Virus record (IMG/VR): IMGVR_UViG_3300035156_000227
Coordinates: 1-44,937 of that record
DNA: 44,937 nucleotides
DNA from: a virus
Reading direction: 5' to 3' (one strand)
Shown: piece after piece, positions 1-44,937 of the stretch
Numbering within the stretch: position 1 is the first letter of the stretch
Layout of the letters: the number at the start of each line of letters is the position of its first letter
The notes under the pieces: generated by a model
Databases searched by the model: none
What the model was told of the DNA's origin: nothing
What the model saw: only the letters and a program-made list of their open reading frames with translations
Program-made: the position numbers and the translations under genes

Positions 1-73
1 GGCCGTTTTGAGCTAAGCAATCTTGCAACTTCGACCCCGTCGGCACACGCCTGTGCTAGAATCCTGCCGCGCT
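1..73 (+). promoter_or_regulatory. Host flank with tRNA-Leu promoter region
   Basis: Chromosomal sequence upstream of the interrupted tRNA-Leu gene. A TAGAAT at 57-62 sits at the right distance to be a -10 box for the tRNA starting at 74; no convincing -35 box is seen. No protein gene is visible in this short flank. Confidence 0.4.
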
Positions 74-112
74 GCCCCGATGGTGAAACTGGTAGACACC
101 CGGGACTTAAAA
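74..112 (+). tRNA. 5' half of host tRNA-Leu(UAA), cut by the prophage
   Basis: Reads as acceptor strand GCCCCGA, D-arm, anticodon stem CGGGA and loop CTTAAAA, then stops being tRNA at 113. The 3' half lies at 44811-44868. Joining the halves through the shared GGACTTAAAA gives a complete tRNA-Leu with anticodon UAA, a CGGGA/TCCCG anticodon stem, a long variable arm, a GCCCCGA/TCGGGGC acceptor stem and an encoded CCA. The sequence after 112 does not supply a 3' half, so the gene is disrupted in the lysogen. Confidence 0.92.
103..112 (+). other. attL core (GGACTTAAAA)
   Basis: Ten bases identical to 44811-44820. Flanking bases differ on both sides, so the core is exactly 10 bp. It covers the 3' part of the anticodon stem and the whole anticodon loop, the sub-location used by one group of tyrosine integrases. 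Here the identity is too short to restore the gene. Confidence 0.9.
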
Positions 113-218
113 GACTCAGACTATAGCCCGCCTTCGTTTTTTCCAAAGCCCTGAAACCCGCATGGATACTGAGTCTCAGGAGATTCCGTTACTTCACTGG
201 TAGAGTTAGTGTAAAGTC

Positions 219-239
219 CATGTGCAAAGTTTGCACACG
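219..239 (+). repeat. Inverted pair of integrase arm-type sites
   Basis: TTTGCACATG on the minus strand (219-228) and TTTGCACACG on the plus strand (230-239) face each other across one base. The same 10-mer recurs near the other end of the element. The pair lies just upstream of a TATACT (243-248), the likely -10 of the integrase gene, so Int binding here could also repress int. The arm-site role is inferred from repetition at both ends. Confidence 0.6.
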
Positions 240-282
240 CGTTATACTAGCTAAATCAACGAAAAATCAGGAAATTTTCCTT

Positions 283-1635
283 ATGGCAACAGTCAGCGAG
301 CTCCCTTCCGGTAAGTTCCGGGTGCAGATTCGGCGGAAAGGTTTGGCTAACCTTGACAAGCTCTTTGACACCCGGGAAGAAGCAAAAAGCTGGGGTATCG
401 CTCGGGAAGCTGAGCTCGTGTCAGCGCGGAGCCAGTCGGTAGCCCGACCTAACGCCGGCGTGACCTTCCGCGCCGCGGTTGAGCGCTACCTGGCAGGTCC
501 AAAATTCAAAGACAAAGCGGCAGGCACGCAGGCCCGGGAACGCAGCGCCTCGGTGCGGCCGCTCGAGTACTTTGGGGAGTACGCTCTCTCGGTCATCGAC
601 GGCGCGATGGTGCAGGACTATATAGATATGCGTTGCGGCGAGAGGGTGAAGCACAAAAACGGCAAGCGACTGGACAAAGTCGTGTCGGCGAACACCGTTC
701 GGCTCGAGAAAGCGTTCCTGTCGGCCGTCTTCAAGTTCTCTAAGCGCAGGAACCTGCTGCAGTCGAACATCATGCGCGACTCGTTCGAGCTTCCGACATG
801 CCACCCGAAGGAAGGCCGCATTACGCTTGAGCAGCAGATGGCGGCCTACAACTGCGCACTGGAGATGAGCGTTGCGAAAAACGCGAACCCTAGCTTGCTG
901 CCGTGGGTCTACTGCGTTTTTGAGACAGGCACCCGACCAGGCGAAGCCGCCAAGATTGAGCTTGCCTGGGTTAACCTGAAAGAACGCAAAGTCTCCATCC
1001 CGCGCATCGGTCAGAAAAAGCGCACGGCTCGCGTCGTGCTGCTCGGTGAGGACTTAGCTGAGATGCTACAAGAGTGCGTGAAGCGTGCCGAAGAGGCCGG
1101 GTCTAAGTTTTTGTTCTTCTCCCGCAAGAACGAGCCGCTCGAAAAAGACTCGAAGGGTAAGCCAATCCGTAGGCGCCGTGATGAGGACGAGATAGCAAGC
1201 CGCCCCTGCGTGCCGTTCTCGTACTACAACGCCTGGCGTAACCTGACAAAGGCCGCGGGAATACCGAAAGGGATTAATCCTCACCTTGTACGTCACGAAT
1301 TTATCTGTCGCCTGTTCGAGGAAACGGACCTGAACGACAGCCAGATTGCGATGCTGGTTGGGGACGTGAATGTGTTATCGCTTGAGCCGTACAAACACCT
1401 GCGTGCGGAACGTCTGCGCGACCGACAGGACGAGCACCTGGACAAGACCCGTGCTGCCCTAGCGGAGCTGCAGGACATGCGCCAGCGCCGGATGGATGCG
1501 CATTTGCGCGCGGTGCGTGAGCGTGCTCAAGCTGAGCAAGATGAGGTAGGAGACACTTCGACCCCGATGGAGCGCATCCATGCCAGGCGGCTTGCTGAGG
1601 GGTTGATTGTGAAAGTCGCCTCGACTGAGAAGTAA
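283..1635 (+). CDS. int: Tyrosine recombinase (phage integrase)
   Basis: A 450-residue site-specific recombinase that would integrate and excise the phage at tRNA-Leu(UAA). The catalytic residues are visible: Arg218 in TGTRPGE, a probable Lys246, His334 and Arg337 in HLVRH, and nucleophile Tyr370 in EPYKH. The second His/Trp position appears to be Asp361. The N-terminal 60 residues look like an arm-binding domain and residues 60-160 like a SAM-like core-binding domain. The charged tail after 380 is longer than in most relatives. The start at 283 is chosen because AGGAA lies 9 bp upstream; the in-frame ATG at 220 falls inside arm-site repeats and upstream of the likely promoter. The gene ends 3 bp from the 3' end of the convergent phage tRNA-Leu. 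Confidence 0.93.
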   Translation: MATVSELPSGKFRVQIRRKGLANLDKLFDTREEAKSWGIAREAELVSARSQSVARPNAGVTFRAAVERYLAGPKFKDKAAGTQARERSASVRPLEYFGEYALSVIDGAMVQDYIDMRCGERVKHKNGKRLDKVVSANTVRLEKAFLSAVFKFSKRRNLLQSNIMRDSFELPTCHPKEGRITLEQQMAAYNCALEMSVAKNANPSLLPWVYCVFETGTRPGEAAKIELAWVNLKERKVSIPRIGQKKRTARVVLLGEDLAEMLQECVKRAEEAGSKFLFFSRKNEPLEKDSKGKPIRRRRDEDEIASRPCVPFSYYNAWRNLTKAAGIPKGINPHLVRHEFICRLFEETDLNDSQIAMLVGDVNVLSLEPYKHLRAERLRDRQDEHLDKTRAALAELQDMRQRRMDAHLRAVRERAQAEQDEVGDTSTPMERIHARRLAEGLIVKVASTEK

Positions 1636-1638
1636 TCG

Positions 1639-1723
1639 TGGTGCGGGCAGCCGGAATCGAACCGGCACGCCTCACGGCGGCAGATTTTAAGTCTGATGCG
1701 TCTACCAATTTCGCCATGCCCGC
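1639..1723 (-). tRNA. Phage tRNA-Leu(UAA), likely replacement for the split host gene
   Basis: An 85-nt tRNA on the minus strand with acceptor GCGGGCA/TGCCCGC, anticodon loop CTTAAAA (anticodon UAA), a long class II variable arm, T-arm GCCGG-TTCGATT-CCGGC and encoded CCA. One mismatch lies at the base of the anticodon stem (U opposite C). The acceptor stem and variable arm differ from the host gene, so it is not a copy made by integration. It has the same isotype and anticodon as the host gene destroyed by integration, which suggests compensation (inference). A TACAAT at 1739-1734 on the minus strand is a likely -10. Confidence 0.93.
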
Positions 1724-1733
1724 GCCGGCGGGG

Positions 1734-1739
1734 ATTGTA
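1734..1739 (-). promoter_or_regulatory. Probable -10 box of phage tRNA-Leu
   Basis: TACAAT read on the minus strand, 10 bp before the mature 5' end of the tRNA. The -35 region is weak. This gives the tRNA its own transcription from the lysogen, independent of int. Confidence 0.45.
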
Positions 1740-2100
1740 CTACGTGCGGCAGCTGGAGTGTTAGTAGCTGAGCATTAGTCGAGCGCCCAAGCCCCCCAAT
1801 CTTGGCCAACCGGGGTTAACTGCAGTTGGCCAGGTTGCGCGGGTCAGGCACTGCTTCGCCCGGACCACTCTTACATAAAACCACTGCCTCGACACTCCTG
1901 CCGGCGCCCTGGTTCTCTCGAACTACTCCTACTCAATAGTGCTGCGCTCTGCCCCGACGCGGAGGGGACCCTTCGGGGAGGCGGAGCCTCATCGTGACGA
2001 GCCCGAAAAGCGGAGCTGGCCGCCAAAAAGCGCCGACGCGGATTAAGAACGGATTACGGCGACTGGAGAGCCACTGTCCATGCGGGTTTCGAGAGGTTGC
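1740..2100. other. Non-coding stretch between tRNA-Leu and rep, with nested palindromes
   Basis: No convincing gene is seen. TGGCCAAC (1803-1810) and GTTGGCCA (1825-1832) form a perfect 8-bp inverted repeat, and AACTGCAGTT (1817-1826) is a palindrome overlapping its right arm. These could be operator or origin elements. Short open frames on both strands lack good ribosome sites and are not called. Confidence 0.4.
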
Positions 2101-2219
2101 GGTGGGCCGCCGACGGAGAAAGGTGGGCCGGGAACGGATGGGAGGGCCCCTTGATTTGTGGGGTAAGCGTCGAAAAAGGTGGGCCGTCGACGGATGACAA
2201 TTTGGTGGGCCAGCGACGG
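2101..2219 (+). repeat. Four iteron-like direct repeats upstream of rep
   Basis: Copies of GGTGGGCCNNCGACGG start at 2101, 2178 and 2204, with a variant (GGTGGGCCGGGAACGG) at 2122. All are on the same strand and end about 65 bp before the TrfA-like initiator gene, followed by an AT-richer stretch. TrfA-family proteins bind clustered direct repeats at their origins, so these are candidate iterons. Spacing (21, 56, 26) is irregular, which weakens the case. They could instead be operators controlling rep. Confidence 0.55.
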
Positions 2220-2262
2220 ATAGAACGCTTTTTTGAGCGATATAACTTTTTCTCGCTAGACA
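2219..2262 (+). promoter_or_regulatory. Candidate rep promoter, GATAGAACGC class
   Basis: GATAGAACGC followed by six T, then a TATAAC (2241-2246) and a TAGACA (2257-2262), either of which could be the -10. The GATAGAACGC-T6 block recurs at 14433, and related copies lie at 12889 and, inverted, at 11890. No consensus -35 is seen. The distance from the block to TAGACA is 38 bp, the same as in the TTGCGCG cassettes. Confidence 0.45.
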
Positions 2263-2285
2263 ACTCACACACACAAGGAGTTGTC

Positions 2286-3200
2286 ATGAACCGCAAATCA
2301 AATTTCACCGACGCAGAACGCGTTGCCGCCCTTAGCACCTACGATGGGGACGAGCGCACCGCCCCGGCCGCGTGGGACCTGGACGATACCGTCTATGCGC
2401 CTGACATGCACAAAACGACGTACGCCATGAATCCGGCCATTCTGTGCTGCGCGCTGTTCGGCGTCGGCAAAGGCACGGCAGTTATCGGCGCCGACGGAAA
2501 GAAGAAGCACATTCGCGAGTACATCAAGCGCACCTTCGCGACAACAAACGGTGCAAGCATTGAGTATCGCGGCGACGAGCTGTGCCAGGACGACCTGACC
2601 GTCCTTCTCGGCCTGCTGAACCAGCACGCCGGCTTTGCTACCAGCCTCGCCCTCGAGTTTTCCCCGTACACTTTCTGCTCCCAAATCGGCTGGTCTGACA
2701 GCGACTACAACGTTACTCGCCTGCAAGAGTGCCTGCTGCGCCTGCGCGGAGCCCTACTCATTGTGCGGACCGCCAAGAAGGAAGGCGATGCCGCAGAAAG
2801 CAAGCTGGCGCGCGCAATCGGCACCGGCTGGACGCTACAATTTTTGGCTCACTTCGCGTGGGAAGGCCTCTCGCGCTGGTCCGTGCAGCTTGACCCGCGC
2901 ATCAGCCTGCTGTTCCCTGACGGCTTCAAGCCAACGTACCTCATCGCCGCGAAGCGTAAGGCTCTCACTGAAGGGCTCCAGACCTGGCTGTACGGGTATG
3001 TCGAAGCCAACACGTGCACCTATGCAGTGCCCCTCGAGACCCTGCAAAAAGCCTGCGGCTCCACTGCTCCGGCGAAGGAGTTTGCCCGCCAGGTGCGCGA
3101 AGCTTTGCCAAAGTTGGCAGCAGTCGGCGCCGTCCGCCTAACGTCGAACGTCAAGAACGGCAAGGTAGCGATTTTCAAGGTCTCGTCCGCCCGCGCTTAA
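2286..3200 (+). CDS. TrfA-like replication initiator protein
   Basis: A 304-residue protein resembling the C-terminal two thirds of the plasmid RK2 initiator TrfA. Shared features in order are an inhibitor/charged N-terminus, FSPYTFCSQIGWS (RK2 has a similar FTFYELCQDLGWS), RLQECLLRLRGAL, then DPRISLLF, RKALTEGLQTWLYGY, YAVPLETLQKACGS and a final REALPKLAAVGAV. Such proteins have two winged-helix domains, bind iterons, open the origin and load host helicase. It lacks the long variable N-terminus of RK2 TrfA. The start at 2286 has AAGGAG upstream. Four direct repeats lie directly upstream. This suggests theta-type replication from a plasmid-like origin, either during lytic growth or as an episome (inference). 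Confidence 0.8.
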   Translation: MNRKSNFTDAERVAALSTYDGDERTAPAAWDLDDTVYAPDMHKTTYAMNPAILCCALFGVGKGTAVIGADGKKKHIREYIKRTFATTNGASIEYRGDELCQDDLTVLLGLLNQHAGFATSLALEFSPYTFCSQIGWSDSDYNVTRLQECLLRLRGALLIVRTAKKEGDAAESKLARAIGTGWTLQFLAHFAWEGLSRWSVQLDPRISLLFPDGFKPTYLIAAKRKALTEGLQTWLYGYVEANTCTYAVPLETLQKACGSTAPAKEFARQVREALPKLAAVGAVRLTSNVKNGKVAIFKVSSARA

Positions 3201-3217
3201 CCCGGCCCCTGGTAATG

Positions 3218-3244
3218 AAGGCTCCTTTCGAGGGGCCTTTTTTT
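3218..3244 (+). terminator. Terminator after rep
   Basis: AAGGCTCC/GGGGCCTT stem with a short loop, followed by a run of T. A TTGCGCG cassette begins six bases later. Confidence 0.8.
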
Positions 3245-3249
3245 CATTG

Positions 3250-3293
3250 TTGCGCGTCCTTGCGCGTGGTTTTCGTCGGTCGCTCCCTATACG
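3250..3293 (+). promoter_or_regulatory. TTGCGCG promoter cassette A
   Basis: Tandem TTGCGCGTCC / TTGCGCGTGG (period 10), then TTTTCGTC and a -10-like TATACG at 3288-3293, 38 bp from the first T of the box. The -35 position lies inside the repeat and is not TTGACA-like, pointing to an activator- or repressor-bound promoter. A GAGC-loop-GCTC hairpin (3298-3310) would sit at the mRNA 5' end. Drives the terminase paralogue. Confidence 0.65.
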
Positions 3294-3337
3294 ACTCGAG
3301 CACTTAGCTCGCACACACAACAACAAGGGAGCCCTAC

Positions 3338-4510
3338 ATGAACGCACCAGCAGCAAACACCGCAACCTTCGTCAAAACCCTAACAAAGGTCGACAACGCA
3401 AGGCTATATCGCCTGACCCGGCCTGTTGTTATCTACGACGGCGGATTCCGAGGCACTACGGACTACGTCGTCGTTAGTAAGTGGGTCCTGCCCGCCGTAT
3501 CGTTCGCCGGCCAGCCCGTCATCCCGGCAAAGGACCACGTTTCCGTTTGGGCTTCCGACGAGGCAGGCTGCCTGTTCAACGCGTCGCCCCTTGCTCGACT
3601 GACTGGCTCCGAACACACTCACGAGGACGCGCTGGCAGCAATCGGCTATGCCACTGTTGTCGAATCTTGGGACACGTCCACTGACGGTACGTCCGTCGCC
3701 CGTTTTGAGGTGCGTGACGGCGTTCTTCATGTCCTCGGCTTCGACTACACGCCGCCTGCCCCCCTGCCGCAGCCTAGCTTCATGGCGTACTGCCAAGCCA
3801 TTTACCCTGACCGCGACTGGCCGCAACACTTCGAGATATGCTCCGAAGCTGTCGAAGCGATGCTCGCAGGGGAGTCGACCCGCGTGCAGACCAATGCACC
3901 GCCGCAGCATGGGACCACGACGTTGGCGCTGCTGAGCCTTGCTTACGCAATCGGCTGTAACCCAAGCAACCGGTACCTTTATGCGACATACAGTCAGGGG
4001 CTGGCTGAGACCCTGCGCGACCTGGTCATCCGTATTCTAACTAGCCGGGCGCACCAAGACCTGTTTCCTTCTACGGCCCTTGTCCACATCTCGGCGAACG
4101 AACTAATGACGAACAAAGGTGGGCACATCGTCTTTGCGAATCCCGGCTTCGGTGGCACTGGCTGTTCTTTCGACGGAGTCGTCATTGACGACCCGTTCAG
4201 CGATTTAGACCAGCGCCTGGATGAGGACACCCTCGCCGGGTTCGACTCATTCTTTGGCGGCGCAGTGCTCCCGCACATCACACCCGCGACTTGGGTACAC
4301 CTGCTGAACGCCCGCCTCGGCTCAGACTGGAAGTATGCAAATGGAGAGTGGGAGTGCTTAGACTTTCCGGCGCTGTCCGGGGAAGAGCTGGCACTGTGGC
4401 CTGAGCACCAAAATCGTAAGCTGCTGCGTGCAACAAGGGACGCTATACCTCCGTACTTCTGGGAGCTGTACTTCCAGCAGAACGTCGACGGCTTCAAACA
4501 GTATATGTGA
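3338..4510 (+). CDS. Terminase ATPase-domain paralogue, Walker A lysine lost, no nuclease
   Basis: 390 residues. From about 147 to the end it aligns collinearly with the ATPase half of this phage's own large terminase (20371-21861): PPQHGTTT (188-195) versus PPQHGKTR, ATYSQ versus ATYAQ, GFGGTG versus AGGTG, VVIDD (281-285) versus IILDD, WVHLLNARL versus WIHIINTRW, and LALWPE versus EALWPE. It stops at QQNVDG, where the terminase has QQRPVP just before its nuclease domain. The Walker A lysine is threonine (T193), while the Walker B acidic pair is kept. The first ~145 residues are a domain I do not recognise. It is transcribed alone from its own cassette, far from the packaging genes. Roles could include regulating packaging, inhibiting another phage's terminase, or ATP-independent DNA binding (all inference). 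RBS GGGAG precedes the start. Confidence 0.8.
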   Translation: MNAPAANTATFVKTLTKVDNARLYRLTRPVVIYDGGFRGTTDYVVVSKWVLPAVSFAGQPVIPAKDHVSVWASDEAGCLFNASPLARLTGSEHTHEDALAAIGYATVVESWDTSTDGTSVARFEVRDGVLHVLGFDYTPPAPLPQPSFMAYCQAIYPDRDWPQHFEICSEAVEAMLAGESTRVQTNAPPQHGTTTLALLSLAYAIGCNPSNRYLYATYSQGLAETLRDLVIRILTSRAHQDLFPSTALVHISANELMTNKGGHIVFANPGFGGTGCSFDGVVIDDPFSDLDQRLDEDTLAGFDSFFGGAVLPHITPATWVHLLNARLGSDWKYANGEWECLDFPALSGEELALWPEHQNRKLLRATRDAIPPYFWELYFQQNVDGFKQYM

Positions 4511-4513
4511 GCT

Positions 4514-4533
4514 AAGCCCCTTCGGGGGCTTTT
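4514..4533 (+). terminator. Terminator after the terminase paralogue
   Basis: AAGCCCC-TTCG-GGGGCTTTT hairpin with T tract. The next promoter cassette begins 8 bases later. Confidence 0.85.
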
Positions 4534-4541
4534 CCTTTTTG

Positions 4542-4585
4542 TTGCGCGTCCCTGCGCGTGGTTTTCGTCTTCCTGTGCCTACACC
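4542..4585 (+). promoter_or_regulatory. TTGCGCG promoter cassette B
   Basis: TTGCGCGTCC / CTGCGCGTGG then TTTTCGTC; -10-like TACACC at 4580-4585, again 38 bp from the box start. Drives the three-gene unit 4623-5603. Confidence 0.6.
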
Positions 4586-4622
4586 AAGCATACCGACAAC
4601 AACAAAAAAACGGATGCTCCCA

Positions 4623-5051
4623 ATGAACACTGCACTCAAAGACTTTTTCGCCGCCGTAGCGCGTGCGCGGGCTAGTCCCCCGCCTGTCTGGCCGACCGGT
4701 GCGAAGCTGGCGCAGCTGGTCGAGCTGGCCGCCCGGTTCTGGTTCACCTGGACTGAGAACGCTGACGGCACCCGGACAATCGCCGGCCCGACCATCGCGA
4801 CGCCTATCACCCTGGACGAGCGGACCGCAACTATCCGCCTGCTGAACGAGGTGTGCTCCGCAATGCTGGCGGAGGACTGCACGAACTTGATTTACAAGCT
4901 CGAGCAGCCGCTGTACGCCCCGTTCGTCGCTCCGCGCCGTTTCATCCAGCGCCGTATCACCGTATTCCGTGCAGCACACCGGGACTACGAAGCAGTTTTC
5001 AAAGCACTCACACAACAAAAAGACGAAGGAGACTCAAATGTTCATTCCTAA
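4623..5051 (+). CDS. Hypothetical early protein
   Basis: 142 residues, not recognised. The N-terminal half has a proline patch (SPPPVWPTG) and an aromatic stretch (ARFWFTWTENADG). The C-terminal half is helical and basic (RRFIQRRITVFRAAHRDYE). No signal peptide or membrane segment is seen. The start at 4623 follows a weak CGGA site, like the other cassette-driven genes. Its end overlaps the next gene by 14 bp, so the two are translationally coupled. First gene of a three-gene unit between a promoter cassette and a terminator. Confidence 0.7.
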   Translation: MNTALKDFFAAVARARASPPPVWPTGAKLAQLVELAARFWFTWTENADGTRTIAGPTIATPITLDERTATIRLLNEVCSAMLAEDCTNLIYKLEQPLYAPFVAPRRFIQRRITVFRAAHRDYEAVFKALTQQKDEGDSNVHS

Positions 5052-5430
5052 CGGTAGCGCCCCGGAAAACCATCTGGACTTGATTCAACGCTCGGCCCGC
5101 CGCATTCACCAGCTCGCCCTGGCCAACCCAACCCGGGGTTACCTGGCAGGCTCCTCATTCGAGCGTGCTTGCTCAGACAGCAAGCCGGCCGCGGTGATGT
5201 ACGACATTCTGTTCGGCGACGAGCTGAGCGGATACAAAGCGGCAGGTCTGACGGATGCAGAGGCGAAGACTGCTTGGACCTTGGTGCGCGCTTCAGGGGT
5301 CGACCAGCACATGCGTATCAGCGCGGTCGGCCAGGTGGCGCTGCGTGACGCGGTGGTCGAGTCGGCACGGCACATCGTGCACATCCTCAAGGACCAGGAC
5401 GCACTGGAGCTGGCGCTGGAGGCCGTATGA
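5038..5430 (+). CDS. Hypothetical early protein
   Basis: 130 residues, mostly helical, no recognised motif. GAAGGAG lies upstream of the ATG, inside the end of the preceding gene. The stop overlaps the start of the next small gene (ATGA). The region LTDAEAKTAWTLVRASG looks like an ordinary amphipathic helix pair. Nothing points to an enzymatic role; likely a small host-takeover or regulatory protein, by position only. Confidence 0.7.
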   Translation: MFIPNGSAPENHLDLIQRSARRIHQLALANPTRGYLAGSSFERACSDSKPAAVMYDILFGDELSGYKAAGLTDAEAKTAWTLVRASGVDQHMRISAVGQVALRDAVVESARHIVHILKDQDALELALEAV

Positions 5431-5603
5431 ACTACTTCGACGAGCAAGACAGGTACTTCGCGATGGACGAGCTGAACCGGCTGATGCATGCAGACACCGA
5501 GGTGCATACCGATGACGACCTAGGGTGGCCAGAGGGAGTTGTGGCAGCTCTCGAGGAGCATGCGTTCCCTGACCGGCCCGAAGGCAGCTTTGCCGATATT
5601 TAA
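5427..5603 (+). CDS. Small acidic protein (58 aa)
   Basis: Starts in an ATGA overlap with the stop of the preceding gene and ends just before a strong terminator, which supports it as the third gene of the unit. The 58-residue product is strongly acidic (many Asp/Glu, few Lys/Arg) with no Cys and no hydrophobic segment. Acidic early phage proteins are often DNA mimics or inhibitors, but nothing here proves that. Confidence 0.6.
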   Translation: MNYFDEQDRYFAMDELNRLMHADTEVHTDDDLGWPEGVVAALEEHAFPDRPEGSFADI

Positions 5604-5614
5604 CTGAGTACCAA

Positions 5615-5636
5615 CCCCGCCCAGTGCGGGGTTTTT
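5615..5636 (+). terminator. Terminator after the 58-aa gene
   Basis: CCCCGC-CCAGT-GCGGGG stem-loop followed by five T; the next cassette begins 8 bases later. Confidence 0.85.
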
Positions 5637-5643
5637 CATTCTA

Positions 5644-5687
5644 TTGCGCATCTCTGCGCGTGGTTTTTGCCCGGTGGTCCCTAGACA
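5644..5687 (+). promoter_or_regulatory. TTGCGCG promoter cassette C
   Basis: TTGCGCATCT / CTGCGCGTGG then TTTTTGC; -10-like TAGACA at 5682-5687, 38 bp from box start. GAGC-AGCC-GCTC hairpin just downstream in the leader. Drives the RNA ligase. Confidence 0.6.
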
Positions 5688-5723
5688 GGTGACGAGCAGC
5701 CGCTCGCACACACGGGAGCCACA

Positions 5724-6749
5724 ATGAACGAAACCAAACCCCCGCGATTTTATCGCTTCGGGAGCATCGAACAATTCAAAAGCACGGTCAAGGCTGTACG
5801 CGACCACAGCAACTTCCACGCTACTCCTTTGCCTACTCTGACCTTTACGGGTAGTGTCAAGCTGCACGGCACCAATGCAGCAATCGTGTATCACGCCAGG
5901 AACGGCGCCATCACCTGCCAAAGCCGTGAGCGAATCATTACGCCGGAGTCGGACAACGCTGGCTTCGCGCAGTTTGCGGACGAGCACAAAGACGAACTGC
6001 GGGAGTGGCTGACGCCTCTTTCCTTTACTTTCCTTGGCGACGCAATCGCAGTTTTCGGAGAGTGGGCCGGGCCAAAGGTGCAGCCAGGCGTCGCCGTCTC
6101 TGACCTGAGCAAGAAACAGTTTTTCGTATTCGACATTAGGGTGCTCACCGGCGACGACAGCGTGAAGCTCACCCCAGCACAGATAAAGCAGATTGTTGCG
6201 GACGCAGCACTGCCTGATGTGCATAGCATCTACCAGTTCCCAACCTGGTCCGTCGCAGTCGACTTTAATCAGCCCGAGGCGGTGCAGAATCGCCTTGTGG
6301 AGCTCACAATGGCCGTCGAAGCGGAGTGCCCAGTCGCAAAGACCTTCGGCATCTCAGGCATCGGCGAAGGTATCGTCTGGCGCTGCGATGACAACCAGGG
6401 CATCCAAGGCCTGACCTTCAAGGTGAAAGGTGCGAAGCACAGCACGAGCAAGGTCCGTGTGCTGAACGAGATTGCTGCTGTCGATGTGGCGAGGCTTGAG
6501 AGCGTCAATCAGTTCCTCGACCAGGTTGTTAGTGCAAATCGACTGTCACAAGGGCTCGCAAAGCTTGAGGAGCTGGGGCTCCCGCTCGACGCAACTTCCA
6601 CGGGTGCCTATATCAAGTGGGTCGCCGGCGATGTGAAAGCCGAGGAGGCCCTCACTATCGAGGCAAGTGGCTTCGCCATTGGAGAGATTCTCTACCGCAC
6701 CAGTCAGCGCGCCAAAGCTCACTACCTGACAGTCCTTACTTCTGCCTAG
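5724..6749 (+). CDS. RNA ligase, T4 Rnl2-like
   Basis: 341 residues with the ordered motifs of ATP-dependent RNA ligases of the Rnl2 type. Motif I is VKLHGTN with nucleotidyl-acceptor Lys46, followed by a motif Ia-like SRER (67-70), GEWAGP (112-117), motif III FFVFDI (133-138), motif IV GEGIVWR (214-220) and motif V FKVKG (232-236). The enzyme is adenylated by ATP and seals 3'-OH/5'-phosphate RNA ends. The C-terminal ~100 residues are a helical accessory domain. The gene is alone between a cassette promoter and a terminator; RBS GGGAG. No polynucleotide kinase/phosphatase is seen in the window, so ends needing healing would depend on the host. A role in repairing cleaved tRNA fits the phage's tRNA genes but is inference. 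Confidence 0.88.
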   Translation: MNETKPPRFYRFGSIEQFKSTVKAVRDHSNFHATPLPTLTFTGSVKLHGTNAAIVYHARNGAITCQSRERIITPESDNAGFAQFADEHKDELREWLTPLSFTFLGDAIAVFGEWAGPKVQPGVAVSDLSKKQFFVFDIRVLTGDDSVKLTPAQIKQIVADAALPDVHSIYQFPTWSVAVDFNQPEAVQNRLVELTMAVEAECPVAKTFGISGIGEGIVWRCDDNQGIQGLTFKVKGAKHSTSKVRVLNEIAAVDVARLESVNQFLDQVVSANRLSQGLAKLEELGLPLDATSTGAYIKWVAGDVKAEEALTIEASGFAIGEILYRTSQRAKAHYLTVLTSA

Positions 6750-6753
6750 CGTC

Positions 6754-6775
6754 AAAGCCCCGTCGGGGGCTTTTT
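6754..6775 (+). terminator. Terminator after the RNA ligase
   Basis: AAAGCCCC-GTC-GGGGGCTTTTT hairpin and T tract; cassette D begins 7 bases later. Confidence 0.85.
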
Positions 6776-6781
6776 GCATTG

Positions 6782-6825
6782 TTGCGCCTCCTTGGGCGTG
6801 CTTTTCGTCTCGTGGTGCCTACACA
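6782..6825 (+). promoter_or_regulatory. TTGCGCG promoter cassette D
   Basis: TTGCGCCTCC / TTGGGCGTGC then TTTTCGTC; -10-like TACACA at 6820-6825, 38 bp from box start. GAGCT-ACCC-AGCTC hairpin in the leader. Drives 6866-7596. Confidence 0.6.
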
Positions 6826-6865
6826 GGTTTGAGCTACCCAGCTCGCCTACACACACGGAGAAAAC

Positions 6866-7138
6866 ATGGAACAAGCAGTCATCAATTCGGCCCTCTACGC
6901 TCAGCGCAAAATGATTCGCCAGCAGAAGGCGTACGACGCATTCATCAAATTCCTTACCACCTTTGGGGAGCGTAACCGCGCGGCTCGCCGGCGCGTCGAG
7001 AAGCCCCCAGTCGAGGTGCTTGTCGGTGGTTCGCTGCTGGTCCAGTCGCTTGTCGCGGGCCTGGATACGACCGCACTGCAGACCTGGCAGAAAGCAAATG
7101 CAGCGGCCAAGGCTCGTAAGAAAGCAGGTGCGAAATGA
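6866..7138 (+). CDS. Hypothetical basic early protein
   Basis: 90 residues, helical and basic (RNRAARRRVEK around 37-47; C-terminal ANAAAKARKKAGAK). Not recognised; the basic tail suggests nucleic-acid contact. CGGAG lies 5 bp before the ATG. Its stop overlaps the start of the next gene (ATGA), so the pair is coupled. Confidence 0.7.
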   Translation: MEQAVINSALYAQRKMIRQQKAYDAFIKFLTTFGERNRAARRRVEKPPVEVLVGGSLLVQSLVAGLDTTALQTWQKANAAAKARKKAGAK

Positions 7139-7596
7139 GCGCCGACACCCCAACCAAAGTGAAGGCCGTGCCGCCGAAGAAAGGCACCGCTCACCTGGTG
7201 CCTGCGCCGAAGCCACGGCCGCCAGTGCCTGGCCCAGAGACGCGGGGCAAGCCTATGCCTGACATTTCGCGCAAGGACCTGTCCCAGGTGCAGCGACAGC
7301 TGACCATCGCCGCGAATACCTGGCACATGAAAGACGGCGCACGCGCAGACATTCACCGCGCCCGCCAGGAGCATCGTGCATTCGAGGGCAGCTGGCCCAT
7401 GACGCTGGCGCTGACACGTCAGGCATTCGATGACCTGTGCAACGACGCTGAAGCAGCGCTGTTCCTGGCCAACATCCGCGCCAAGAGCATCTTTGTCCCG
7501 CTCGACGGGTTCACCCGGTCGCAATACCTCGCCGCGTACCTGGGAATCGACCGAATCGAGATTGACGAAGACGCCCCGGGAGCCTCGCTCCGCTAA
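7135..7596 (+). CDS. Hypothetical early protein, proline-rich N-terminus
   Basis: 153 residues. The first ~45 are Lys/Pro-rich and probably disordered; residues 45-140 look like a compact alpha/beta domain. The C-terminal part (FLANIRAKSIFVPLDGFTRSQYLAAYLGID) resembles a helix-rich interaction domain, but I do not recognise the family. Coupled to the gene before it by ATGA overlap and closed by a strong terminator. Confidence 0.7.
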   Translation: MSADTPTKVKAVPPKKGTAHLVPAPKPRPPVPGPETRGKPMPDISRKDLSQVQRQLTIAANTWHMKDGARADIHRARQEHRAFEGSWPMTLALTRQAFDDLCNDAEAALFLANIRAKSIFVPLDGFTRSQYLAAYLGIDRIEIDEDAPGASLR

Positions 7597-7600
7597 CAGA

Positions 7601-7624
7601 AGCCCCGCCTAGTGCGGGGTTTTT
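7601..7624 (+). terminator. Terminator before erf cassette
   Basis: AGCCCCGC-CTAGT-GCGGGG stem followed by TTTTT. Nearly identical terminators lie at 43364 and 44606. Confidence 0.85.
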
Positions 7625-7630
7625 CGTTTA

Positions 7631-7674
7631 TTGCGCTTCGTTGCGCGTGCTTTTCGTCGTGCGGTGCCTACACG
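7631..7674 (+). promoter_or_regulatory. TTGCGCG promoter cassette E
   Basis: TTGCGCTTCG / TTGCGCGTGC then TTTTCGTC; -10-like TACACG at 7669-7674, 38 bp from box start. Drives the ERF recombinase gene and the gene coupled to it. Confidence 0.65.
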
Positions 7675-7700
7675 CATCACAACCACACAACGGAGCAATT

Positions 7701-8405
7701 ATGAAAACCTCAGAGTCGATTCTCAAGCTACTAGCTGCCTTTGCACAAGCCCAGGGCGAGATTGGGAACGCCCACAAAGACGCAAAAAATCCCCACTTCG
7801 GCAGCCAGTACGCTGACCTAGCCTCGGTCGTCGATGCCATCCGTCCGGCCGCATCCAAGCATGGTCTTGCGTTTCTCCAGCACGGTACCCTGGTCGAGGG
7901 TAACCGCCTGCAGCTAATCACCCGCATTGTTCATGAAAGCGGTGAGTGGCTCGAGGACGAAATGCTTATGCCAGTCGCCAAGGTCGACCCGCAAGGATTT
8001 GGCAGCGCAATGACCTATGCACGCCGCTACGCGCTACAAGCCATCTTCGGCGTTGCCCCCGCGGAGGACGACGGCAACGCAGCCACTGGCGTCCAGCAAA
8101 AGCAGCAGTACTCGTCGCCGGCTAAGCCTGCATACAACTCGAACAGCAAGCCAGCTTATACCCCGCCAGCGAAGCCTGCCACCCCGGCCGCCTTCCCTGC
8201 TGCGCAAGCCGCGCCGGCGAAACCTGAGCTGCCCGCGCAAGACAAGCAAGCCGTGCTGGACGGTGCGAAGGCTGCTGCTGCTAAGGGTGAGCAAGCGTAC
8301 CTGATTTATGCCAGCGGGCTCAGCCCAGTGCAGAAGCGCGCTATTGGCAAAGAGGGGCACGAGGCATTCCTGGCCGGTGCCAGGGAAGTAAAGGCCGCAG
8401 TATGA
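7701..8405 (+). CDS. erf: ERF-family single-strand annealing protein
   Basis: 234 residues. The N-terminal ~130 match the ERF recombinase family: an ERF-typical KNPHFGSQYADLASVVDAIRP block, then GLAFLQ, a SGEWLEDEM segment and the hallmark DPQGFGSAMTYARRYAL, followed by GVAPAEDDGN. These proteins bind single-stranded DNA and anneal complementary strands during phage recombination and concatemer formation. Residues ~135-180 are a Pro/Ala/Lys linker with repeated KPAY/KPA units, and the last ~55 form a small helical domain. No matching phage exonuclease is seen nearby. RBS CGGAG; coupled by ATGA to the next gene. Confidence 0.88.
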   Translation: MKTSESILKLLAAFAQAQGEIGNAHKDAKNPHFGSQYADLASVVDAIRPAASKHGLAFLQHGTLVEGNRLQLITRIVHESGEWLEDEMLMPVAKVDPQGFGSAMTYARRYALQAIFGVAPAEDDGNAATGVQQKQQYSSPAKPAYNSNSKPAYTPPAKPATPAAFPAAQAAPAKPELPAQDKQAVLDGAKAAAAKGEQAYLIYASGLSPVQKRAIGKEGHEAFLAGAREVKAAV

Positions 8406-8860
8406 GCGCCGAACTGAAAGCCCCGCAAGGGGCGTCCTTGGGGCCGGTATATGTCGGCGACTGGGCGGGGCTCGATGACCTGACGGATGAATTTTTCCGG
8501 GCAGGGGCGCGTGGGCTGTCCTACATCTACGTATCTGACGAGGAAGCTGCTATCGAACTTTCCAGCGCTATGGAGGGGGTGCAAATCCTGTTTGCTCACT
8601 ACGAGGCCGCAGACTACTCCGGCGACTGCTTTGTCCTGTTTGAGAAGGCCGGCCGGCTGTACGAGGTTAACGGCTCGCACTGCTCTTGCCACGGCCTCGA
8701 AGGCCAGTGGGAGCCGGAGGAGACTAGCGCCGAAGCAATCAGGCACCGTATCACGGAGGGCAGCCTTGGCTACGCCGACAACGACGAAGCCAGCTACCCG
8801 ATGCGCACCCCGTTCGCGAAGGAGCTCCTCGCTGTTCTGGCTTCGATAGAGCCGCGATAA
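8402..8860 (+). CDS. Conserved phage hypothetical protein
   Basis: 152 residues, alpha/beta, acidic. Contains a short segment, EVNGSHCSCHGLEGQWEPE (about 87-105), of a type I recall in other phage early proteins; function is unknown. Two Cys and a His in it could bind metal. Translationally coupled to erf, so possibly a recombination or replication accessory. Confidence 0.7.
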   Translation: MSAELKAPQGASLGPVYVGDWAGLDDLTDEFFRAGARGLSYIYVSDEEAAIELSSAMEGVQILFAHYEAADYSGDCFVLFEKAGRLYEVNGSHCSCHGLEGQWEPEETSAEAIRHRITEGSLGYADNDEASYPMRTPFAKELLAVLASIEPR

Positions 8861-8880
8861 GCCAAATAACAAGTACGTCG

Positions 8881-8912
8881 GAGGGGCCGCTTCGTTACGC
8901 GGCTCCCTTTTC
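8881..8912 (+). terminator. Probable terminator
   Basis: GGGCCGC...GCGGCTCCC stem with TTTT after it, between the erf-linked gene and the 80-aa gene. No TTGCGCG cassette follows this one. Confidence 0.6.
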
Positions 8913-8934
8913 GCCCGAACATTCAGGACATGAC

Positions 8935-9177
8935 ATGGACAAGAACTACTACCAAATGGTGCGCATCAAAAACCGCGAGACCGGTCAGCCAACCACTCTC
9001 AGCATCGACCACATGCTCTACATCGAAGCGTGCCGGTATTTGCGTTGCACCGACGCCGTGAACAAGCTTATTGGGAAGCTGGCGCTGGAGTGCACACCTG
9101 GCAAGGGAAAGACCTTGAGCGCCACGGCAGGCGCCGCCCTCGCGGAGCATCTTCGGGTACTTAAGTCGCAGCGCTAA
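8935..9177 (+). CDS. Hypothetical small protein
   Basis: 80 residues. A short beta-like start (YQMVRIKNRETGQPTTLSI) followed by two helices is the rough outline of a ribbon-helix-helix DNA-binding protein, but the match is not convincing. AGGA lies 8-9 bp before the ATG. It follows a terminator-like hairpin without a clear promoter, so it may depend on readthrough. Confidence 0.6.
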   Translation: MDKNYYQMVRIKNRETGQPTTLSIDHMLYIEACRYLRCTDAVNKLIGKLALECTPGKGKTLSATAGAALAEHLRVLKSQR

Positions 9178-9184
9178 CCGGTTG

Positions 9185-9228
9185 TTGCGCCTCCTTGCGC
9201 GTGCTTTTCGTCGGGTCGTGGCTACACG
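9185..9228 (+). promoter_or_regulatory. TTGCGCG promoter cassette F
   Basis: TTGCGCCTCC / TTGCGCGTGC then TTTTCGTC; -10-like TACACG at 9223-9228, 38 bp from box start. No hairpin terminator precedes this copy. Drives the four genes 9256-10190. Confidence 0.6.
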
Positions 9229-9255
9229 AGATACCACACCAACCGGAGCACAAAA

Positions 9256-9447
9256 ATGAACAACGACAAACTGAGCCAAGCCGCAGCCGAGTACCGCACC
9301 GCCATCGCGCCCAAAGCTGCAGCCGCGCAAGCCGCAAGACACGCGTATCAGGGCCACCTCGCGGCTGAGGCGGCATACCGCGAGGCCACTCTCACTGCAG
9401 GTGCTGCAGAGGAGCGCTTCCTGGCTGCAGCAGGGGAAGGCCTGTGA
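9256..9447 (+). CDS. Small alanine-rich helical protein
   Basis: 63 residues, almost entirely Ala/Glu/Arg helix, perhaps a coiled coil. CGGAG upstream. Its stop overlaps the GTG start of the next gene. Function unknown. Confidence 0.6.
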   Translation: MNNDKLSQAAAEYRTAIAPKAAAAQAARHAYQGHLAAEAAYREATLTAGAAEERFLAAAGEGL

Positions 9448-9881
9448 AGCTCACCCTCGATTACATCGAGTCGCAAATCGCGGCTACCCGCTACATCAGC
9501 CGCGATACCTATGAGCGCATGGGCACACTCACCATTTGCGTGCTGGAGATGAAGAACGGGCTCCAGCTCGTTGGCCAGAGCGCTTGCCTGGATGAGGCGA
9601 CATTCGATGCGAATACCGGCCGGGAGCTGGCGCGACGCGACGCCGTCAGCAAAATCTGGCAGCTGGAAGGCTACCTGGCAGCGTCGCTTACTCGCAAGGC
9701 CCGCGCTTCCCTCGAGCACCCTGGCCAACTGGGGTTTGTGCACCGTCAGCAGCTTATCAAGGACGACGTGACCAGCCTACTCGAGCACGGCTATATCACG
9801 GCCGCGCAGGCAGTTCAGAGCGCGGTGACCCAAGCGTTCGCTGCCGGATACGCTGCGGCTAAGCGGGAGGGTCAATCATGA
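9444..9881 (+). CDS. Gp49-like phage protein (PF13876 type)
   Basis: 145 residues. The segment MGTLTICVLEMKNGLQLVGQSACLDEATFDANTGRELA..DAVSKIWQLEGYL follows the pattern of the phage Gp49/gene-66 family, whose members are widespread in tailed phages with no settled function. Starts with GTG in a GTGA overlap; GGGGAAGG is the ribosome site. The C-terminal ~50 residues are an extra helical part. Confidence 0.75.
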   Translation: MKLTLDYIESQIAATRYISRDTYERMGTLTICVLEMKNGLQLVGQSACLDEATFDANTGRELARRDAVSKIWQLEGYLAASLTRKARASLEHPGQLGFVHRQQLIKDDVTSLLEHGYITAAQAVQSAVTQAFAAGYAAAKREGQS

Positions 9882-9976
9882 GATACCGACTCTTTATGCA
9901 GTGTCCACGCTGCTACTGCCGTAACGACGACCTGAACGAGACCTGTGCCGGCGGTTGTGGCTACTTCTTCGGTTGA
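9878..9976 (+). CDS. Tiny zinc-ribbon-like protein (32 aa)
   Basis: Begins in an ATGA overlap with the stop of the Gp49-like gene. The product has CPRCYC near residue 9 and CAGGC near residue 23, two Cys pairs about 11 residues apart, as in a minimal zinc ribbon. CGGGAGGG precedes the start. Its place inside a tightly coupled series supports it as real. Role unknown. Confidence 0.55.
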   Translation: MRYRLFMQCPRCYCRNDDLNETCAGGCGYFFG

Positions 9977-9980
9977 CGCT

Positions 9981-10190
9981 ATGAGCGCGCCTACACCTGT
10001 GACCGCCTGGTACTTGCTTAACCCGGTAACAAAGCGCTTAGGTTTCAATCACATTGAGGATGGGCATGCTGCGAGCGATAAGCCTGCAGATAAGTTCGGC
10101 CGCAAATGGAGCAAGGGCACCTGGGAGAAGAAGCTGGCGCTGCTGGTACCGCAAGGCCCGGGGCTCCCGCCAAAACTACAGCTGTCCTGA
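9981..10190 (+). CDS. Hypothetical small protein
   Basis: 69 residues, basic middle (FGRKWSKGTWEKKLALLVP). Starts at an ATG four bases after the stop of the zinc-ribbon gene; an upstream GTG in frame would overlap that gene heavily and is less likely. Last gene of the early plus-strand run; followed by a terminator shared with the opposing minus-strand genes. Confidence 0.6.
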   Translation: MSAPTPVTAWYLLNPVTKRLGFNHIEDGHAASDKPADKFGRKWSKGTWEKKLALLVPQGPGLPPKLQLS

Positions 10191-10192
10191 CA

Positions 10193-10217
10193 AAAGCCCG
10201 CCCAGTGCGGGTTTCTT
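10193..10217. terminator. Bidirectional terminator between convergent units
   Basis: AAAGCCCGC-CCAGT-GCGGGTTT hairpin, with A run on one side and T run on the other, between the plus-strand early genes and the minus-strand block. Confidence 0.75.
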
Positions 10218-10218
10218 C

Positions 10219-10677
10219 TCATTCAGACTGCGTGCGCGCCGCGTCCCACTCTTCCTCGTCATAGCGGAGCATGTTCGGCGTCAGCTCGATGCGCAATCGA
10301 ACCGCCACCTCAAGGAAATTCGACATGGCACGGTGTATCCCTACTTCGGCCTCGCGCCGTGGGTCAAAGGTTATGTCGTGGTCGCCCTCGGGGTCGAGAT
10401 GCTTAGTCCGATTCCGGGAGTGGAATATCCTCTGATAGACCGCGGTTTTCAAGGCCCTCGGTGCGGTGTCCAGCGTATAGCCGAACCGCTGAGCAACATG
10501 CTCGTAGATGGCATCCGCCGCTGGCACCGCCTCTTTAGACATTGCCAGGTATTTTCCGAACAGCTCCTCAGCCGCGCCCGCCAGGTGAATCGCGGCAAAG
10601 TAGGACTTTTCGAAGTACATCTGCAATGCGCAGTCAAGGAGCTCCAGCGCGACCTTCTGCTTTTGCGTCATCACCAT
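10219..10677 (-). CDS. HEPN-like helical protein with R-x4-H motif
   Basis: 152 residues, helical. The pattern of a helix pair (ALELLDCALQMYFEKSYFAAIHLAGAAEELFGKYL) and then HSRNRTKHLD, with Arg88-x4-His93, is that of HEPN-fold proteins. HEPN proteins are often RNases or toxins, but many are inactive partners. It is the last gene of a minus-strand block expressed apart from the early operons, so a lysogenic accessory role is plausible. Family assignment is from pattern only. Confidence 0.5.
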   Translation of the reverse strand: MVMTQKQKVALELLDCALQMYFEKSYFAAIHLAGAAEELFGKYLAMSKEAVPAADAIYEHVAQRFGYTLDTAPRALKTAVYQRIFHSRNRTKHLDPEGDHDITFDPRREAEVGIHRAMSNFLEVAVRLRIELTPNMLRYDEEEWDAARTQSE

Positions 10678-10678
10678 G

Positions 10679-10921
10679 CTAGTTCGTCAGCCCGTAGTAA
10701 ACGTGCCAGTACCATGCCGTGCGGGTCTGGAGTTTCTCTAGGCAGGGGTAGTCCGCCACGCCTAAGCGCTTGTCGACGCACATGCCGAGGCTGAGCGCGT
10801 AACGTTGGTTCTCCGCTTTGACCAGCGCAGCTGCCAGCCAGACTACAGTAAGCAGCAGCGCAACTATGGCTAACTTATAGCCCGTGTGCTTTCCTCTGTG
10901 CGCTTCAGTCGATGCGGACAT
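10679..10921 (-). CDS. Small single-span membrane protein
   Basis: 80 residues. Basic N-terminus, one strong transmembrane segment around residues 17-36 (LAIVALLLTVVWLAAALV), then a 44-residue outer domain with two Cys. Overlaps the start of the gene upstream by 17 bp. Could act at the inner membrane, for example in superinfection exclusion (inference). Confidence 0.6.
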   Translation of the reverse strand: MSASTEAHRGKHTGYKLAIVALLLTVVWLAAALVKAENQRYALSLGMCVDKRLGVADYPCLEKLQTRTAWYWHVYYGLTN

Positions 10922-11120
10922 ACAGCTCGCCTGTCGAGGTATTCTTATAGCCGAGCGGCTCGTTCCTGAGTCGTCGAAGCACTTGACCGGACCCTTCTAA
11001 GCTGTAGGTGGCCACCTCTTCATCCCCTGAGAGTAGACCAATGGACTGCACCCACTTTTCCACTCTAAACGTTTCGCCCTGCGCATTCGTCACAGTGAAA
11101 GTTTCAGACTTAGTTCGCAT
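10905..11120 (-). CDS. Hypothetical small protein
   Basis: 71 residues, beta-rich, soluble, not recognised. GAGG precedes the ATG, and a TAAAAT at 11155-11150 on the minus strand is a candidate -10, so this may start a three-gene unit (11120 to 10219). Confidence 0.6.
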   Translation of the reverse strand: MRTKSETFTVTNAQGETFRVEKWVQSIGLLSGDEEVATYSLEGSGQVLRRLRNEPLGYKNTSTGELYVRID

Positions 11121-11165
11121 GCGAGCCTCGGTGTTGTTGGTTAGGCACTATTTTACCTTGAGTGC

Positions 11166-11618
11166 TCAGGCGCCGAACATCCCTTCGATGCAAAACGCGT
11201 CCAGGTTCTCAATTTCAAGTTGCGTAGCCAATCGTTGAGCGTCCGCCTGGTTCCCTTCCTTGACCGCCACGATGTAGTGTCGAAAGTCGGCCGGCATCTC
11301 CTCTATCCGCACCGCAAACAGCTTAGGTGAGTACCAGGAGCACTCAATGTGCGAGCCTAACTTTGCGCAAAGCTTGTACCAAAGACCCGTTACGTAATCA
11401 ACGTCATCGAAGCGGTCATCCGAAGACCGGAACTGCAGCCCGAAGCGCTGGAACAGCTGGTCGAGGAGCTGCACTTCGTCAGGGGCGAAGTAATAGACGC
11501 CAGACGGTGTTTGCTCAGGCTGCGGACATACAGGCTGGAGTAGCTCAGCCAGGTTGTTGTCTGCGTTAAACTCGTTACCCAGCTGCACGGCCGCAGCTTT
11601 ACCTTGTTTGATTTTCAT
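11166..11618 (-). CDS. Hypothetical protein
   Basis: 150 residues, alpha/beta and acidic, not recognised. The start at 11618 is preferred over an upstream one because a strong minus-strand terminator (11679-11652) lies between this gene and the previous one, and the longer reading frame would run through it. No membrane segment is seen. Confidence 0.6.
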   Translation of the reverse strand: MKIKQGKAAAVQLGNEFNADNNLAELLQPVCPQPEQTPSGVYYFAPDEVQLLDQLFQRFGLQFRSSDDRFDDVDYVTGLWYKLCAKLGSHIECSWYSPKLFAVRIEEMPADFRHYIVAVKEGNQADAQRLATQLEIENLDAFCIEGMFGA

Positions 11619-11651
11619 AAGCTCATTGTACGGCCGCGGTTGCTGCGTGGC

Positions 11652-11679
11652 AAAAAAAAAGCCCCCTAGATAGAGGGCT
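11652..11679 (-). terminator. Minus-strand terminator after the 45-aa membrane protein
   Basis: AGCCCTCT-ATCT-AGGGGGCT hairpin followed by nine T on the minus strand. Confidence 0.85.
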
Positions 11680-11691
11680 GAATGATGCTGC

Positions 11692-11829
11692 TTAGTCACG
11701 GTTGCGTTCACGGTGGCGCTTGAGCGCCCGGCCGAATATCCTCACGCTCTCGGCGATGTAATCGAACGCACCCCACAGGGCTAGTCCGATGAGTCCGAGA
11801 AGCAGGACGTTTGCTAGGGGTTCTGGCAT
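11692..11829 (-). CDS. 45-aa single-span membrane protein
   Basis: A small gene with strong local support: AGGAG 6 bp before the ATG, and a T9 terminator 13 bp after the TAA. The product starts MPEPLANVLLLGLIGLALWG, one hydrophobic span, and ends in a basic tail (RALKRHRERNRD). The predicted topology is one membrane helix with a cytoplasmic positive tail. Such tiny phage membrane proteins can block DNA entry or modulate lysis, but no family is recognised. Confidence 0.65.
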   Translation of the reverse strand: MPEPLANVLLLGLIGLALWGAFDYIAESVRIFGRALKRHRERNRD

Positions 11830-11855
11830 AGCTTGCTCCTGTTGTTTGCCTGGTA

Positions 11856-11890
11856 AGTATAGGGAGCTCCGCTACAATTAGCGCTCTATC
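11856..11890 (-). promoter_or_regulatory. GATAGA-class promoter, minus strand
   Basis: On the minus strand GATAGAGCGCTA lies 29 bp before TATACT (11861-11856). The same element and the same 29-bp distance occur on the plus strand at 12889-12923. Drives the 45-aa membrane protein. Confidence 0.5.
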
Positions 11891-11931
11891 GGCCGGCACC
11901 TTTCCGCCTTGTGCTAGACACACGACTTGGC

Positions 11932-12843
11932 TTAGTTACTTGCAACAGGAGCCCGCCATTTCGTTTTGTCGACTTGAGCTTCTTTTACAATCCGCTCGAC
12001 TAGCGGCATGTCTCGGCCAAAGACAAAGTTTTGGCACTGAGCCGCGACCGCAATGTTCGTATCACGCACCTGGTCCCGTGTCAGCGTCCAATTAACCATG
12101 CCGTGGCCTGGTTCGGTAACTAGGAGGACACTCGACTGAGACAGCGGAAGCGTTTTAAAAATACCCGGGGTCGTGATGCCGACACCTCGAAGCGGGTTCG
12201 GGACATGGTCCGGCCCAGCAATCAAACAGAACGGGCTGTCGGTTGTAATGAACGAAGTTCTACTGTCAGGCCGGCGTGCTATCACCCAGTCCATCCCGTA
12301 GAGCGTTTCCGCAATCTGAGGTGATAGATTTAGCATGATGCGCAAAGTGACGTGGCGGTCCATCTCAATGCCAAGTTGGGCAGCTATCTGAGCCTCGGTC
12401 ATAGGCTCTCCGTTCGATGGCTTGGGAGCCATCCGCACAAGCTTTTGGGTAAGAACCGAGCTAAGCGATTCAGCAGTATTTTGGAATGCCGGGGTACGCG
12501 TGTGCTGGAATGCGACGTACAGAGCCAGTGCATACCTCTCGTCCCCATCAATCTCCCGGCCAGCGTCGATTTTTCCAATAACCGGCAGTGCGGCCGACTC
12601 AATGTCACCGAGCGCTCGCTCTACATCGAAATTAAGGTCACCATCCACCTCGAATGCATAGTAATCCTTGATATGCGCTACATCCAACGGACGTTGTCGG
12701 TCCCGGTAGGCGTTCCGCGCTCTATCGTATAAAGCTAGGCGGTCAGCTCCTGCTTGGCAAAATCCAGCCAGATAGCCGCGGGGCACGTAGTGATGTTTGC
12801 GAGGAGTCCCTTTGGGGTATTTAGGCGGAGTGTTGCCAGTCAT
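11932..12843 (-). CDS. DUF4238 family protein
   Basis: 303 residues. HHYVPRGYLAGF near the N-terminus (17-28) is the signature of DUF4238 proteins; the rest of the family pattern, FITTDSPF and a C-terminal NFVFGRD block, is also present. The function is unknown; members occur in bacteria and in mobile elements, and some are suspected to act in defence. A minus-strand TATAAT (12892-12887) lies upstream and overlaps a divergent plus-strand promoter, so this gene and the plus-strand 13001 gene share a control region. Likely lysogenic cargo. Confidence 0.75.
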   Translation of the reverse strand: MTGNTPPKYPKGTPRKHHYVPRGYLAGFCQAGADRLALYDRARNAYRDRQRPLDVAHIKDYYAFEVDGDLNFDVERALGDIESAALPVIGKIDAGREIDGDERYALALYVAFQHTRTPAFQNTAESLSSVLTQKLVRMAPKPSNGEPMTEAQIAAQLGIEMDRHVTLRIMLNLSPQIAETLYGMDWVIARRPDSRTSFITTDSPFCLIAGPDHVPNPLRGVGITTPGIFKTLPLSQSSVLLVTEPGHGMVNWTLTRDQVRDTNIAVAAQCQNFVFGRDMPLVERIVKEAQVDKTKWRAPVASN

Positions 12844-12886
12844 TTGAGCCTTAAGGTTTGCATGCCGAAGTAGCAGGCGACTCGCA

Positions 12887-12923
12887 ATTATAGAACGCTA
12901 TTTTTCCGACGGGTCTCTATACG
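12887..12923. promoter_or_regulatory. Overlapping divergent promoters
   Basis: Minus strand: TATAAT at 12892-12887 toward the DUF4238 gene. Plus strand: ATAGAACGCTA at 12890-12900 with TATACG at 12918-12923 toward the 74-aa membrane protein. The minus -10 box overlaps the plus-strand element, so the two promoters probably exclude each other. Confidence 0.5.
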
Positions 12924-12963
12924 GTGTAAGGACAAAGCGAGAGCGTGCTCCCCCGGCTAAGCG

Positions 12964-12977
12964 GGGCGGCCACAGCC
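12964..12977 (+). repeat. Leader repeat GGGCGGCCACAGCC, copy 1
   Basis: Perfect 14-base match to 43463-43476. Both copies lie between a promoter and the first gene in a leader. Here it forms part of a GGGGC...GCCCC hairpin just before the AGAGG ribosome site. Confidence 0.45.
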
Positions 12978-13000
12978 CCCGACACACAGAGGAAATAATC

Positions 13001-13225
13001 ATGACTGAATCCGCACAAATTGCTCTGCTGGCCCTGCTATCCGCAGGCATCTTCATCGAGCTTGCCTACATTCAACGCACTAAGTTGGCGAGATTCTTCG
13101 GCCCGATTGCTCGCGCAATTCTGCCACAGGCTCTGTACAACCCTGCACCGCGACTCAACTCGAGAGAGCTTCGTGCGTTTGAAAGAAGAACAGCTGCAAG
13201 GAAACGTCAAGCAAAACAGGACTAA
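13001..13225 (+). CDS. Small membrane protein
   Basis: 74 residues. One hydrophobic segment at about 5-24 (AQIALLALLSAGIFIELAYI), then a basic region ending ERRTAARKRQAKQD. AGAGGAAAT precedes the ATG. Preceded by a divergent promoter and followed by a strong terminator, so it is a one-gene unit. Confidence 0.65.
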   Translation: MTESAQIALLALLSAGIFIELAYIQRTKLARFFGPIARAILPQALYNPAPRLNSRELRAFERRTAARKRQAKQD

Positions 13226-13253
13226 GGCTCCGGCCAAACCTTTATTCTCATTC

Positions 13254-13285
13254 AGCCCCTGCGCCTAACCGCCAGGGGCTTTTTC
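13254..13285 (+). terminator. Terminator after the 74-aa gene
   Basis: AGCCCCTG...CAGGGGCT stem followed by TTTTT. Confidence 0.8.
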
Positions 13286-13290
13286 TGCGT

Positions 13291-13296
13291 TAGAAT
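13291..13296 (+). promoter_or_regulatory. Candidate -10 box (TAGAAT)
   Basis: Directly after a terminator and 31 bp before the next start codon. No -35 consensus is seen and it does not belong to the TTGCGCG class. Confidence 0.4.
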
Positions 13297-13327
13297 ATCT
13301 AATGCACAACACTTATAAGGAGAAAGC

Positions 13328-13525
13328 ATGGTAAGCATCGCAGGTAAGAAAATTGCGGAAAGCTATGGCGTCCTACTGCGTCGTGGCGATGATTTGGCCA
13401 ACATATTAAGCATTTTTATCGTGGTTGCACGTAAGGCTGGCTGGACTCCGGAAGAGATACTTGAGGCTGTAGAAGACGCGCTGTCCGACGGAAATGCCCA
13501 TTCGCTTCAAAAGTATTTCCCGTAA
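13328..13525 (+). CDS. Hypothetical small helical protein
   Basis: 65 residues, helical, mildly acidic; includes ILSIFIVVARKAGWTPEEILEAVEDAL. AAGGAG lies upstream of the ATG. Not recognised; single-gene unit. Confidence 0.6.
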   Translation: MVSIAGKKIAESYGVLLRRGDDLANILSIFIVVARKAGWTPEEILEAVEDALSDGNAHSLQKYFP

Positions 13526-13578
13526 GCGACGACTTATCGTACACTCTTTGTAGTTCTGAAGAACCTTTGCAGTAGAGG

Positions 13579-13646
13579 AAGTGCCGACCCGGAGTCGTAT
13601 TCCGGCCCCCGGCATAGGGAGGCTTAGCCTTTCCTGGGTGGCACTT
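13579..13646 (+). ncRNA. Candidate structured RNA (three-way junction)
   Basis: AAGTGCC (13579-13585) plus ACCC (13587-13590) can pair with GGGT (13636-13639) plus GGCACTT (13640-13646), an 11-bp closing stem with one bulged G. Inside are two smaller hairpins, GGA...TCC (13591-13603) and one around AGGC-TTA-GCCT (13620-13630). It lies in a gene-free stretch between two small genes and lacks a terminator T tract. It could be a small RNA or a leader element for the 27-aa gene. No known family is recognised. Confidence 0.3.
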
Positions 13647-13700
13647 GAGCGGTTCAACCCGTTCTCTTGCCCGTACTTCAACCCTCTGCGAAGGAATCCA

Positions 13701-13784
13701 ATGCAAATTGAATTTAAATTCAGAATAGACGCTGCAGTCGTCGTCGGGCTAGTTCAACTAGTCATGGCGTATCTTCTGAAGTAA
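13701..13784 (+). CDS. Possible 27-aa hydrophobic peptide
   Basis: GAAGGA sits 6-7 bp before the ATG. The peptide begins with a charged strand (MQIEFKFRID) and ends in a hydrophobic stretch (AAVVVGLVQLVMAYLLK). It is too short to recognise, but the ribosome site and the context of several other tiny membrane proteins support it. Confidence 0.4.
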   Translation: MQIEFKFRIDAAVVVGLVQLVMAYLLK

Positions 13785-13973
13785 GTCGGGCGCAGGAGGC
13801 AGAGACGCCTCCTGTTCTTTTTTCTACCCTTCCGACACCCTCCCCCGTTTTTCCGCAATGCTCCCAGTATGGCTATGCTATCGCTGGTACATAAGCCTCC
13901 TGCCCCCTACGCCGCGCGCATTGGCCGTTACAATTGTTACAAATTAGTGTGGAGAGTTTTTGTGTCTGCTCGC

Positions 13974-13979
13974 TAGACA
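13974..13979 (+). promoter_or_regulatory. Candidate -10 (TAGACA)
   Basis: GCTAGACA matches the -10 region form at 2256-2262; no TTGCGCG box upstream. Precedes the coiled-coil gene at 14044. Confidence 0.35.
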
Positions 13980-14043
13980 TACCATGAGCGACTGAGAACA
14001 GCGCCAAGCACACAACAAGCGGCACACTACAAGGACTAGCAAA

Positions 14044-14367
14044 ATGACCCCTGAACAACTGAATACATCGATGCGAGTGGGACTGCGGCCTAAGTTTGAC
14101 GCAGCGGAAAAAGCGCGCCGTGAGGACGCTGCAGCAATCGAAGCGGAGCGTGAAGCTGGCGCGAATGTGCGGAGGATTAATGCCCAGATTAAGCAGCTTA
14201 CGGCGCAGTTGGAACAAGCCAAGGTGGCTAAGCAAGCAGCAAAGGCCCGGGTCGCTGAATTGGACGCCGTAACAATGGGGGCCATCCAGGAGTATTGGCA
14301 GGCATACGACGAGGTGCATGGAACCAACCACGCGAAGAGCAATACACCGAAAACCGCCGAGCGCTAA
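14044..14367 (+). CDS. Coiled-coil protein
   Basis: 107 residues. Residues ~20-75 form a long charged heptad-type helix (KARREDAAAIEAEREAGAN, then INAQIKQLTAQLEQAKVAKQ). No other domain is seen. AAGGA upstream; a strong terminator follows. Function unknown. Confidence 0.65.
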   Translation: MTPEQLNTSMRVGLRPKFDAAEKARREDAAAIEAEREAGANVRRINAQIKQLTAQLEQAKVAKQAAKARVAELDAVTMGAIQEYWQAYDEVHGTNHAKSNTPKTAER

Positions 14368-14388
14368 CTACCCCGTCTCCCCGATTCC

Positions 14389-14412
14389 AGCCCCGCCCAT
14401 GCGGGGCTTTTT
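14389..14412 (+). terminator. Terminator after the coiled-coil gene
   Basis: AGCCCCGC-CCAT-GCGGGGCTTTTT hairpin. Confidence 0.85.
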
Positions 14413-14432
14413 GTTGTTGAGTATCTCTTACG

Positions 14433-14476
14433 GATAGAACGCTTTTTTACGCGCAGGTTTCTTTACTTGTTATCCG
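14433..14476 (+). promoter_or_regulatory. GATAGAACGC-class promoter region
   Basis: GATAGAACGC-T6, identical to the block before rep, followed by ACGCGCAGGTTT and a possible -10 TATCCG at 14471-14476 (38 bp from block start). A CCGCG...CGCGG hairpin (14473-14490) begins within the putative -10 and runs into the leader. Directly follows a terminator. Confidence 0.45.
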
Positions 14477-14508
14477 CGACACAAACCGCGGCACACAAGG
14501 AGAACACC

Positions 14509-14625
14509 GTGAACCGCAACTACAAGACCCCACGTACCGACTGGCCTCTCGTCATCGGCGTAACACTCACCTCGCTCTTGGTGCTCTATCTGATGGCCAA
14601 GGAATTTGTACGGTGGACGAATTGA
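14509..14625 (+). CDS. 38-aa single-span membrane protein
   Basis: Starts with GTG 6 bp after AAGGAG. The product has a polar N-terminus and one transmembrane stretch (WPLVIGVTLTSLLVLYLMA), then a short basic end. Another member of the set of tiny one-span proteins in this region. Confidence 0.6.
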   Translation: MNRNYKTPRTDWPLVIGVTLTSLLVLYLMAKEFVRWTN

Positions 14626-14636
14626 CTGCTCAACCA

Positions 14637-14722
14637 AAGTTGCAACCATTGCAACTTTTACGGTTTATGCCAGGGTTAGACGCCCTCGCCGGTTGACAGC
14701 GGTTTTATTTCACGATGTGAAA
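14637..14722. promoter_or_regulatory. Two palindromes and a TTGACA: candidate operator region
   Basis: AAGTTGCAA (14637-14645) and TTGCAACTT (14649-14657) form a 9-bp perfect inverted repeat with a 3-bp gap. TTGACA at 14693-14698 is the best -35 consensus in the intergenic regions. 17 bp downstream the -10 position overlaps TTTCAC-GAT-GTGAAA (14708-14722), a perfect palindrome. This is the layout of a repressed promoter. It would drive the 200-aa gene at 14835. No repressor is identified. Confidence 0.45.
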
Positions 14723-14834
14723 AGCCAAGCATGACAGAGTGAGCGCCCTGCTCTAGCAGCATTTAAACCGCCGGAACTACACACAAAACAGACCCGAAAA
14801 CGGGCAGAAATACACACAGAACGGAGCAATAAGC

Positions 14835-15437
14835 ATGAAAACGAACGACAAAAACCCGCAATTTAGCGCCCCGGCAGCCCCTGGCCCTCTGTTTTCCGAG
14901 GCTTGCCGAGAGCTGGCCCGCCGCAATCCTCGCGCCTTTGCTAAGCGCCCTAAGACCGAAGCTTTGGCAGCAATCCGCGCAGCAATCGCAGAGCGCCCCG
15001 GCAGCGGTACGCCGGCAGAGGCTCAAGCAGCAGCGCGCCGCGCCGTCACAGCCCGGCAGCTGGCGGACAAGGTCGACGCGGCCCCGTACTTTTACCCGGA
15101 GCTGTTCGCGGATGCGCTCGAGGCTATCGGCATCAGCACCCGCGCCGCAATCGTGGAGACCCTGCGCGCGTATCATCGCGCCGCATGGCATCGCGCCCGC
15201 TGCGAAGCACTCAAGGCCGCGACAGCCGCCAAGCGGGCAGCGCGAGCCCGGGCACAGTATTCGGCAAGGGGCGAAGCATTGACGACAGCAGAGCGCCGCT
15301 ACATCCAGCTGCGGGCTAAGGCTGCGGCGGTTACAGCAAGGGATGCAGCACGCCCGCAAGCGGGAGCCACACCGGAGGAGAACGCCCGAGCAGCGGCAGG
15401 ATATGCGAGGCTCAAGGCTGCCGGCGCCTTTGACTGA
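14835..15437 (+). CDS. Hypothetical Ala/Arg-rich helical protein
   Basis: 200 residues, about a third alanine, with many Arg. Long helices (ARRAVTARQLADKV; RARCEALKAATAAKRAARA). A central segment, PYFYPELFADALEAIGI, is the only compact-looking part. CGGAG precedes the ATG; a strong terminator follows. Not recognised; the basic helices could bind nucleic acid. The alanine bias makes homology judgement unreliable. Confidence 0.6.
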   Translation: MKTNDKNPQFSAPAAPGPLFSEACRELARRNPRAFAKRPKTEALAAIRAAIAERPGSGTPAEAQAAARRAVTARQLADKVDAAPYFYPELFADALEAIGISTRAAIVETLRAYHRAAWHRARCEALKAATAAKRAARARAQYSARGEALTTAERRYIQLRAKAAAVTARDAARPQAGATPEENARAAAGYARLKAAGAFD

Positions 15438-15473
15438 CCCGCGCACACCTAGCCAGCAGCCCTTAAGCCTAGC

Positions 15474-15495
15474 GCCCCGCATTCGCGGGGCTTTT
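15474..15495 (+). terminator. Terminator after the 200-aa gene
   Basis: GCCCCGC-ATTC-GCGGGGC then TTTT. Confidence 0.8.
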
Positions 15496-15539
15496 GCTTT
15501 GTCGCATTCAGCGCCGCCCGCAATGTTGCACACTGTCGC

Positions 15540-16260
15540 ACACCTAGAGAGCGGCGCACCAGGTAACTGGCAGAGCCTGGCAACAGTTGCCCGGGCAGTA
15601 CCTGGCAACAGCGGGCCCGAGTGCCTGGCAGCAGTTGCCCGACGTCGGAGACGCCGGACAACAGCACACGGGGCAGAGCCTGGCACCAGCAGCCGTAGCC
15701 CCTGGCACCAGCGCCCGGGCGCAATCATTGGCAGCAGCTAACCCTTTGATAACAGCGGAGCTATTGGCAGCAAGCCGCCGGCGCTTGATAGCAGCGCAGC
15801 TATTGAGAGCAGCGGAGCGACCAGGCAACAGAAGCCGGCGCGGCAGTTGACCAGGATGCAGCGGGCAAGGCAGCACCAGCACACCAGACCGGCGCAGCAT
15901 TTGCACACTTTGGCAAGCATTCGACGCGTTTGCACACTTTGGCAGGCATGCGCGGAACATTGGGAGCAATAAGGCGGAGCACCAGGGCGCGGAGCTAATC
16001 GGACAGCCGAACAGGCGGACAGCGTGACAAGCGGGCGCCGCACTCCAGGACAGCGAAGCAGGCGCCGGCCTGGTAACGCATCCGAGCAGAGCGAGCGCCA
16101 GGCACTCAAGCAAGACAAGCGGGCGCCGCACTCAAGCACAGCGCACCAGCGCGCGGAGCTTGCCGGCGCACTGTTGCCAGGTACTCGAGCAAGCCAAGCA
16201 GGCGCCGACCTGGCAAGCCAAGCCGGACAGGATGCAGCCGCCGAGCGCAGCGAGGGGGCG
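15540..16260. repeat. T-poor, repeat-rich non-coding region
   Basis: No gene is supported for about 1 kb (15438-16460). The plus strand has very little T (roughly 4-6 per 60 bases over long stretches). CCTGGCANCAG recurs at 15576, 15601, 15624, 15679 and 15701, about every 22-25 bp. TTGCACACTTTGGCARGCAT occurs at 15901 and 15929. A perfect 20-base repeat, GACAAGCGGGCGCCGCACTC, is at 16026 and 16114. The open frames here are short, overlapping and lack ribosome sites. Possible roles include an origin or packaging site, a structural RNA, or decayed sequence; none is shown. Confidence 0.55.
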
Positions 16261-16460
16261 TCATTTCCCCGACGCCGGGGGGGTCGTTTTACGCGCACGC
16301 AGGCTTGTGCTGGTGATAGCGTAATTTTTTGGATTGTAAAAATTCTTGCAAAAGAAAAACACCGCACCGAATGGAAAGTTCAAACCGTCACCCTTGGCCA
16401 ACGATGAAAGAGAATGCTGAATCTGCTAGGCTTATCCTTCAATACAAGGAGAGCTAAGAG

Positions 16461-17066
16461 ATGCACCAGTACATAGTCGACACTGCTTTTGCTGCACAAG
16501 GCCTAATTGGTCTAGTCAACCATGGCACTCAAGAGCTTGAAGAACTAGCGGAAAAACAAAAAACAGCTGCGGGGAAAGAGGCGTACTTTGACTTTGCGTT
16601 TATGCATCGAGAGATGGATTCGACGGCCAACTACTGGCACGGACGGTACCATGAAGCTTATCAAGAGCGAGTTGCGATTGATGAGCAGGTGAAGTTCCTT
16701 GAGGCCCAGATTTTGGACAAGCGCACGTCACTTGAGGCGCTAGCGGCCGCATTACTTCAGTTGGCAAAACAAGGCATCTCCTCCGTTCGCGGTGCCCCCG
16801 CAAACTGTCCAACCGGTCGCAAAGTTAGAGGCGTAGCTTTAAAGTCGGTGGTGTGGGCGGGCCGTAATCAATCGCAGCACTACGAAGAGCCAAGAAAAAT
16901 TAACGAGAACACCGAAAGTGTTTTCACCGAACTAAACTCTTTTGACACCGCCGCGGCGCCGCTTGACCCGAAAGACAAGAACAACCACGCGTTCTCGATT
17001 GTTAAGCTCCTCGGGTGGAAAAATTATGAGCAGTATGAGCAGGACATGGTGAGCCTGCTGGGCTGA
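16461..17066 (+). CDS. HEPN-like protein with R-x4-H motif
   Basis: 201 residues. Helical N-terminal domain to ~105. The C-terminal part has VVWAGRNQSQHYEEP, with Arg135-x4-His140 as in HEPN ribonucleases, followed by NHAFSIVKLLGWKNYEQYEQDMVSLL, a tail I recall in HEPN-type proteins. HEPN domains often cut RNA in toxin-antitoxin and abortive-infection systems; no antitoxin partner is visible beside it. AAGGAG upstream. The surroundings (repeat region, tRNA array) suggest recent accessory DNA. Activity is inference. Confidence 0.55.
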   Translation: MHQYIVDTAFAAQGLIGLVNHGTQELEELAEKQKTAAGKEAYFDFAFMHREMDSTANYWHGRYHEAYQERVAIDEQVKFLEAQILDKRTSLEALAAALLQLAKQGISSVRGAPANCPTGRKVRGVALKSVVWAGRNQSQHYEEPRKINENTESVFTELNSFDTAAAPLDPKDKNNHAFSIVKLLGWKNYEQYEQDMVSLLG

Positions 17067-17258
17067 CTCTTCAGCCCTAAAGCCCTAACGCAAGCGAGGG
17101 GTCAGTCCAGCGTGCGATTTTGAAGCTTCTTGTTGTGTGATGTGCCTTGTCCAGCCACCGGCGGTCTAAAACCACGCGCAGGGACACGCAACAATGAAAA
17201 ACTGACGCCTATGAGCTAAAATGCCCCAAGGCAATTTCACGCACAAACAGGACAGCAG
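17067..17258. other. Intergenic, no gene seen
   Basis: Short gap with one weak hairpin (CCCTAACGCAAGCGAGGGG at about 17086-17100) that may act as a weak terminator of the HEPN-like gene. No promoter of the repeated classes. Confidence 0.3.
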
Positions 17259-17774
17259 ATGGCAGGTTACAAGCACAAAAAGACGGAGCTCTGGCACGAG
17301 ATGGCGCCGGCTCACGACAGAGGTTATGGCTGGGACAAGGCCACAAAAACGTTCACTCCGGTGCCGAGCTACGTGCGACTCTGCAGCGAACCCAGCCTGC
17401 GCCATTTGCCTCCGAGTGCAGCTTTCGTCAGCGAATTTACCGCGGCAATGGAGTCGGGACAGCTCGATGACACGAACTGGTTCACAGCATTTGCGGACCT
17501 GGACGACTGGCGACTTTTGGCATCGGACTTGGTCGCTCTCGAACAGGAAACAGGCGGGCCACTTTGGATTAACGAGCGTGAGCGCTATGCGTTTATGCTT
17601 GTTTTCGAGGCCGGCGCACAGGGTGCTGGCGACTACATGCCGCACTCAACACTGGACTCGCTCGGCGACCTTGGCATAGGTCTGCGAAATGCGGACTGGA
17701 GCAAAGTCAGGCAGCTGCTGCCCTCGGACAGTGGCGCCAAACACCCTCGCTTGACGCTGGTAAAGGCCAGCTAG
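17259..17774 (+). CDS. Hypothetical protein
   Basis: 171 residues, soluble, aromatic-rich in the first half (HDRGYGWDKATKTFTPVPSYVRLC), with acidic helices in the middle (DWRLLASDLVALEQETG). Not recognised. GGACAG precedes the ATG; a terminator hairpin follows at 17832. Confidence 0.6.
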   Translation: MAGYKHKKTELWHEMAPAHDRGYGWDKATKTFTPVPSYVRLCSEPSLRHLPPSAAFVSEFTAAMESGQLDDTNWFTAFADLDDWRLLASDLVALEQETGGPLWINERERYAFMLVFEAGAQGAGDYMPHSTLDSLGDLGIGLRNADWSKVRQLLPSDSGAKHPRLTLVKAS

Positions 17775-17831
17775 CCTCACGTGCAAATGGCTGCTGGGAC
17801 CGATTTTGCGGCCCCGCCACGCTGTTTCTGC

Positions 17832-17849
17832 ACCCCTCGCGGGGGTTTT
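17832..17849 (+). terminator. Terminator after the 171-aa gene
   Basis: ACCCC-TCGC-GGGGGTTTT hairpin. Confidence 0.7.
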
Positions 17850-17903
17850 CTCGACCCCTGCAAAAAAATCCCCCAAAAGCCCGCTTTTCCAAAAACAGGT
17901 TGC

Positions 17904-17909
17904 TATACG
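17904..17909 (+). promoter_or_regulatory. Candidate -10 (TATACG) before the tRNA array
   Basis: GCTATACGG about 165 bp upstream of tRNA-Asn, with no TTGCGCG box. A likely start of the tRNA transcript. The leader 17910-18074 holds a short open frame that runs into the tRNA and is not called. Confidence 0.4.
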
Positions 17910-18074
17910 GTTGTAGGCCTCGCCTGCGAGGTTGCCCGATGTACGGTAGCCGCCCGGACGAGCACGAGCCGGTCTATAAATTTCGTGCTTATTGGCATAG
18001 CCAAGGGGTCCTCATGACGCAGCTTGCTGCTGAAGGGCTGCAGCCTGGTGCAGCTGTACAAATGCACCGCCAAT

Positions 18075-18150
18075 TCCGCAATAGCTCAGCTGGCAGAGCA
18101 GCGCCCTGTTAAGGCGCGGGTCCTACGTTCGAACCGTAGTTGCGGAGCCA
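18075..18150 (+). tRNA. tRNA-Asn(GUU)
   Basis: Acceptor TCCGCAA/TTGCGGA, D-arm AGCTC...GAGC, anticodon loop CTGTTAA, normal T-arm with TTCGAAC, encoded CCA. Fully canonical. Confidence 0.93.
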
Positions 18151-18151
18151 A

Positions 18152-18226
18152 GCCTCGTTAGCTCAGTGGTAGAGCAATCCCCTGTCCAGGGATACGTCGT
18201 CGGTTCGATTCCGGCACGGGGCGCCA
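18152..18226 (+). tRNA. tRNA-Asp(GUC)
   Basis: One base after tRNA-Asn. Acceptor GCCTCGT/ACGGGGC (one G-U), D-arm GCTC...GAGC, anticodon stem ATCCC/GGGAT with loop CTGTCCA, T-arm GTCGG-TTCGATT-CCGGC, encoded CCA. Confidence 0.92.
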
Positions 18227-18308
18227 AGTTTTCGGGAGTTGCGGGTTGGAATCCCGCAAAAGGGAGCAGTCCCTTGATGGAGTAATCGCTAACTCGCCTG
18301 ACCCTTAT

Positions 18309-18385
18309 ATACCGTTAGACAAGTGGTTAAGTCATCACCCTTTCAAGGTGACATTCGCTCGGTTCGATTCCGGCACGGTATGCCA
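18309..18385 (+). tRNA. tRNA-Glu(UUC)
   Basis: Acceptor ATACCGT/ACGGTAT, D-stem GAC/GTC, anticodon stem TCACC/GGTGA with loop CTTTCAA, encoded CCA. The T-stem is slightly imperfect (C opposite C at its base plus one U-G). Starts 82 nt after tRNA-Asp; the spacer has a few hairpins but no tRNA. Possibly somewhat degraded but probably functional. Confidence 0.85.
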
Positions 18386-18386
18386 C

Positions 18387-18515
18387 TCATCGCAGGAAAT
18401 ACACAGCCAAGACTGCTACGAGTAATCCGACAGTCATCGCCGCTACAGAAGCGTTGACGACCACAGCAAGTGCGTGCTCTTCATTTGCCAAGAACGCGTT
18501 CAGCCAAATTTTCAT
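18387..18515 (-). CDS. 42-aa single-span membrane protein between tRNA genes
   Basis: Minus strand, between tRNA-Glu and tRNA-Arg. AGGAAG lies just before the ATG. The product starts MKIWLNAFLANEEHALAVVV and has one long hydrophobic helix ending at the C-terminus (SVAAMTVGLLVAVLAVYFLR). Opposite in direction to the tRNAs; its stop lies two bases from the end of tRNA-Glu. Another of the tiny membrane proteins. Confidence 0.55.
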   Translation of the reverse strand: MKIWLNAFLANEEHALAVVVNASVAAMTVGLLVAVLAVYFLR

Positions 18516-18535
18516 ACTTCCTCCAGTTCAGATTT

Positions 18536-18607
18536 ACGCCCGCCGACGGACTCGGCGCAGACGCTACGAACGTCGGTTGGGTGGTTCGACTCCATCCGGG
18601 CGTACCA
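18536..18607 (+). tRNA. Atypical tRNA-Arg(ACG)-like gene
   Basis: 72 nt. Acceptor ACGCCCG/CGGGCGT plus A and encoded CCA; T-arm GGTGG-TTCGACT-CCATC; anticodon loop CTACGAA (anticodon ACG) on a GACG/CGTC stem. The D region is unusual: no U8-A9, no G18-G19, but a compact CCGA-CGGAC-TCGG hairpin. The conserved ends and loops argue against chance, but standard finders may miss it. It may be a degenerate tRNA, a divergent functional one, or a tRNA mimic. Confidence 0.6.
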
Positions 18608-18698
18608 AGATAAGCACGTACGAGCGGGTGAAGAAAACGTGCAGCCGTCCAGGCAACTGGGCTCCACCTAGTGTAGATATAAAGAGAATCCCGCCTAC
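18608..18698. other. Short spacer, no gene seen
   Basis: No reading frame with a ribosome site on either strand. The sequence separates the tRNA array from the minus-strand pair. Confidence 0.3.
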
Positions 18699-18724
18699 AA
18701 AGCCGCGCTTTCGAGTGCGGCTTT
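18699..18724. terminator. Bidirectional terminator after the tRNA array
   Basis: AAAGCCGC...GTGCGGCTTT symmetrical hairpin between the plus-strand tRNAs and the convergent minus-strand genes. Confidence 0.75.
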
Positions 18725-18726
18725 GG

Positions 18727-19095
18727 TCATTCTGAGAGCTGCGTGCGACGCTCCTGCGCCCACGCTTGGACAGCCCTGACAGCCCAGATGTGTGCCTCGA
18801 GCGCTGCTCCATTGGCGGCCAGCATTACGTCCTCTACGAACCGCAGGCAGCAGACACCGCCGCGCATAAGCGCAGCTTCCAAGTGCCGTTCGCTTGGCTC
18901 TAGGATGACAAGTTGACCGTTTTCGCGGGCGGGCTGAACATGAAAAACGGCGCAGTGCACTTCTCGGTCATTGCGTCTTGTTTCGGTCAGTGCAAGGTTG
19001 TGGCCGGCATGAAAAACAACCCCCGTTGGCCAATGTGCGGCGTCGTAAAGCACCGGCAAGCCGTTCACTCGCCCGCTGGTCTCGCGCAGTTCCAT
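18727..19095 (-). CDS. Hypothetical protein
   Basis: 122 residues from the ATG at 19095, which has GAGGG just upstream; a TTG six codons earlier overlaps the stop of the preceding gene and is an alternative start. Small alpha/beta protein with Cys-Cys (GVCCLRF) in the middle and a helical end. Not recognised. Confidence 0.55.
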   Translation of the reverse strand: MELRETSGRVNGLPVLYDAAHWPTGVVFHAGHNLALTETRRNDREVHCAVFHVQPARENGQLVILEPSERHLEAALMRGGVCCLRFVEDVMLAANGAALEAHIWAVRAVQAWAQERRTQLSE

Positions 19096-19109
19096 TTGCC
19101 CTCTAGCAC

Positions 19110-19403
19110 TCAATCGTCGTCGAACATTGAGCAGCTGCTTGTCGACGATGTATCAGGTGACAAGTCAGCACCAAAGGGATTCCCTTCTACGTCAACAAAA
19201 GAGCCAGGAATCATCGGCAGGCTTGTTGCTGGATTAACCAGGGCAAGCTCGAACCCCTCATCGTCATCGTCGGAGCCGTAATACACGAGGCTGGGTCGCT
19301 GCAAATGCCCGTGGCTGTACGCCCATTCCAAGACATGTGCGTAGCCAATGAGAAAGAGTCCGACTAGGCCACAAGCGAGCAGCATTTCAAAAAACTTAAC
19401 CAT
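19110..19403 (-). CDS. Membrane-anchored protein with acidic tail
   Basis: 97 residues from the ATG at 19403, chosen because AGAGGTG precedes it. One transmembrane helix at about 6-24 (EMLLACGLVGLFLIGYAHVL), then a soluble domain with runs of Asp (SDDDDEG and a terminal DDD) and Ser. Co-transcribed with the following gene. Not recognised. Confidence 0.55.
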   Translation of the reverse strand: MVKFFEMLLACGLVGLFLIGYAHVLEWAYSHGHLQRPSLVYYGSDDDDEGFELALVNPATSLPMIPGSFVDVEGNPFGADLSPDTSSTSSCSMFDDD

Positions 19404-19919
19404 ATTGCACCTCTGGCAATAGCTATTTGATAAGTCTACCACTGCCTGGTGCAAGGCATGCAGACAGCGCTCTCGGGTGTGCACAGTCCATAGCACCTTC
19501 GCTATATTCGCCCCCTAAATATATGCAAGATGCTATGCGCAGGCTTGCGCGGAGCGGTGCCGGGGGCAGGCCTTCTGATTAAAACCCGAGGGTCAAACCG
19601 CGGCTAAAACCCGGCGCCGCAGCGTGAGGAAACCCCACGCTCAAACCCGTTTTTCGCCCCACGGGCCGAGTACGAAAAGGACGAGGTGGGCACAAGCTTG
19701 GCCAACGCCTCCGACCGTCAAAAATCCAAGTTTTATATAGCCAGGCCTCTACCTCAGGCCTCTTCCCGCCTAAGGAAGAGGGTCGGTCAAGAGGGGGTGC
19801 CGTTTTTCACCCCACCGGTTCCTACACTCAGAAACACGTAACTGAGCATCAGCGGACGCATCCGCTCGCGCGCAATCTCTGCACGCTTTCTGCTCCCCTC
19901 ACCGATTGAAAGTACACCC
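19404..19919. other. Gene-free region before terminase: candidate packaging site and late promoter
   Basis: No gene is seen in 516 bases. It holds several hairpins, including AGGCCT...AGGCCT-type repeats near 19743-19761 and GGGGTG...CACCCC around 19794-19813. CCTACACT at 19821-19828 looks like the phage -10 form but lacks a TTGCGCG box, as expected if late genes need another activator. The position immediately upstream of the terminase genes is typical of cos or pac sites. Confidence 0.4.
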
Positions 19920-20384
19920 ATGCGAACCGACGCTGTTGTTCCGCGCGAGCTCGACGCAGCTGAGCGCGCCCTGGCCGTCATCGAGATGCGCCGGCAGTTC
20001 CTCACATTCGACGAAATTAGCAAGCGCCTTGGCATCTCCCGCCAAGCATGTCATGCCGCTTACAAGAAAGCCATCAAAGCCGTCCTGAAGGAGCAGAAGG
20101 CTGGCTCTGCGCAGCTGCTTGCCCGCGAGCTGGACACGCTCGAAAACATGCGCCGCGTAGCACTTGAGATTGTGAACGACAAGGACGCTGACCCGAAGGA
20201 CCGATTGGTCGCTATGAAGCAGGTGACTGACAACGTCATCGCCGTCACCAAGATGACCGGCATCTCTGCGCCAATCTCCATCGAGACGAAGAACCTCTCG
20301 GTTACAGCAGACCTGACGCCGGACCAGATGAAGCGCATGGCCACTCTGCTGAATGAAGCACATCTCGTCAATGGCGACGACTAA
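19920..20384 (+). CDS. terS: Terminase small subunit
   Basis: 154 residues. The N-terminal helix-turn-helix (TFDEISKRLGISRQACHAAYKKA, 29-51) is the DNA-recognition domain expected of TerS, followed by a long helix for oligomerisation (ELDTLENMRRVALEIVNDKD). The gene overlaps terL, the usual arrangement. It would recognise the packaging site, probably in the gap just upstream. The ribosome site is weak. Confidence 0.75.
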   Translation: MRTDAVVPRELDAAERALAVIEMRRQFLTFDEISKRLGISRQACHAAYKKAIKAVLKEQKAGSAQLLARELDTLENMRRVALEIVNDKDADPKDRLVAMKQVTDNVIAVTKMTGISAPISIETKNLSVTADLTPDQMKRMATLLNEAHLVNGDD

Positions 20385-21861
20385 AGCCCCCAAGCGTAAG
20401 GGGGGCAAGCTCTCCGACGCCGATGCAGCGCGCCTGTTCTTACAGCGCGCTCGGGAGCATTTCCCGACCTACTGCGTGCTTATGGACCCGGGGTATCAGC
20501 TCGCCCCACATTTGCGCATCCTGCATGACAAGCTGGAGCGCATCGAAAAAGGCCTGAGCAAGCGGGACCAGACCTTCATGCCACCGCAGCACGGGAAGAC
20601 GCGCACAGCGTCCGAGCTGTTTGCTGCCTGGTACCTCGGCCGGCACCCTGACAAGAACCTCATCTTTGCAACCTACGCCCAGCCACTGGCTGACACGCGA
20701 GGCTCTGCAATCCGTGCGCTTATTCAGGACCCGAAGCACCAGGCAGTTTTCCCCGAATGCCGCATCACCCAGGACAGCAACAGCAAGGCCGAGTTTGTGT
20801 TCACCAAAGGCGGTGGCCTGGTCGCACTCGGACGCAAAGCTGGTGGTACCGGTCGACGCGCCGACGGCATCATCCTCGACGACGTAATCAAGGACCAGGA
20901 AGACGCCGACAGCGATGCTTCGAGGCTCGAGGTTAAGAACTTCTACTCCGGCGTCGTCATCACGCGTCTGCACAACGACACGTGGATTCACATTATCAAC
21001 ACGCGCTGGCACCTGGATGACCTGTCCGGCTGGACGCTGGAAGAGCATCACCACGAGAACTGGAACGTGCTGACCCTCGAGGCCGTTTGCGAGGAGCACA
21101 ACCCTGCGAACGACCCGCTTGGGCGCCAGTACGGCGAAGCACTCTGGCCCGAGCGTCAGAGTCTCGAGCTGCTCATGGCGAAGAAAAACTCCGGCACTCC
21201 GCGGCAATGGTCAGCGCTCTACCAACAGCGCCCTGTCCCAGGTGACGGCCTGACATTTAATCCCGCCTGGTTCACGAAGCGCCTGTCCGACATTGCAGAC
21301 CCGGGCGAGAAGCCCAGCCGCATTATCCAGTCATGGGACATTGCGCAGAAGGACAAGCAAATTAATGACCCCTCGGTGTGCACTACTTGGCACATCTACA
21401 AGCGCGGCGTCTACCTGGCGCACGTTTGGCGGGACCGACTGCTCTACCCAAAGCTCCGCAAGTTTGTAGTCTCGCACGCTTTGGAGCAGGGTGCGGACCT
21501 GCTGCTGGTCGAGGCTAAGAGCAATGGAGCTCCGCTCGTCGACGACCTGCTGGACGGGTGCAACATCCCAATCAAAGGCATAGACCCGGGCGGCGACAGC
21601 AAGCTCGTACGGGCACAGCGGGCTTCCTCGGTTCCGGAGGGTGGGCGGGTTGCTATACCTGAAGAGAAGACCACGTCGTGGCTCAGGGATTACCTGATTG
21701 AGCTGACAACCTTCCCTGCAAGCCGGCACGACGACCAGGTCGACTCGACCAGCCAGTTCCTGAACTGGTACCGCGAATACAGCCGAACTTCCAATCTCAC
21801 TGTCCTGGTAAGCCGTCAGACGCGCTCGACTAGGTCAGCCATCTCCGGATACCTACAATAA
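20371..21861 (+). CDS. terL: Terminase large subunit
   Basis: 496 residues. The ATPase domain has Walker A PPQHGKTR (71-78), Walker B IILDD (167-171), and the coupling region WIHIINTRWH. The nuclease domain has SWD (321-323), LLVEAKS (378-384) and RHDDQVDS (452-459), which supply the acidic metal-binding residues of the RNase H-like fold. It cuts concatemers and pumps DNA into the prohead through the portal. The start overlaps terS; a start 18 bp upstream is also open. The ATPase half is homologous to the early protein at 3338-4510. Confidence 0.93.
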   Translation: MATTKAPKRKGGKLSDADAARLFLQRAREHFPTYCVLMDPGYQLAPHLRILHDKLERIEKGLSKRDQTFMPPQHGKTRTASELFAAWYLGRHPDKNLIFATYAQPLADTRGSAIRALIQDPKHQAVFPECRITQDSNSKAEFVFTKGGGLVALGRKAGGTGRRADGIILDDVIKDQEDADSDASRLEVKNFYSGVVITRLHNDTWIHIINTRWHLDDLSGWTLEEHHHENWNVLTLEAVCEEHNPANDPLGRQYGEALWPERQSLELLMAKKNSGTPRQWSALYQQRPVPGDGLTFNPAWFTKRLSDIADPGEKPSRIIQSWDIAQKDKQINDPSVCTTWHIYKRGVYLAHVWRDRLLYPKLRKFVVSHALEQGADLLLVEAKSNGAPLVDDLLDGCNIPIKGIDPGGDSKLVRAQRASSVPEGGRVAIPEEKTTSWLRDYLIELTTFPASRHDDQVDSTSQFLNWYREYSRTSNLTVLVSRQTRSTRSAISGYLQ

Positions 21862-21863
21862 CG

Positions 21864-23129
21864 ATGAGCTCTCAAAAAACAAAAGCCATGCTTGCGGCAT
21901 TCGCAGGGCCGGACAACGACATTACGTTCCCTGCGCTGATGGGGTTTTACCGTCAGAACGACCCGACGCTACTGAGCCGCGGTGCAACCCTAAAGATGTA
22001 CGACCAGGTGTTGCAGGACCCGCACGCCCTCGCTGAACTTGGCAAACGTGCCCGAACCATCAATGCTTTTACCTGGGACGTGAAGCCGGGTGGCACTTCC
22101 CTGCGCGACAAGAAGGCTGCCGAAGCGATTAAAGAGCAGTTGTCCAATTTGCGACTGTCCCAAATCCGCGAGGAGATGCTGATTGCCGAGCTGGTCTACG
22201 GCTTCCAAGTGGGCGAAGCGATGTGGGAGCGAGACGACGACCGCATCGTCCTGACCGACATTCTGGCGCGCGACCAAATTCGTTTCAACATGGACGACCA
22301 GTACCGTATTCGTCTGCGCACCATGAAGGACATGGTGATTGGTGAGCACGTCCCGCCGCGCAAGTTCGTCTGGTCGACCTACGACCGTCGTAACAACGGC
22401 CCGTATGGTCGAGGCTTGGGCGCTGTCCTCTGGTGGCCCTGCCATTTCAAGCGAATCCTTAAGGGTTTCTGGCTTGATTACGCTGACAAATTTACTACTC
22501 AGTCGGTGATTGGCACGTCCCCTGAAGGCGCGACCCCTGAAATGCAGGAAAAGGTCCTCGCTGCGGCCGAAGCCATTGCTAACGGCGCTAAAGCAGCTGC
22601 CCTGCCCGCGGGGGCAACGCTCACCGGTCTGGAGTCCAAGCGCGCAGCCACCGAAGCTGTCTTTGCCAAGTTCATCGAGTACCTGGACGAGGAGATGAGC
22701 AAGGCAATCAATGGCGAAGCGATGACGACTAGCGGCAGCACGCACTCGTCGAAAGCTGCTGGGCAGGCGCACCAGGACGTGAACAAGATTCTCGCCACGT
22801 CGGATGCGGCCCGTAGCGACACGACCTTCAACACCACCGTCATTCCCTGGCTCACAGAGTTTAACCATCCAGGCGCCAAGCCGCCGAAGTTGGTTACGGA
22901 TACGAAGGACGCTGTCGACCTTAAAAAGGCGGCCGAAGTGGTGGCAGTCCTGGCTTCGGCCGGCTGGAAGCGCAAGAAGGAATGGATGGAGACGACCTTC
23001 GGTGGCGAGTTTGAGGAAGCTGAGGCAGCCGCCTCGGAGGAAACCCCTGACGATACGTCCAAAGGCAGCCCAGTCGGCGCCGGTTCAGCCCAGGTGAATG
23101 TAAATGCTGCAGCTGAAGCTAAGCGTTAA
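21864..23129 (+). CDS. Portal protein, Mu gp29-like (DUF935)
   Basis: 421 residues. The N-terminal MYDQVLQDPHALAELGKRARTINAFTWDV, the middle AELVYGFQVGEAMWE, VPPRKFVWST and GPYGRGLGAVLWW, and a GEAMTTSGSTHSSKAAGQAHQ region are typical of DUF935 portals of Mu-like phages. It forms the dodecameric ring at one capsid vertex that docks the terminase and tail. It begins 2 bp after terL. The tail after ~385 is acidic and probably disordered. Confidence 0.9.
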   Translation: MSSQKTKAMLAAFAGPDNDITFPALMGFYRQNDPTLLSRGATLKMYDQVLQDPHALAELGKRARTINAFTWDVKPGGTSLRDKKAAEAIKEQLSNLRLSQIREEMLIAELVYGFQVGEAMWERDDDRIVLTDILARDQIRFNMDDQYRIRLRTMKDMVIGEHVPPRKFVWSTYDRRNNGPYGRGLGAVLWWPCHFKRILKGFWLDYADKFTTQSVIGTSPEGATPEMQEKVLAAAEAIANGAKAAALPAGATLTGLESKRAATEAVFAKFIEYLDEEMSKAINGEAMTTSGSTHSSKAAGQAHQDVNKILATSDAARSDTTFNTTVIPWLTEFNHPGAKPPKLVTDTKDAVDLKKAAEVVAVLASAGWKRKKEWMETTFGGEFEEAEAAASEETPDDTSKGSPVGAGSAQVNVNAAAEAKR

Positions 23130-23559
23130 GGGTCTTGACACGCTCCAGTCGAGCGTTAACCGGCTCGAGCGTGCAACACACGACCTGCAGCCAGCCATGC
23201 AGGCGGTGGGCGAGTACGTCCTGGCCGGCATCAAGGCTGGCTTTTCGGCCGAGACCACTCCGGACGGTCAAGGATGGCTGGCGCTGAAACCAGGCACCGT
23301 GGCCAACCGTGAAGCTCTCGGTTACCCGGGCGCCCATCCAATCCTCCGCCGTACCGGGACCCTCGAAAAGTCCATCGCAATTTTTGCCGCTCCGCGCTCC
23401 GTGACGGTTGGCTCTGCCCTGCCCTATGCCGGCTTCCACCAAACAGGCTACCGCAACGGTTCCAAGGGCGTCCCTGCTCGTCCCCTGGTGGGCCTGGCTT
23501 CTCAAGGCCTGGAGGGTGCAACCCGCGTCCTGATGGCTCACATCAACAAAGCGCTCTAA
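23104..23559 (+). CDS. Virion morphogenesis protein, Mu gpG-like
   Basis: 151 residues, of the phage virion morphogenesis family (Mu gpG, P2 gpS): helical start LNxLERATHDLQPAMQAVGEYV-type, then DGQGWLALKPGTV, GYPGAHPILRRTGTLEKSI, and a C-terminal YAGFHQTGYRNG...VPARPLVGL. It acts in head-tail joining or tail completion. It overlaps the 3' end of the portal gene in another frame. The Mu gp30-like minor head gene normally between them is missing. Confidence 0.82.
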   Translation: MLQLKLSVKGLDTLQSSVNRLERATHDLQPAMQAVGEYVLAGIKAGFSAETTPDGQGWLALKPGTVANREALGYPGAHPILRRTGTLEKSIAIFAAPRSVTVGSALPYAGFHQTGYRNGSKGVPARPLVGLASQGLEGATRVLMAHINKAL

Positions 23560-23611
23560 CGATAGCTACACGTCTTTGAACGTTGGCTCCACCCTCTAAG
23601 GATTCCCTCCA

Positions 23612-24754
23612 ATGACCCATATCGAAATTTTCAAAGTCGGCAAGCAAACCTGCAGTGCCGGCAAAACAACCGAATTTACCGCGGACACCCTGCGTGCTGC
23701 GGCTGCCTCCTATAACGCCATGGTCGCGGAAGGTGGCGACACTTTCAAGGCCCCGCTCGTCATTGGCCACCCACGCGACGACGCACCGGCCTACGGCTGG
23801 GTCGAGAAACTCGCGTTCAACGAAGAAACCGAGACGCTGCTGGCTGAGCCTGGCTCTGTCGATGAAGGTCTGAAAACCTTGGTCAAGGAAGGCAAGTACA
23901 AAAGGGTTTCGGCGTCGTTCTACACCCCGGATGCTCCAAGCAACCCGGCCAAGGAGGGCTTCTTCCTGCGCCACCTGGGCTTCTTGGGTGCGATGGCGCC
24001 GGCCGTCAAAGGCTTAAAGGCCGTCTCGTTCTCGGACGCTGACGAAGGCGTGGTCTCGTTCGGTGAGGACGACAAGTCCGCCGGCGTCCTGCAACGCCTG
24101 GTCAACTTCGTCGCAAAGCAGTTTGGCCAAGGCCAAGCCGACGCCATCCTGTTTGGTGAGGAAGTGGCTGACGCGCCAGCGGCTGAGCCGGAGACCGCCG
24201 CCCCAGCCGAAGCGGTCACCATTAAAGCCCCTCCGACTGACTTTGCTGAACCTGCAACCCCGGTTGGCCAAGATGCCGCGGTTGAGACGGCTGCCCAGGC
24301 GCCTGTAACACCTGCAATCGACTTTGCGGAGGTGGAGGCGAAGCTTGCTGCTCGCGAAACCGAGCTGGCCGAGCGCGAAGAAGCTGTCCGCGCAGCTGAG
24401 ATTGAAAACTTTTGCGAGGGCCTCATCGCAGACGGCCGCGTAGTGCCGGGTTTGAAGAACACGGTTACTACACTCCTCAAGACACTGGGCCAAGCCGGCT
24501 CAATCGACTTTGCAGAGGGCGAGCAAAAGCCAGCTGCAGACCTGCTCAAGGAGCTCCTGTCGTCCCTGCCTAAAGCCGTGCATTACGGCGAAGTGGCCAC
24601 TGACGTTACCGGCCCGGCACCTGAGCAAATCGACTTTGCAGTAGCACCTGGCTACACCGTTTCGACGGAAGACATGGAGCGCCTCCGCAAAGCCAAAGCC
24701 TACCAGGCTGCCCACCCTGAACTAACCCTCATCCAAGCTTATTCCAAAATCTAA
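23612..24754 (+). CDS. Prohead protease/scaffold, Mu gpI-like
   Basis: 380 residues. N-terminal ~140 residues match the Mu I protease type: FTADTLRAAAASYN, APLVIGHPRDDAPAYGWVEKL, YKRVSASFY and FFLRHLGFLGAMAPAVKGL. After ~190 follow Ala/Pro/Glu linkers and a coiled-coil scaffold segment (EVEAKLAARETELAEREEAVRAAEI, split here for clarity by heptads). Proteins of this type guide capsid assembly and then degrade themselves and the scaffold. A shorter nested scaffold product, like Mu Z, is possible but no strong internal start is obvious. Confidence 0.85.
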   Translation: MTHIEIFKVGKQTCSAGKTTEFTADTLRAAAASYNAMVAEGGDTFKAPLVIGHPRDDAPAYGWVEKLAFNEETETLLAEPGSVDEGLKTLVKEGKYKRVSASFYTPDAPSNPAKEGFFLRHLGFLGAMAPAVKGLKAVSFSDADEGVVSFGEDDKSAGVLQRLVNFVAKQFGQGQADAILFGEEVADAPAAEPETAAPAEAVTIKAPPTDFAEPATPVGQDAAVETAAQAPVTPAIDFAEVEAKLAARETELAEREEAVRAAEIENFCEGLIADGRVVPGLKNTVTTLLKTLGQAGSIDFAEGEQKPAADLLKELLSSLPKAVHYGEVATDVTGPAPEQIDFAVAPGYTVSTEDMERLRKAKAYQAAHPELTLIQAYSKI

Positions 24755-24764
24755 GGAGATTTGA

Positions 24765-25097
24765 ATGCAAACTTCCAAGGCCCTCTTCGGGCAATCCGTT
24801 CAAGCGACTGCCCCTGTTAAGGGCCGCACGTTTGCTGGCTTTGACGGCGCAACGGCCGCACCTAAAGCTGCTGCTCTCGGTGCTTTCCGCACCGACGCAT
24901 CCATTGGCGAGATGGTCACCGCCGAGCAAATCGGCACCTCGCTGGTCATTGCTGCTGAAGCGCTGGCTCAAGGCGACGCAATCGAAGTTGGTGCTAACGG
25001 CACCGCAGCCAAGCATACCGACGGTGTTGTTGTCGGCCGAGCAGTCCACGGCGGCGCAGCTGGCGCAGCTGTCGAAGTTTTCCTCATCCACGCCTAA
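24765..25097 (+). CDS. Capsid decoration protein
   Basis: 110 residues, small, Ala/Gly-rich beta protein between protease and capsid genes, the standard site of decoration (cement) proteins of the DUF2190-like type. Preceded by AAGGAGAT, one of the strongest ribosome sites in the window, fitting a high-copy virion protein. Would bind the outer capsid surface after expansion. Confidence 0.7.
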   Translation: MQTSKALFGQSVQATAPVKGRTFAGFDGATAAPKAAALGAFRTDASIGEMVTAEQIGTSLVIAAEALAQGDAIEVGANGTAAKHTDGVVVGRAVHGGAAGAAVEVFLIHA

Positions 25098-25153
25098 CCC
25101 GCCTCTTCTGCCAGTCGGCAAATAAGAAGCTCCCAATCCAATAGGAGACACTA

Positions 25154-26092
25154 ATGTCCAACGAAGTAATGAGCCCGAGCCAACAAGCCCTCGGCATCAA
25201 CCTCCCACTGACCGACCATGCCCAAGGCTATACAAACGCCGAATTTGTGGGCGGGTTCCTTTTCCCTCGCGCACCGGTTGACGGTCGTCAGCGCCAGGTT
25301 CTGCAGTTCGGCAAAGAGTCGTTCAAGCTGTACAACGCTCGCCGCGCGCCTGGTTCGCCAACTAAGCGCATCAACGTCGGCTACGCAGGTAAGCCGTTTG
25401 CGCTGCTCCAAGACTCGCTGGAAGCGGTCGTGCCTCGTGAGAACCAACAGGAAGCAATGGGCACCCTCGGCCTTGACCTGGCTGCAGTGCACGTCGATAC
25501 CGTCATGCGCGCTCTGATGCTCGGCCTTGAAGTTGAGCAAGCGTCTATCGCACGTGATGCGGGTAACTACTCGGCCGGCGCGAAGTTTGCACCGACCGGT
25601 ACCGACAAATGGAGCGACCCTTCGAGCGACCCAATCGCGGACGTGTCGAATGCACGCGAAGTGGTGCGTAGCCGCATCGGCCAATATCCGAACACCCTGG
25701 TCCTCGGTGCCAAGGTGATGGCTGTCTTGAAGCGTCACCCGAAGATTGTCGACCGCATCAAGTTCACCCAGTTTGCCGCAGTCACGGAAGCGATGCTGGC
25801 CGAGCTGTTCGAAGTGGATACCGTCAAAGTGGCAAAGGCTGTCATGGCCGACGAAAACGACGTGTTCAGCGACATTTGGGGTACCGACGCAGTCTTGGCC
25901 TATGTGCCAAAGCAGGTGTCGAGCATCATCCAGCCGTCGTACGGCTACACCTACACCCTGAACGGCAACCCACTGGTCGAGAACCCGTACTGGGACAACA
26001 ACGCTAAAGCAGCGGTCTACGGTGTGACCTTCGAGCGTGCTCCGGTCATCACCGGCGCGGACAGCGCTTTCCTGCTGCAAGACCTGGTGTAA
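25154..26092 (+). CDS. Major capsid protein
   Basis: 312 residues, downstream of protease and decoration genes with a good AGGAG site. Motifs typical of HK97-fold capsid proteins of Mu-like siphophages: an N-arm then RRAPGSPTKRINVGY, a spine-helix region, ALMLGLEVEQ, YPNTLVLGAKVMAVLKRHP, and a C-terminal VYGVTFERAPVITGADSAFLLQ. Forms the icosahedral shell. Confidence 0.85.
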   Translation: MSNEVMSPSQQALGINLPLTDHAQGYTNAEFVGGFLFPRAPVDGRQRQVLQFGKESFKLYNARRAPGSPTKRINVGYAGKPFALLQDSLEAVVPRENQQEAMGTLGLDLAAVHVDTVMRALMLGLEVEQASIARDAGNYSAGAKFAPTGTDKWSDPSSDPIADVSNAREVVRSRIGQYPNTLVLGAKVMAVLKRHPKIVDRIKFTQFAAVTEAMLAELFEVDTVKVAKAVMADENDVFSDIWGTDAVLAYVPKQVSSIIQPSYGYTYTLNGNPLVENPYWDNNAKAAVYGVTFERAPVITGADSAFLLQDLV

Positions 26093-26097
26093 GCACC

Positions 26098-26586
26098 ATG
26101 AGCCGGTACCTTGCTCCTAGCGAGTTTCTGGCGATGTTCCCCGGCGATGCCATTGTGCAGGCGCTGGGGACTACCCGCGACGCTAAGGGCGTGGTGTCGC
26201 CGGCTGACCCTGCTCAGCTGAACGACCGCATCGAAATGTTCATCGGGCTGGCTGAGGACGAAGCTGACGCATACATTAGCTCGCAGTACGTCCTCCCTCT
26301 CAAATCGGTGCCGCCGGTCATCAAGCCTTTTATCGGCGATATGGCCCGGAAGTGGATTTACTCCGGCAAGGTTGACGAAGCGGTTCGCGAACGCCACCAG
26401 GCAGCAATCTCGTTCCTCAATAAGGTCGCTCGTGGCGACGTGATGCTTGGAGTCCCCGACCAGGATAAGAACGTTGCGGCGAACAGCAACCTGCCAATGG
26501 TGAGCGCTCGTCCGGCCCACCGCGGCCGCGCAGCCGACTCGCTCGAAGGATGGCATCGCAGCTTTGATGGCGGAGGCCCCTGGTGA
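26098..26586 (+). CDS. Head completion protein, Mu gp36-like (DUF1320)
   Basis: 162 residues. RYLAPSEFLAMFP, a helix with DEADAYISSQYVLPL, VPPVIKPFIGDMARKWIY and AISFLNKVARGDVMLG follow the DUF1320 pattern. These proteins form the connector ring under the portal. The stop overlaps the GTG start of the next gene. Confidence 0.83.
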   Translation: MSRYLAPSEFLAMFPGDAIVQALGTTRDAKGVVSPADPAQLNDRIEMFIGLAEDEADAYISSQYVLPLKSVPPVIKPFIGDMARKWIYSGKVDEAVRERHQAAISFLNKVARGDVMLGVPDQDKNVAANSNLPMVSARPAHRGRAADSLEGWHRSFDGGGPW

Positions 26587-27029
26587 GTGACCTGGCCAAC
26601 AATTATTTCAGTGCTGAACAGCTAATTGTCGAGCGTTTGCGTGCGGAGGTTCCCGAGCTGGCTTTCGTCGACGGTAGCCGGTCAGTACAGGAAGTGGTCG
26701 AGCGTGCAGTACCTACCCCTGCCGCCCTGGTGCTGTTTGGTGGCGACACCCTTAATGCATCAGATTCCGCAGGTTGGGGTGCTATACAAGTAGTTGACCA
26801 AAGGTGGCTGCTGGAGCTCGTGATTGCGAATGACTGGGCTGCTGAATCTGGCACCGGTGAGCGACTAGAAGCCGGCTACCTCATCTCTAAAATCATCAAG
26901 ACCCTGGCTGGCTGGCGCCCGTCGCAAGAGCACGAAGAAATGCGACGCACCCAAGCCTCGAACCCGGTCTACGACAACGGAGAAGGCTACTACCAGCTCG
27001 CCTTCCTTACCGAAGTAGTTACCCAATAA
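26583..27029 (+). CDS. Tail terminator / Mu gp37-like protein (DUF1834)
   Basis: 148 residues, GTG start in a GTGA overlap. Alpha/beta fold with the order of Mu gp37-type proteins: helix, strand with ALVLFGGD, VDQRWLLELVIAN, then a helix and YYQLAFLTEVV. Would cap the tail tube and join it to the head connector. Confidence 0.75.
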   Translation: MSDLANNYFSAEQLIVERLRAEVPELAFVDGSRSVQEVVERAVPTPAALVLFGGDTLNASDSAGWGAIQVVDQRWLLELVIANDWAAESGTGERLEAGYLISKIIKTLAGWRPSQEHEEMRRTQASNPVYDNGEGYYQLAFLTEVVTQ

Positions 27030-27088
27030 ATCTCGTCCGGCCACCAAGCTGGCGCATCACCTCAAACAATAACAAGGGAGCACCCTGA

Positions 27089-27847
27089 ATGACTACCAAA
27101 AACCAATATTTCCGCGGCCGTGGCGATGCCAAGCTTGCCCGTCTGGATGCTGACGGAAAGCCGCTTGGCTTCCGTATCGTGGGCGACTGCTCGGAGCTGA
27201 AGCTCGAAGCCACCGTGGAGACGGCCGAGCACGTCGAGTCGCAAAGTGGCTACGACATGACCGACCTGAAGTTCATCACGAGCAAAAAGCTCAAGGTGAC
27301 CCTGACCCTGGATAGCTTCGACGACGAAAACCTGGCCCTGGCAATGTACGGCAACATCACCGAAGATACTGGCACCGGTACCTTCACCCAGGTGCTGAAC
27401 GGCCCGTTTGAAAAAGGCCTGAGCTACAAGTTCGGCAACACCGGCTACACCATCACCTCGGTTACCGACGCTGACGACGAAGTTATCCCTGCCTCGGGTT
27501 ACAAGGTCTACGCTGACGGCACCGTGTCGTTCCTGGATGCTGCTGCAATCACCGGCCCAGTCACTATCGCCGGCAATAAGGCTGCATCGACCAGCGTCAG
27601 CCTGATGGGCGCCGGCATGCAAAACCTGGCACTCCTGGTCAACGGCCTGAACACCGTCAACGGAAACTCGCCGGTCATCGTGATGATTAACCGTCTGAGC
27701 TTCGACCCTGCCAGCGGTGGTATCGACGTGTTCGGCAAGGACCTGGGCAAGCTGACCATCACTGGCGAAGCGCTCTACGACCCGAACGATGCTGCTGGCT
27801 CGGCAATCATGGCCGGCTTCGGTTCCATCACTCGTCCAAAGGCCTAA
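27089..27847 (+). CDS. Major tail tube protein
   Basis: 252 residues, beta-rich, after the connector genes and before the tail chaperones. Contains KKLKVTLTLDSFDDENLALAMYGN and a C-terminal LTITGEALYDPN typical of siphophage tube proteins. Residues 100-180 appear to be an inserted Ig-like or loop domain. No sheath gene follows, so the tail is non-contractile. AAGGGAG upstream. Confidence 0.75.
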   Translation: MTTKNQYFRGRGDAKLARLDADGKPLGFRIVGDCSELKLEATVETAEHVESQSGYDMTDLKFITSKKLKVTLTLDSFDDENLALAMYGNITEDTGTGTFTQVLNGPFEKGLSYKFGNTGYTITSVTDADDEVIPASGYKVYADGTVSFLDAAAITGPVTIAGNKAASTSVSLMGAGMQNLALLVNGLNTVNGNSPVIVMINRLSFDPASGGIDVFGKDLGKLTITGEALYDPNDAAGSAIMAGFGSITRPKA

Positions 27848-27850
27848 ACC

Positions 27851-28273
27851 ATGTCGCTCGCCATTAACGAACTTAGCACTGTCATCGCCGATACGGTTGA
27901 AGTTACTGCCGGCGGTGAGGTGTTCAAGCTTAAGCGCTTCAGCCTTCGTCAAGTGAAGCACGCGGCGGCTCACGCTGCTTTGATTACCGCGCTCTACAAG
28001 GCCAAGGAGGCAGGCGACGCCTCTATTTTCGATGTAATTACCACCGGTGGTGACTCGATAGGCGAGCTGCTCAGCATCGCGACCGCGAAGCCAGTTGACT
28101 GGTGTGAAGACCTTGACTTGGCTGAGGTGGGCGAGCTCCTGCTTACCATCGTCGAGGTGAACTTCAATTTTTTCGTCAATGCGCTCAGTCCGTTGATTCA
28201 GGGTTGGAAGGAACGCGCGGCGAAAATGGCGGCGGTGGTAGCGGAGAAAACCGCAGCGGCCACCACGGCGTAA
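27851..28273 (+). CDS. Tail assembly chaperone, zero-frame product
   Basis: 140 residues, between tube and tape measure, the site of lambda G-type chaperones. Contains KLKRFSLRQVKHAAAHAALITAL and a helical C-terminus. A perfect slippery heptamer, TTTTTTC, read as T TTT TTC, lies at 28168-28174, and the -1 frame is open from about 28099 to 28617. Most ribosomes would make this product, a few the longer fusion. Confidence 0.8.
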   Translation: MSLAINELSTVIADTVEVTAGGEVFKLKRFSLRQVKHAAAHAALITALYKAKEAGDASIFDVITTGGDSIGELLSIATAKPVDWCEDLDLAEVGELLLTIVEVNFNFFVNALSPLIQGWKERAAKMAAVVAEKTAAATTA

Positions 28274-28617
28274 GTCCAGAGGGGCCAGGGTCTCAGGAAG
28301 AGCTTGATGCAATTTTGTTTCAAGACGGCCCTGACCCTGGCCCCTCGTCGTCTGACCCTGAAGAAAACCTAGACTGGTTCCAGGCATTCACTCTTTTACT
28401 TTCTGTCGGGCACACCCTTGAAAACATTATGGGTATGGGGCTCGACGAGTTTAAGGGGTACATGCGAGCCGCGATGTGGCTCCGCAACCTCAACACAGAT
28501 ACCGCGCTCGACGTAGCGACTATCTCTTCCTCCGCGGCGTTCTCAGGCGACAAAGGCCTGTTCAAGTCAATCGAAAAATACCGCAAGAATCTCAAAACGG
28601 CCCACAAAAATGTCTGA
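27851..28617 (+). CDS. Tail assembly chaperone, -1 frameshift fusion
   Basis: Predicted fusion made by a -1 shift at 28168-28174: 108 residues in the zero frame plus 147 in the -1 frame, about 255 in total. The second part starts with a Gly/Glu/Pro-rich linker, then an acidic segment, LDWFQAFTLLLSVGHTLENIMG and a helical end. The -1 frame has no well-supported start of its own before its core domain. The product is the counterpart of lambda gpGT, which bridges tube subunits and tape measure during assembly. The stop overlaps the tape measure start. Confidence 0.72.
28168..28174 (+). other. -1 frameshift slippery site TTTTTTC
   Basis: In zero-frame phasing this is T TTT TTC (X XXY YYZ), allowing both tRNAs to re-pair after slipping back one base. 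It is the only perfect heptamer inside the window where both frames are open. Confidence 0.72.
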
Positions 28618-31600
28618 CAAAAATCTCAAGGCGTCTATTGAGCTTCAGGTGTCTACGCCTGGAGCGGATAAGCTCGCCCAGCTAAAAAAGGACATTGCCG
28701 GGCTCGTCACCGAGCTCAACAAAGCTGGCTCGGGACTTACAAGCGGGCTGGACAAGACGCGCAGTGCCGCAACCAAGGCGGCAAGGGACACGTCCGCGGC
28801 GAAAGAGACGCTCGCTCGTAAAGACGCCAAGACCGTTGAGGCGAGTGTTCGCGCCGAGGAGACCGCAAACCGTAAGAAGCTGGCAGCGGAAAAGAAGCAC
28901 CTGGCGGAGCTAGACCGGGCACGGGATGCGGCAGCTGCTCGCGAACGTAAGCGTCAGGCCGACATTCAGCGCATGGGGCGCACCCAGGACCGCGCACTGA
29001 AGGATGACGCGAAGGTCAATTACACGCCTATCGCTCGAGACGCTAAAGCTGCGCGTGACCTGGCTAACGCCGGCGCAGCCTACAGCCGTGAACAGGCGGC
29101 GCTCGCGCGTGCTCAGTATCAGCGCGACTATGTTGCACATCAGCAAGCTCTTGCGATGAATGCTCGAATCGAGCAGGTGACGCAGGCGAAACTGCGTGCG
29201 CAGCAAGCGGCTCTACGTCGCGAAGGCCAGATGCTCGAGCAAGCGCATCGAATGAATGCGGCATTCGATGCCCGCCGGGCTGCCCAGATTCAGGCTGCCG
29301 GTGTCCAACAGTCGCAGGCGCTCGCCCAGAATGCTCGCCGCAACGCAGCGACCCAGCAGGCCATCTTCCAGCGCGACTATATTGACCATGCGGCCGCGCT
29401 GCGCATGAACGCGCAGATTACCCAGCAGCGTGCTGCCTCAGCTGCGGCTGCGCAAGCCAACACTCTAGGTGGGCGAATCAACTCGACGATGAGTAGCCTG
29501 GGGCGCAGTGCGTCCGACAGCTTCGTCAATAGCTTCAAGTCCTCACTGAACAGCGGGATGGCCGCAGCATTTGCCAGCGCAGGTGCCGCCATTGCTGCCC
29601 GGAAAATCTACCAGGATAACGTCGACGCCACCGCGGTCAAATATGGTCTGCAGTCAGCCTATGGCGAGGACCAGGACGGGGGCAAGTCGCGAGGCGGAGA
29701 GATGGAAAAGCGCCTGTTCGACCTATCGAACAAATACGGCGTCCAGTATGCCGGTGCTGCGAAAAGCTCCATTGGCTTTATCTCTGCCGCAAATGCCAGC
29801 GGCATGTCCGACAGCGACCAGATGAAAGTCCTGAACGGCCTGTTTGCCACGAAAACGGCTATGGGCCTTGGCGAAGGGGCCATGCAGCAGGCCGCCCGCG
29901 CAATCGGCCAGATGGCGGGTAAACAGTACGTCATGTCGGAGGAACTGAAGCTACAGCTGAACGACTCCATCCCAGGTCTCTACGGCGCGGCAATCTCGTA
30001 CATTACAAAAAACTCAGGCGGCGTAGTCAAGAATGGTGGCGACGTTGACAAGCTCCTCGCTGGCCAACTGAAGAACAAGGACGGCCAAACCGTCCGCCTG
30101 GAAAGTGCCAAGTTCCTCCCGGCGTTTATGGAATGGCTGTCGTCGAAGAACGGCAAGGCTGCTTTGGAAGCCGCGAACACCGGCCCGGCCGCAGGCATCA
30201 ACAAGCTGACGAACACCATCTTCAAGCTGAACGAGGAGCTGGGCAAGGCCGGTGCGATTGCAGGCTTCAACCGCGCAATGTCCGGTCTGGCAGACGTGGT
30301 CAAAGACCCTCAGGTGGTCGCCGCAATCAAGCAGATTGGCGCGAACTTCAAAGCGTTTATCGACGACATGGCCCCTATCGCCACGGCCGTCGGCAACTGG
30401 GTTAAGCAAAACACCAATCTGGTGGTGAGCCTCGCCGGCATCGGAGCTAAAGTTGCTGGTGTTAGCGTCGCAATGACGGTGCTGCTGGGCATAATTGGCT
30501 TTATTGCAAGTCCGTTTGTGAAGCTCATCGGAATGGTCAGCTTCCTGACTGGAGGATTCTTTGGGCTGGCGGGCAAGACCGGCTTGGTGATGACTGGCCT
30601 GAAAATGCTGGGGGCCTACATGCTCGGCCCGCTGGTCACCGGCTTTACTGGTATGCGTGTCGCGGCGCTTTCGGGCGCCGGCGGCATGGCGGTATTCAAG
30701 ACCGCAGCGGATGCGCTCCTGCTGTCTCTCGGGCGCATTGCTGGCGTGGCAGTCATCGCCGGCGGCGCACTAGCGGCATTCAGCATTGGCAAGGGTGTCT
30801 CAACTCAGATGAGCGCCGATAAGGCCATGGAGCTGAATACCGTCAAGGCTTCGCGCGAAGACCTGATGGGTGCGTCGGGTGCGTTGGGCAAAGCAATCGA
30901 AGGCGTCGACAGCGCAGCAGGTGCAGGCGACATTCCTCCTGCAAAGCGGGCGGCACGCAAAGCGTTGCTCCTGGCCCGTAAGCAGTCCATCGACGGCATC
31001 ATCGCAAACCAGGCAAAGCTTGAGGAGGCCGAAGCTAAGAAAAAGATGGCGGCCGAGCAGAAAGCAATTGAGGAAAAGAACAAGGCTGAGCTGGACAAGT
31101 CGACCAAGGAGATACAGTCCTTGCTCACCGTTGGGGAAGTTAAGGGTAAGAAAGGCCGCGGGGCTAACGCTCAGGCCAACGACATTAAGGCAGCCCAGGC
31201 GGACCAGGACAACCGCCTGGAAGCGATGGACTTGGAAGTGGCTAAACGCACCCGCCAGGCTCGTGAAGAACTGCTCGACCAAGAGCTGCAAGACGGCCTG
31301 CGCTCGTACAAGAGCTACTACGAGGAAAAGCAGAAGCTGGTGACGGAACAGCTAGATGAGGAGAAGAAAATCGCGCTCCAGGCTCGCGATGACGAAATTG
31401 CACGGATTCAGAAGGCGCTTAAGGACGGGAAGCCGGACGCTGCTGCGAAGGAGGCTGCAGGTATCCGAATTGATACCGCCGAGCAAGAGTACAACAAAAA
31501 GTTGCTTGAGATTGACCAGCAGCGCGTCCGTGAAAAGTCGAAGCTTGACCAGTCCGAAACGAAGGACAGCGAGAAGTACACGAAGCGACTGGCAGAGCTG

Positions 31601-32764
31601 AAGGCTGAGCTGGACAAGCTCAATGGTCGTGTCGACCTGGGCGCACAAAACGGAGCGATTGATGCCGAGTTTGCCCCTGCAGTAAAGGAGGCCGGTGCGA
31701 ACGGCGACGCTGAGCGCCTGGCCCTCCTGCAAAAGCTGATTGCGGCTCGTAAAGAAGTTGGACGCCTGGCGCAGCTGGACGAGAAGTTCAACATCTCCGC
31801 GCTGGAGTACGGGAACAGGGAGAGTGAAATTCAGCTAGCCCTGCAGCAAGGGCTGTTGACCAAGGCTGAAGCTGAGGACGCCGTCTTGGCACTCAAGAAA
31901 GAGCAGGCCGCAGCTAACCTGGTATTGCTCGAGCAAGAGGCCGCACTAACCCAGAACCCGAAAGTCCAAGCGGAGCTCCAGAAGCAGATTCTTACCGCCA
32001 AGCTGGTCATCAACACTGCGACGGGCAAACAGGTCGAGCTCGAGAACACTGTTGAGCAGTCTATGTCGGATGCGATGCAGTCTGTACTCAACGGGTCCAA
32101 GTCGATGCTGGAAATTGCTAAAGGTTTCCTGCAGAGCATCATTAACAGCGTGAACAAGATGCTGTCTGACGAGCTGGCTGGCGGAGTCATGAAGTGGATG
32201 AAGGGCATGAACGGTGGTGGTGAAGGCGGCGGAATCGTCGGCGGCTTCCTCAACATGCTGGGTATGGGTGCCAGCGCATCACGCGGTGCAGCACCAGGCT
32301 TCGAGTACGCAGGCTCAGGCACAGGGGCAGCGTCTGGTGGCGGCTTCCTAGCTACGGCAGCGTCCTTCATTGGCAGCCTGTTCGGCTTCAAAGAAGGCGG
32401 CGGCATCTCTGGGGCGATTACGGGGCCGGGAACCAGCACCAGCGATAGCATCCTTGCCCGCCTGTCCCACGGTGAGTATGTCCTCGACGCTGAGGACGTA
32501 AAGAAGATGGGTGGCTTCCAGGTCCTCGACAACATGCGCGAGAAGCTCCACGCGTACAAAGGTGGTGGTGGTGTCGCCGTAGCAGCTAAGGCAGCGGCGG
32601 CCGCTGGAAGCGCAGCAGCTAGCCGTGCATTGGGTGGTGGTACCGGCCCAATCATCAACATGACCATCAACACCGCTGACGCCAATTCGTTCCGCGCGTC
32701 GCAGTCCCAAATCATGGGGCAAATGGGCGCCATGTCCCGCATGGCCCAGGCCCGCAACGGGTAA
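28610..32764 (+). CDS. Tape measure protein
   Basis: 1384 residues, the longest gene, sets tail length. Residues 1-300 are coiled coil rich in Ala/Arg/Gln. About 360-530 match the tape-measure N-terminal domain (VQYAGAAKSSIGFISAANASG, SEELKLQLNDSIPGLYGAAI). Hydrophobic segments lie at about 600-735, followed by long charged coils (780-1150) and a C-terminal part with SMLEIAKGFLQSIINSVNKM as in lambda H-like proteins. The end has SHGEYVLDAEDVKKMGG and Gly/Ala-rich repeats. The start overlaps the chaperone stop. Confidence 0.92.
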   Translation: MSDKNLKASIELQVSTPGADKLAQLKKDIAGLVTELNKAGSGLTSGLDKTRSAATKAARDTSAAKETLARKDAKTVEASVRAEETANRKKLAAEKKHLAELDRARDAAAARERKRQADIQRMGRTQDRALKDDAKVNYTPIARDAKAARDLANAGAAYSREQAALARAQYQRDYVAHQQALAMNARIEQVTQAKLRAQQAALRREGQMLEQAHRMNAAFDARRAAQIQAAGVQQSQALAQNARRNAATQQAIFQRDYIDHAAALRMNAQITQQRAASAAAAQANTLGGRINSTMSSLGRSASDSFVNSFKSSLNSGMAAAFASAGAAIAARKIYQDNVDATAVKYGLQSAYGEDQDGGKSRGGEMEKRLFDLSNKYGVQYAGAAKSSIGFISAANASGMSDSDQMKVLNGLFATKTAMGLGEGAMQQAARAIGQMAGKQYVMSEELKLQLNDSIPGLYGAAISYITKNSGGVVKNGGDVDKLLAGQLKNKDGQTVRLESAKFLPAFMEWLSSKNGKAALEAANTGPAAGINKLTNTIFKLNEELGKAGAIAGFNRAMSGLADVVKDPQVVAAIKQIGANFKAFIDDMAPIATAVGNWVKQNTNLVVSLAGIGAKVAGVSVAMTVLLGIIGFIASPFVKLIGMVSFLTGGFFGLAGKTGLVMTGLKMLGAYMLGPLVTGFTGMRVAALSGAGGMAVFKTAADALLLSLGRIAGVAVIAGGALAAFSIGKGVSTQMSADKAMELNTVKASREDLMGASGALGKAIEGVDSAAGAGDIPPAKRAARKALLLARKQSIDGIIANQAKLEEAEAKKKMAAEQKAIEEKNKAELDKSTKEIQSLLTVGEVKGKKGRGANAQANDIKAAQADQDNRLEAMDLEVAKRTRQAREELLDQELQDGLRSYKSYYEEKQKLVTEQLDEEKKIALQARDDEIARIQKALKDGKPDAAAKEAAGIRIDTAEQEYNKKLLEIDQQRVREKSKLDQSETKDSEKYTKRLAELKAELDKLNGRVDLGAQNGAIDAEFAPAVKEAGANGDAERLALLQKLIAARKEVGRLAQLDEKFNISALEYGNRESEIQLALQQGLLTKAEAEDAVLALKKEQAAANLVLLEQEAALTQNPKVQAELQKQILTAKLVINTATGKQVELENTVEQSMSDAMQSVLNGSKSMLEIAKGFLQSIINSVNKMLSDELAGGVMKWMKGMNGGGEGGGIVGGFLNMLGMGASASRGAAPGFEYAGSGTGAASGGGFLATAASFIGSLFGFKEGGGISGAITGPGTSTSDSILARLSHGEYVLDAEDVKKMGGFQVLDNMREKLHAYKGGGGVAVAAKAAAAAGSAAASRALGGGTGPIINMTINTADANSFRASQSQIMGQMGAMSRMAQARNG

Positions 32765-32832
32765 CCCCGTAGCTATACGTGTAAGGGGTCGGCAACTCTG
32801 TCGGCCCTTCTTTCTTCCCGGAGCATCCTCCT

Positions 32833-33462
32833 ATGACCTACCTCTCCTTCGTCGAGGAGCGCATCTCCGACGGCGAAATTCTCAAAAACAGCACCTTTGG
32901 CCCGTCGTACAGCACTCGCGTCAGCAAAACGGGCAATGCGAGCGAACAGCGCAACATCAACTGGGACACCGCGGTCTGCAAGGGCCAGCTGGGCGAACGC
33001 ATGCTGCTGTCTAAGCAGATGGACACGCTTTTGGCCTTCTTCCATGCGCGCCGTGGCCGGGCTATTGGCTTCCGCCATAAGGATTGGTCGGACTACATCG
33101 TCAAGCAGTCTCAAGGCACCCTGGAACCCGTGGCCAACGGCAGGTATCAGCTTTTCAAAACCTACCCAGCCAGCAGCGGGCTGCCGGGTAAGCGAAAAAT
33201 CCTCAAGCCAGTCGACGGAACCGTGAAGGTCTACGACAGCGCGTTCGATGAGCCAATCCCGGTGGTGGTCGACCACACGACCGGCATCGTCACCCTACCT
33301 GGCGGAGCAATCGGCGCCTTGAGCTGGACTGGTGAATTTGATGTGCCTGTCCGCTTCGACGTTGACGAGCTCCAGCCACAGTTCCTCCAGCACGAGCGTT
33401 CCACTGGCCAGAGCCTGTTCCAGGTGTTCTCGCTACCCATCATCGAGTTGAAAAACCCATGA
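32833..33462 (+). CDS. Distal tail protein (DUF2460, GTA Orfg12-like)
   Basis: 209 residues. SFVEERISDGEILKNSTFGP, then LLSKQMDTLLAFFHARRGRAIGFRHKDWSDY and a C-terminal EFDVPVRFDVDELQ are the DUF2460 pattern. In gene transfer agents and related siphophages this is the distal tail ring. First of four tightly joined genes, each overlapping the next. Confidence 0.85.
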   Translation: MTYLSFVEERISDGEILKNSTFGPSYSTRVSKTGNASEQRNINWDTAVCKGQLGERMLLSKQMDTLLAFFHARRGRAIGFRHKDWSDYIVKQSQGTLEPVANGRYQLFKTYPASSGLPGKRKILKPVDGTVKVYDSAFDEPIPVVVDHTTGIVTLPGGAIGALSWTGEFDVPVRFDVDELQPQFLQHERSTGQSLFQVFSLPIIELKNP

Positions 33463-34295
33463 AAATCATCCCAATCCGGCTGCTCGAGGCGATTCAGAGC
33501 CCGGTGGCAGCTCTGTCGATTTGCTGGCTCATCACGCGTCGAGACGGCGTTGTCCAAGGTTTCACGGATGCGCAGGACGACCTGGTGATAGACGGCCAGC
33601 GCTGCCAGGCAATCACGGGGTTTGAGCCGTCGGCTATCGAGTCGACCGCAACTATGTCCGTCGACAACCTTGAGATTAATGGTTTGCTGAACAGCGGGGC
33701 TATTCGCTCCGCTGACGTGCACGCCGGAATCTACGGCGGAGCCCAAGTACGCATGTTCTACGTCGACCGCAGCGACATTGCGGCCGGCACGCTACCAGTT
33801 AAAAAGGGATATATCGGAAATATTTCCTACGAACAAGGGAAATTCTCGGCTGAGATACGCGGTGTGTTGCAGCCCTACTCCCAAAGCATCATTGAGCTCT
33901 GCTCGAAGACCTGCCGTGCAACTCTCGGCGACCATCGTTGCAAAGTCAGCCTTACTCCTTTTACCGTAACCGGTACTGTGGCCGAACCGCAGAATAGCCA
34001 GCGATTCAAGGATGCCGGCCGCACTGAGGAAGCAGGTTACTTCACCAACGGGCAGGTCAGGTTCACATCGGGCGCCTGCGCTGGGCTCTCAATCGAGGTG
34101 AAATTTTACTCGCCAGGTGTGGTCCAGCTCTCGATGCCCATGCCGCGACTGCTGGCCGAAGGCGATACCTACGTCATGACTGCTGGCTGTGACCGTACTG
34201 TTGAGACCTGTGCGGACCGCTTCAACAATGTCCTGAACTTCCGCGGCGAGCCTTTCGTCCCTGACCCGGCTGTCACTGCGGCGCCAGCATCATGA
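33459..34295 (+). CDS. Tail hub protein (DUF2163, GTA Orfg13-like)
   Basis: 278 residues. Cys-containing ELCSKTCRATLGDHRCKV (146-163) and the later AGCDRTVETCADRFNN are hallmarks of this family; the cysteines likely bind iron-sulfur or metal. It forms part of the baseplate hub. Overlaps its neighbours by 4 bp on each side. Confidence 0.85.
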   Translation: MKIIPIRLLEAIQSPVAALSICWLITRRDGVVQGFTDAQDDLVIDGQRCQAITGFEPSAIESTATMSVDNLEINGLLNSGAIRSADVHAGIYGGAQVRMFYVDRSDIAAGTLPVKKGYIGNISYEQGKFSAEIRGVLQPYSQSIIELCSKTCRATLGDHRCKVSLTPFTVTGTVAEPQNSQRFKDAGRTEEAGYFTNGQVRFTSGACAGLSIEVKFYSPGVVQLSMPMPRLLAEGDTYVMTAGCDRTVETCADRFNNVLNFRGEPFVPDPAVTAAPAS

Positions 34296-34702
34296 CCACC
34301 CGAGCCGACGTTGTAGCGCAAGCGCGCACCTGCCTGGGCGTTCGATTCCGGCACCAGGGGCGCACCCCCGAGCAAGGGCTCGACTGTGCAGGCCTCCTGG
34401 TCTATGTGATGCGCACCCTCGGCCTCACGGTCCACGACTGCCTCAACTACTCGCACTACCCGGACCACCAGGTACTGACCGAGCTGCTGCACGAGCATCT
34501 CATCCCAGTTTCGCTACACGAAGTACAGCCCGGCGACGTGCTCCGATTTGTGGCCGGGCGTGACCCGGTTCACCTCGGCCTAGCCACTGATATTGGCGTG
34601 ATACACGCGGCGGCGCCTCATCGGAAAGTCGTCGAACACATCCTGGCTCCCAGCCCGTCCTTGCGTCTGGTCGAAGCCTACAAAATTCCTGGAGTTTACT
34701 AA
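34292..34702 (+). CDS. NlpC/P60 tail peptidase (GTA Orfg14-like)
   Basis: 136 residues. Nucleophile Cys32 in LDCAGL, catalytic His94 in VHLGLATD, and GDVLRF before it, as in NlpC/P60 cysteine peptidases. Carried on the tail tip, it would cut peptidoglycan cross-links during DNA injection. Overlaps the genes on both sides. Confidence 0.87.
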   Translation: MTTRADVVAQARTCLGVRFRHQGRTPEQGLDCAGLLVYVMRTLGLTVHDCLNYSHYPDHQVLTELLHEHLIPVSLHEVQPGDVLRFVAGRDPVHLGLATDIGVIHAAAPHRKVVEHILAPSPSLRLVEAYKIPGVY

Positions 34703-37700
34703 TGGCACAAGTAGTACCGTTCGTCGGCGCCGCCGTCGGCTTCATGATTGGAGGACCAGCCGGCGCACAAGCTGGTTGGGTGCTCGGAAGCATCGCGGGC
34801 TCAATCCTAGCGCCGACGCAGACGCAGGAAGGCTCGCGCCTATCCGACCTGAAAATTCAAACTTCAACCTATGGGAAGCCGATTCCTGCAGTGTTCGGGG
34901 GCTGGCGTCTCGCGGGAAATGTCATCTGGGCCAAGGAGATGCGCGAACAACGCACGACTGAGCGCGTTGGCAAAAATCAGAAGGTCTCGAACTACTCTTA
35001 TTATGGCACCTGCGCCGTCGCAATCTGCGAAGGGCCGATTACCGGAGTGCGCCGCATCTGGGCTGACGGAAAGTTAGCCTACGACACCTCGGGCGGTGCC
35101 GACAGTATCAGCGATGACGACACGCGCCTCGACCAGTACATCACGATTTACCGCGGCACCGAAGAGCAGATGCCCGACCCAACGATGCAGGCGGCGCTGG
35201 GAGCTAATCGCTGCCCGGCCCACCGCGGCACCGCGTACGTTGTTCTAAACGACCTGCCTCTCGAAAAATTCGGCAACAGGATTCCCAACTTCGAGTTTGA
35301 GGTTATTGCTCAGAGCACGACCACAACCGATGTGAAGGACGTGGTCTGGCACAACCCGCAACCCGTGGGTGGCCAAAAGGTCATTGGGCAGGCCTACGAC
35401 CCGGTGCGCGGCATGCTGTGGATTCAAGCCGAGAGCTCCTGGCCAACAATTGACTTTAAGGTCTTCAACGTCCAGTCGAAGGTTACTGCCAACGTCAAAC
35501 TGGATGGCCGTGCCCTGTTCCGCTTCGGCATCCAAAAGCTCCTGCCGGACCTACGTGACGATGACCCAGTGTTCCGTCCGAGCGGAACCATCCGCTACGA
35601 CGCTCATCGCGATTGCCTGTGGGTGCACGGTCGGCTCAACGGCGGCGGTTATGGCGGCGATGACGCCTTCGCTCGAGTCAACCCGGACACCGGCGCCATT
35701 CTCTCGATTGTGCAACCTACTGTGCGCACGAACGGCGGCACGAATTTCTGCGTCCTGCCCGACAAGAACACGCTCTGGTACTACACCCAAGAAATGCCAC
35801 CGTCAGCGGAAGGGTCGGGGTTTTCGGGCCTACCTGGCCAGGTAACCGGCATCGGCGACGCCTCGAATCAGCGTCGTTTCCGCGTCCTGTGCGTATCCCT
35901 GAGCAACGGCGCCACCAGCGTTATAGCGGACCGGCTCGAAGATGGAACCCAGTCGACATACGGTATCAACGGCAACAGCAGCTCTGTCGAGTACGACGAG
36001 AAAAACCAGACCGTCTGGGTCGCTTACTGGCGCGCCGGCGGAAGCGTGGTGGGCACACAGTACGCAATCCAGGGCTTCGACGCCAACAATTTCTGGATTG
36101 ACCTGCAAAACATCAACGGTAACGCGCCCGACTACATGCTGCGTGCTACGAAGCCTAAGTCCCTGCCCTCCTACGGCCAGTCGTGGTTCGTCGTGGAGCC
36201 CCGCACCCGTGCGCTGTGGTTCTACGATGGGACGAGCTTGAATCGCATTGACCCGTTCACTGGGAAGCCCGTGCTCGTCTACACCGGCCCCGCCCTGGGC
36301 GCCAGCGCCAGCGGTGACGGCACGGTCTATCTGATGGTCACGTCGGGGGCTGGCGCGCTGACCAGCCAGAAGGCAATCGCATTTGACCAATTTGGAGCTC
36401 CGCTCGAGAAGGCGCTGGAAGACTCCGGCATCTTCAATCTAGGCTTTGATGTGTTTGTCGATTCCGGTCGTAGCCTGGTCGTGTCGAACTACGGGATGCT
36501 CTACAAGGACCGCCTAACCGCCAGCGGTGTTTCGGTGGCAGATATTTTCACAGCCATCTCGAACCGTCTGCGCGTGCCGGCGGAGGACTACGACGTGTCC
36601 GCCGTCTCTGGCCCTGACTACGCAGTGCAAGGCTTCGCCATCACGACCCGCACGTCCGGACGCAGCGCTTTCGAGCCGCTGATGACTGCCTACGCTCTTG
36701 ACGTTGCCGAGAGCGGCGGTGTTGCACGCGTGCTCCCGCGGACCCACGCGCCCCTGGCTGCGCGTATTCCGATTGGCGACCTGGCAGCTACTGACGCCTC
36801 CGGCAGCGATGAGCCGGCACCACCGGTGCAATCGGTGTTGGCACAGGACCAGGAGCTCCCATATCAAGTAGAAATTGGCTTCGCAAATCCAGAGATTGAA
36901 TACCGCCAAGACCTGCGCCGCTACGTCAAGAGCACGCACACGTCCAGCGTTGACGTTCGCACCCTTGACCTGCCAATCGTAATGCCGGCGGCGCGCGCCG
37001 AGACGCTTGCCCAAGTACTCACGCTCGAGGCTCACATGGGCCGAAACACCCACGAACTGCAGGTAGGCATCAAATACATGCACGTCGAGCCGGGTGACGT
37101 TATCGACGTAGAGACCGACAACGGCTGGGTGCGGATGTACGTAGTCAAGACAGGCTTCAGCCCGTCTGGCCTGCTGCGAATCAGCACTCGGAACTTCGAC
37201 TACAGCCTCTATGAGGAGCTCTCGAGCACTCCGAACTTCTTCGAGGTGGTCTCCGCGCCGATTCCCCGTGTTTCGGCGCCAGCGCTGGTGCTGATGGATA
37301 TTCCGCTGCTGACCAGTGCCGACGATGGCCCAGGCTTCTATGCGGTGGCTCATACGCTCACGGCCGACGCGGGGTTCAGCAAGCCGTCGTTGTTGGTAAG
37401 CGCGGACGACACGAACTACTCGTTCGTCACCGCCTTCGCCACGCCAGGCACTGTCGGTCGAGTAGTGGGAGCATTGCCTGCGGCAGCAACGCCTGAGCTC
37501 TGGGACCTGGCCAACGAGATTACGGTTCACGTTGTCTCCGGCGCGTTCTACAGCGCCACCGACGCCCAGGTGCTCAACGGTGCAAACTTGGCGCTGCTTG
37601 GCGGTGAGCTTATCCAGTTCGCGAACGCCGAGGCCAATGAGGACGGTAGCTATACGCTCAGTAGGCTCCTGCGCGGCCGCAAAGGCACTGAAGCTGCAAT

Positions 37701-38196
37701 GGCCCAGCACAAGAGCGGCGACACCTTGGTGCTGCTCGACTCCAACGTTGCACGCGTCGAGCTGCCTGTCGAGATGCACGGCATCTCCCGCTACTACAAG
37801 CTAGTGAGCCCGGGCCAAGACCCTGTCCTGGTGCGCGCGGTGCAGTTCGCGTGTCAAGACGTTGGCCAAGAATGCCTGGCGCCGGTGAAGCTGGCTGGCT
37901 CCCGCAGTGAAGCGGGCGACCTGGCCCTGTCTTGGGTGCGTCGCACCCGTATCGGCGGCGAACTGCGCGACAAAACGGACGCGCTGCTTGGTGAGGCTAC
38001 TGAAGCCTACGAGGTGGACGTGGTCGACGGTACCGGCGCCGTCAAGCGCACTTTCAGCGCCAGCTCCCCCTCCCTGGTCTACACCGCCTCGCAGCAGGCC
38101 GAGGACTTTGGCTCCGCCCAAATCTCCGTCCAGGTGAACGTCTATCAAATCAGCGCGTCCGTCGGCCGTGGCTACCCCCTTATCGGAACCGTCTAA
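34702..38196 (+). CDS. Tail tip / host specificity protein (GTA Orfg15-like)
   Basis: 1164 residues. Starts with a Gly-rich hydrophobic segment (GAAVGFMIGGPAGAQAGWVLG), then DLKIQTSTYGKPIPAVFGGWRLAGNVIW, the usual opening of these central fibre/hub proteins. Residues ~210-600 form an inserted domain of repeated beta blocks (VWHNPQP, LWVHGRL, LWYYTQ, VWVAYW, LWFYDG) that reads like a beta-propeller. After 650 comes the conserved tail-hub domain (VGIKYMHVEPGDVIDVETDNGW), then a C-terminal fibronectin-like region. The insertion may bind the receptor. Confidence 0.82.
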   Translation: MAQVVPFVGAAVGFMIGGPAGAQAGWVLGSIAGSILAPTQTQEGSRLSDLKIQTSTYGKPIPAVFGGWRLAGNVIWAKEMREQRTTERVGKNQKVSNYSYYGTCAVAICEGPITGVRRIWADGKLAYDTSGGADSISDDDTRLDQYITIYRGTEEQMPDPTMQAALGANRCPAHRGTAYVVLNDLPLEKFGNRIPNFEFEVIAQSTTTTDVKDVVWHNPQPVGGQKVIGQAYDPVRGMLWIQAESSWPTIDFKVFNVQSKVTANVKLDGRALFRFGIQKLLPDLRDDDPVFRPSGTIRYDAHRDCLWVHGRLNGGGYGGDDAFARVNPDTGAILSIVQPTVRTNGGTNFCVLPDKNTLWYYTQEMPPSAEGSGFSGLPGQVTGIGDASNQRRFRVLCVSLSNGATSVIADRLEDGTQSTYGINGNSSSVEYDEKNQTVWVAYWRAGGSVVGTQYAIQGFDANNFWIDLQNINGNAPDYMLRATKPKSLPSYGQSWFVVEPRTRALWFYDGTSLNRIDPFTGKPVLVYTGPALGASASGDGTVYLMVTSGAGALTSQKAIAFDQFGAPLEKALEDSGIFNLGFDVFVDSGRSLVVSNYGMLYKDRLTASGVSVADIFTAISNRLRVPAEDYDVSAVSGPDYAVQGFAITTRTSGRSAFEPLMTAYALDVAESGGVARVLPRTHAPLAARIPIGDLAATDASGSDEPAPPVQSVLAQDQELPYQVEIGFANPEIEYRQDLRRYVKSTHTSSVDVRTLDLPIVMPAARAETLAQVLTLEAHMGRNTHELQVGIKYMHVEPGDVIDVETDNGWVRMYVVKTGFSPSGLLRISTRNFDYSLYEELSSTPNFFEVVSAPIPRVSAPALVLMDIPLLTSADDGPGFYAVAHTLTADAGFSKPSLLVSADDTNYSFVTAFATPGTVGRVVGALPAAATPELWDLANEITVHVVSGAFYSATDAQVLNGANLALLGGELIQFANAEANEDGSYTLSRLLRGRKGTEAAMAQHKSGDTLVLLDSNVARVELPVEMHGISRYYKLVSPGQDPVLVRAVQFACQDVGQECLAPVKLAGSRSEAGDLALSWVRRTRIGGELRDKTDALLGEATEAYEVDVVDGTGAVKRTFSASSPSLVYTASQQAEDFGSAQISVQVNVYQISASVGRGYPLIGTV

Positions 38197-39587
38197 TGCC
38201 ATCTTCAAACCTCAAAATTGACTTTATCAGCACCCAGCAGAGCCAGAAGGAGGTGTCGATTAACGTCGCTATCCAAGCGCTCGACACCGCTGTCGCTGGC
38301 AGGTTTGTTGCTGACCTGAGCCAAGCACCTGCAACACTGGCACTGGCCGAAGCCGACTGCGCCAACGCGTTCCTGAAGTTCACCGGCATTCCCGCACGGA
38401 CGGTTGCACTCACGGTTGCACCGCGGCCGTGGCTGTGGGTAGTCGAAAGCGCGCTCTCGGGCCCTAACTCGAACTGCATCATCAAGACCGAGGGGCACGA
38501 TGGCGTGACAATCACTGCCGGGATGAAGGCGGTCGTCTATTGCGACGGCGTCGAAGTTTCGTTCCTCGGCTCCGCCAGCGATGAGGGCGACCTTCAAGCC
38601 GCTGTCTCTGGCCACCTGGTGAAGGACATTACCGGCGCCGTGAACCTCACCCTATCCGAGGCGGAAGCCCTGAACGCTTTCCTGACGTTCACGGGAGTCC
38701 CTGGTCCAGTTGCAACGCTGGTGCTGCCTGATACCCCTCGCTTCTGGATTGTCGACAGCCGGACCACCGGCGCCAACGCTGCAGTCAGCCTCAAGACCCC
38801 TACAGGGGCTGCTGTGGCGCTTCCAGCCGGCCCAGTGAGCGTCTACTCGGACGGTGTGGCGGTCTCGGTCATCTCGGACCTGTCAGGCCTCCTTGAGCGC
38901 GTAGCTGTACTAGAGGGCCAAGGCGCATCGACCCGCTCGCTTGCAAGCCATCTCGTTAAGGACCTGACCGGGCTGGCCTCACCTATCGCCTTGACCGCTG
39001 AGGAGGCGGACAACAACATCCTGACGTTCACGGGCAACAATGGCGCCGTCACGATAATTGTCCCAGCGGCCGCGCGCAGCTGGACTATCGAAAACAAGAC
39101 CGTGCAGTCGAACTTGACGGTCAAAACGCAGGGTGGCGCCGGAATCCAGCTGCCACCTATGCTCCCTAGCGGTACCTACACTGTTCAAGCCTACTGCAAC
39201 GGGACCGATGTAAAGCGCCTAGCCTCGAACGTAACGGCGTTTCACGCCCAGTTCTCGGGTAAGCCGGCTGCCGGCCAAGCCTTGATTGGCTATGTCTCCT
39301 CGGGGAGAACGATGCTGCCGAAGGGTCTGTCGCACCCCTACCGGGTTGGCGTTGCACCTGCGGGCTCGCCTGGGTTCAGCGTCCGGAAAGCAGCCTACGG
39401 CAGTCCTCTACCTGGCGACTACATCGGCGGGTTCCAAATCTACGCGAACAGCACCTACGGGGCATTCGTCCCCAACACCGATGTGACGCTCGAGGACGGA
39501 GATTTTCTCTACATCGAAGCGCCGGCCGGCACCGACGCCAACCTCTCCGACCTTTTCATCGCCCTAAATCTCGTCCGCCTAGACTAA
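38196..39587 (+). CDS. Tail fibre-type protein with three internal repeats
   Basis: 463 residues. Opens with KIDFISTQQSQKEVSINVAIQALD, like DUF2793 phage structural proteins. Three ~85-residue repeats (about 36-120, 138-220, 254-338) each carry an L-x-x-E-A-x-x-N-x-F-L-x-FTG motif and a W-[VT]-[VI]-[ED] strand. A C-terminal domain of ~110 residues follows. Repeated beta modules and position suggest a distal fibre or capsid-surface adhesin. Overlaps the host specificity gene by 1 bp. Confidence 0.7.
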   Translation: MPSSNLKIDFISTQQSQKEVSINVAIQALDTAVAGRFVADLSQAPATLALAEADCANAFLKFTGIPARTVALTVAPRPWLWVVESALSGPNSNCIIKTEGHDGVTITAGMKAVVYCDGVEVSFLGSASDEGDLQAAVSGHLVKDITGAVNLTLSEAEALNAFLTFTGVPGPVATLVLPDTPRFWIVDSRTTGANAAVSLKTPTGAAVALPAGPVSVYSDGVAVSVISDLSGLLERVAVLEGQGASTRSLASHLVKDLTGLASPIALTAEEADNNILTFTGNNGAVTIIVPAAARSWTIENKTVQSNLTVKTQGGAGIQLPPMLPSGTYTVQAYCNGTDVKRLASNVTAFHAQFSGKPAAGQALIGYVSSGRTMLPKGLSHPYRVGVAPAGSPGFSVRKAAYGSPLPGDYIGGFQIYANSTYGAFVPNTDVTLEDGDFLYIEAPAGTDANLSDLFIALNLVRLD

Positions 39588-39603
39588 TTAATCAACTACA
39601 AAT

Positions 39604-39894
39604 ATGCGCATCAATCTCTCTCCCCAAAATCCGACCGTAGTCGCTGAGATTTACAACGTCGCCGATGTGAATGTCCTCGTTGTTCCCGAGGATACGTCGA
39701 CCATTACAGTGGAGTGGACTATCTCGTCTGCCGAAGACATAAAAAAGGGAACTGCACTGTGGCAGTTCTGGGCCCTTGGCTCCGTTACAGGAGAGCCTGT
39801 TTCTGCAGAGTTTGACCGCTCCGTATCGCATTTGCGTTTCACCGCGATTACCGGCTCTGGCGCTGTCGAATACCTGAAGCTGGGGGGGGTGTGA
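39604..39894 (+). CDS. Small structural protein
   Basis: 96 residues, beta-rich (ITVEWTISSAEDIKKGTALWQFW). Lies between two fibre-type genes and probably belongs to the tail tip. No clear ribosome site. Stop overlaps the next start. Confidence 0.6.
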   Translation: MRINLSPQNPTVVAEIYNVADVNVLVVPEDTSTITVEWTISSAEDIKKGTALWQFWALGSVTGEPVSAEFDRSVSHLRFTAITGSGAVEYLKLGGV

Positions 39895-41069
39895 TGGGTA
39901 GCGCATTTGAGAAACCAGTTTCGGCCTCCGCACTCGCTACACTTCAAGAGGCCATCACTAGCACTCTGGCGACGAAAGACCAGTTGGCCAGCGTTCAGCA
40001 GGCGGTCCTGGCGGCGGTGGCCGCTTCCGGCGGTGGTGCCGAACCAGGCGAGGTTAAAACTTTTGCTCTCGACGCTGCCGGCAATGTGCCGGCGGGCTAT
40101 GCACAAATCAACGGCCCCGGCAATATGCCCGTCGTGATGGGAGGCTTGCTGGCGTATTTCGGTAACTCGAAAGGGAGCCCCTCCGTCAACACGGGCTCGA
40201 GCAATGTCGTCGCACGCGGCAACGAGGCCATCTGGTCCAACGGAGGGGCGGTCTATAGCTGGACTGTCGAGGGCGGCCTGACCAGCCTTTCGCTGCCGGC
40301 GGTCCCCACTGGCGGCATGGCCACCCTGGCCTTCTTGCCCTCGGGCCGATTGCTGTCCGCGGGCTCCATGAATGGCAGCTTTGGCTCCACCAGCTGCTAC
40401 GCTGGAAACTTCGCCACTGTGACCTGGAACCAGGTCGCGCCCCTGGCTGTCTCGCGGGGCTGGGCGTCGCTCGTCGCGCTCAAGGATGGAAAAGTTGCCT
40501 GTATCGGCGGCAGCAATGCCGTCTATTACCAAATCAACGCCGCCAATCTGCTCGCGACTGTTGAGACGTACAACGAGTCGAACAACACCTGGACGACCGG
40601 CACCTCCGCACCTGTTCGCGGCATCGGCCAAGCGGTGCTCCTGCCGAGCGGGCTCGTGCTCTGGGTCCCGACTGCTTACTCGCCGGATGGCAGCACGCTC
40701 GTCACCAACACGAACCGCGCTTGGCTCTATAACCCGACCGACTCGTCCTGGGTCGAGACGGACTCAATGCCTGTCGGCGTGACGCTTAATGCCTCGAGCG
40801 CCCTCGTGGCCGATGCGGCCGGCGCTCTGCTGGTCGGCGTTTCGGGCACAGCGGGGGCTTGCCGCTACACGGACGGCAATGCAGCCGGCAGCCGCTGGAC
40901 GGCTCTAAAGCTTGACTATCCCGTGATGCAGGCCTCGAACGCTCGCGGCGGCTATGGCGCCCGGCTGAGTGATGGGCAGGTCTTTGTCCCACTATCCAGC
41001 GCTGTCCCGATGGTCGTCAATGTCCAATATAACCCGGGCGGCGTACTCGTCCAGGCCCGCAAAATCTAA
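39894..41069 (+). CDS. Kelch-like beta-propeller tail protein
   Basis: 391 residues. N-terminal ~75 residues are a helical/linker segment for attachment. Then come about five to six Kelch-like blades with strand pairs such as LAFLPSGRLLSAGS, LVALKDGKVACIGG, VETYNESNNTWTTGT, AVLLPSGLVLWVP and AWLYNPTDSSWVETD. Such propellers bind glycans or proteins, so this is a candidate receptor-binding protein at the end of the tail operon. The ATG at 39894 follows a G-rich ribosome site; a GTG one codon upstream is also possible. Confidence 0.7.
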   Translation: MGSAFEKPVSASALATLQEAITSTLATKDQLASVQQAVLAAVAASGGGAEPGEVKTFALDAAGNVPAGYAQINGPGNMPVVMGGLLAYFGNSKGSPSVNTGSSNVVARGNEAIWSNGGAVYSWTVEGGLTSLSLPAVPTGGMATLAFLPSGRLLSAGSMNGSFGSTSCYAGNFATVTWNQVAPLAVSRGWASLVALKDGKVACIGGSNAVYYQINAANLLATVETYNESNNTWTTGTSAPVRGIGQAVLLPSGLVLWVPTAYSPDGSTLVTNTNRAWLYNPTDSSWVETDSMPVGVTLNASSALVADAAGALLVGVSGTAGACRYTDGNAAGSRWTALKLDYPVMQASNARGGYGARLSDGQVFVPLSSAVPMVVNVQYNPGGVLVQARKI

Positions 41070-41084
41070 AGGAAAGGCTCCACC

Positions 41085-41285
41085 ATGCTGAAATTTGAAC
41101 TGACTGCCGGCGGCTATCGCGTCTACGACAACGAGGGCCGGGCATGGGTCGATGTTGAGGGCGACCCGGAGAGGCCCGCTGTCGACGGGGTGCTCCAGCC
41201 CTTCGCGAGCGAGGCAGAGGCAGAAGCACACGCCACTCGCACCATCGCCGAGCTCACCGGCAGGCCAACGCCTGCTACTGAATAA
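41085..41285 (+). CDS. Small hypothetical protein
   Basis: 66 residues, acidic, soluble. AAAGGAAAGG upstream. Between the last tail gene and the lysis genes. It resembles small tail-assembly or chaperone proteins found after fibre genes in many phages, but is not recognised. Confidence 0.6.
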   Translation: MLKFELTAGGYRVYDNEGRAWVDVEGDPERPAVDGVLQPFASEAEAEAHATRTIAELTGRPTPATE

Positions 41286-41299
41286 CCCCCATTCAATTA

Positions 41300-41315
41300 G
41301 GCCGGTTCGCCGGCC
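41300..41315 (+). other. Strong hairpin without T tract
   Basis: GGCCGG-TTCG-CCGGCC, perfect 6-bp stem with a UUCG tetraloop, between the 66-aa gene and the lysis genes. With no T run it is more likely an RNA processing or stability element than a terminator. Confidence 0.5.
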
Positions 41316-41334
41316 GCCACCAATAAGAATAAAA

Positions 41335-41622
41335 ATGAGCACTCAAGCAGAAGCCAAACTCGCCGTCCTGGAAAACCGCCTCGACCGCATCGAACGAGCC
41401 CTGGAAGGCATCGCAAGCAGCCTGGCCATCTTGGCCCGGGTCGAGATTCAGAACGCCGCCTTGACCGCCACGGTTCAGGAACAAGGTCTCGCCATTGCCG
41501 CAATCAAGGAAGAAATGCCATCGCTGAAGCTTGTGCGTTTTGGCGCCGGCTCCTTGGTCATCGGCATCCTTGCCGCAGTGGGCACTGCAGTTCTGAAGCT
41601 GATTGGCCTGGGAGCCTCGTAA
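41335..41622 (+). CDS. Coiled-coil membrane protein of the lysis cassette
   Basis: 95 residues. Coiled coil at 5-60 (LENRLDRIERALEGI), then one transmembrane helix near the C-terminus (FGAGSLVIGILAAVGTAVLKLIGL). This is the layout of XhlA-type holin partners. Its stop overlaps the endolysin start, so it belongs to the lysis operon. The start at 41335 is chosen because earlier in-frame starts would overlap the previous gene and the hairpin. Confidence 0.65.
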   Translation: MSTQAEAKLAVLENRLDRIERALEGIASSLAILARVEIQNAALTATVQEQGLAIAAIKEEMPSLKLVRFGAGSLVIGILAAVGTAVLKLIGLGAS

Positions 41623-42095
41623 TGAAGGCCTCGCAAGCTCTACGCACGTTCATTAAGTGCTATGAGACCTGCTGGCTGGAGGGCAAGCGCTGTCCCGCCG
41701 GCGTGCCCACTTGGGGCTGGGGTCACACCGGCAAAGACGTGGTGCTCGGCGGCCGAATCACCCAGGAGCAAGCTGACCGACTCTTCGACGCCGACCTGGC
41801 GTCGTTTGAGCGCGACGTGAGCAGCCTCGTGAAGGTGCAATTAACGCAAAGCCAGTTCGACGCGCTCGTGAGCTACGCCTTCAACGTTGGGAGTGACATT
41901 GACGCCGACACCGTCCCGGAAGGGCTTGGCGACTCGACGCTGCTGCGCAAGCTTAATGCCGGCGACTACGCTGGCGCTGCAGCCCAGTTCCCGCTTTGGA
42001 ACAAGGCAAAGGGCAAGGTCCTAAACGGCTTAACCAAACGGCGCCTGGCCGAGCGCGACATTTTCTTGCACGGTAAGTACGTGAACCACCAATGA
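41622..42095 (+). CDS. Endolysin, T4-lysozyme type (GH24)
   Basis: 157 residues. Catalytic pattern Glu15-x8-Cys24-x5-Thr30, the E-C-T variant of the usual E-D-T triad, in YETCWLEGKRC...VPTWGWGHTG. Also SQFDALVSYAFNVG and RRLAERDIFL, typical of GH24 endolysins. It hydrolyses the glycan strands of peptidoglycan. No N-terminal SAR or signal sequence is visible, so release should depend on a holin. Confidence 0.9.
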   Translation: MKASQALRTFIKCYETCWLEGKRCPAGVPTWGWGHTGKDVVLGGRITQEQADRLFDADLASFERDVSSLVKVQLTQSQFDALVSYAFNVGSDIDADTVPEGLGDSTLLRKLNAGDYAGAAAQFPLWNKAKGKVLNGLTKRRLAERDIFLHGKYVNHQ

Positions 42096-42385
42096 CAACT
42101 CCTGAAAAATCTGCCCAAGAAATTAAGGTACCGGACGACATTGAGCGCTTCAATCTGCGCACGGTGTTACTCCACCTTTTGACCGGAAAAGATGGCCAGT
42201 CACTGGACCTAGGAAGGGTCATGTGGGTTATCACGGCCTTCTCTCACATCGCCTACACAGCTTGGCAGGCCGCATCGGTGAAGGTGTTCGACCCTACCGC
42301 CTTTGCCACCGGCGCCGGAATCATTGCTGGTGGATTCGGCGCAAACATACTCATGAAAGCTCAAACTGAGCCCGACGCAAAATGA
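42092..42385 (+). CDS. Putative holin
   Basis: 97 residues. A polar N-terminal third, then two likely membrane segments (VMWVITAFSHIAYTAWQAA and FATGAGIIAGGFGANILM) and a short charged tail. This is similar in layout to small membrane proteins beside endolysins in betaproteobacterial phages. Overlaps endolysin and Rz genes. Confidence 0.65.
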   Translation: MTTPEKSAQEIKVPDDIERFNLRTVLLHLLTGKDGQSLDLGRVMWVITAFSHIAYTAWQAASVKVFDPTAFATGAGIIAGGFGANILMKAQTEPDAK

Positions 42386-42792
42386 TGACCACTATCCTCG
42401 CCTGGTTCGTGAAAGACCCGGTTACCCGCGGCGCCGGCGCGGCCGCTCTCGTTGCGTTAATTGCAGTTTGTGGCTACCTGGAAGTTCAGGTGCTCGCGAA
42501 AGAGCACCGTATATCGACGCTTGAGACAACTTCGGCCGCTAAAGACGAAACCATTGGCCAACTGCGTCAGCGAGCAGCTTCGTACGAAAGCGCTCTGTCC
42601 GAGTTGGCCAGGTTAAGCCGGGTGGCAGAGGCCGAGCAAGACGCTGCGAACGCTCGCGCGAAAGCACTGGGCATTCAGTCTGCTAAAACAATAGCGGCTC
42701 TCAAGGCGGCAAGGGTCCCTACGGACTGCGCCGGCGCAGCTATCTGGGGAGCGCAAACAGCCAAGGACTTGGCGAAAGGATGGGGCGAATGA
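42382..42792 (+). CDS. Rz: Rz-like inner-membrane spanin
   Basis: 136 residues. N-terminal signal anchor (GAGAAALVALIAVCGYL), then a periplasmic coiled coil (ISTLETTSAAKDETIGQLRQ, and the following heptads) and a Cys near the C-terminus (VPTDCAG). Would pair with Rz1 to fuse inner and outer membranes in the last step of lysis. Confidence 0.8.
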   Translation: MMTTILAWFVKDPVTRGAGAAALVALIAVCGYLEVQVLAKEHRISTLETTSAAKDETIGQLRQRAASYESALSELARLSRVAEAEQDAANARAKALGIQSAKTIAALKAARVPTDCAGAAIWGAQTAKDLAKGWGE

Positions 42793-43052
42793 ACGCATCG
42801 AATTTCATAAAAGCGGTGACTACACTATCCATTGCAGCAAGCCTTACGGGCTGCGCAAGTCAAGAGCAACCCCCTTCAACGGTGTTCAGTCCCGTTGTCG
42901 CATCAAAGCCACCGCTGCCCGCGCGTCCCACTTTAACTATCGCCTCAATGCCTGAGGGCGCGAGCTGCGGAGTCCAGATACCGCTGTACGCCCAGAGCCT
43001 GGCCCAATGCCAGGGGTACGCGGAGCAGCTTGAGGCCATCCTAAAAAAATAA
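42789..43052 (+). CDS. Rz1: Rz1-like outer-membrane spanin lipoprotein
   Basis: 87 residues. Signal peptide ending in lipobox LTGC (Cys22), then a proline-rich stretch (PPSTVFSPVVASKPPLPARP), as in Rz1. It starts in a 4-bp overlap with the Rz stop, a separate rather than embedded arrangement. Last gene of the late operon, followed by a terminator. Confidence 0.8.
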   Translation: MNASNFIKAVTTLSIAASLTGCASQEQPPSTVFSPVVASKPPLPARPTLTIASMPEGASCGVQIPLYAQSLAQCQGYAEQLEAILKK

Positions 43053-43085
43053 CGTTGTGTGTGTGTGTTGTACCTTTGCCCTGTC

Positions 43086-43112
43086 GCCCTCCAGCGATGG
43101 GGCATTTTTTTT
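43086..43112 (+). terminator. Terminator of the late operon
   Basis: GCCC-TCCAGCGATG-GGGC stem (extendable through CC/GG pairs) followed by A and eight T. A TTGCGCG cassette follows 6 bases later. Confidence 0.75.
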
Positions 43113-43117
43113 GGTTG

Positions 43118-43161
43118 TTGCGCGTCCCTGCGCGTGCGGTTCGGTAGTTGGTGGCTATACA
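43118..43161 (+). promoter_or_regulatory. TTGCGCG promoter cassette G
   Basis: TTGCGCGTCC / CTGCGCGTGC then GGTTCGG; -10-like TATACA at 43156-43161, 38 bp from box start. Thirty-four kilobases from the early copies but with the same layout. Confidence 0.65.
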
Positions 43162-43187
43162 AGAAACCAACAACTAGACCATTTAAT

Positions 43188-43361
43188 ATGTTCAATACAC
43201 AACGTCCAAGCCAGCAGGAGCTGCTCTCTGAATATCGCGGGGTGCTCGCACAGGAGTTGCTTCACTTAGTGAGAACCGAACCAACAAACCTCGAGAAAAT
43301 GGACCCAGTCCGATTGAAACTCCAGGCAGTAATGTTCCATCTCCGAAAACCCTCTAAGTAA
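43188..43361 (+). CDS. Small helical protein (57 aa)
   Basis: 57 residues, helical and basic at the end (MDPVRLKLQAVMFHLRKPSK). It is flanked by a cassette promoter and a terminator, so it is a stand-alone unit. No clear ribosome site precedes the ATG. Not recognised; expression timing should match the early genes. Confidence 0.55.
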   Translation: MFNTQRPSQQELLSEYRGVLAQELLHLVRTEPTNLEKMDPVRLKLQAVMFHLRKPSK

Positions 43362-43363
43362 TT

Positions 43364-43387
43364 AAGCCCCGCCTAGTGCGGGGTTTT
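43364..43387 (+). terminator. Terminator after the 57-aa gene
   Basis: AAGCCCCGC-CTAGT-GCGGGG then TTTTT, nearly identical to the one at 7601. Confidence 0.85.
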
Positions 43388-43393
43388 TCATTA

Positions 43394-43436
43394 TTGCGTT
43401 CTCCTGCGCGTAAAAAGCGTCAGCGATACCTATACA
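43394..43436 (+). promoter_or_regulatory. TTGCGCG promoter cassette H (divergent copy)
   Basis: TTGCGTTCTC / CTGCGCGTAA, then AAAGCGTC and TATACA at 43431-43436, 37 bp from box start, one shorter than the others. Drives the PD-(D/E)XK-like gene after a ~130-bp leader. Confidence 0.5.
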
Positions 43437-43462
43437 TCCATATGCGCACTACTGCGCACTTT

Positions 43463-43476
43463 GGGCGGCCACAGCC
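43463..43476 (+). repeat. Leader repeat GGGCGGCCACAGCC, copy 2
   Basis: Perfect match to 12964-12977. Again in the leader between a promoter and the first gene of a cargo unit. Confidence 0.45.
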
Positions 43477-43567
43477 TTAGAACGCGGCACTAGGGATTCA
43501 ACACAAAAATACACGAGGGCATTCGGCAGTAACCCCGCGCCAGATAATTCGGGGGTGGAGCAGACCG

Positions 43568-44152
43568 ATGAAAATGGTCGAACGCAAGCCATTGTCCTGG
43601 AGCCTTCCGGACTTTACCAAATCAGGTTATCTCGGCACGCAGCCGCTTAATGCTGGGGACTGGGAAGCAGCGGTGTCGGCTGCTAAAGCTCGCCAGAGCA
43701 TCGCAAAGAGTGGCACGTTTCAGAAAGTTGCCAAGAATCCAGAGCGCCAATTTCAATGTGACCTGAAAGGCACTATCGCAGAGATAGGGTTCGGCAGCTA
43801 CCTTTCGTTCGTGGCAGAGGCGAACATCGTCGACCTGGAGAAGGCTACCCTGGTGGCCGACGCCCCGGAAGCGAGGGAGGATGTGCTCCTCGACGGCATG
43901 AGGTTTGACATTAAAGGCTGCGCCGGCCTGGTTGAGGGGCTTACTGTCCGCGATGATAAATTGCTTATTATCAATTGTCATCAGCACGACGTTAAATACA
44001 AGGATTACTGCGGCTATTTCTTCGTAAAGAGCTATAAAGACCACCAGGATGTATTCTATTTTACTCGCGAGGAAGTGAATACCTGGGAGCGAACCAAGGG
44101 TGCATTTAAAGCCGGGGACTATTACGCAAGAGATATTCCGAAGGTTAACTGA
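43568..44152 (+). CDS. PD-(D/E)XK nuclease-like protein
   Basis: 194 residues. Glu72 in GTIAEIG, Asp105 in EDVLLDGM and Asp114-Ile-Lys116 in RFDIKG form the spacing and local hydrophobicity of a PD-(D/E)XK active site, followed by a strand (KLLIINCHQH). A restriction-like or repair nuclease is possible. A one-gene unit next to attR, driven by a cassette promoter. GGTGGAG precedes the ATG. Lower AT/GC balance than its neighbours hints at a different origin. No partner methylase or ATPase is seen. Confidence 0.6.
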   Translation: MKMVERKPLSWSLPDFTKSGYLGTQPLNAGDWEAAVSAAKARQSIAKSGTFQKVAKNPERQFQCDLKGTIAEIGFGSYLSFVAEANIVDLEKATLVADAPEAREDVLLDGMRFDIKGCAGLVEGLTVRDDKLLIINCHQHDVKYKDYCGYFFVKSYKDHQDVFYFTREEVNTWERTKGAFKAGDYYARDIPKVN

Positions 44153-44167
44153 AAATACAACAAAGGC

Positions 44168-44194
44168 AAGCCCGGCTATTCGTGTCGGGCTTTT
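44168..44194 (+). terminator. Terminator after the nuclease-like gene
   Basis: AAGCCCG...CGGGCTTTTC hairpin with T-rich tail. Confidence 0.75.
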
Positions 44195-44213
44195 CTTTTA
44201 TCAATAGCCTATG

Positions 44214-44219
44214 TATACT
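44214..44219 (+). promoter_or_regulatory. Candidate -10 (TATACT)
   Basis: TATACT 29 bp before the start codon of the last gene and just after a terminator; no TTGCGCG box. Probably a lysogenic promoter. Confidence 0.45.
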
Positions 44220-44247
44220 TGCACAGTTAACCACAGGGGAGGTGAAA

Positions 44248-44583
44248 ATGGTCGAACTGAACATGGATGATATTATCGGTCGCCTGCATGACCTGGCGGC
44301 TTATAGCCCGGCGCTGGCGCAACGTAACGAAGACGAGCATGATTTACCGGAAGACCCTGCATTGTGGCTAGCCGATAAAATTGAACGAGCATTAGCGCGA
44401 GTAGAGCAAGCGGCTCTTTTCAATAGCGCTGATGCTGCAGATTCAATGGATGAGCTTGGCAAGTGGCTCAAGCGAAGCTACGAGTACTACATGATTCGAC
44501 TGCGGGCGGCCGACACGCCTTGGTGCTTCCGCTTCCCGAAGGCCGGCTACGTCGCGACGCACATAAGCTACGCCCAGCACTGA
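44248..44583 (+). CDS. Hypothetical right-end cargo protein
   Basis: 111 residues, acidic and helical (DDIIGRLHDLAAYSPALAQRN; WLADKIERALARVEQAALF), then a basic C-terminal part. GGGGAGGTG is a strong ribosome site and sets the start. Not recognised. Last gene before attR, with its own promoter and terminator, the usual place for lysogenic cargo. Confidence 0.65.
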   Translation: MVELNMDDIIGRLHDLAAYSPALAQRNEDEHDLPEDPALWLADKIERALARVEQAALFNSADAADSMDELGKWLKRSYEYYMIRLRAADTPWCFRFPKAGYVATHISYAQH

Positions 44584-44605
44584 CCAACTGACCGCACAGC
44601 CCTCG

Positions 44606-44630
44606 AGCCCCGCTAAGTGCGGGGTTTTTT
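44606..44630 (+). terminator. Terminator before attR
   Basis: AGCCCCGC-TAAGT-GCGGGG followed by TTTTTT. Confidence 0.85.
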
Positions 44631-44654
44631 GTTGCCTGGCGCCGGTCGAGAGTG

Positions 44655-44675
44655 CGTGTGCAAATCGTGTGCACA
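44655..44675 (-). repeat. Integrase arm-type sites, right arm, pair 1
   Basis: CGTGTGCAAA at 44655-44664 is TTTGCACACG on the minus strand, an exact match to the left-arm site at 230-239. CGTGTGCACA at 44666-44675 is a second, near match with the same orientation. Confidence 0.55.
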
Positions 44676-44726
44676 TGGACTGAGGAGTCGACAGGCCCTC
44701 CTGCGCCCAGAGTAGGTTAGGCTTTT

Positions 44727-44759
44727 CGTGTGCACTAAAAACAAACAAATTTGCACACG
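44727..44759. repeat. Integrase arm-type sites, right arm, pair 2
   Basis: CGTGTGCACT (44727-44736, minus, partial match) and TTTGCACACG (44750-44759, plus, exact match). They lie 50-85 bp from the attR core, the usual distance of arm sites. Confidence 0.55.
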
Positions 44760-44810
44760 TTTAACATATTGATTATAAAGGAGAAATGGGGATTTTAGGT
44801 TACACACTGA

Positions 44811-44820
44811 GGACTTAAAA
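44811..44820 (+). other. attR core (GGACTTAAAA)
   Basis: Identical to attL core 103-112. Marks the right end of the prophage; excision between the cores would rebuild the host tRNA-Leu. Confidence 0.9.
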
Positions 44821-44868
44821 TCCCGTGCTCGCGAGGGCGTGCCGGTTCGATTCCGGCTCGGGGCACCA
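44811..44868 (+). tRNA. 3' half of host tRNA-Leu(UAA)
   Basis: Anticodon loop and stem (TCCCG), long variable arm, T-arm GCCGG-TTCGATT-CCGGC, acceptor TCGGGGC, A and CCA. No 5' half precedes it; the phage sequence to the left (44760-44810) is AT-rich. A start from the phage side could not give a functional tRNA. Confidence 0.92.
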
Positions 44869-44937
44869 CCTGCAGATCGATTCAGGCTGCAGGCAGCGCA
44901 GTTACCCGTCACACTCCTCCACTTCCCACCCGCTCCG
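44869..44937. other. Host flank, no gene seen
   Basis: Sequence after the tRNA; contains a CTGCAG-bearing inverted repeat (CCTGCAG...CTGCAGG) that may terminate tRNA transcription. Too short for more. Confidence 0.4.

Follow-up and report, generated by a model that had tools for sequence, protein, structure and literature searches.

How can a temperate phage cut through a bacterial tRNA gene that probably has no second copy and still leave a living lysogen behind? The question is raised by a virus record of 44,937 bases (here called the window, by which we mean the whole stretch of DNA that was analysed) with ~70 bp of host sequence at either end. At its left end, the 5′ half of a host tRNA-Leu(UAA) gene (attL; 74–112, plus strand) ends in the anticodon loop, with a promoter-like host stretch, TGTGCTAGAAT, lying just upstream. 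At its right end, attR (44811–44868, plus strand) consists of the 10-bp core GGACTTAAAA followed by the 3′ half of the host gene, CCA included. We consider it highly likely that the window holds the prophage of a temperate, siphovirus-like virus whose host is a Massilia-like betaproteobacterium and which relies on tRNA-dependent lysogeny, a strategy defined for actinobacteriophages by Guerrero-Bustamante & Hatfull in 2024 (PMC10865867), whose plasmid and mutant experiments showed that lysogeny requires the phage tRNA. The integrase would recombine the host tRNA-Leu(UAA) gene, at its anticodon loop, with the 10-bp core of attP, and a phage-borne tRNA-Leu(UAA) with an upstream region of its own, presumably expressed and charged, would take over the lost function. 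By analogy with the mycobacteriophage experiments, lysogens would be viable solely because the substitute arrives together with the integrase.

The split gene and its attachment core

Within the 44,937 bases of the window, the core GGACTTAAAA has exactly two copies (103–112, plus strand, within attL, and 44811–44820) and is absent from the opposite strand over the same length. It covers the anticodon loop and three bases of the 5′ stem strand, in agreement with an earlier note on this DNA that had placed it in the loop and part of the stem. When the two flanks are joined, ARAGORN calls one perfect 87-nt tRNA-Leu(taa) with no base missing, and it calls no tRNA in attL, attR or attP; the gene is thus split without repair, as the note had also maintained. 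The coordinates given at that time did locate a split gene, but its 3′ half (44811–44868) falls outside their range, and the host gene begins at 74.

Canonical tRNA-targeting integration uses the same kind of target and the same integrase class, but there a long common core over the 3′ half restores the gene, leaving one junction intact. Here, attP and attB have just 10 bp in common and nothing is restored: because the core is short, both junctions are left without a working tRNA. What we find, an attB that overlaps a host tRNA gene and a short core (10 bp here; 11 bp in the second prophage described below, that of genome G161), corresponds instead to tRNA-dependent lysogeny.

The host and its tRNA-Leu(UAA) gene

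Unoccupied sites with an intact tRNA gene, which the earlier note had proposed to look for in relatives, do exist. Window positions 17–112 are 91.7% identical to the intact host locus L005 and 90.6% to L003, and the 3′ half of the host gene is 98.3% identical to L005 over 59 bp. An exact-pattern scan of genome_contigs, for which the upstream stretch and the tRNA gene were combined with two variable-arm bases left open, matched one record, Massilia sp. Leaf139 (Oxalobacteraceae). Judging from these sequences, the host is a Massilia-like betaproteobacterium.

Is the split gene the only one of its kind? The tRNA-Leu(UAA) 5′-half pattern has exactly one match in 53 of the 62 genomes of the genus and two matches in none of the 62, which supports, for the relatives of the host, the expectation of a single-copy gene. 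Of the other nine genomes, six have one variant tRNA-Leu(UAA) and three yielded none with these patterns, which miss unusual variants, e.g., of the GGTAGCC type. A looser pattern finds matches in 329 of the 392 genomes of the family, with two matches in G161 and G279 only, and in both of these the pair consists of a split gene plus a substitute. A tRNA-Leu(CAA) pattern meant as a control matched 0/62 genomes and hence provided no usable control. Going by copy counts in relatives, the split gene is probably the only UUA-reading gene of the host, and the counts from genus and family together make a second tRNA-Leu(UAA) copy in the window's own host unlikely.

Two main chromosomal types of tRNA-Leu(UAA) can be told apart in the genus: type A (36 of the 53 pattern matches), to which the gene split here belongs, and type B (17 of the 53), the kind carried by the window phage. 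Types A and B are 67–78% identical to each other, and identity within a type is at least 84%. Additional, divergent tRNA-Leu(UAA) bodies are seen at six loci in the genus (L121, L122, L123, L124, L126 and L127), some of which have GGTAGCC in the D arm, and L126 has the type-A element upstream of a tRNA body of another kind.

The integrase and the phage-borne tRNA

The tyrosine integrase of the phage is encoded on the plus strand at 220–1635 (471 aa from the listed start) and matches PF00589 at 58.4 bits and phrog_1 at E 2.7e-37; the start MATVSELPSG, at position 283, is the one that it has in common with its relative in G161. Candidate arm-type sites that would serve this integrase lie on the left side at 221–237 (TGTGCAAA / TTTGCACA) and on the right side at 44656–44757 (GTGTGCAAA, TTTGCACA), with no strand assigned to either group, and motifs resembling them also flank the core in G161.

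Only 3 nt separate the integrase stop from the end of a complete tRNA-Leu(UAA) gene that encodes CCA (1639–1723, minus strand) and is convergent, i.e., tail to tail, with the integrase. The earlier description of a complete tRNA with the same anticodon and another body, three bases from the integrase stop, is accurate: the body is of type B, that of the split gene of type A. Its view that the target is replaced rather than having its end restored is supported as well, given that no tRNA is formed at the junctions and a complete one stands at 1639–1723.

Does the substitute work? In 8 of the 17 type-B Massilia genomes, the sole tRNA-Leu(UAA) detected has all 85 of its 85 bases in common with the phage gene, and because of this identity the substitute very probably does. 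These genomes appear to depend on this very molecule for reading UUA. Its upstream region (1724–1773, minus strand) contains a TACAAT element common to type-B Massilia chromosomes, and the cassette as a whole, upstream region included (1634–1773), is 95.7% identical to L041 over 140 bp. A scan for sigma-70 consensus promoters ahead of the phage tRNA came back empty, so that the argument for its expression is this conservation with type-B chromosomes.

Elsewhere in the window, a 61-nt intergenic repeat (TTGTTGCGCGTCC..TGCGCGTG..CCTAYAC) is present in seven direct copies (at 3232, 4524, 5626, 6764, 7613, 9167 and 43100) and one inverted copy (at 17159); these repeats may represent promoters or operators used in common. 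At 15569–16216, short direct repeats, GGCAGAGCCTGGCAACAG among them, are clustered.

A second prophage of the same design

A search for relatives with the same pair of integrase and tRNA-Leu genes, likewise suggested in the earlier note, turned up one, in G161, whose integrase is the only close relative of the present one to be found (52% identity over 458 columns). In this genome, too, the host tRNA-Leu(UAA) gene is interrupted; the 11-bp core, GGACTTAAAAT, has its copies ~53 kb apart on one contig. The prophage between them (~53 kb) carries a complete, convergent tRNA-Leu(UAA) that directly abuts the int ORF. The body of this tRNA is unlike that of the window phage and unlike that of the G161 host's own gene; the pattern of its anticodon stem, AAGAGAC, recurs in chromosomal genes of several further genomes from the family. 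Pattern searches found no further tRNA-Leu(UAA) in G161. One integrase lineage is thus accompanied by different tRNAs in the same place in two phages, which suggests that the pairing of integrase and tRNA is itself selected. In neither phage do target and substitute have the same anticodon stem, which may keep the integrase off the phage's own tRNA gene.

How widespread is this integrase? Matches at E ≤ 1e-10 were obtained in 25 of the 392 family genomes, all of them except G161 being ~28–38% identical, and among these 392 genomes none besides G161 has a relative of at least 52% identity. At E ≤ 1e-30, 0 of 399 genomes of the order matched, in a search that ran without a positive control and shows little. 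Integrase relatives were found neither in genome_contigs nor in viral_contigs, the second viral_contigs search using short, weak patterns. A tblastn search of 50,697 phage records returned three distant matches (24.5–26.2% identity), and megablast against phage genomes retrieved no relative of the window phage, tRNA matches aside. Both the attR pattern and the phage-tRNA pattern had matches in 0 viral contigs.

Alternative readings of the locus

Could the broken host gene be redundant and the phage tRNA-Leu(UAA) an ordinary cargo that serves translation in the lytic cycle, two facts with no relation to each other? The phage does have three more tRNA genes, Asn(gtt), Asp(gtc) and Glu(ttc), at 18075–18385, and the copy numbers are those of relatives of the host rather than of the host itself. 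We nevertheless regard this explanation as improbable. The tRNA abutting the integrase has the anticodon of the split gene, and this is so in two phages with different tRNA bodies; one tRNA-Leu(UAA) per genome is detected in the clade; and UUA accounts for 11 of 742 leucine codons in 21 chosen phage ORFs, a rarity that speaks against codon supply for lytic growth. An assembly artefact, that is, a chimera of phage and tRNA-containing contigs, might come to mind for a viral record flanked at either end by just ~70 bp of host DNA. Yet the halves join seamlessly and match intact Massilia-like loci (3′ 98%, 5′ 91–92%), and the same anatomy is met again in a bacterial genome, G161, all of which makes an artefact hardly credible.

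If the locus reflects tRNA-dependent lysogeny, as we favour, how firmly would the host be bound to its prophage? The earlier note had raised the possibility of addiction. This idea stands for imprecise loss, which would be penalised, but not for exact excision, which gives the host its gene back; only imprecise loss would therefore carry a cost.

Relation to known systems

The strategy outlined in the earlier note is not new: it was published in 2024 as tRNA-dependent lysogeny (PMC10865867). The mechanism proposed was right and had already been described, outside Actinobacteria too (PMC10865867 and an excerpt of PMC11476347). Fionnbharth, LeBron and Mollymur, phages of Mycobacterium and Gordonia, resemble the window phage in having a tyrosine integrase, an attB within a tRNA gene and a short core (8–17 bp, compared with 10 bp here); as in the window phage, neither attL nor attR holds a tRNA, and the phage gene is of the same isotype with another body (PMC10865867). 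Unlike in these phages, the host here is betaproteobacterial, the target is tRNA-Leu(UAA), the tRNA gene lies tail to tail with int, and the evidence comes from sequence. The nearest published layout we found is that of mycobacteriophage Gaia (Cluster X), which also targets a leucine tRNA gene and also has a tRNA gene downstream of int; its core is 8 bp long and its target is tRNA-Leu(CAA), i.e., both the isoacceptor and the host phylum differ from those of the window phage (PMC10865867).

Outside the actinobacteriophages, Sinorhizobium meliloti prophages like Mesorhizobium phage Lo5R7ANS are described, in an excerpt of PMC11476347, as inactivating the host tRNA-Leu(UAG) gene, which is replaced by a prophage gene resembling the tRNA-Leu of other Alphaproteobacteria. 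The case differs from the present one in its bacterial class, the Alphaproteobacteria, and in the isoacceptor; an excerpt of PMC12429752 refers to this tRNA-Leu(UAG) work. For prophage Lj965 of Lactobacillus johnsonii, in the wording of its citation in PMC10865867, a cognate tRNA was reported and the target is not restored, as here, whereas the host is a Firmicute. In the open-access papers searched we found no case of betaproteobacterial tRNA-dependent lysogeny and none of a Massilia prophage with a tRNA-Leu gene. The window phage thus brings a known strategy into a new group, the Betaproteobacteria.

Broken tRNA genes in other genomes and elements

Are there remnants of similar events, or other elements that behave alike? 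In G245 (locus L104, 8800–9400), a tRNA-Leu half broken at the same loop position comes after a cluster of Gly-Gly-Cys tRNA genes, and the order Cys-Leu(UAA) is also seen in related genomes (L074, L076). At 264 bp beyond this half, a tRNA-Leu(UAA) lies in convergent orientation, and its anticodon loop holds a group I intron (RF00028, 58.7 bits); the intron would also destroy the integrase target. In the 19 kb of L104 examined, no integrase related to the two phage integrases was found. A weaker case is G114 (L106), with a degenerate tRNA-Leu 5′ half and an intron-bearing tRNA-Leu(UAA) whose intron, at 25.1 bits, scores below the Rfam gathering score. In G279 (L186, ~190–6200), a 5.9-kb element that ends in inverted repeats, ACTTTCATGTT / AACATGAAAGT, splits the host tRNA-Leu(UAA) gene beside the anticodon stem and carries a tRNA-Leu(UAA) of its own. 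It contains three long ORFs in a row, two with recombinase similarity that is weak, the best Pfam match (22.3 bits) being below the cut-off and NCBIfam matches far below theirs. On sequence evidence, these loci suggest that several kinds of element use the substitute-tRNA trick.

Among 183 viral loci listed, match counts give at least 154 non-intact tRNA-Leu(UAA) 5′ halves. We do not count these as split host genes because many look like attP sites with the first half of a tRNA-Leu, as in cyanophages: the attP of P-SSP7, for example, corresponds over a long core to the first half of tRNA-Leu (according to an excerpt of PMC8776855). A tRNA-Leu of any kind is called in the same locus for six of the 154 halves listed. 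At L242, L292, L353 and L337, the 5′ half is accompanied, on its own strand and starting at most ~100 nt away, by an intact tRNA-Leu(UAA) that differs from it, and these four may be further cases. L358 and L365 were set aside because the tRNA-Leu(AAG) called there, of intron type, is doubtful. None of the viral loci listed has the convergent arrangement seen in the window.

Exchange of tRNA types in Massilia chromosomes

What becomes of the two tRNA types in bacteria related to the host? From the 53 matching genus genomes we took all 17 type-B loci and 20 of the 36 type-A loci, plus L008 for G001. On an rplJ-rpoB tree of 29 of 30 chosen Massilia genomes (12 type B, 17 type A; G056 had no match and was left out), the type label needs at least six changes, five of which are forced by well-supported branches, and type B as one clade is rejected (p-AU 1.4e-6). 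Control tRNAs near rpoB hardly vary: tRNA-Trp has three variants in 29 genomes, with at most four mismatches, tRNA-Thr two variants in 17 genomes and tRNA-Gly three variants in five. Types A and B both lie upstream of the same gene, here called X (ParB-like, as named by reading its sequence), and on a tree of the X region they are intermixed as well (37 loci; L003 and L005 were left out as short, L054 and L055 as having no X). At this single position of the chromosome, types A and B have been swapped five times or more.

We tentatively propose, at close to an even chance, that integration of this kind acts as a ratchet, in which the phage tRNA becomes the sole working copy, the prophage decays and the substitute stays, and that this underlies both the five or more Massilia exchanges and the arrangement in G245. 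The single tRNA-Leu(UAA) gene of Massilia would then have been swapped, mostly with reversal of its orientation. A new gene that lacks the old anticodon stem, or that bears an intron in its anticodon loop, may protect the chromosome from the same integrase.

Alternatively, the phage may have borrowed its type-B gene from Massilia, with the alternation of A and B due to loss from an ancestral pair or to ordinary gene transfer rather than to prophages; we see this as a real possibility, if somewhat short of probable. It would fit the absence of remnants, as BLAST with the left and right ends of the phage found no type-A half and no trace of int in any of the 17 type-B loci, the stretch before X having also been read by eye in 12 of the 17 and by BLAST in the rest. 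Orientation speaks both ways. Type-B genes are co-oriented with X in 16 of 17 loci and type-A genes in 7 of 19 (Fisher p 0.0004, with kinship ignored), and just this type-B orientation is what one would expect of the tRNA left by a phage of the present design after insertion into a type-A gene that diverges from X. However, the type-B gene of L044 is divergent, and in several type-A loci the orientation has reversed while the type stayed the same. What argues further against borrowing is that no genome with both types was detected by pattern among the 62 of the genus, that a single type-B clade is rejected and the X region intermixes the types too, and that L104 looks like the decay intermediate to be expected, in another genome. 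The fossil locus L104 and the type switches in Massilia thus fit the retention of a substitute tRNA, without proving it.

Together, tRNA-dependent lysogeny offers an explanation for the lone tRNA gene found beside the integrase in some phages. If substitutes are retained as proposed, phage-borne tRNAs may become permanent after the virus is gone, and a conserved, single-copy and probably essential bacterial RNA gene would have a testable route by which a foreign gene could take its place while the cell stays viable.

Follow-up and report, generated by a model that had tools for sequence, protein, structure and literature searches.

Genomic Setting of the Gene

The window, i.e., the whole stretch of 44,937 nt that was analyzed, is one IMG/VR record. 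A 10-base core, GGACTTAAAA, was found in it only at positions 103 and 44811 (103–112 and 44811–44820), and joining the outer flanks restored a tRNA-Leu(UAA) gene. As both att sites lie inside the window and the tRNA gene could be restored, the prophage is complete and spans 44.7 kb. Its insertion interrupts the tRNA-Leu(UAA) gene of the host in the anticodon loop, with GGACTTAAAA as the core. The prophage carries a complete tRNA-Leu(taa) of its own (1639–1723), which adjoins the integrase and probably replaces the broken host gene. When the intact tRNA-Leu sequence was used to look for the clade of the host, no match was obtained.

The gene treated here encodes P0001, a paralogue of the large terminase subunit (TerL) encoded by the same prophage (Table 1). 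Counted from the integrase, it forms the second unit and lies 3′ of a gene for a TrfA-like replication initiator. The first-pass annotation had described it as the sole gene of an early unit of its own, and this arrangement is borne out by a ribosome-binding site and by intrinsic terminators on both sides. Upstream lies the first copy of a 61-base element, D1, which occurs six times in the window, always on the plus strand (at 3232, 4524, 5626, 6764, 7613, and 9167). The other five copies stand ahead of further units, among them those for an RNA ligase and an ERF annealing protein. D1 holds 10-base repeats in tandem (type TTGCGCnTCC-TTGCGCGTGS). We assume that it may represent a family of phage-specific early promoters or operators, and we infer that the paralogue is expressed early. 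The gene is not adjacent to the genes for the small terminase subunit (TerS) and the portal protein; it lies 15.8 kb from the packaging genes, close to the 16 kb estimated before, and there the prophage's own TerL gene (from 20353) precedes the portal gene (from 21864). Its codon-phase GC (0.62/0.46/0.69) resembles that of the own TerL gene (0.62/0.44/0.75), and this TerL-like pattern is present in the N-terminal and the ATPase-like halves alike.

The TrfA-like neighbor (2286–3200; PF07042, E = 9e-11) is a plasmid-type replication initiator in the early region of a prophage. No relatives of it were found in the phage collection, and no related virus was reached through it.

Table 1. Features of the paralogue gene, its surroundings, and the packaging genes of the prophage.
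Feature	Position	Strand	Remarks
Intrinsic terminator, upstream of paralogue gene	3217..3240	+	
Repeat element D1, copy 1 of six	3232..3292	+	Putative early promoter/operator
Ribosome-binding site GGGAG	3327..3331	+	From sequence
TerL-like pseudo-ATPase paralogue P0001	3338..4510	+	ATG start, 390 aa; TerL homology, coding-like codon-phase GC
N-terminal domain, residues 1–145	3338..3772	+	Absent from TerL; predicted strand-rich, low confidence
DUF7572-like/phrog_2235-like stretch, residues 65–104	3530..3649	+	Below Pfam cut-off
TerL ATPase-fold domain, residues 145–382	3770..4483	+	Alignment, PHROG profile, AlphaFold2 model, structural matches
Degenerate Walker A PPQHGTTT, residues 188–195	3899..3922	+	Lys193 to Thr; Lys in 56/56 TerLs
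Kept Walker B DGVVIDDP, residues 279–286	4172..4195	+	D284 and D285 invariant
Destroyed motif III/post-motif III block, residues 324–331	4307..4330	+	TRWHxDDL to ARLGSDW
Kept hinge helix pair (ALWPE...LL.A...W...QQ), residues 352–382	4391..4483	+	Last segment before missing nuclease
Intrinsic terminator, downstream of paralogue gene	4514..4531	+	
Probable TerS	19920..20384	+	Candidate target of paralogue; phrog_645, E = 1.5e-12; role inferred from position directly before TerL
Own complete TerL (ATPase and nuclease)	20353..21861	+	502 aa; nearest relative of paralogue
Portal protein	21864..23129	+	Candidate target of paralogue; phrog_113, E = 8e-75

Homology to TerL and Predicted Fold

In a pairwise comparison, residues 148–382 of the paralogue align with residues 37–293 of the own TerL (30% identity, 115 bits, E = 8e-33), which confirms the suggested collinearity with the ATPase half of that protein. 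Profile searches against terminase families likewise returned the PHROG terminase large subunit profile phrog_38 (E = 2.5e-16). An AlphaFold2 model built from a 57-row alignment reached a pLDDT mostly above 90 over residues 150–270 and of 74–96 over most of residues 270–390; with the single sequence as input, pLDDT was only 36. The model superposes on TerLs, and a non-terminase fold was not seen. Its best matches in the PDB were the TerL of PhiV-1 (8dgc_E), T4 gp17, and the TerL of P74-26, and the named best matches among viral models were TerLs, too. With PhiV-1 (8dgc_E), T4 gp17 (2o0j, 3cpe), P74-26 (4znl), and D6E (5oea), the fold is shared over about 230–285 columns at a Foldseek probability of 1.00. 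The identities are only 10–13%, however, and the solved proteins are motors or ATPase domains with their active-site residues in place.

The paralogue ends at the junction of ATPase and nuclease domain, as had been proposed. Its C-terminus (residue 390) lies eight residues past the hinge match, the C-terminal RNase H-like nuclease is absent, and the nuclease-region matches of the own TerL (Terminase_6C at residues 379–471, below its cut-off, and TIGR01630 at 339–471) lie beyond that point. The own TerL itself is complete, with Terminase_6N in addition to these two matches. A split TerL, of which the paralogue would be one half, was considered and ruled out, because the prophage is complete and holds an intact TerL elsewhere. 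With its own TerL (phrog_38/Terminase_6N plus Terminase_6C) the paralogue thus has in common the ATPase fold, collinearity, Walker B, the hinge helices, and its place as sister in the trees (see below). In contrast to it, the paralogue lacks the Walker A lysine, conserved arginines, the motif III block, and the nuclease, possesses an extra N-terminal domain, and occupies an early instead of a late position.

Loss of Catalytic Residues

Residues were compared in an alignment (A3) of 56 TerLs, to which IMG/VR contributed 55 ATPase domains and the prophage its own TerL. The reported replacement of PPQHGKTR by PPQHGTTT was verified, and no basic residue near Thr193 could replace the lost lysine. 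A sequencing error was rejected as its cause, because the codon ACC differs from AAG at two positions and the loss extends to other motifs. The Walker B acids are kept, again as reported, with the IDD intact. The first-pass annotation was right about the loss of Walker A but understated the extent of the decay, since conserved arginines and motif III are also gone. Arg231 is replaced by Ile (R or K in 55 of the 56 TerLs), Arg276 by Cys (R or K in 51/56), and Arg313 by His, at a column that holds Arg in all 56. In motif III, T-R-W-H has become A-R-L-G, with the loss of T325, W327, and H328, and the following DDLxG is deleted. Mutations of this coupling motif in T4 abolish ATPase turnover and packaging (PMC9958956), and hydrolysis by the D6E enzyme requires a trans-arginine finger (PMC5727402); by analogy, R276 or R313 might correspond to such a finger. 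The loss of the Walker A lysine, the arginines, and motif III supports the earlier suggestion that the protein is probably inactive as an ATPase, and ATP binding via the kept Walker B aspartate pair is unlikely.

As judged from the alignment, loss is heaviest at the polar conserved columns: among the 20 polar columns with at least 90% conservation the paralogue keeps eight and the own TerL 18, as compared to 20 and 27 of the 35 other conserved columns. The hinge segment, for which helices are predicted at residues 360–369 and 372–379 (AlphaFold2), is among the best kept parts. Between residues 338 and 386, 12 of 18 conserved columns are retained versus 10 of 31 between residues 263 and 337 (Fisher p = 0.036), a modest statistic from a post hoc test on a segment whose role is also structural.

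The N-Terminal Domain

The N-terminal domain, which had been called unknown, is indeed separate from TerL, but there is a weak lead to its identity. Residues 65–104 resemble the C-terminal half of the DUF7572 profile (PF24457; E = 2.8e-5) with 24.8 bits against a curated cut-off of 27, and also match phrog_2235, labeled a minor tail protein (E = 0.0034). In contrast to members of these families, the resemblance is below the cut-off, covers 40 residues only, and is found in an early gene fused to a TerL ATPase fold. No DUF7572 match was detected in the comparison phages, a result that says little because the controls scored below the cut-off or not at all. Residues 1–145 match no other ORF of the window, no strong relatives of the domain were found in phages or IMG/VR contigs, and its structural model is poor (pLDDT mostly below 60, AlphaFold2).

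Origin and Search for Relatives

Two maximum-likelihood trees were calculated, one with 64 rows and one with 40 rows that include the TerLs most similar to the own TerL. The paralogue pairs with the own TerL in both (support 100/97 and 95/96, respectively), although the placement of so long a branch, 4.1–4.3 changes per column compared to 0.83–0.84 for the own TerL, is unsure. The two proteins also have the segment before motif III, TW(V/I)H(L/I)(L/I)N, in common, as well as PPQHG, where the other 55 of the 56 TerLs in A3 carry PPRHG or similar; outside A3, PPQHG was seen in the TerLs of two phages, XM1 and Stenotrophomonas B2. The pairing with the own TerL on an approximately fivefold longer branch suggests an old, lineage-specific paralogue that turned into a pseudoenzyme. 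On the simplest reading, the sequence was duplicated long ago, or else captured from a close relative, and has changed fast since then. Recent truncation of TerL is ruled out by the identity of 30% and the long branch.

With the search sensitivity applied, 50,697 phage records, 72,556 plasmid records, IMG/VR contigs, and GTDB genomes yielded no full-length relative of the paralogue; for IMG/VR and GTDB, the scans rest on short exact peptide patterns, which can miss distant relatives, and many of the records are fragments. Searches with the full protein yielded ordinary TerLs or nothing, so the homologues that keep the lysine and a nuclease are not orthologues of the paralogue. A scan of IMG/VR with the alignment of paralogue and own TerL recovered no orthologue either. 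DNA encoding PPQHGTT was present in 12 stretches of IMG/VR contigs, and these matches are due to chance, as none lies in a terminase-like frame. Related viruses were found by their capsid proteins and TerLs and then searched as whole records. None of 50 IMG/VR records that bear related TerLs showed an additional, truncated copy: in 49, a single TerL match lies within a frame of 470–690 aa, and the exception has three pieces in one frame of 876 aa, which likely contains an intein. The PADLOC defense models did not match P0001. In agreement with the earlier statement that no such family has been described, none was matched in the libraries searched.

Possible Function of the Paralogue

The kept fold, the lost catalysis, the missing nuclease, the added domain, the early position, and the presence of an intact TerL elsewhere fit a protein that mimics TerL in binding. 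We tentatively propose, preferring this to other explanations while regarding it as far from certain, that the paralogue is a TerL pseudoenzyme that acts as an ATP-independent binder and holds back packaging. According to this scenario, an ancient copy of the ATPase half of a TerL of the same lineage would have been joined to another N-terminal domain and brought under the early control element of the phage; ATP-binding and coupling residues would then have been lost, while the fold and the hinge helices were kept. The protein would contact a natural partner of TerL, which could be the portal, TerS, TerL itself, or DNA. Once bound, it might restrain packaging early in the cycle of the phage itself, up to the point at which late TerL is in excess, or alternatively restrain the packaging of related co-infecting phages; the partner, the direction, and the purpose of such inhibition are conjectural. 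The first-pass annotation had suggested a dominant-negative inhibitor of competing phages, a factor that times packaging, or a repurposed DNA-binding protein, and each of these roles may apply. In T4, the portal appears to be contacted by a helix-loop-helix associated with the hinge, and the corresponding peptide inhibits packaging (PMC9958956). Together with the good preservation of the hinge segment, this makes the packaging machinery the target that best suits the architecture of the paralogue. A parallel in the proposed function is offered by SaPI/PICI satellites, in which the reproduction of the phage is disturbed by a second factor at the stage of assembly or packaging (PMC5052747). In our case, the candidate inhibitor would have a TerL fold and be encoded by a complete phage. 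More broadly put, and with the same reserve, the duplicated motor could have given rise to an early-acting, ATP-independent mimic that competes for the partners of TerL, be they the packaging machinery of the phage itself or of its rivals, or NLR-like sensors with which the host detects TerL.

A somewhat unlikely alternative is that the N-terminal domain does the work, as an early regulator or in host interaction, and that the TerL fold is a DNA- or partner-binding scaffold unconnected with packaging. One third of the protein consists of this extra domain, which may be its active part; the weak DUF7572 match and the label of phrog_2235 provide some lead, and the gene adjoins the TrfA-like initiator and lies near other genes of DNA and RNA metabolism. 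However, the domain lacks strong relatives and is poorly modeled, and the TerL fold to which it is joined, being of the phage's own lineage, points toward packaging partners.

Rather improbable is a decoy that, as a dead mimic made early, would occupy host Avs proteins before late TerL appears without triggering them. The NLR-like Avs1–Avs4 systems recognize TerL, portal, or another phage protein (PMC12931631), and a decoy needs a mimic with the fold but without the function. The early position of the gene, ahead of late TerL, would suit this role. The best PDB match is PhiV-1 TerL in complex with Avs3, though this reflects the common fold, and the literature searched contains no known phage decoy of such a kind.

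It is quite improbable that the gene is a decaying relic, i.e., a fragment captured from an old TerL that no longer has a function. The loss of most catalytic motifs, the very long branch, and the lack of relatives would suit such a fate, but drift to this divergence should have brought stops or frameshifts, whereas 390 codons are open with gene-like codon-phase GC in both halves. The good ribosome-binding site, the two terminators, the shared element D1, and a structural core that is kept and predicted at high confidence argue against decay as well. Finally, even though short TerL ATPase-like proteins (235–313 aa) occur among the structural matches, it is very improbable that the paralogue is part of a split or alternative terminase with its nuclease elsewhere, or an ATPase with a deviant P-loop, given the complete own TerL in a prophage bounded by both att sites, the Lys to Thr exchange without a nearby basic substitute, and the loss of motif III and conserved arginines.

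If the proposed mimicry of TerL is true, the paralogue would represent a previously undescribed kind of regulator or decoy, namely a TerL pseudoenzyme; no pseudoenzymes derived from phage packaging motors are described in the libraries and literature searched. Binding to portal, TerS, or TerL would make it a naturally occurring inhibitor of packaging and a means to study the timing of packaging or the exclusion of rivals, and binding to Avs-type sensors a structural decoy against TerL-sensing immunity. Since a single small protein is concerned, the question is directly testable.

Other Features of the Prophage

A DUF4238 gene on the minus strand (11932–12843; Pfam E = 1e-34) also matches the PADLOC model DUF4238-Pers (E = 1e-13), and by these matches it is a possible prophage-encoded defense gene. 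Several families of imperfect direct repeats lie at 15569–16150. The major capsid protein (25154–26092) is closest to those of Chromohalobacter phage YPCBV-1, Rhizobium phage RR1-B, and Rhodobacter phage RcapMu (45–49%), whereas the own terminase is of the PsiM2/phrog_38 type, and from these differing affinities the head module is possibly mosaic. Genes for tRNA-Asn, tRNA-Asp, and tRNA-Glu form a cluster at 18075–18385.
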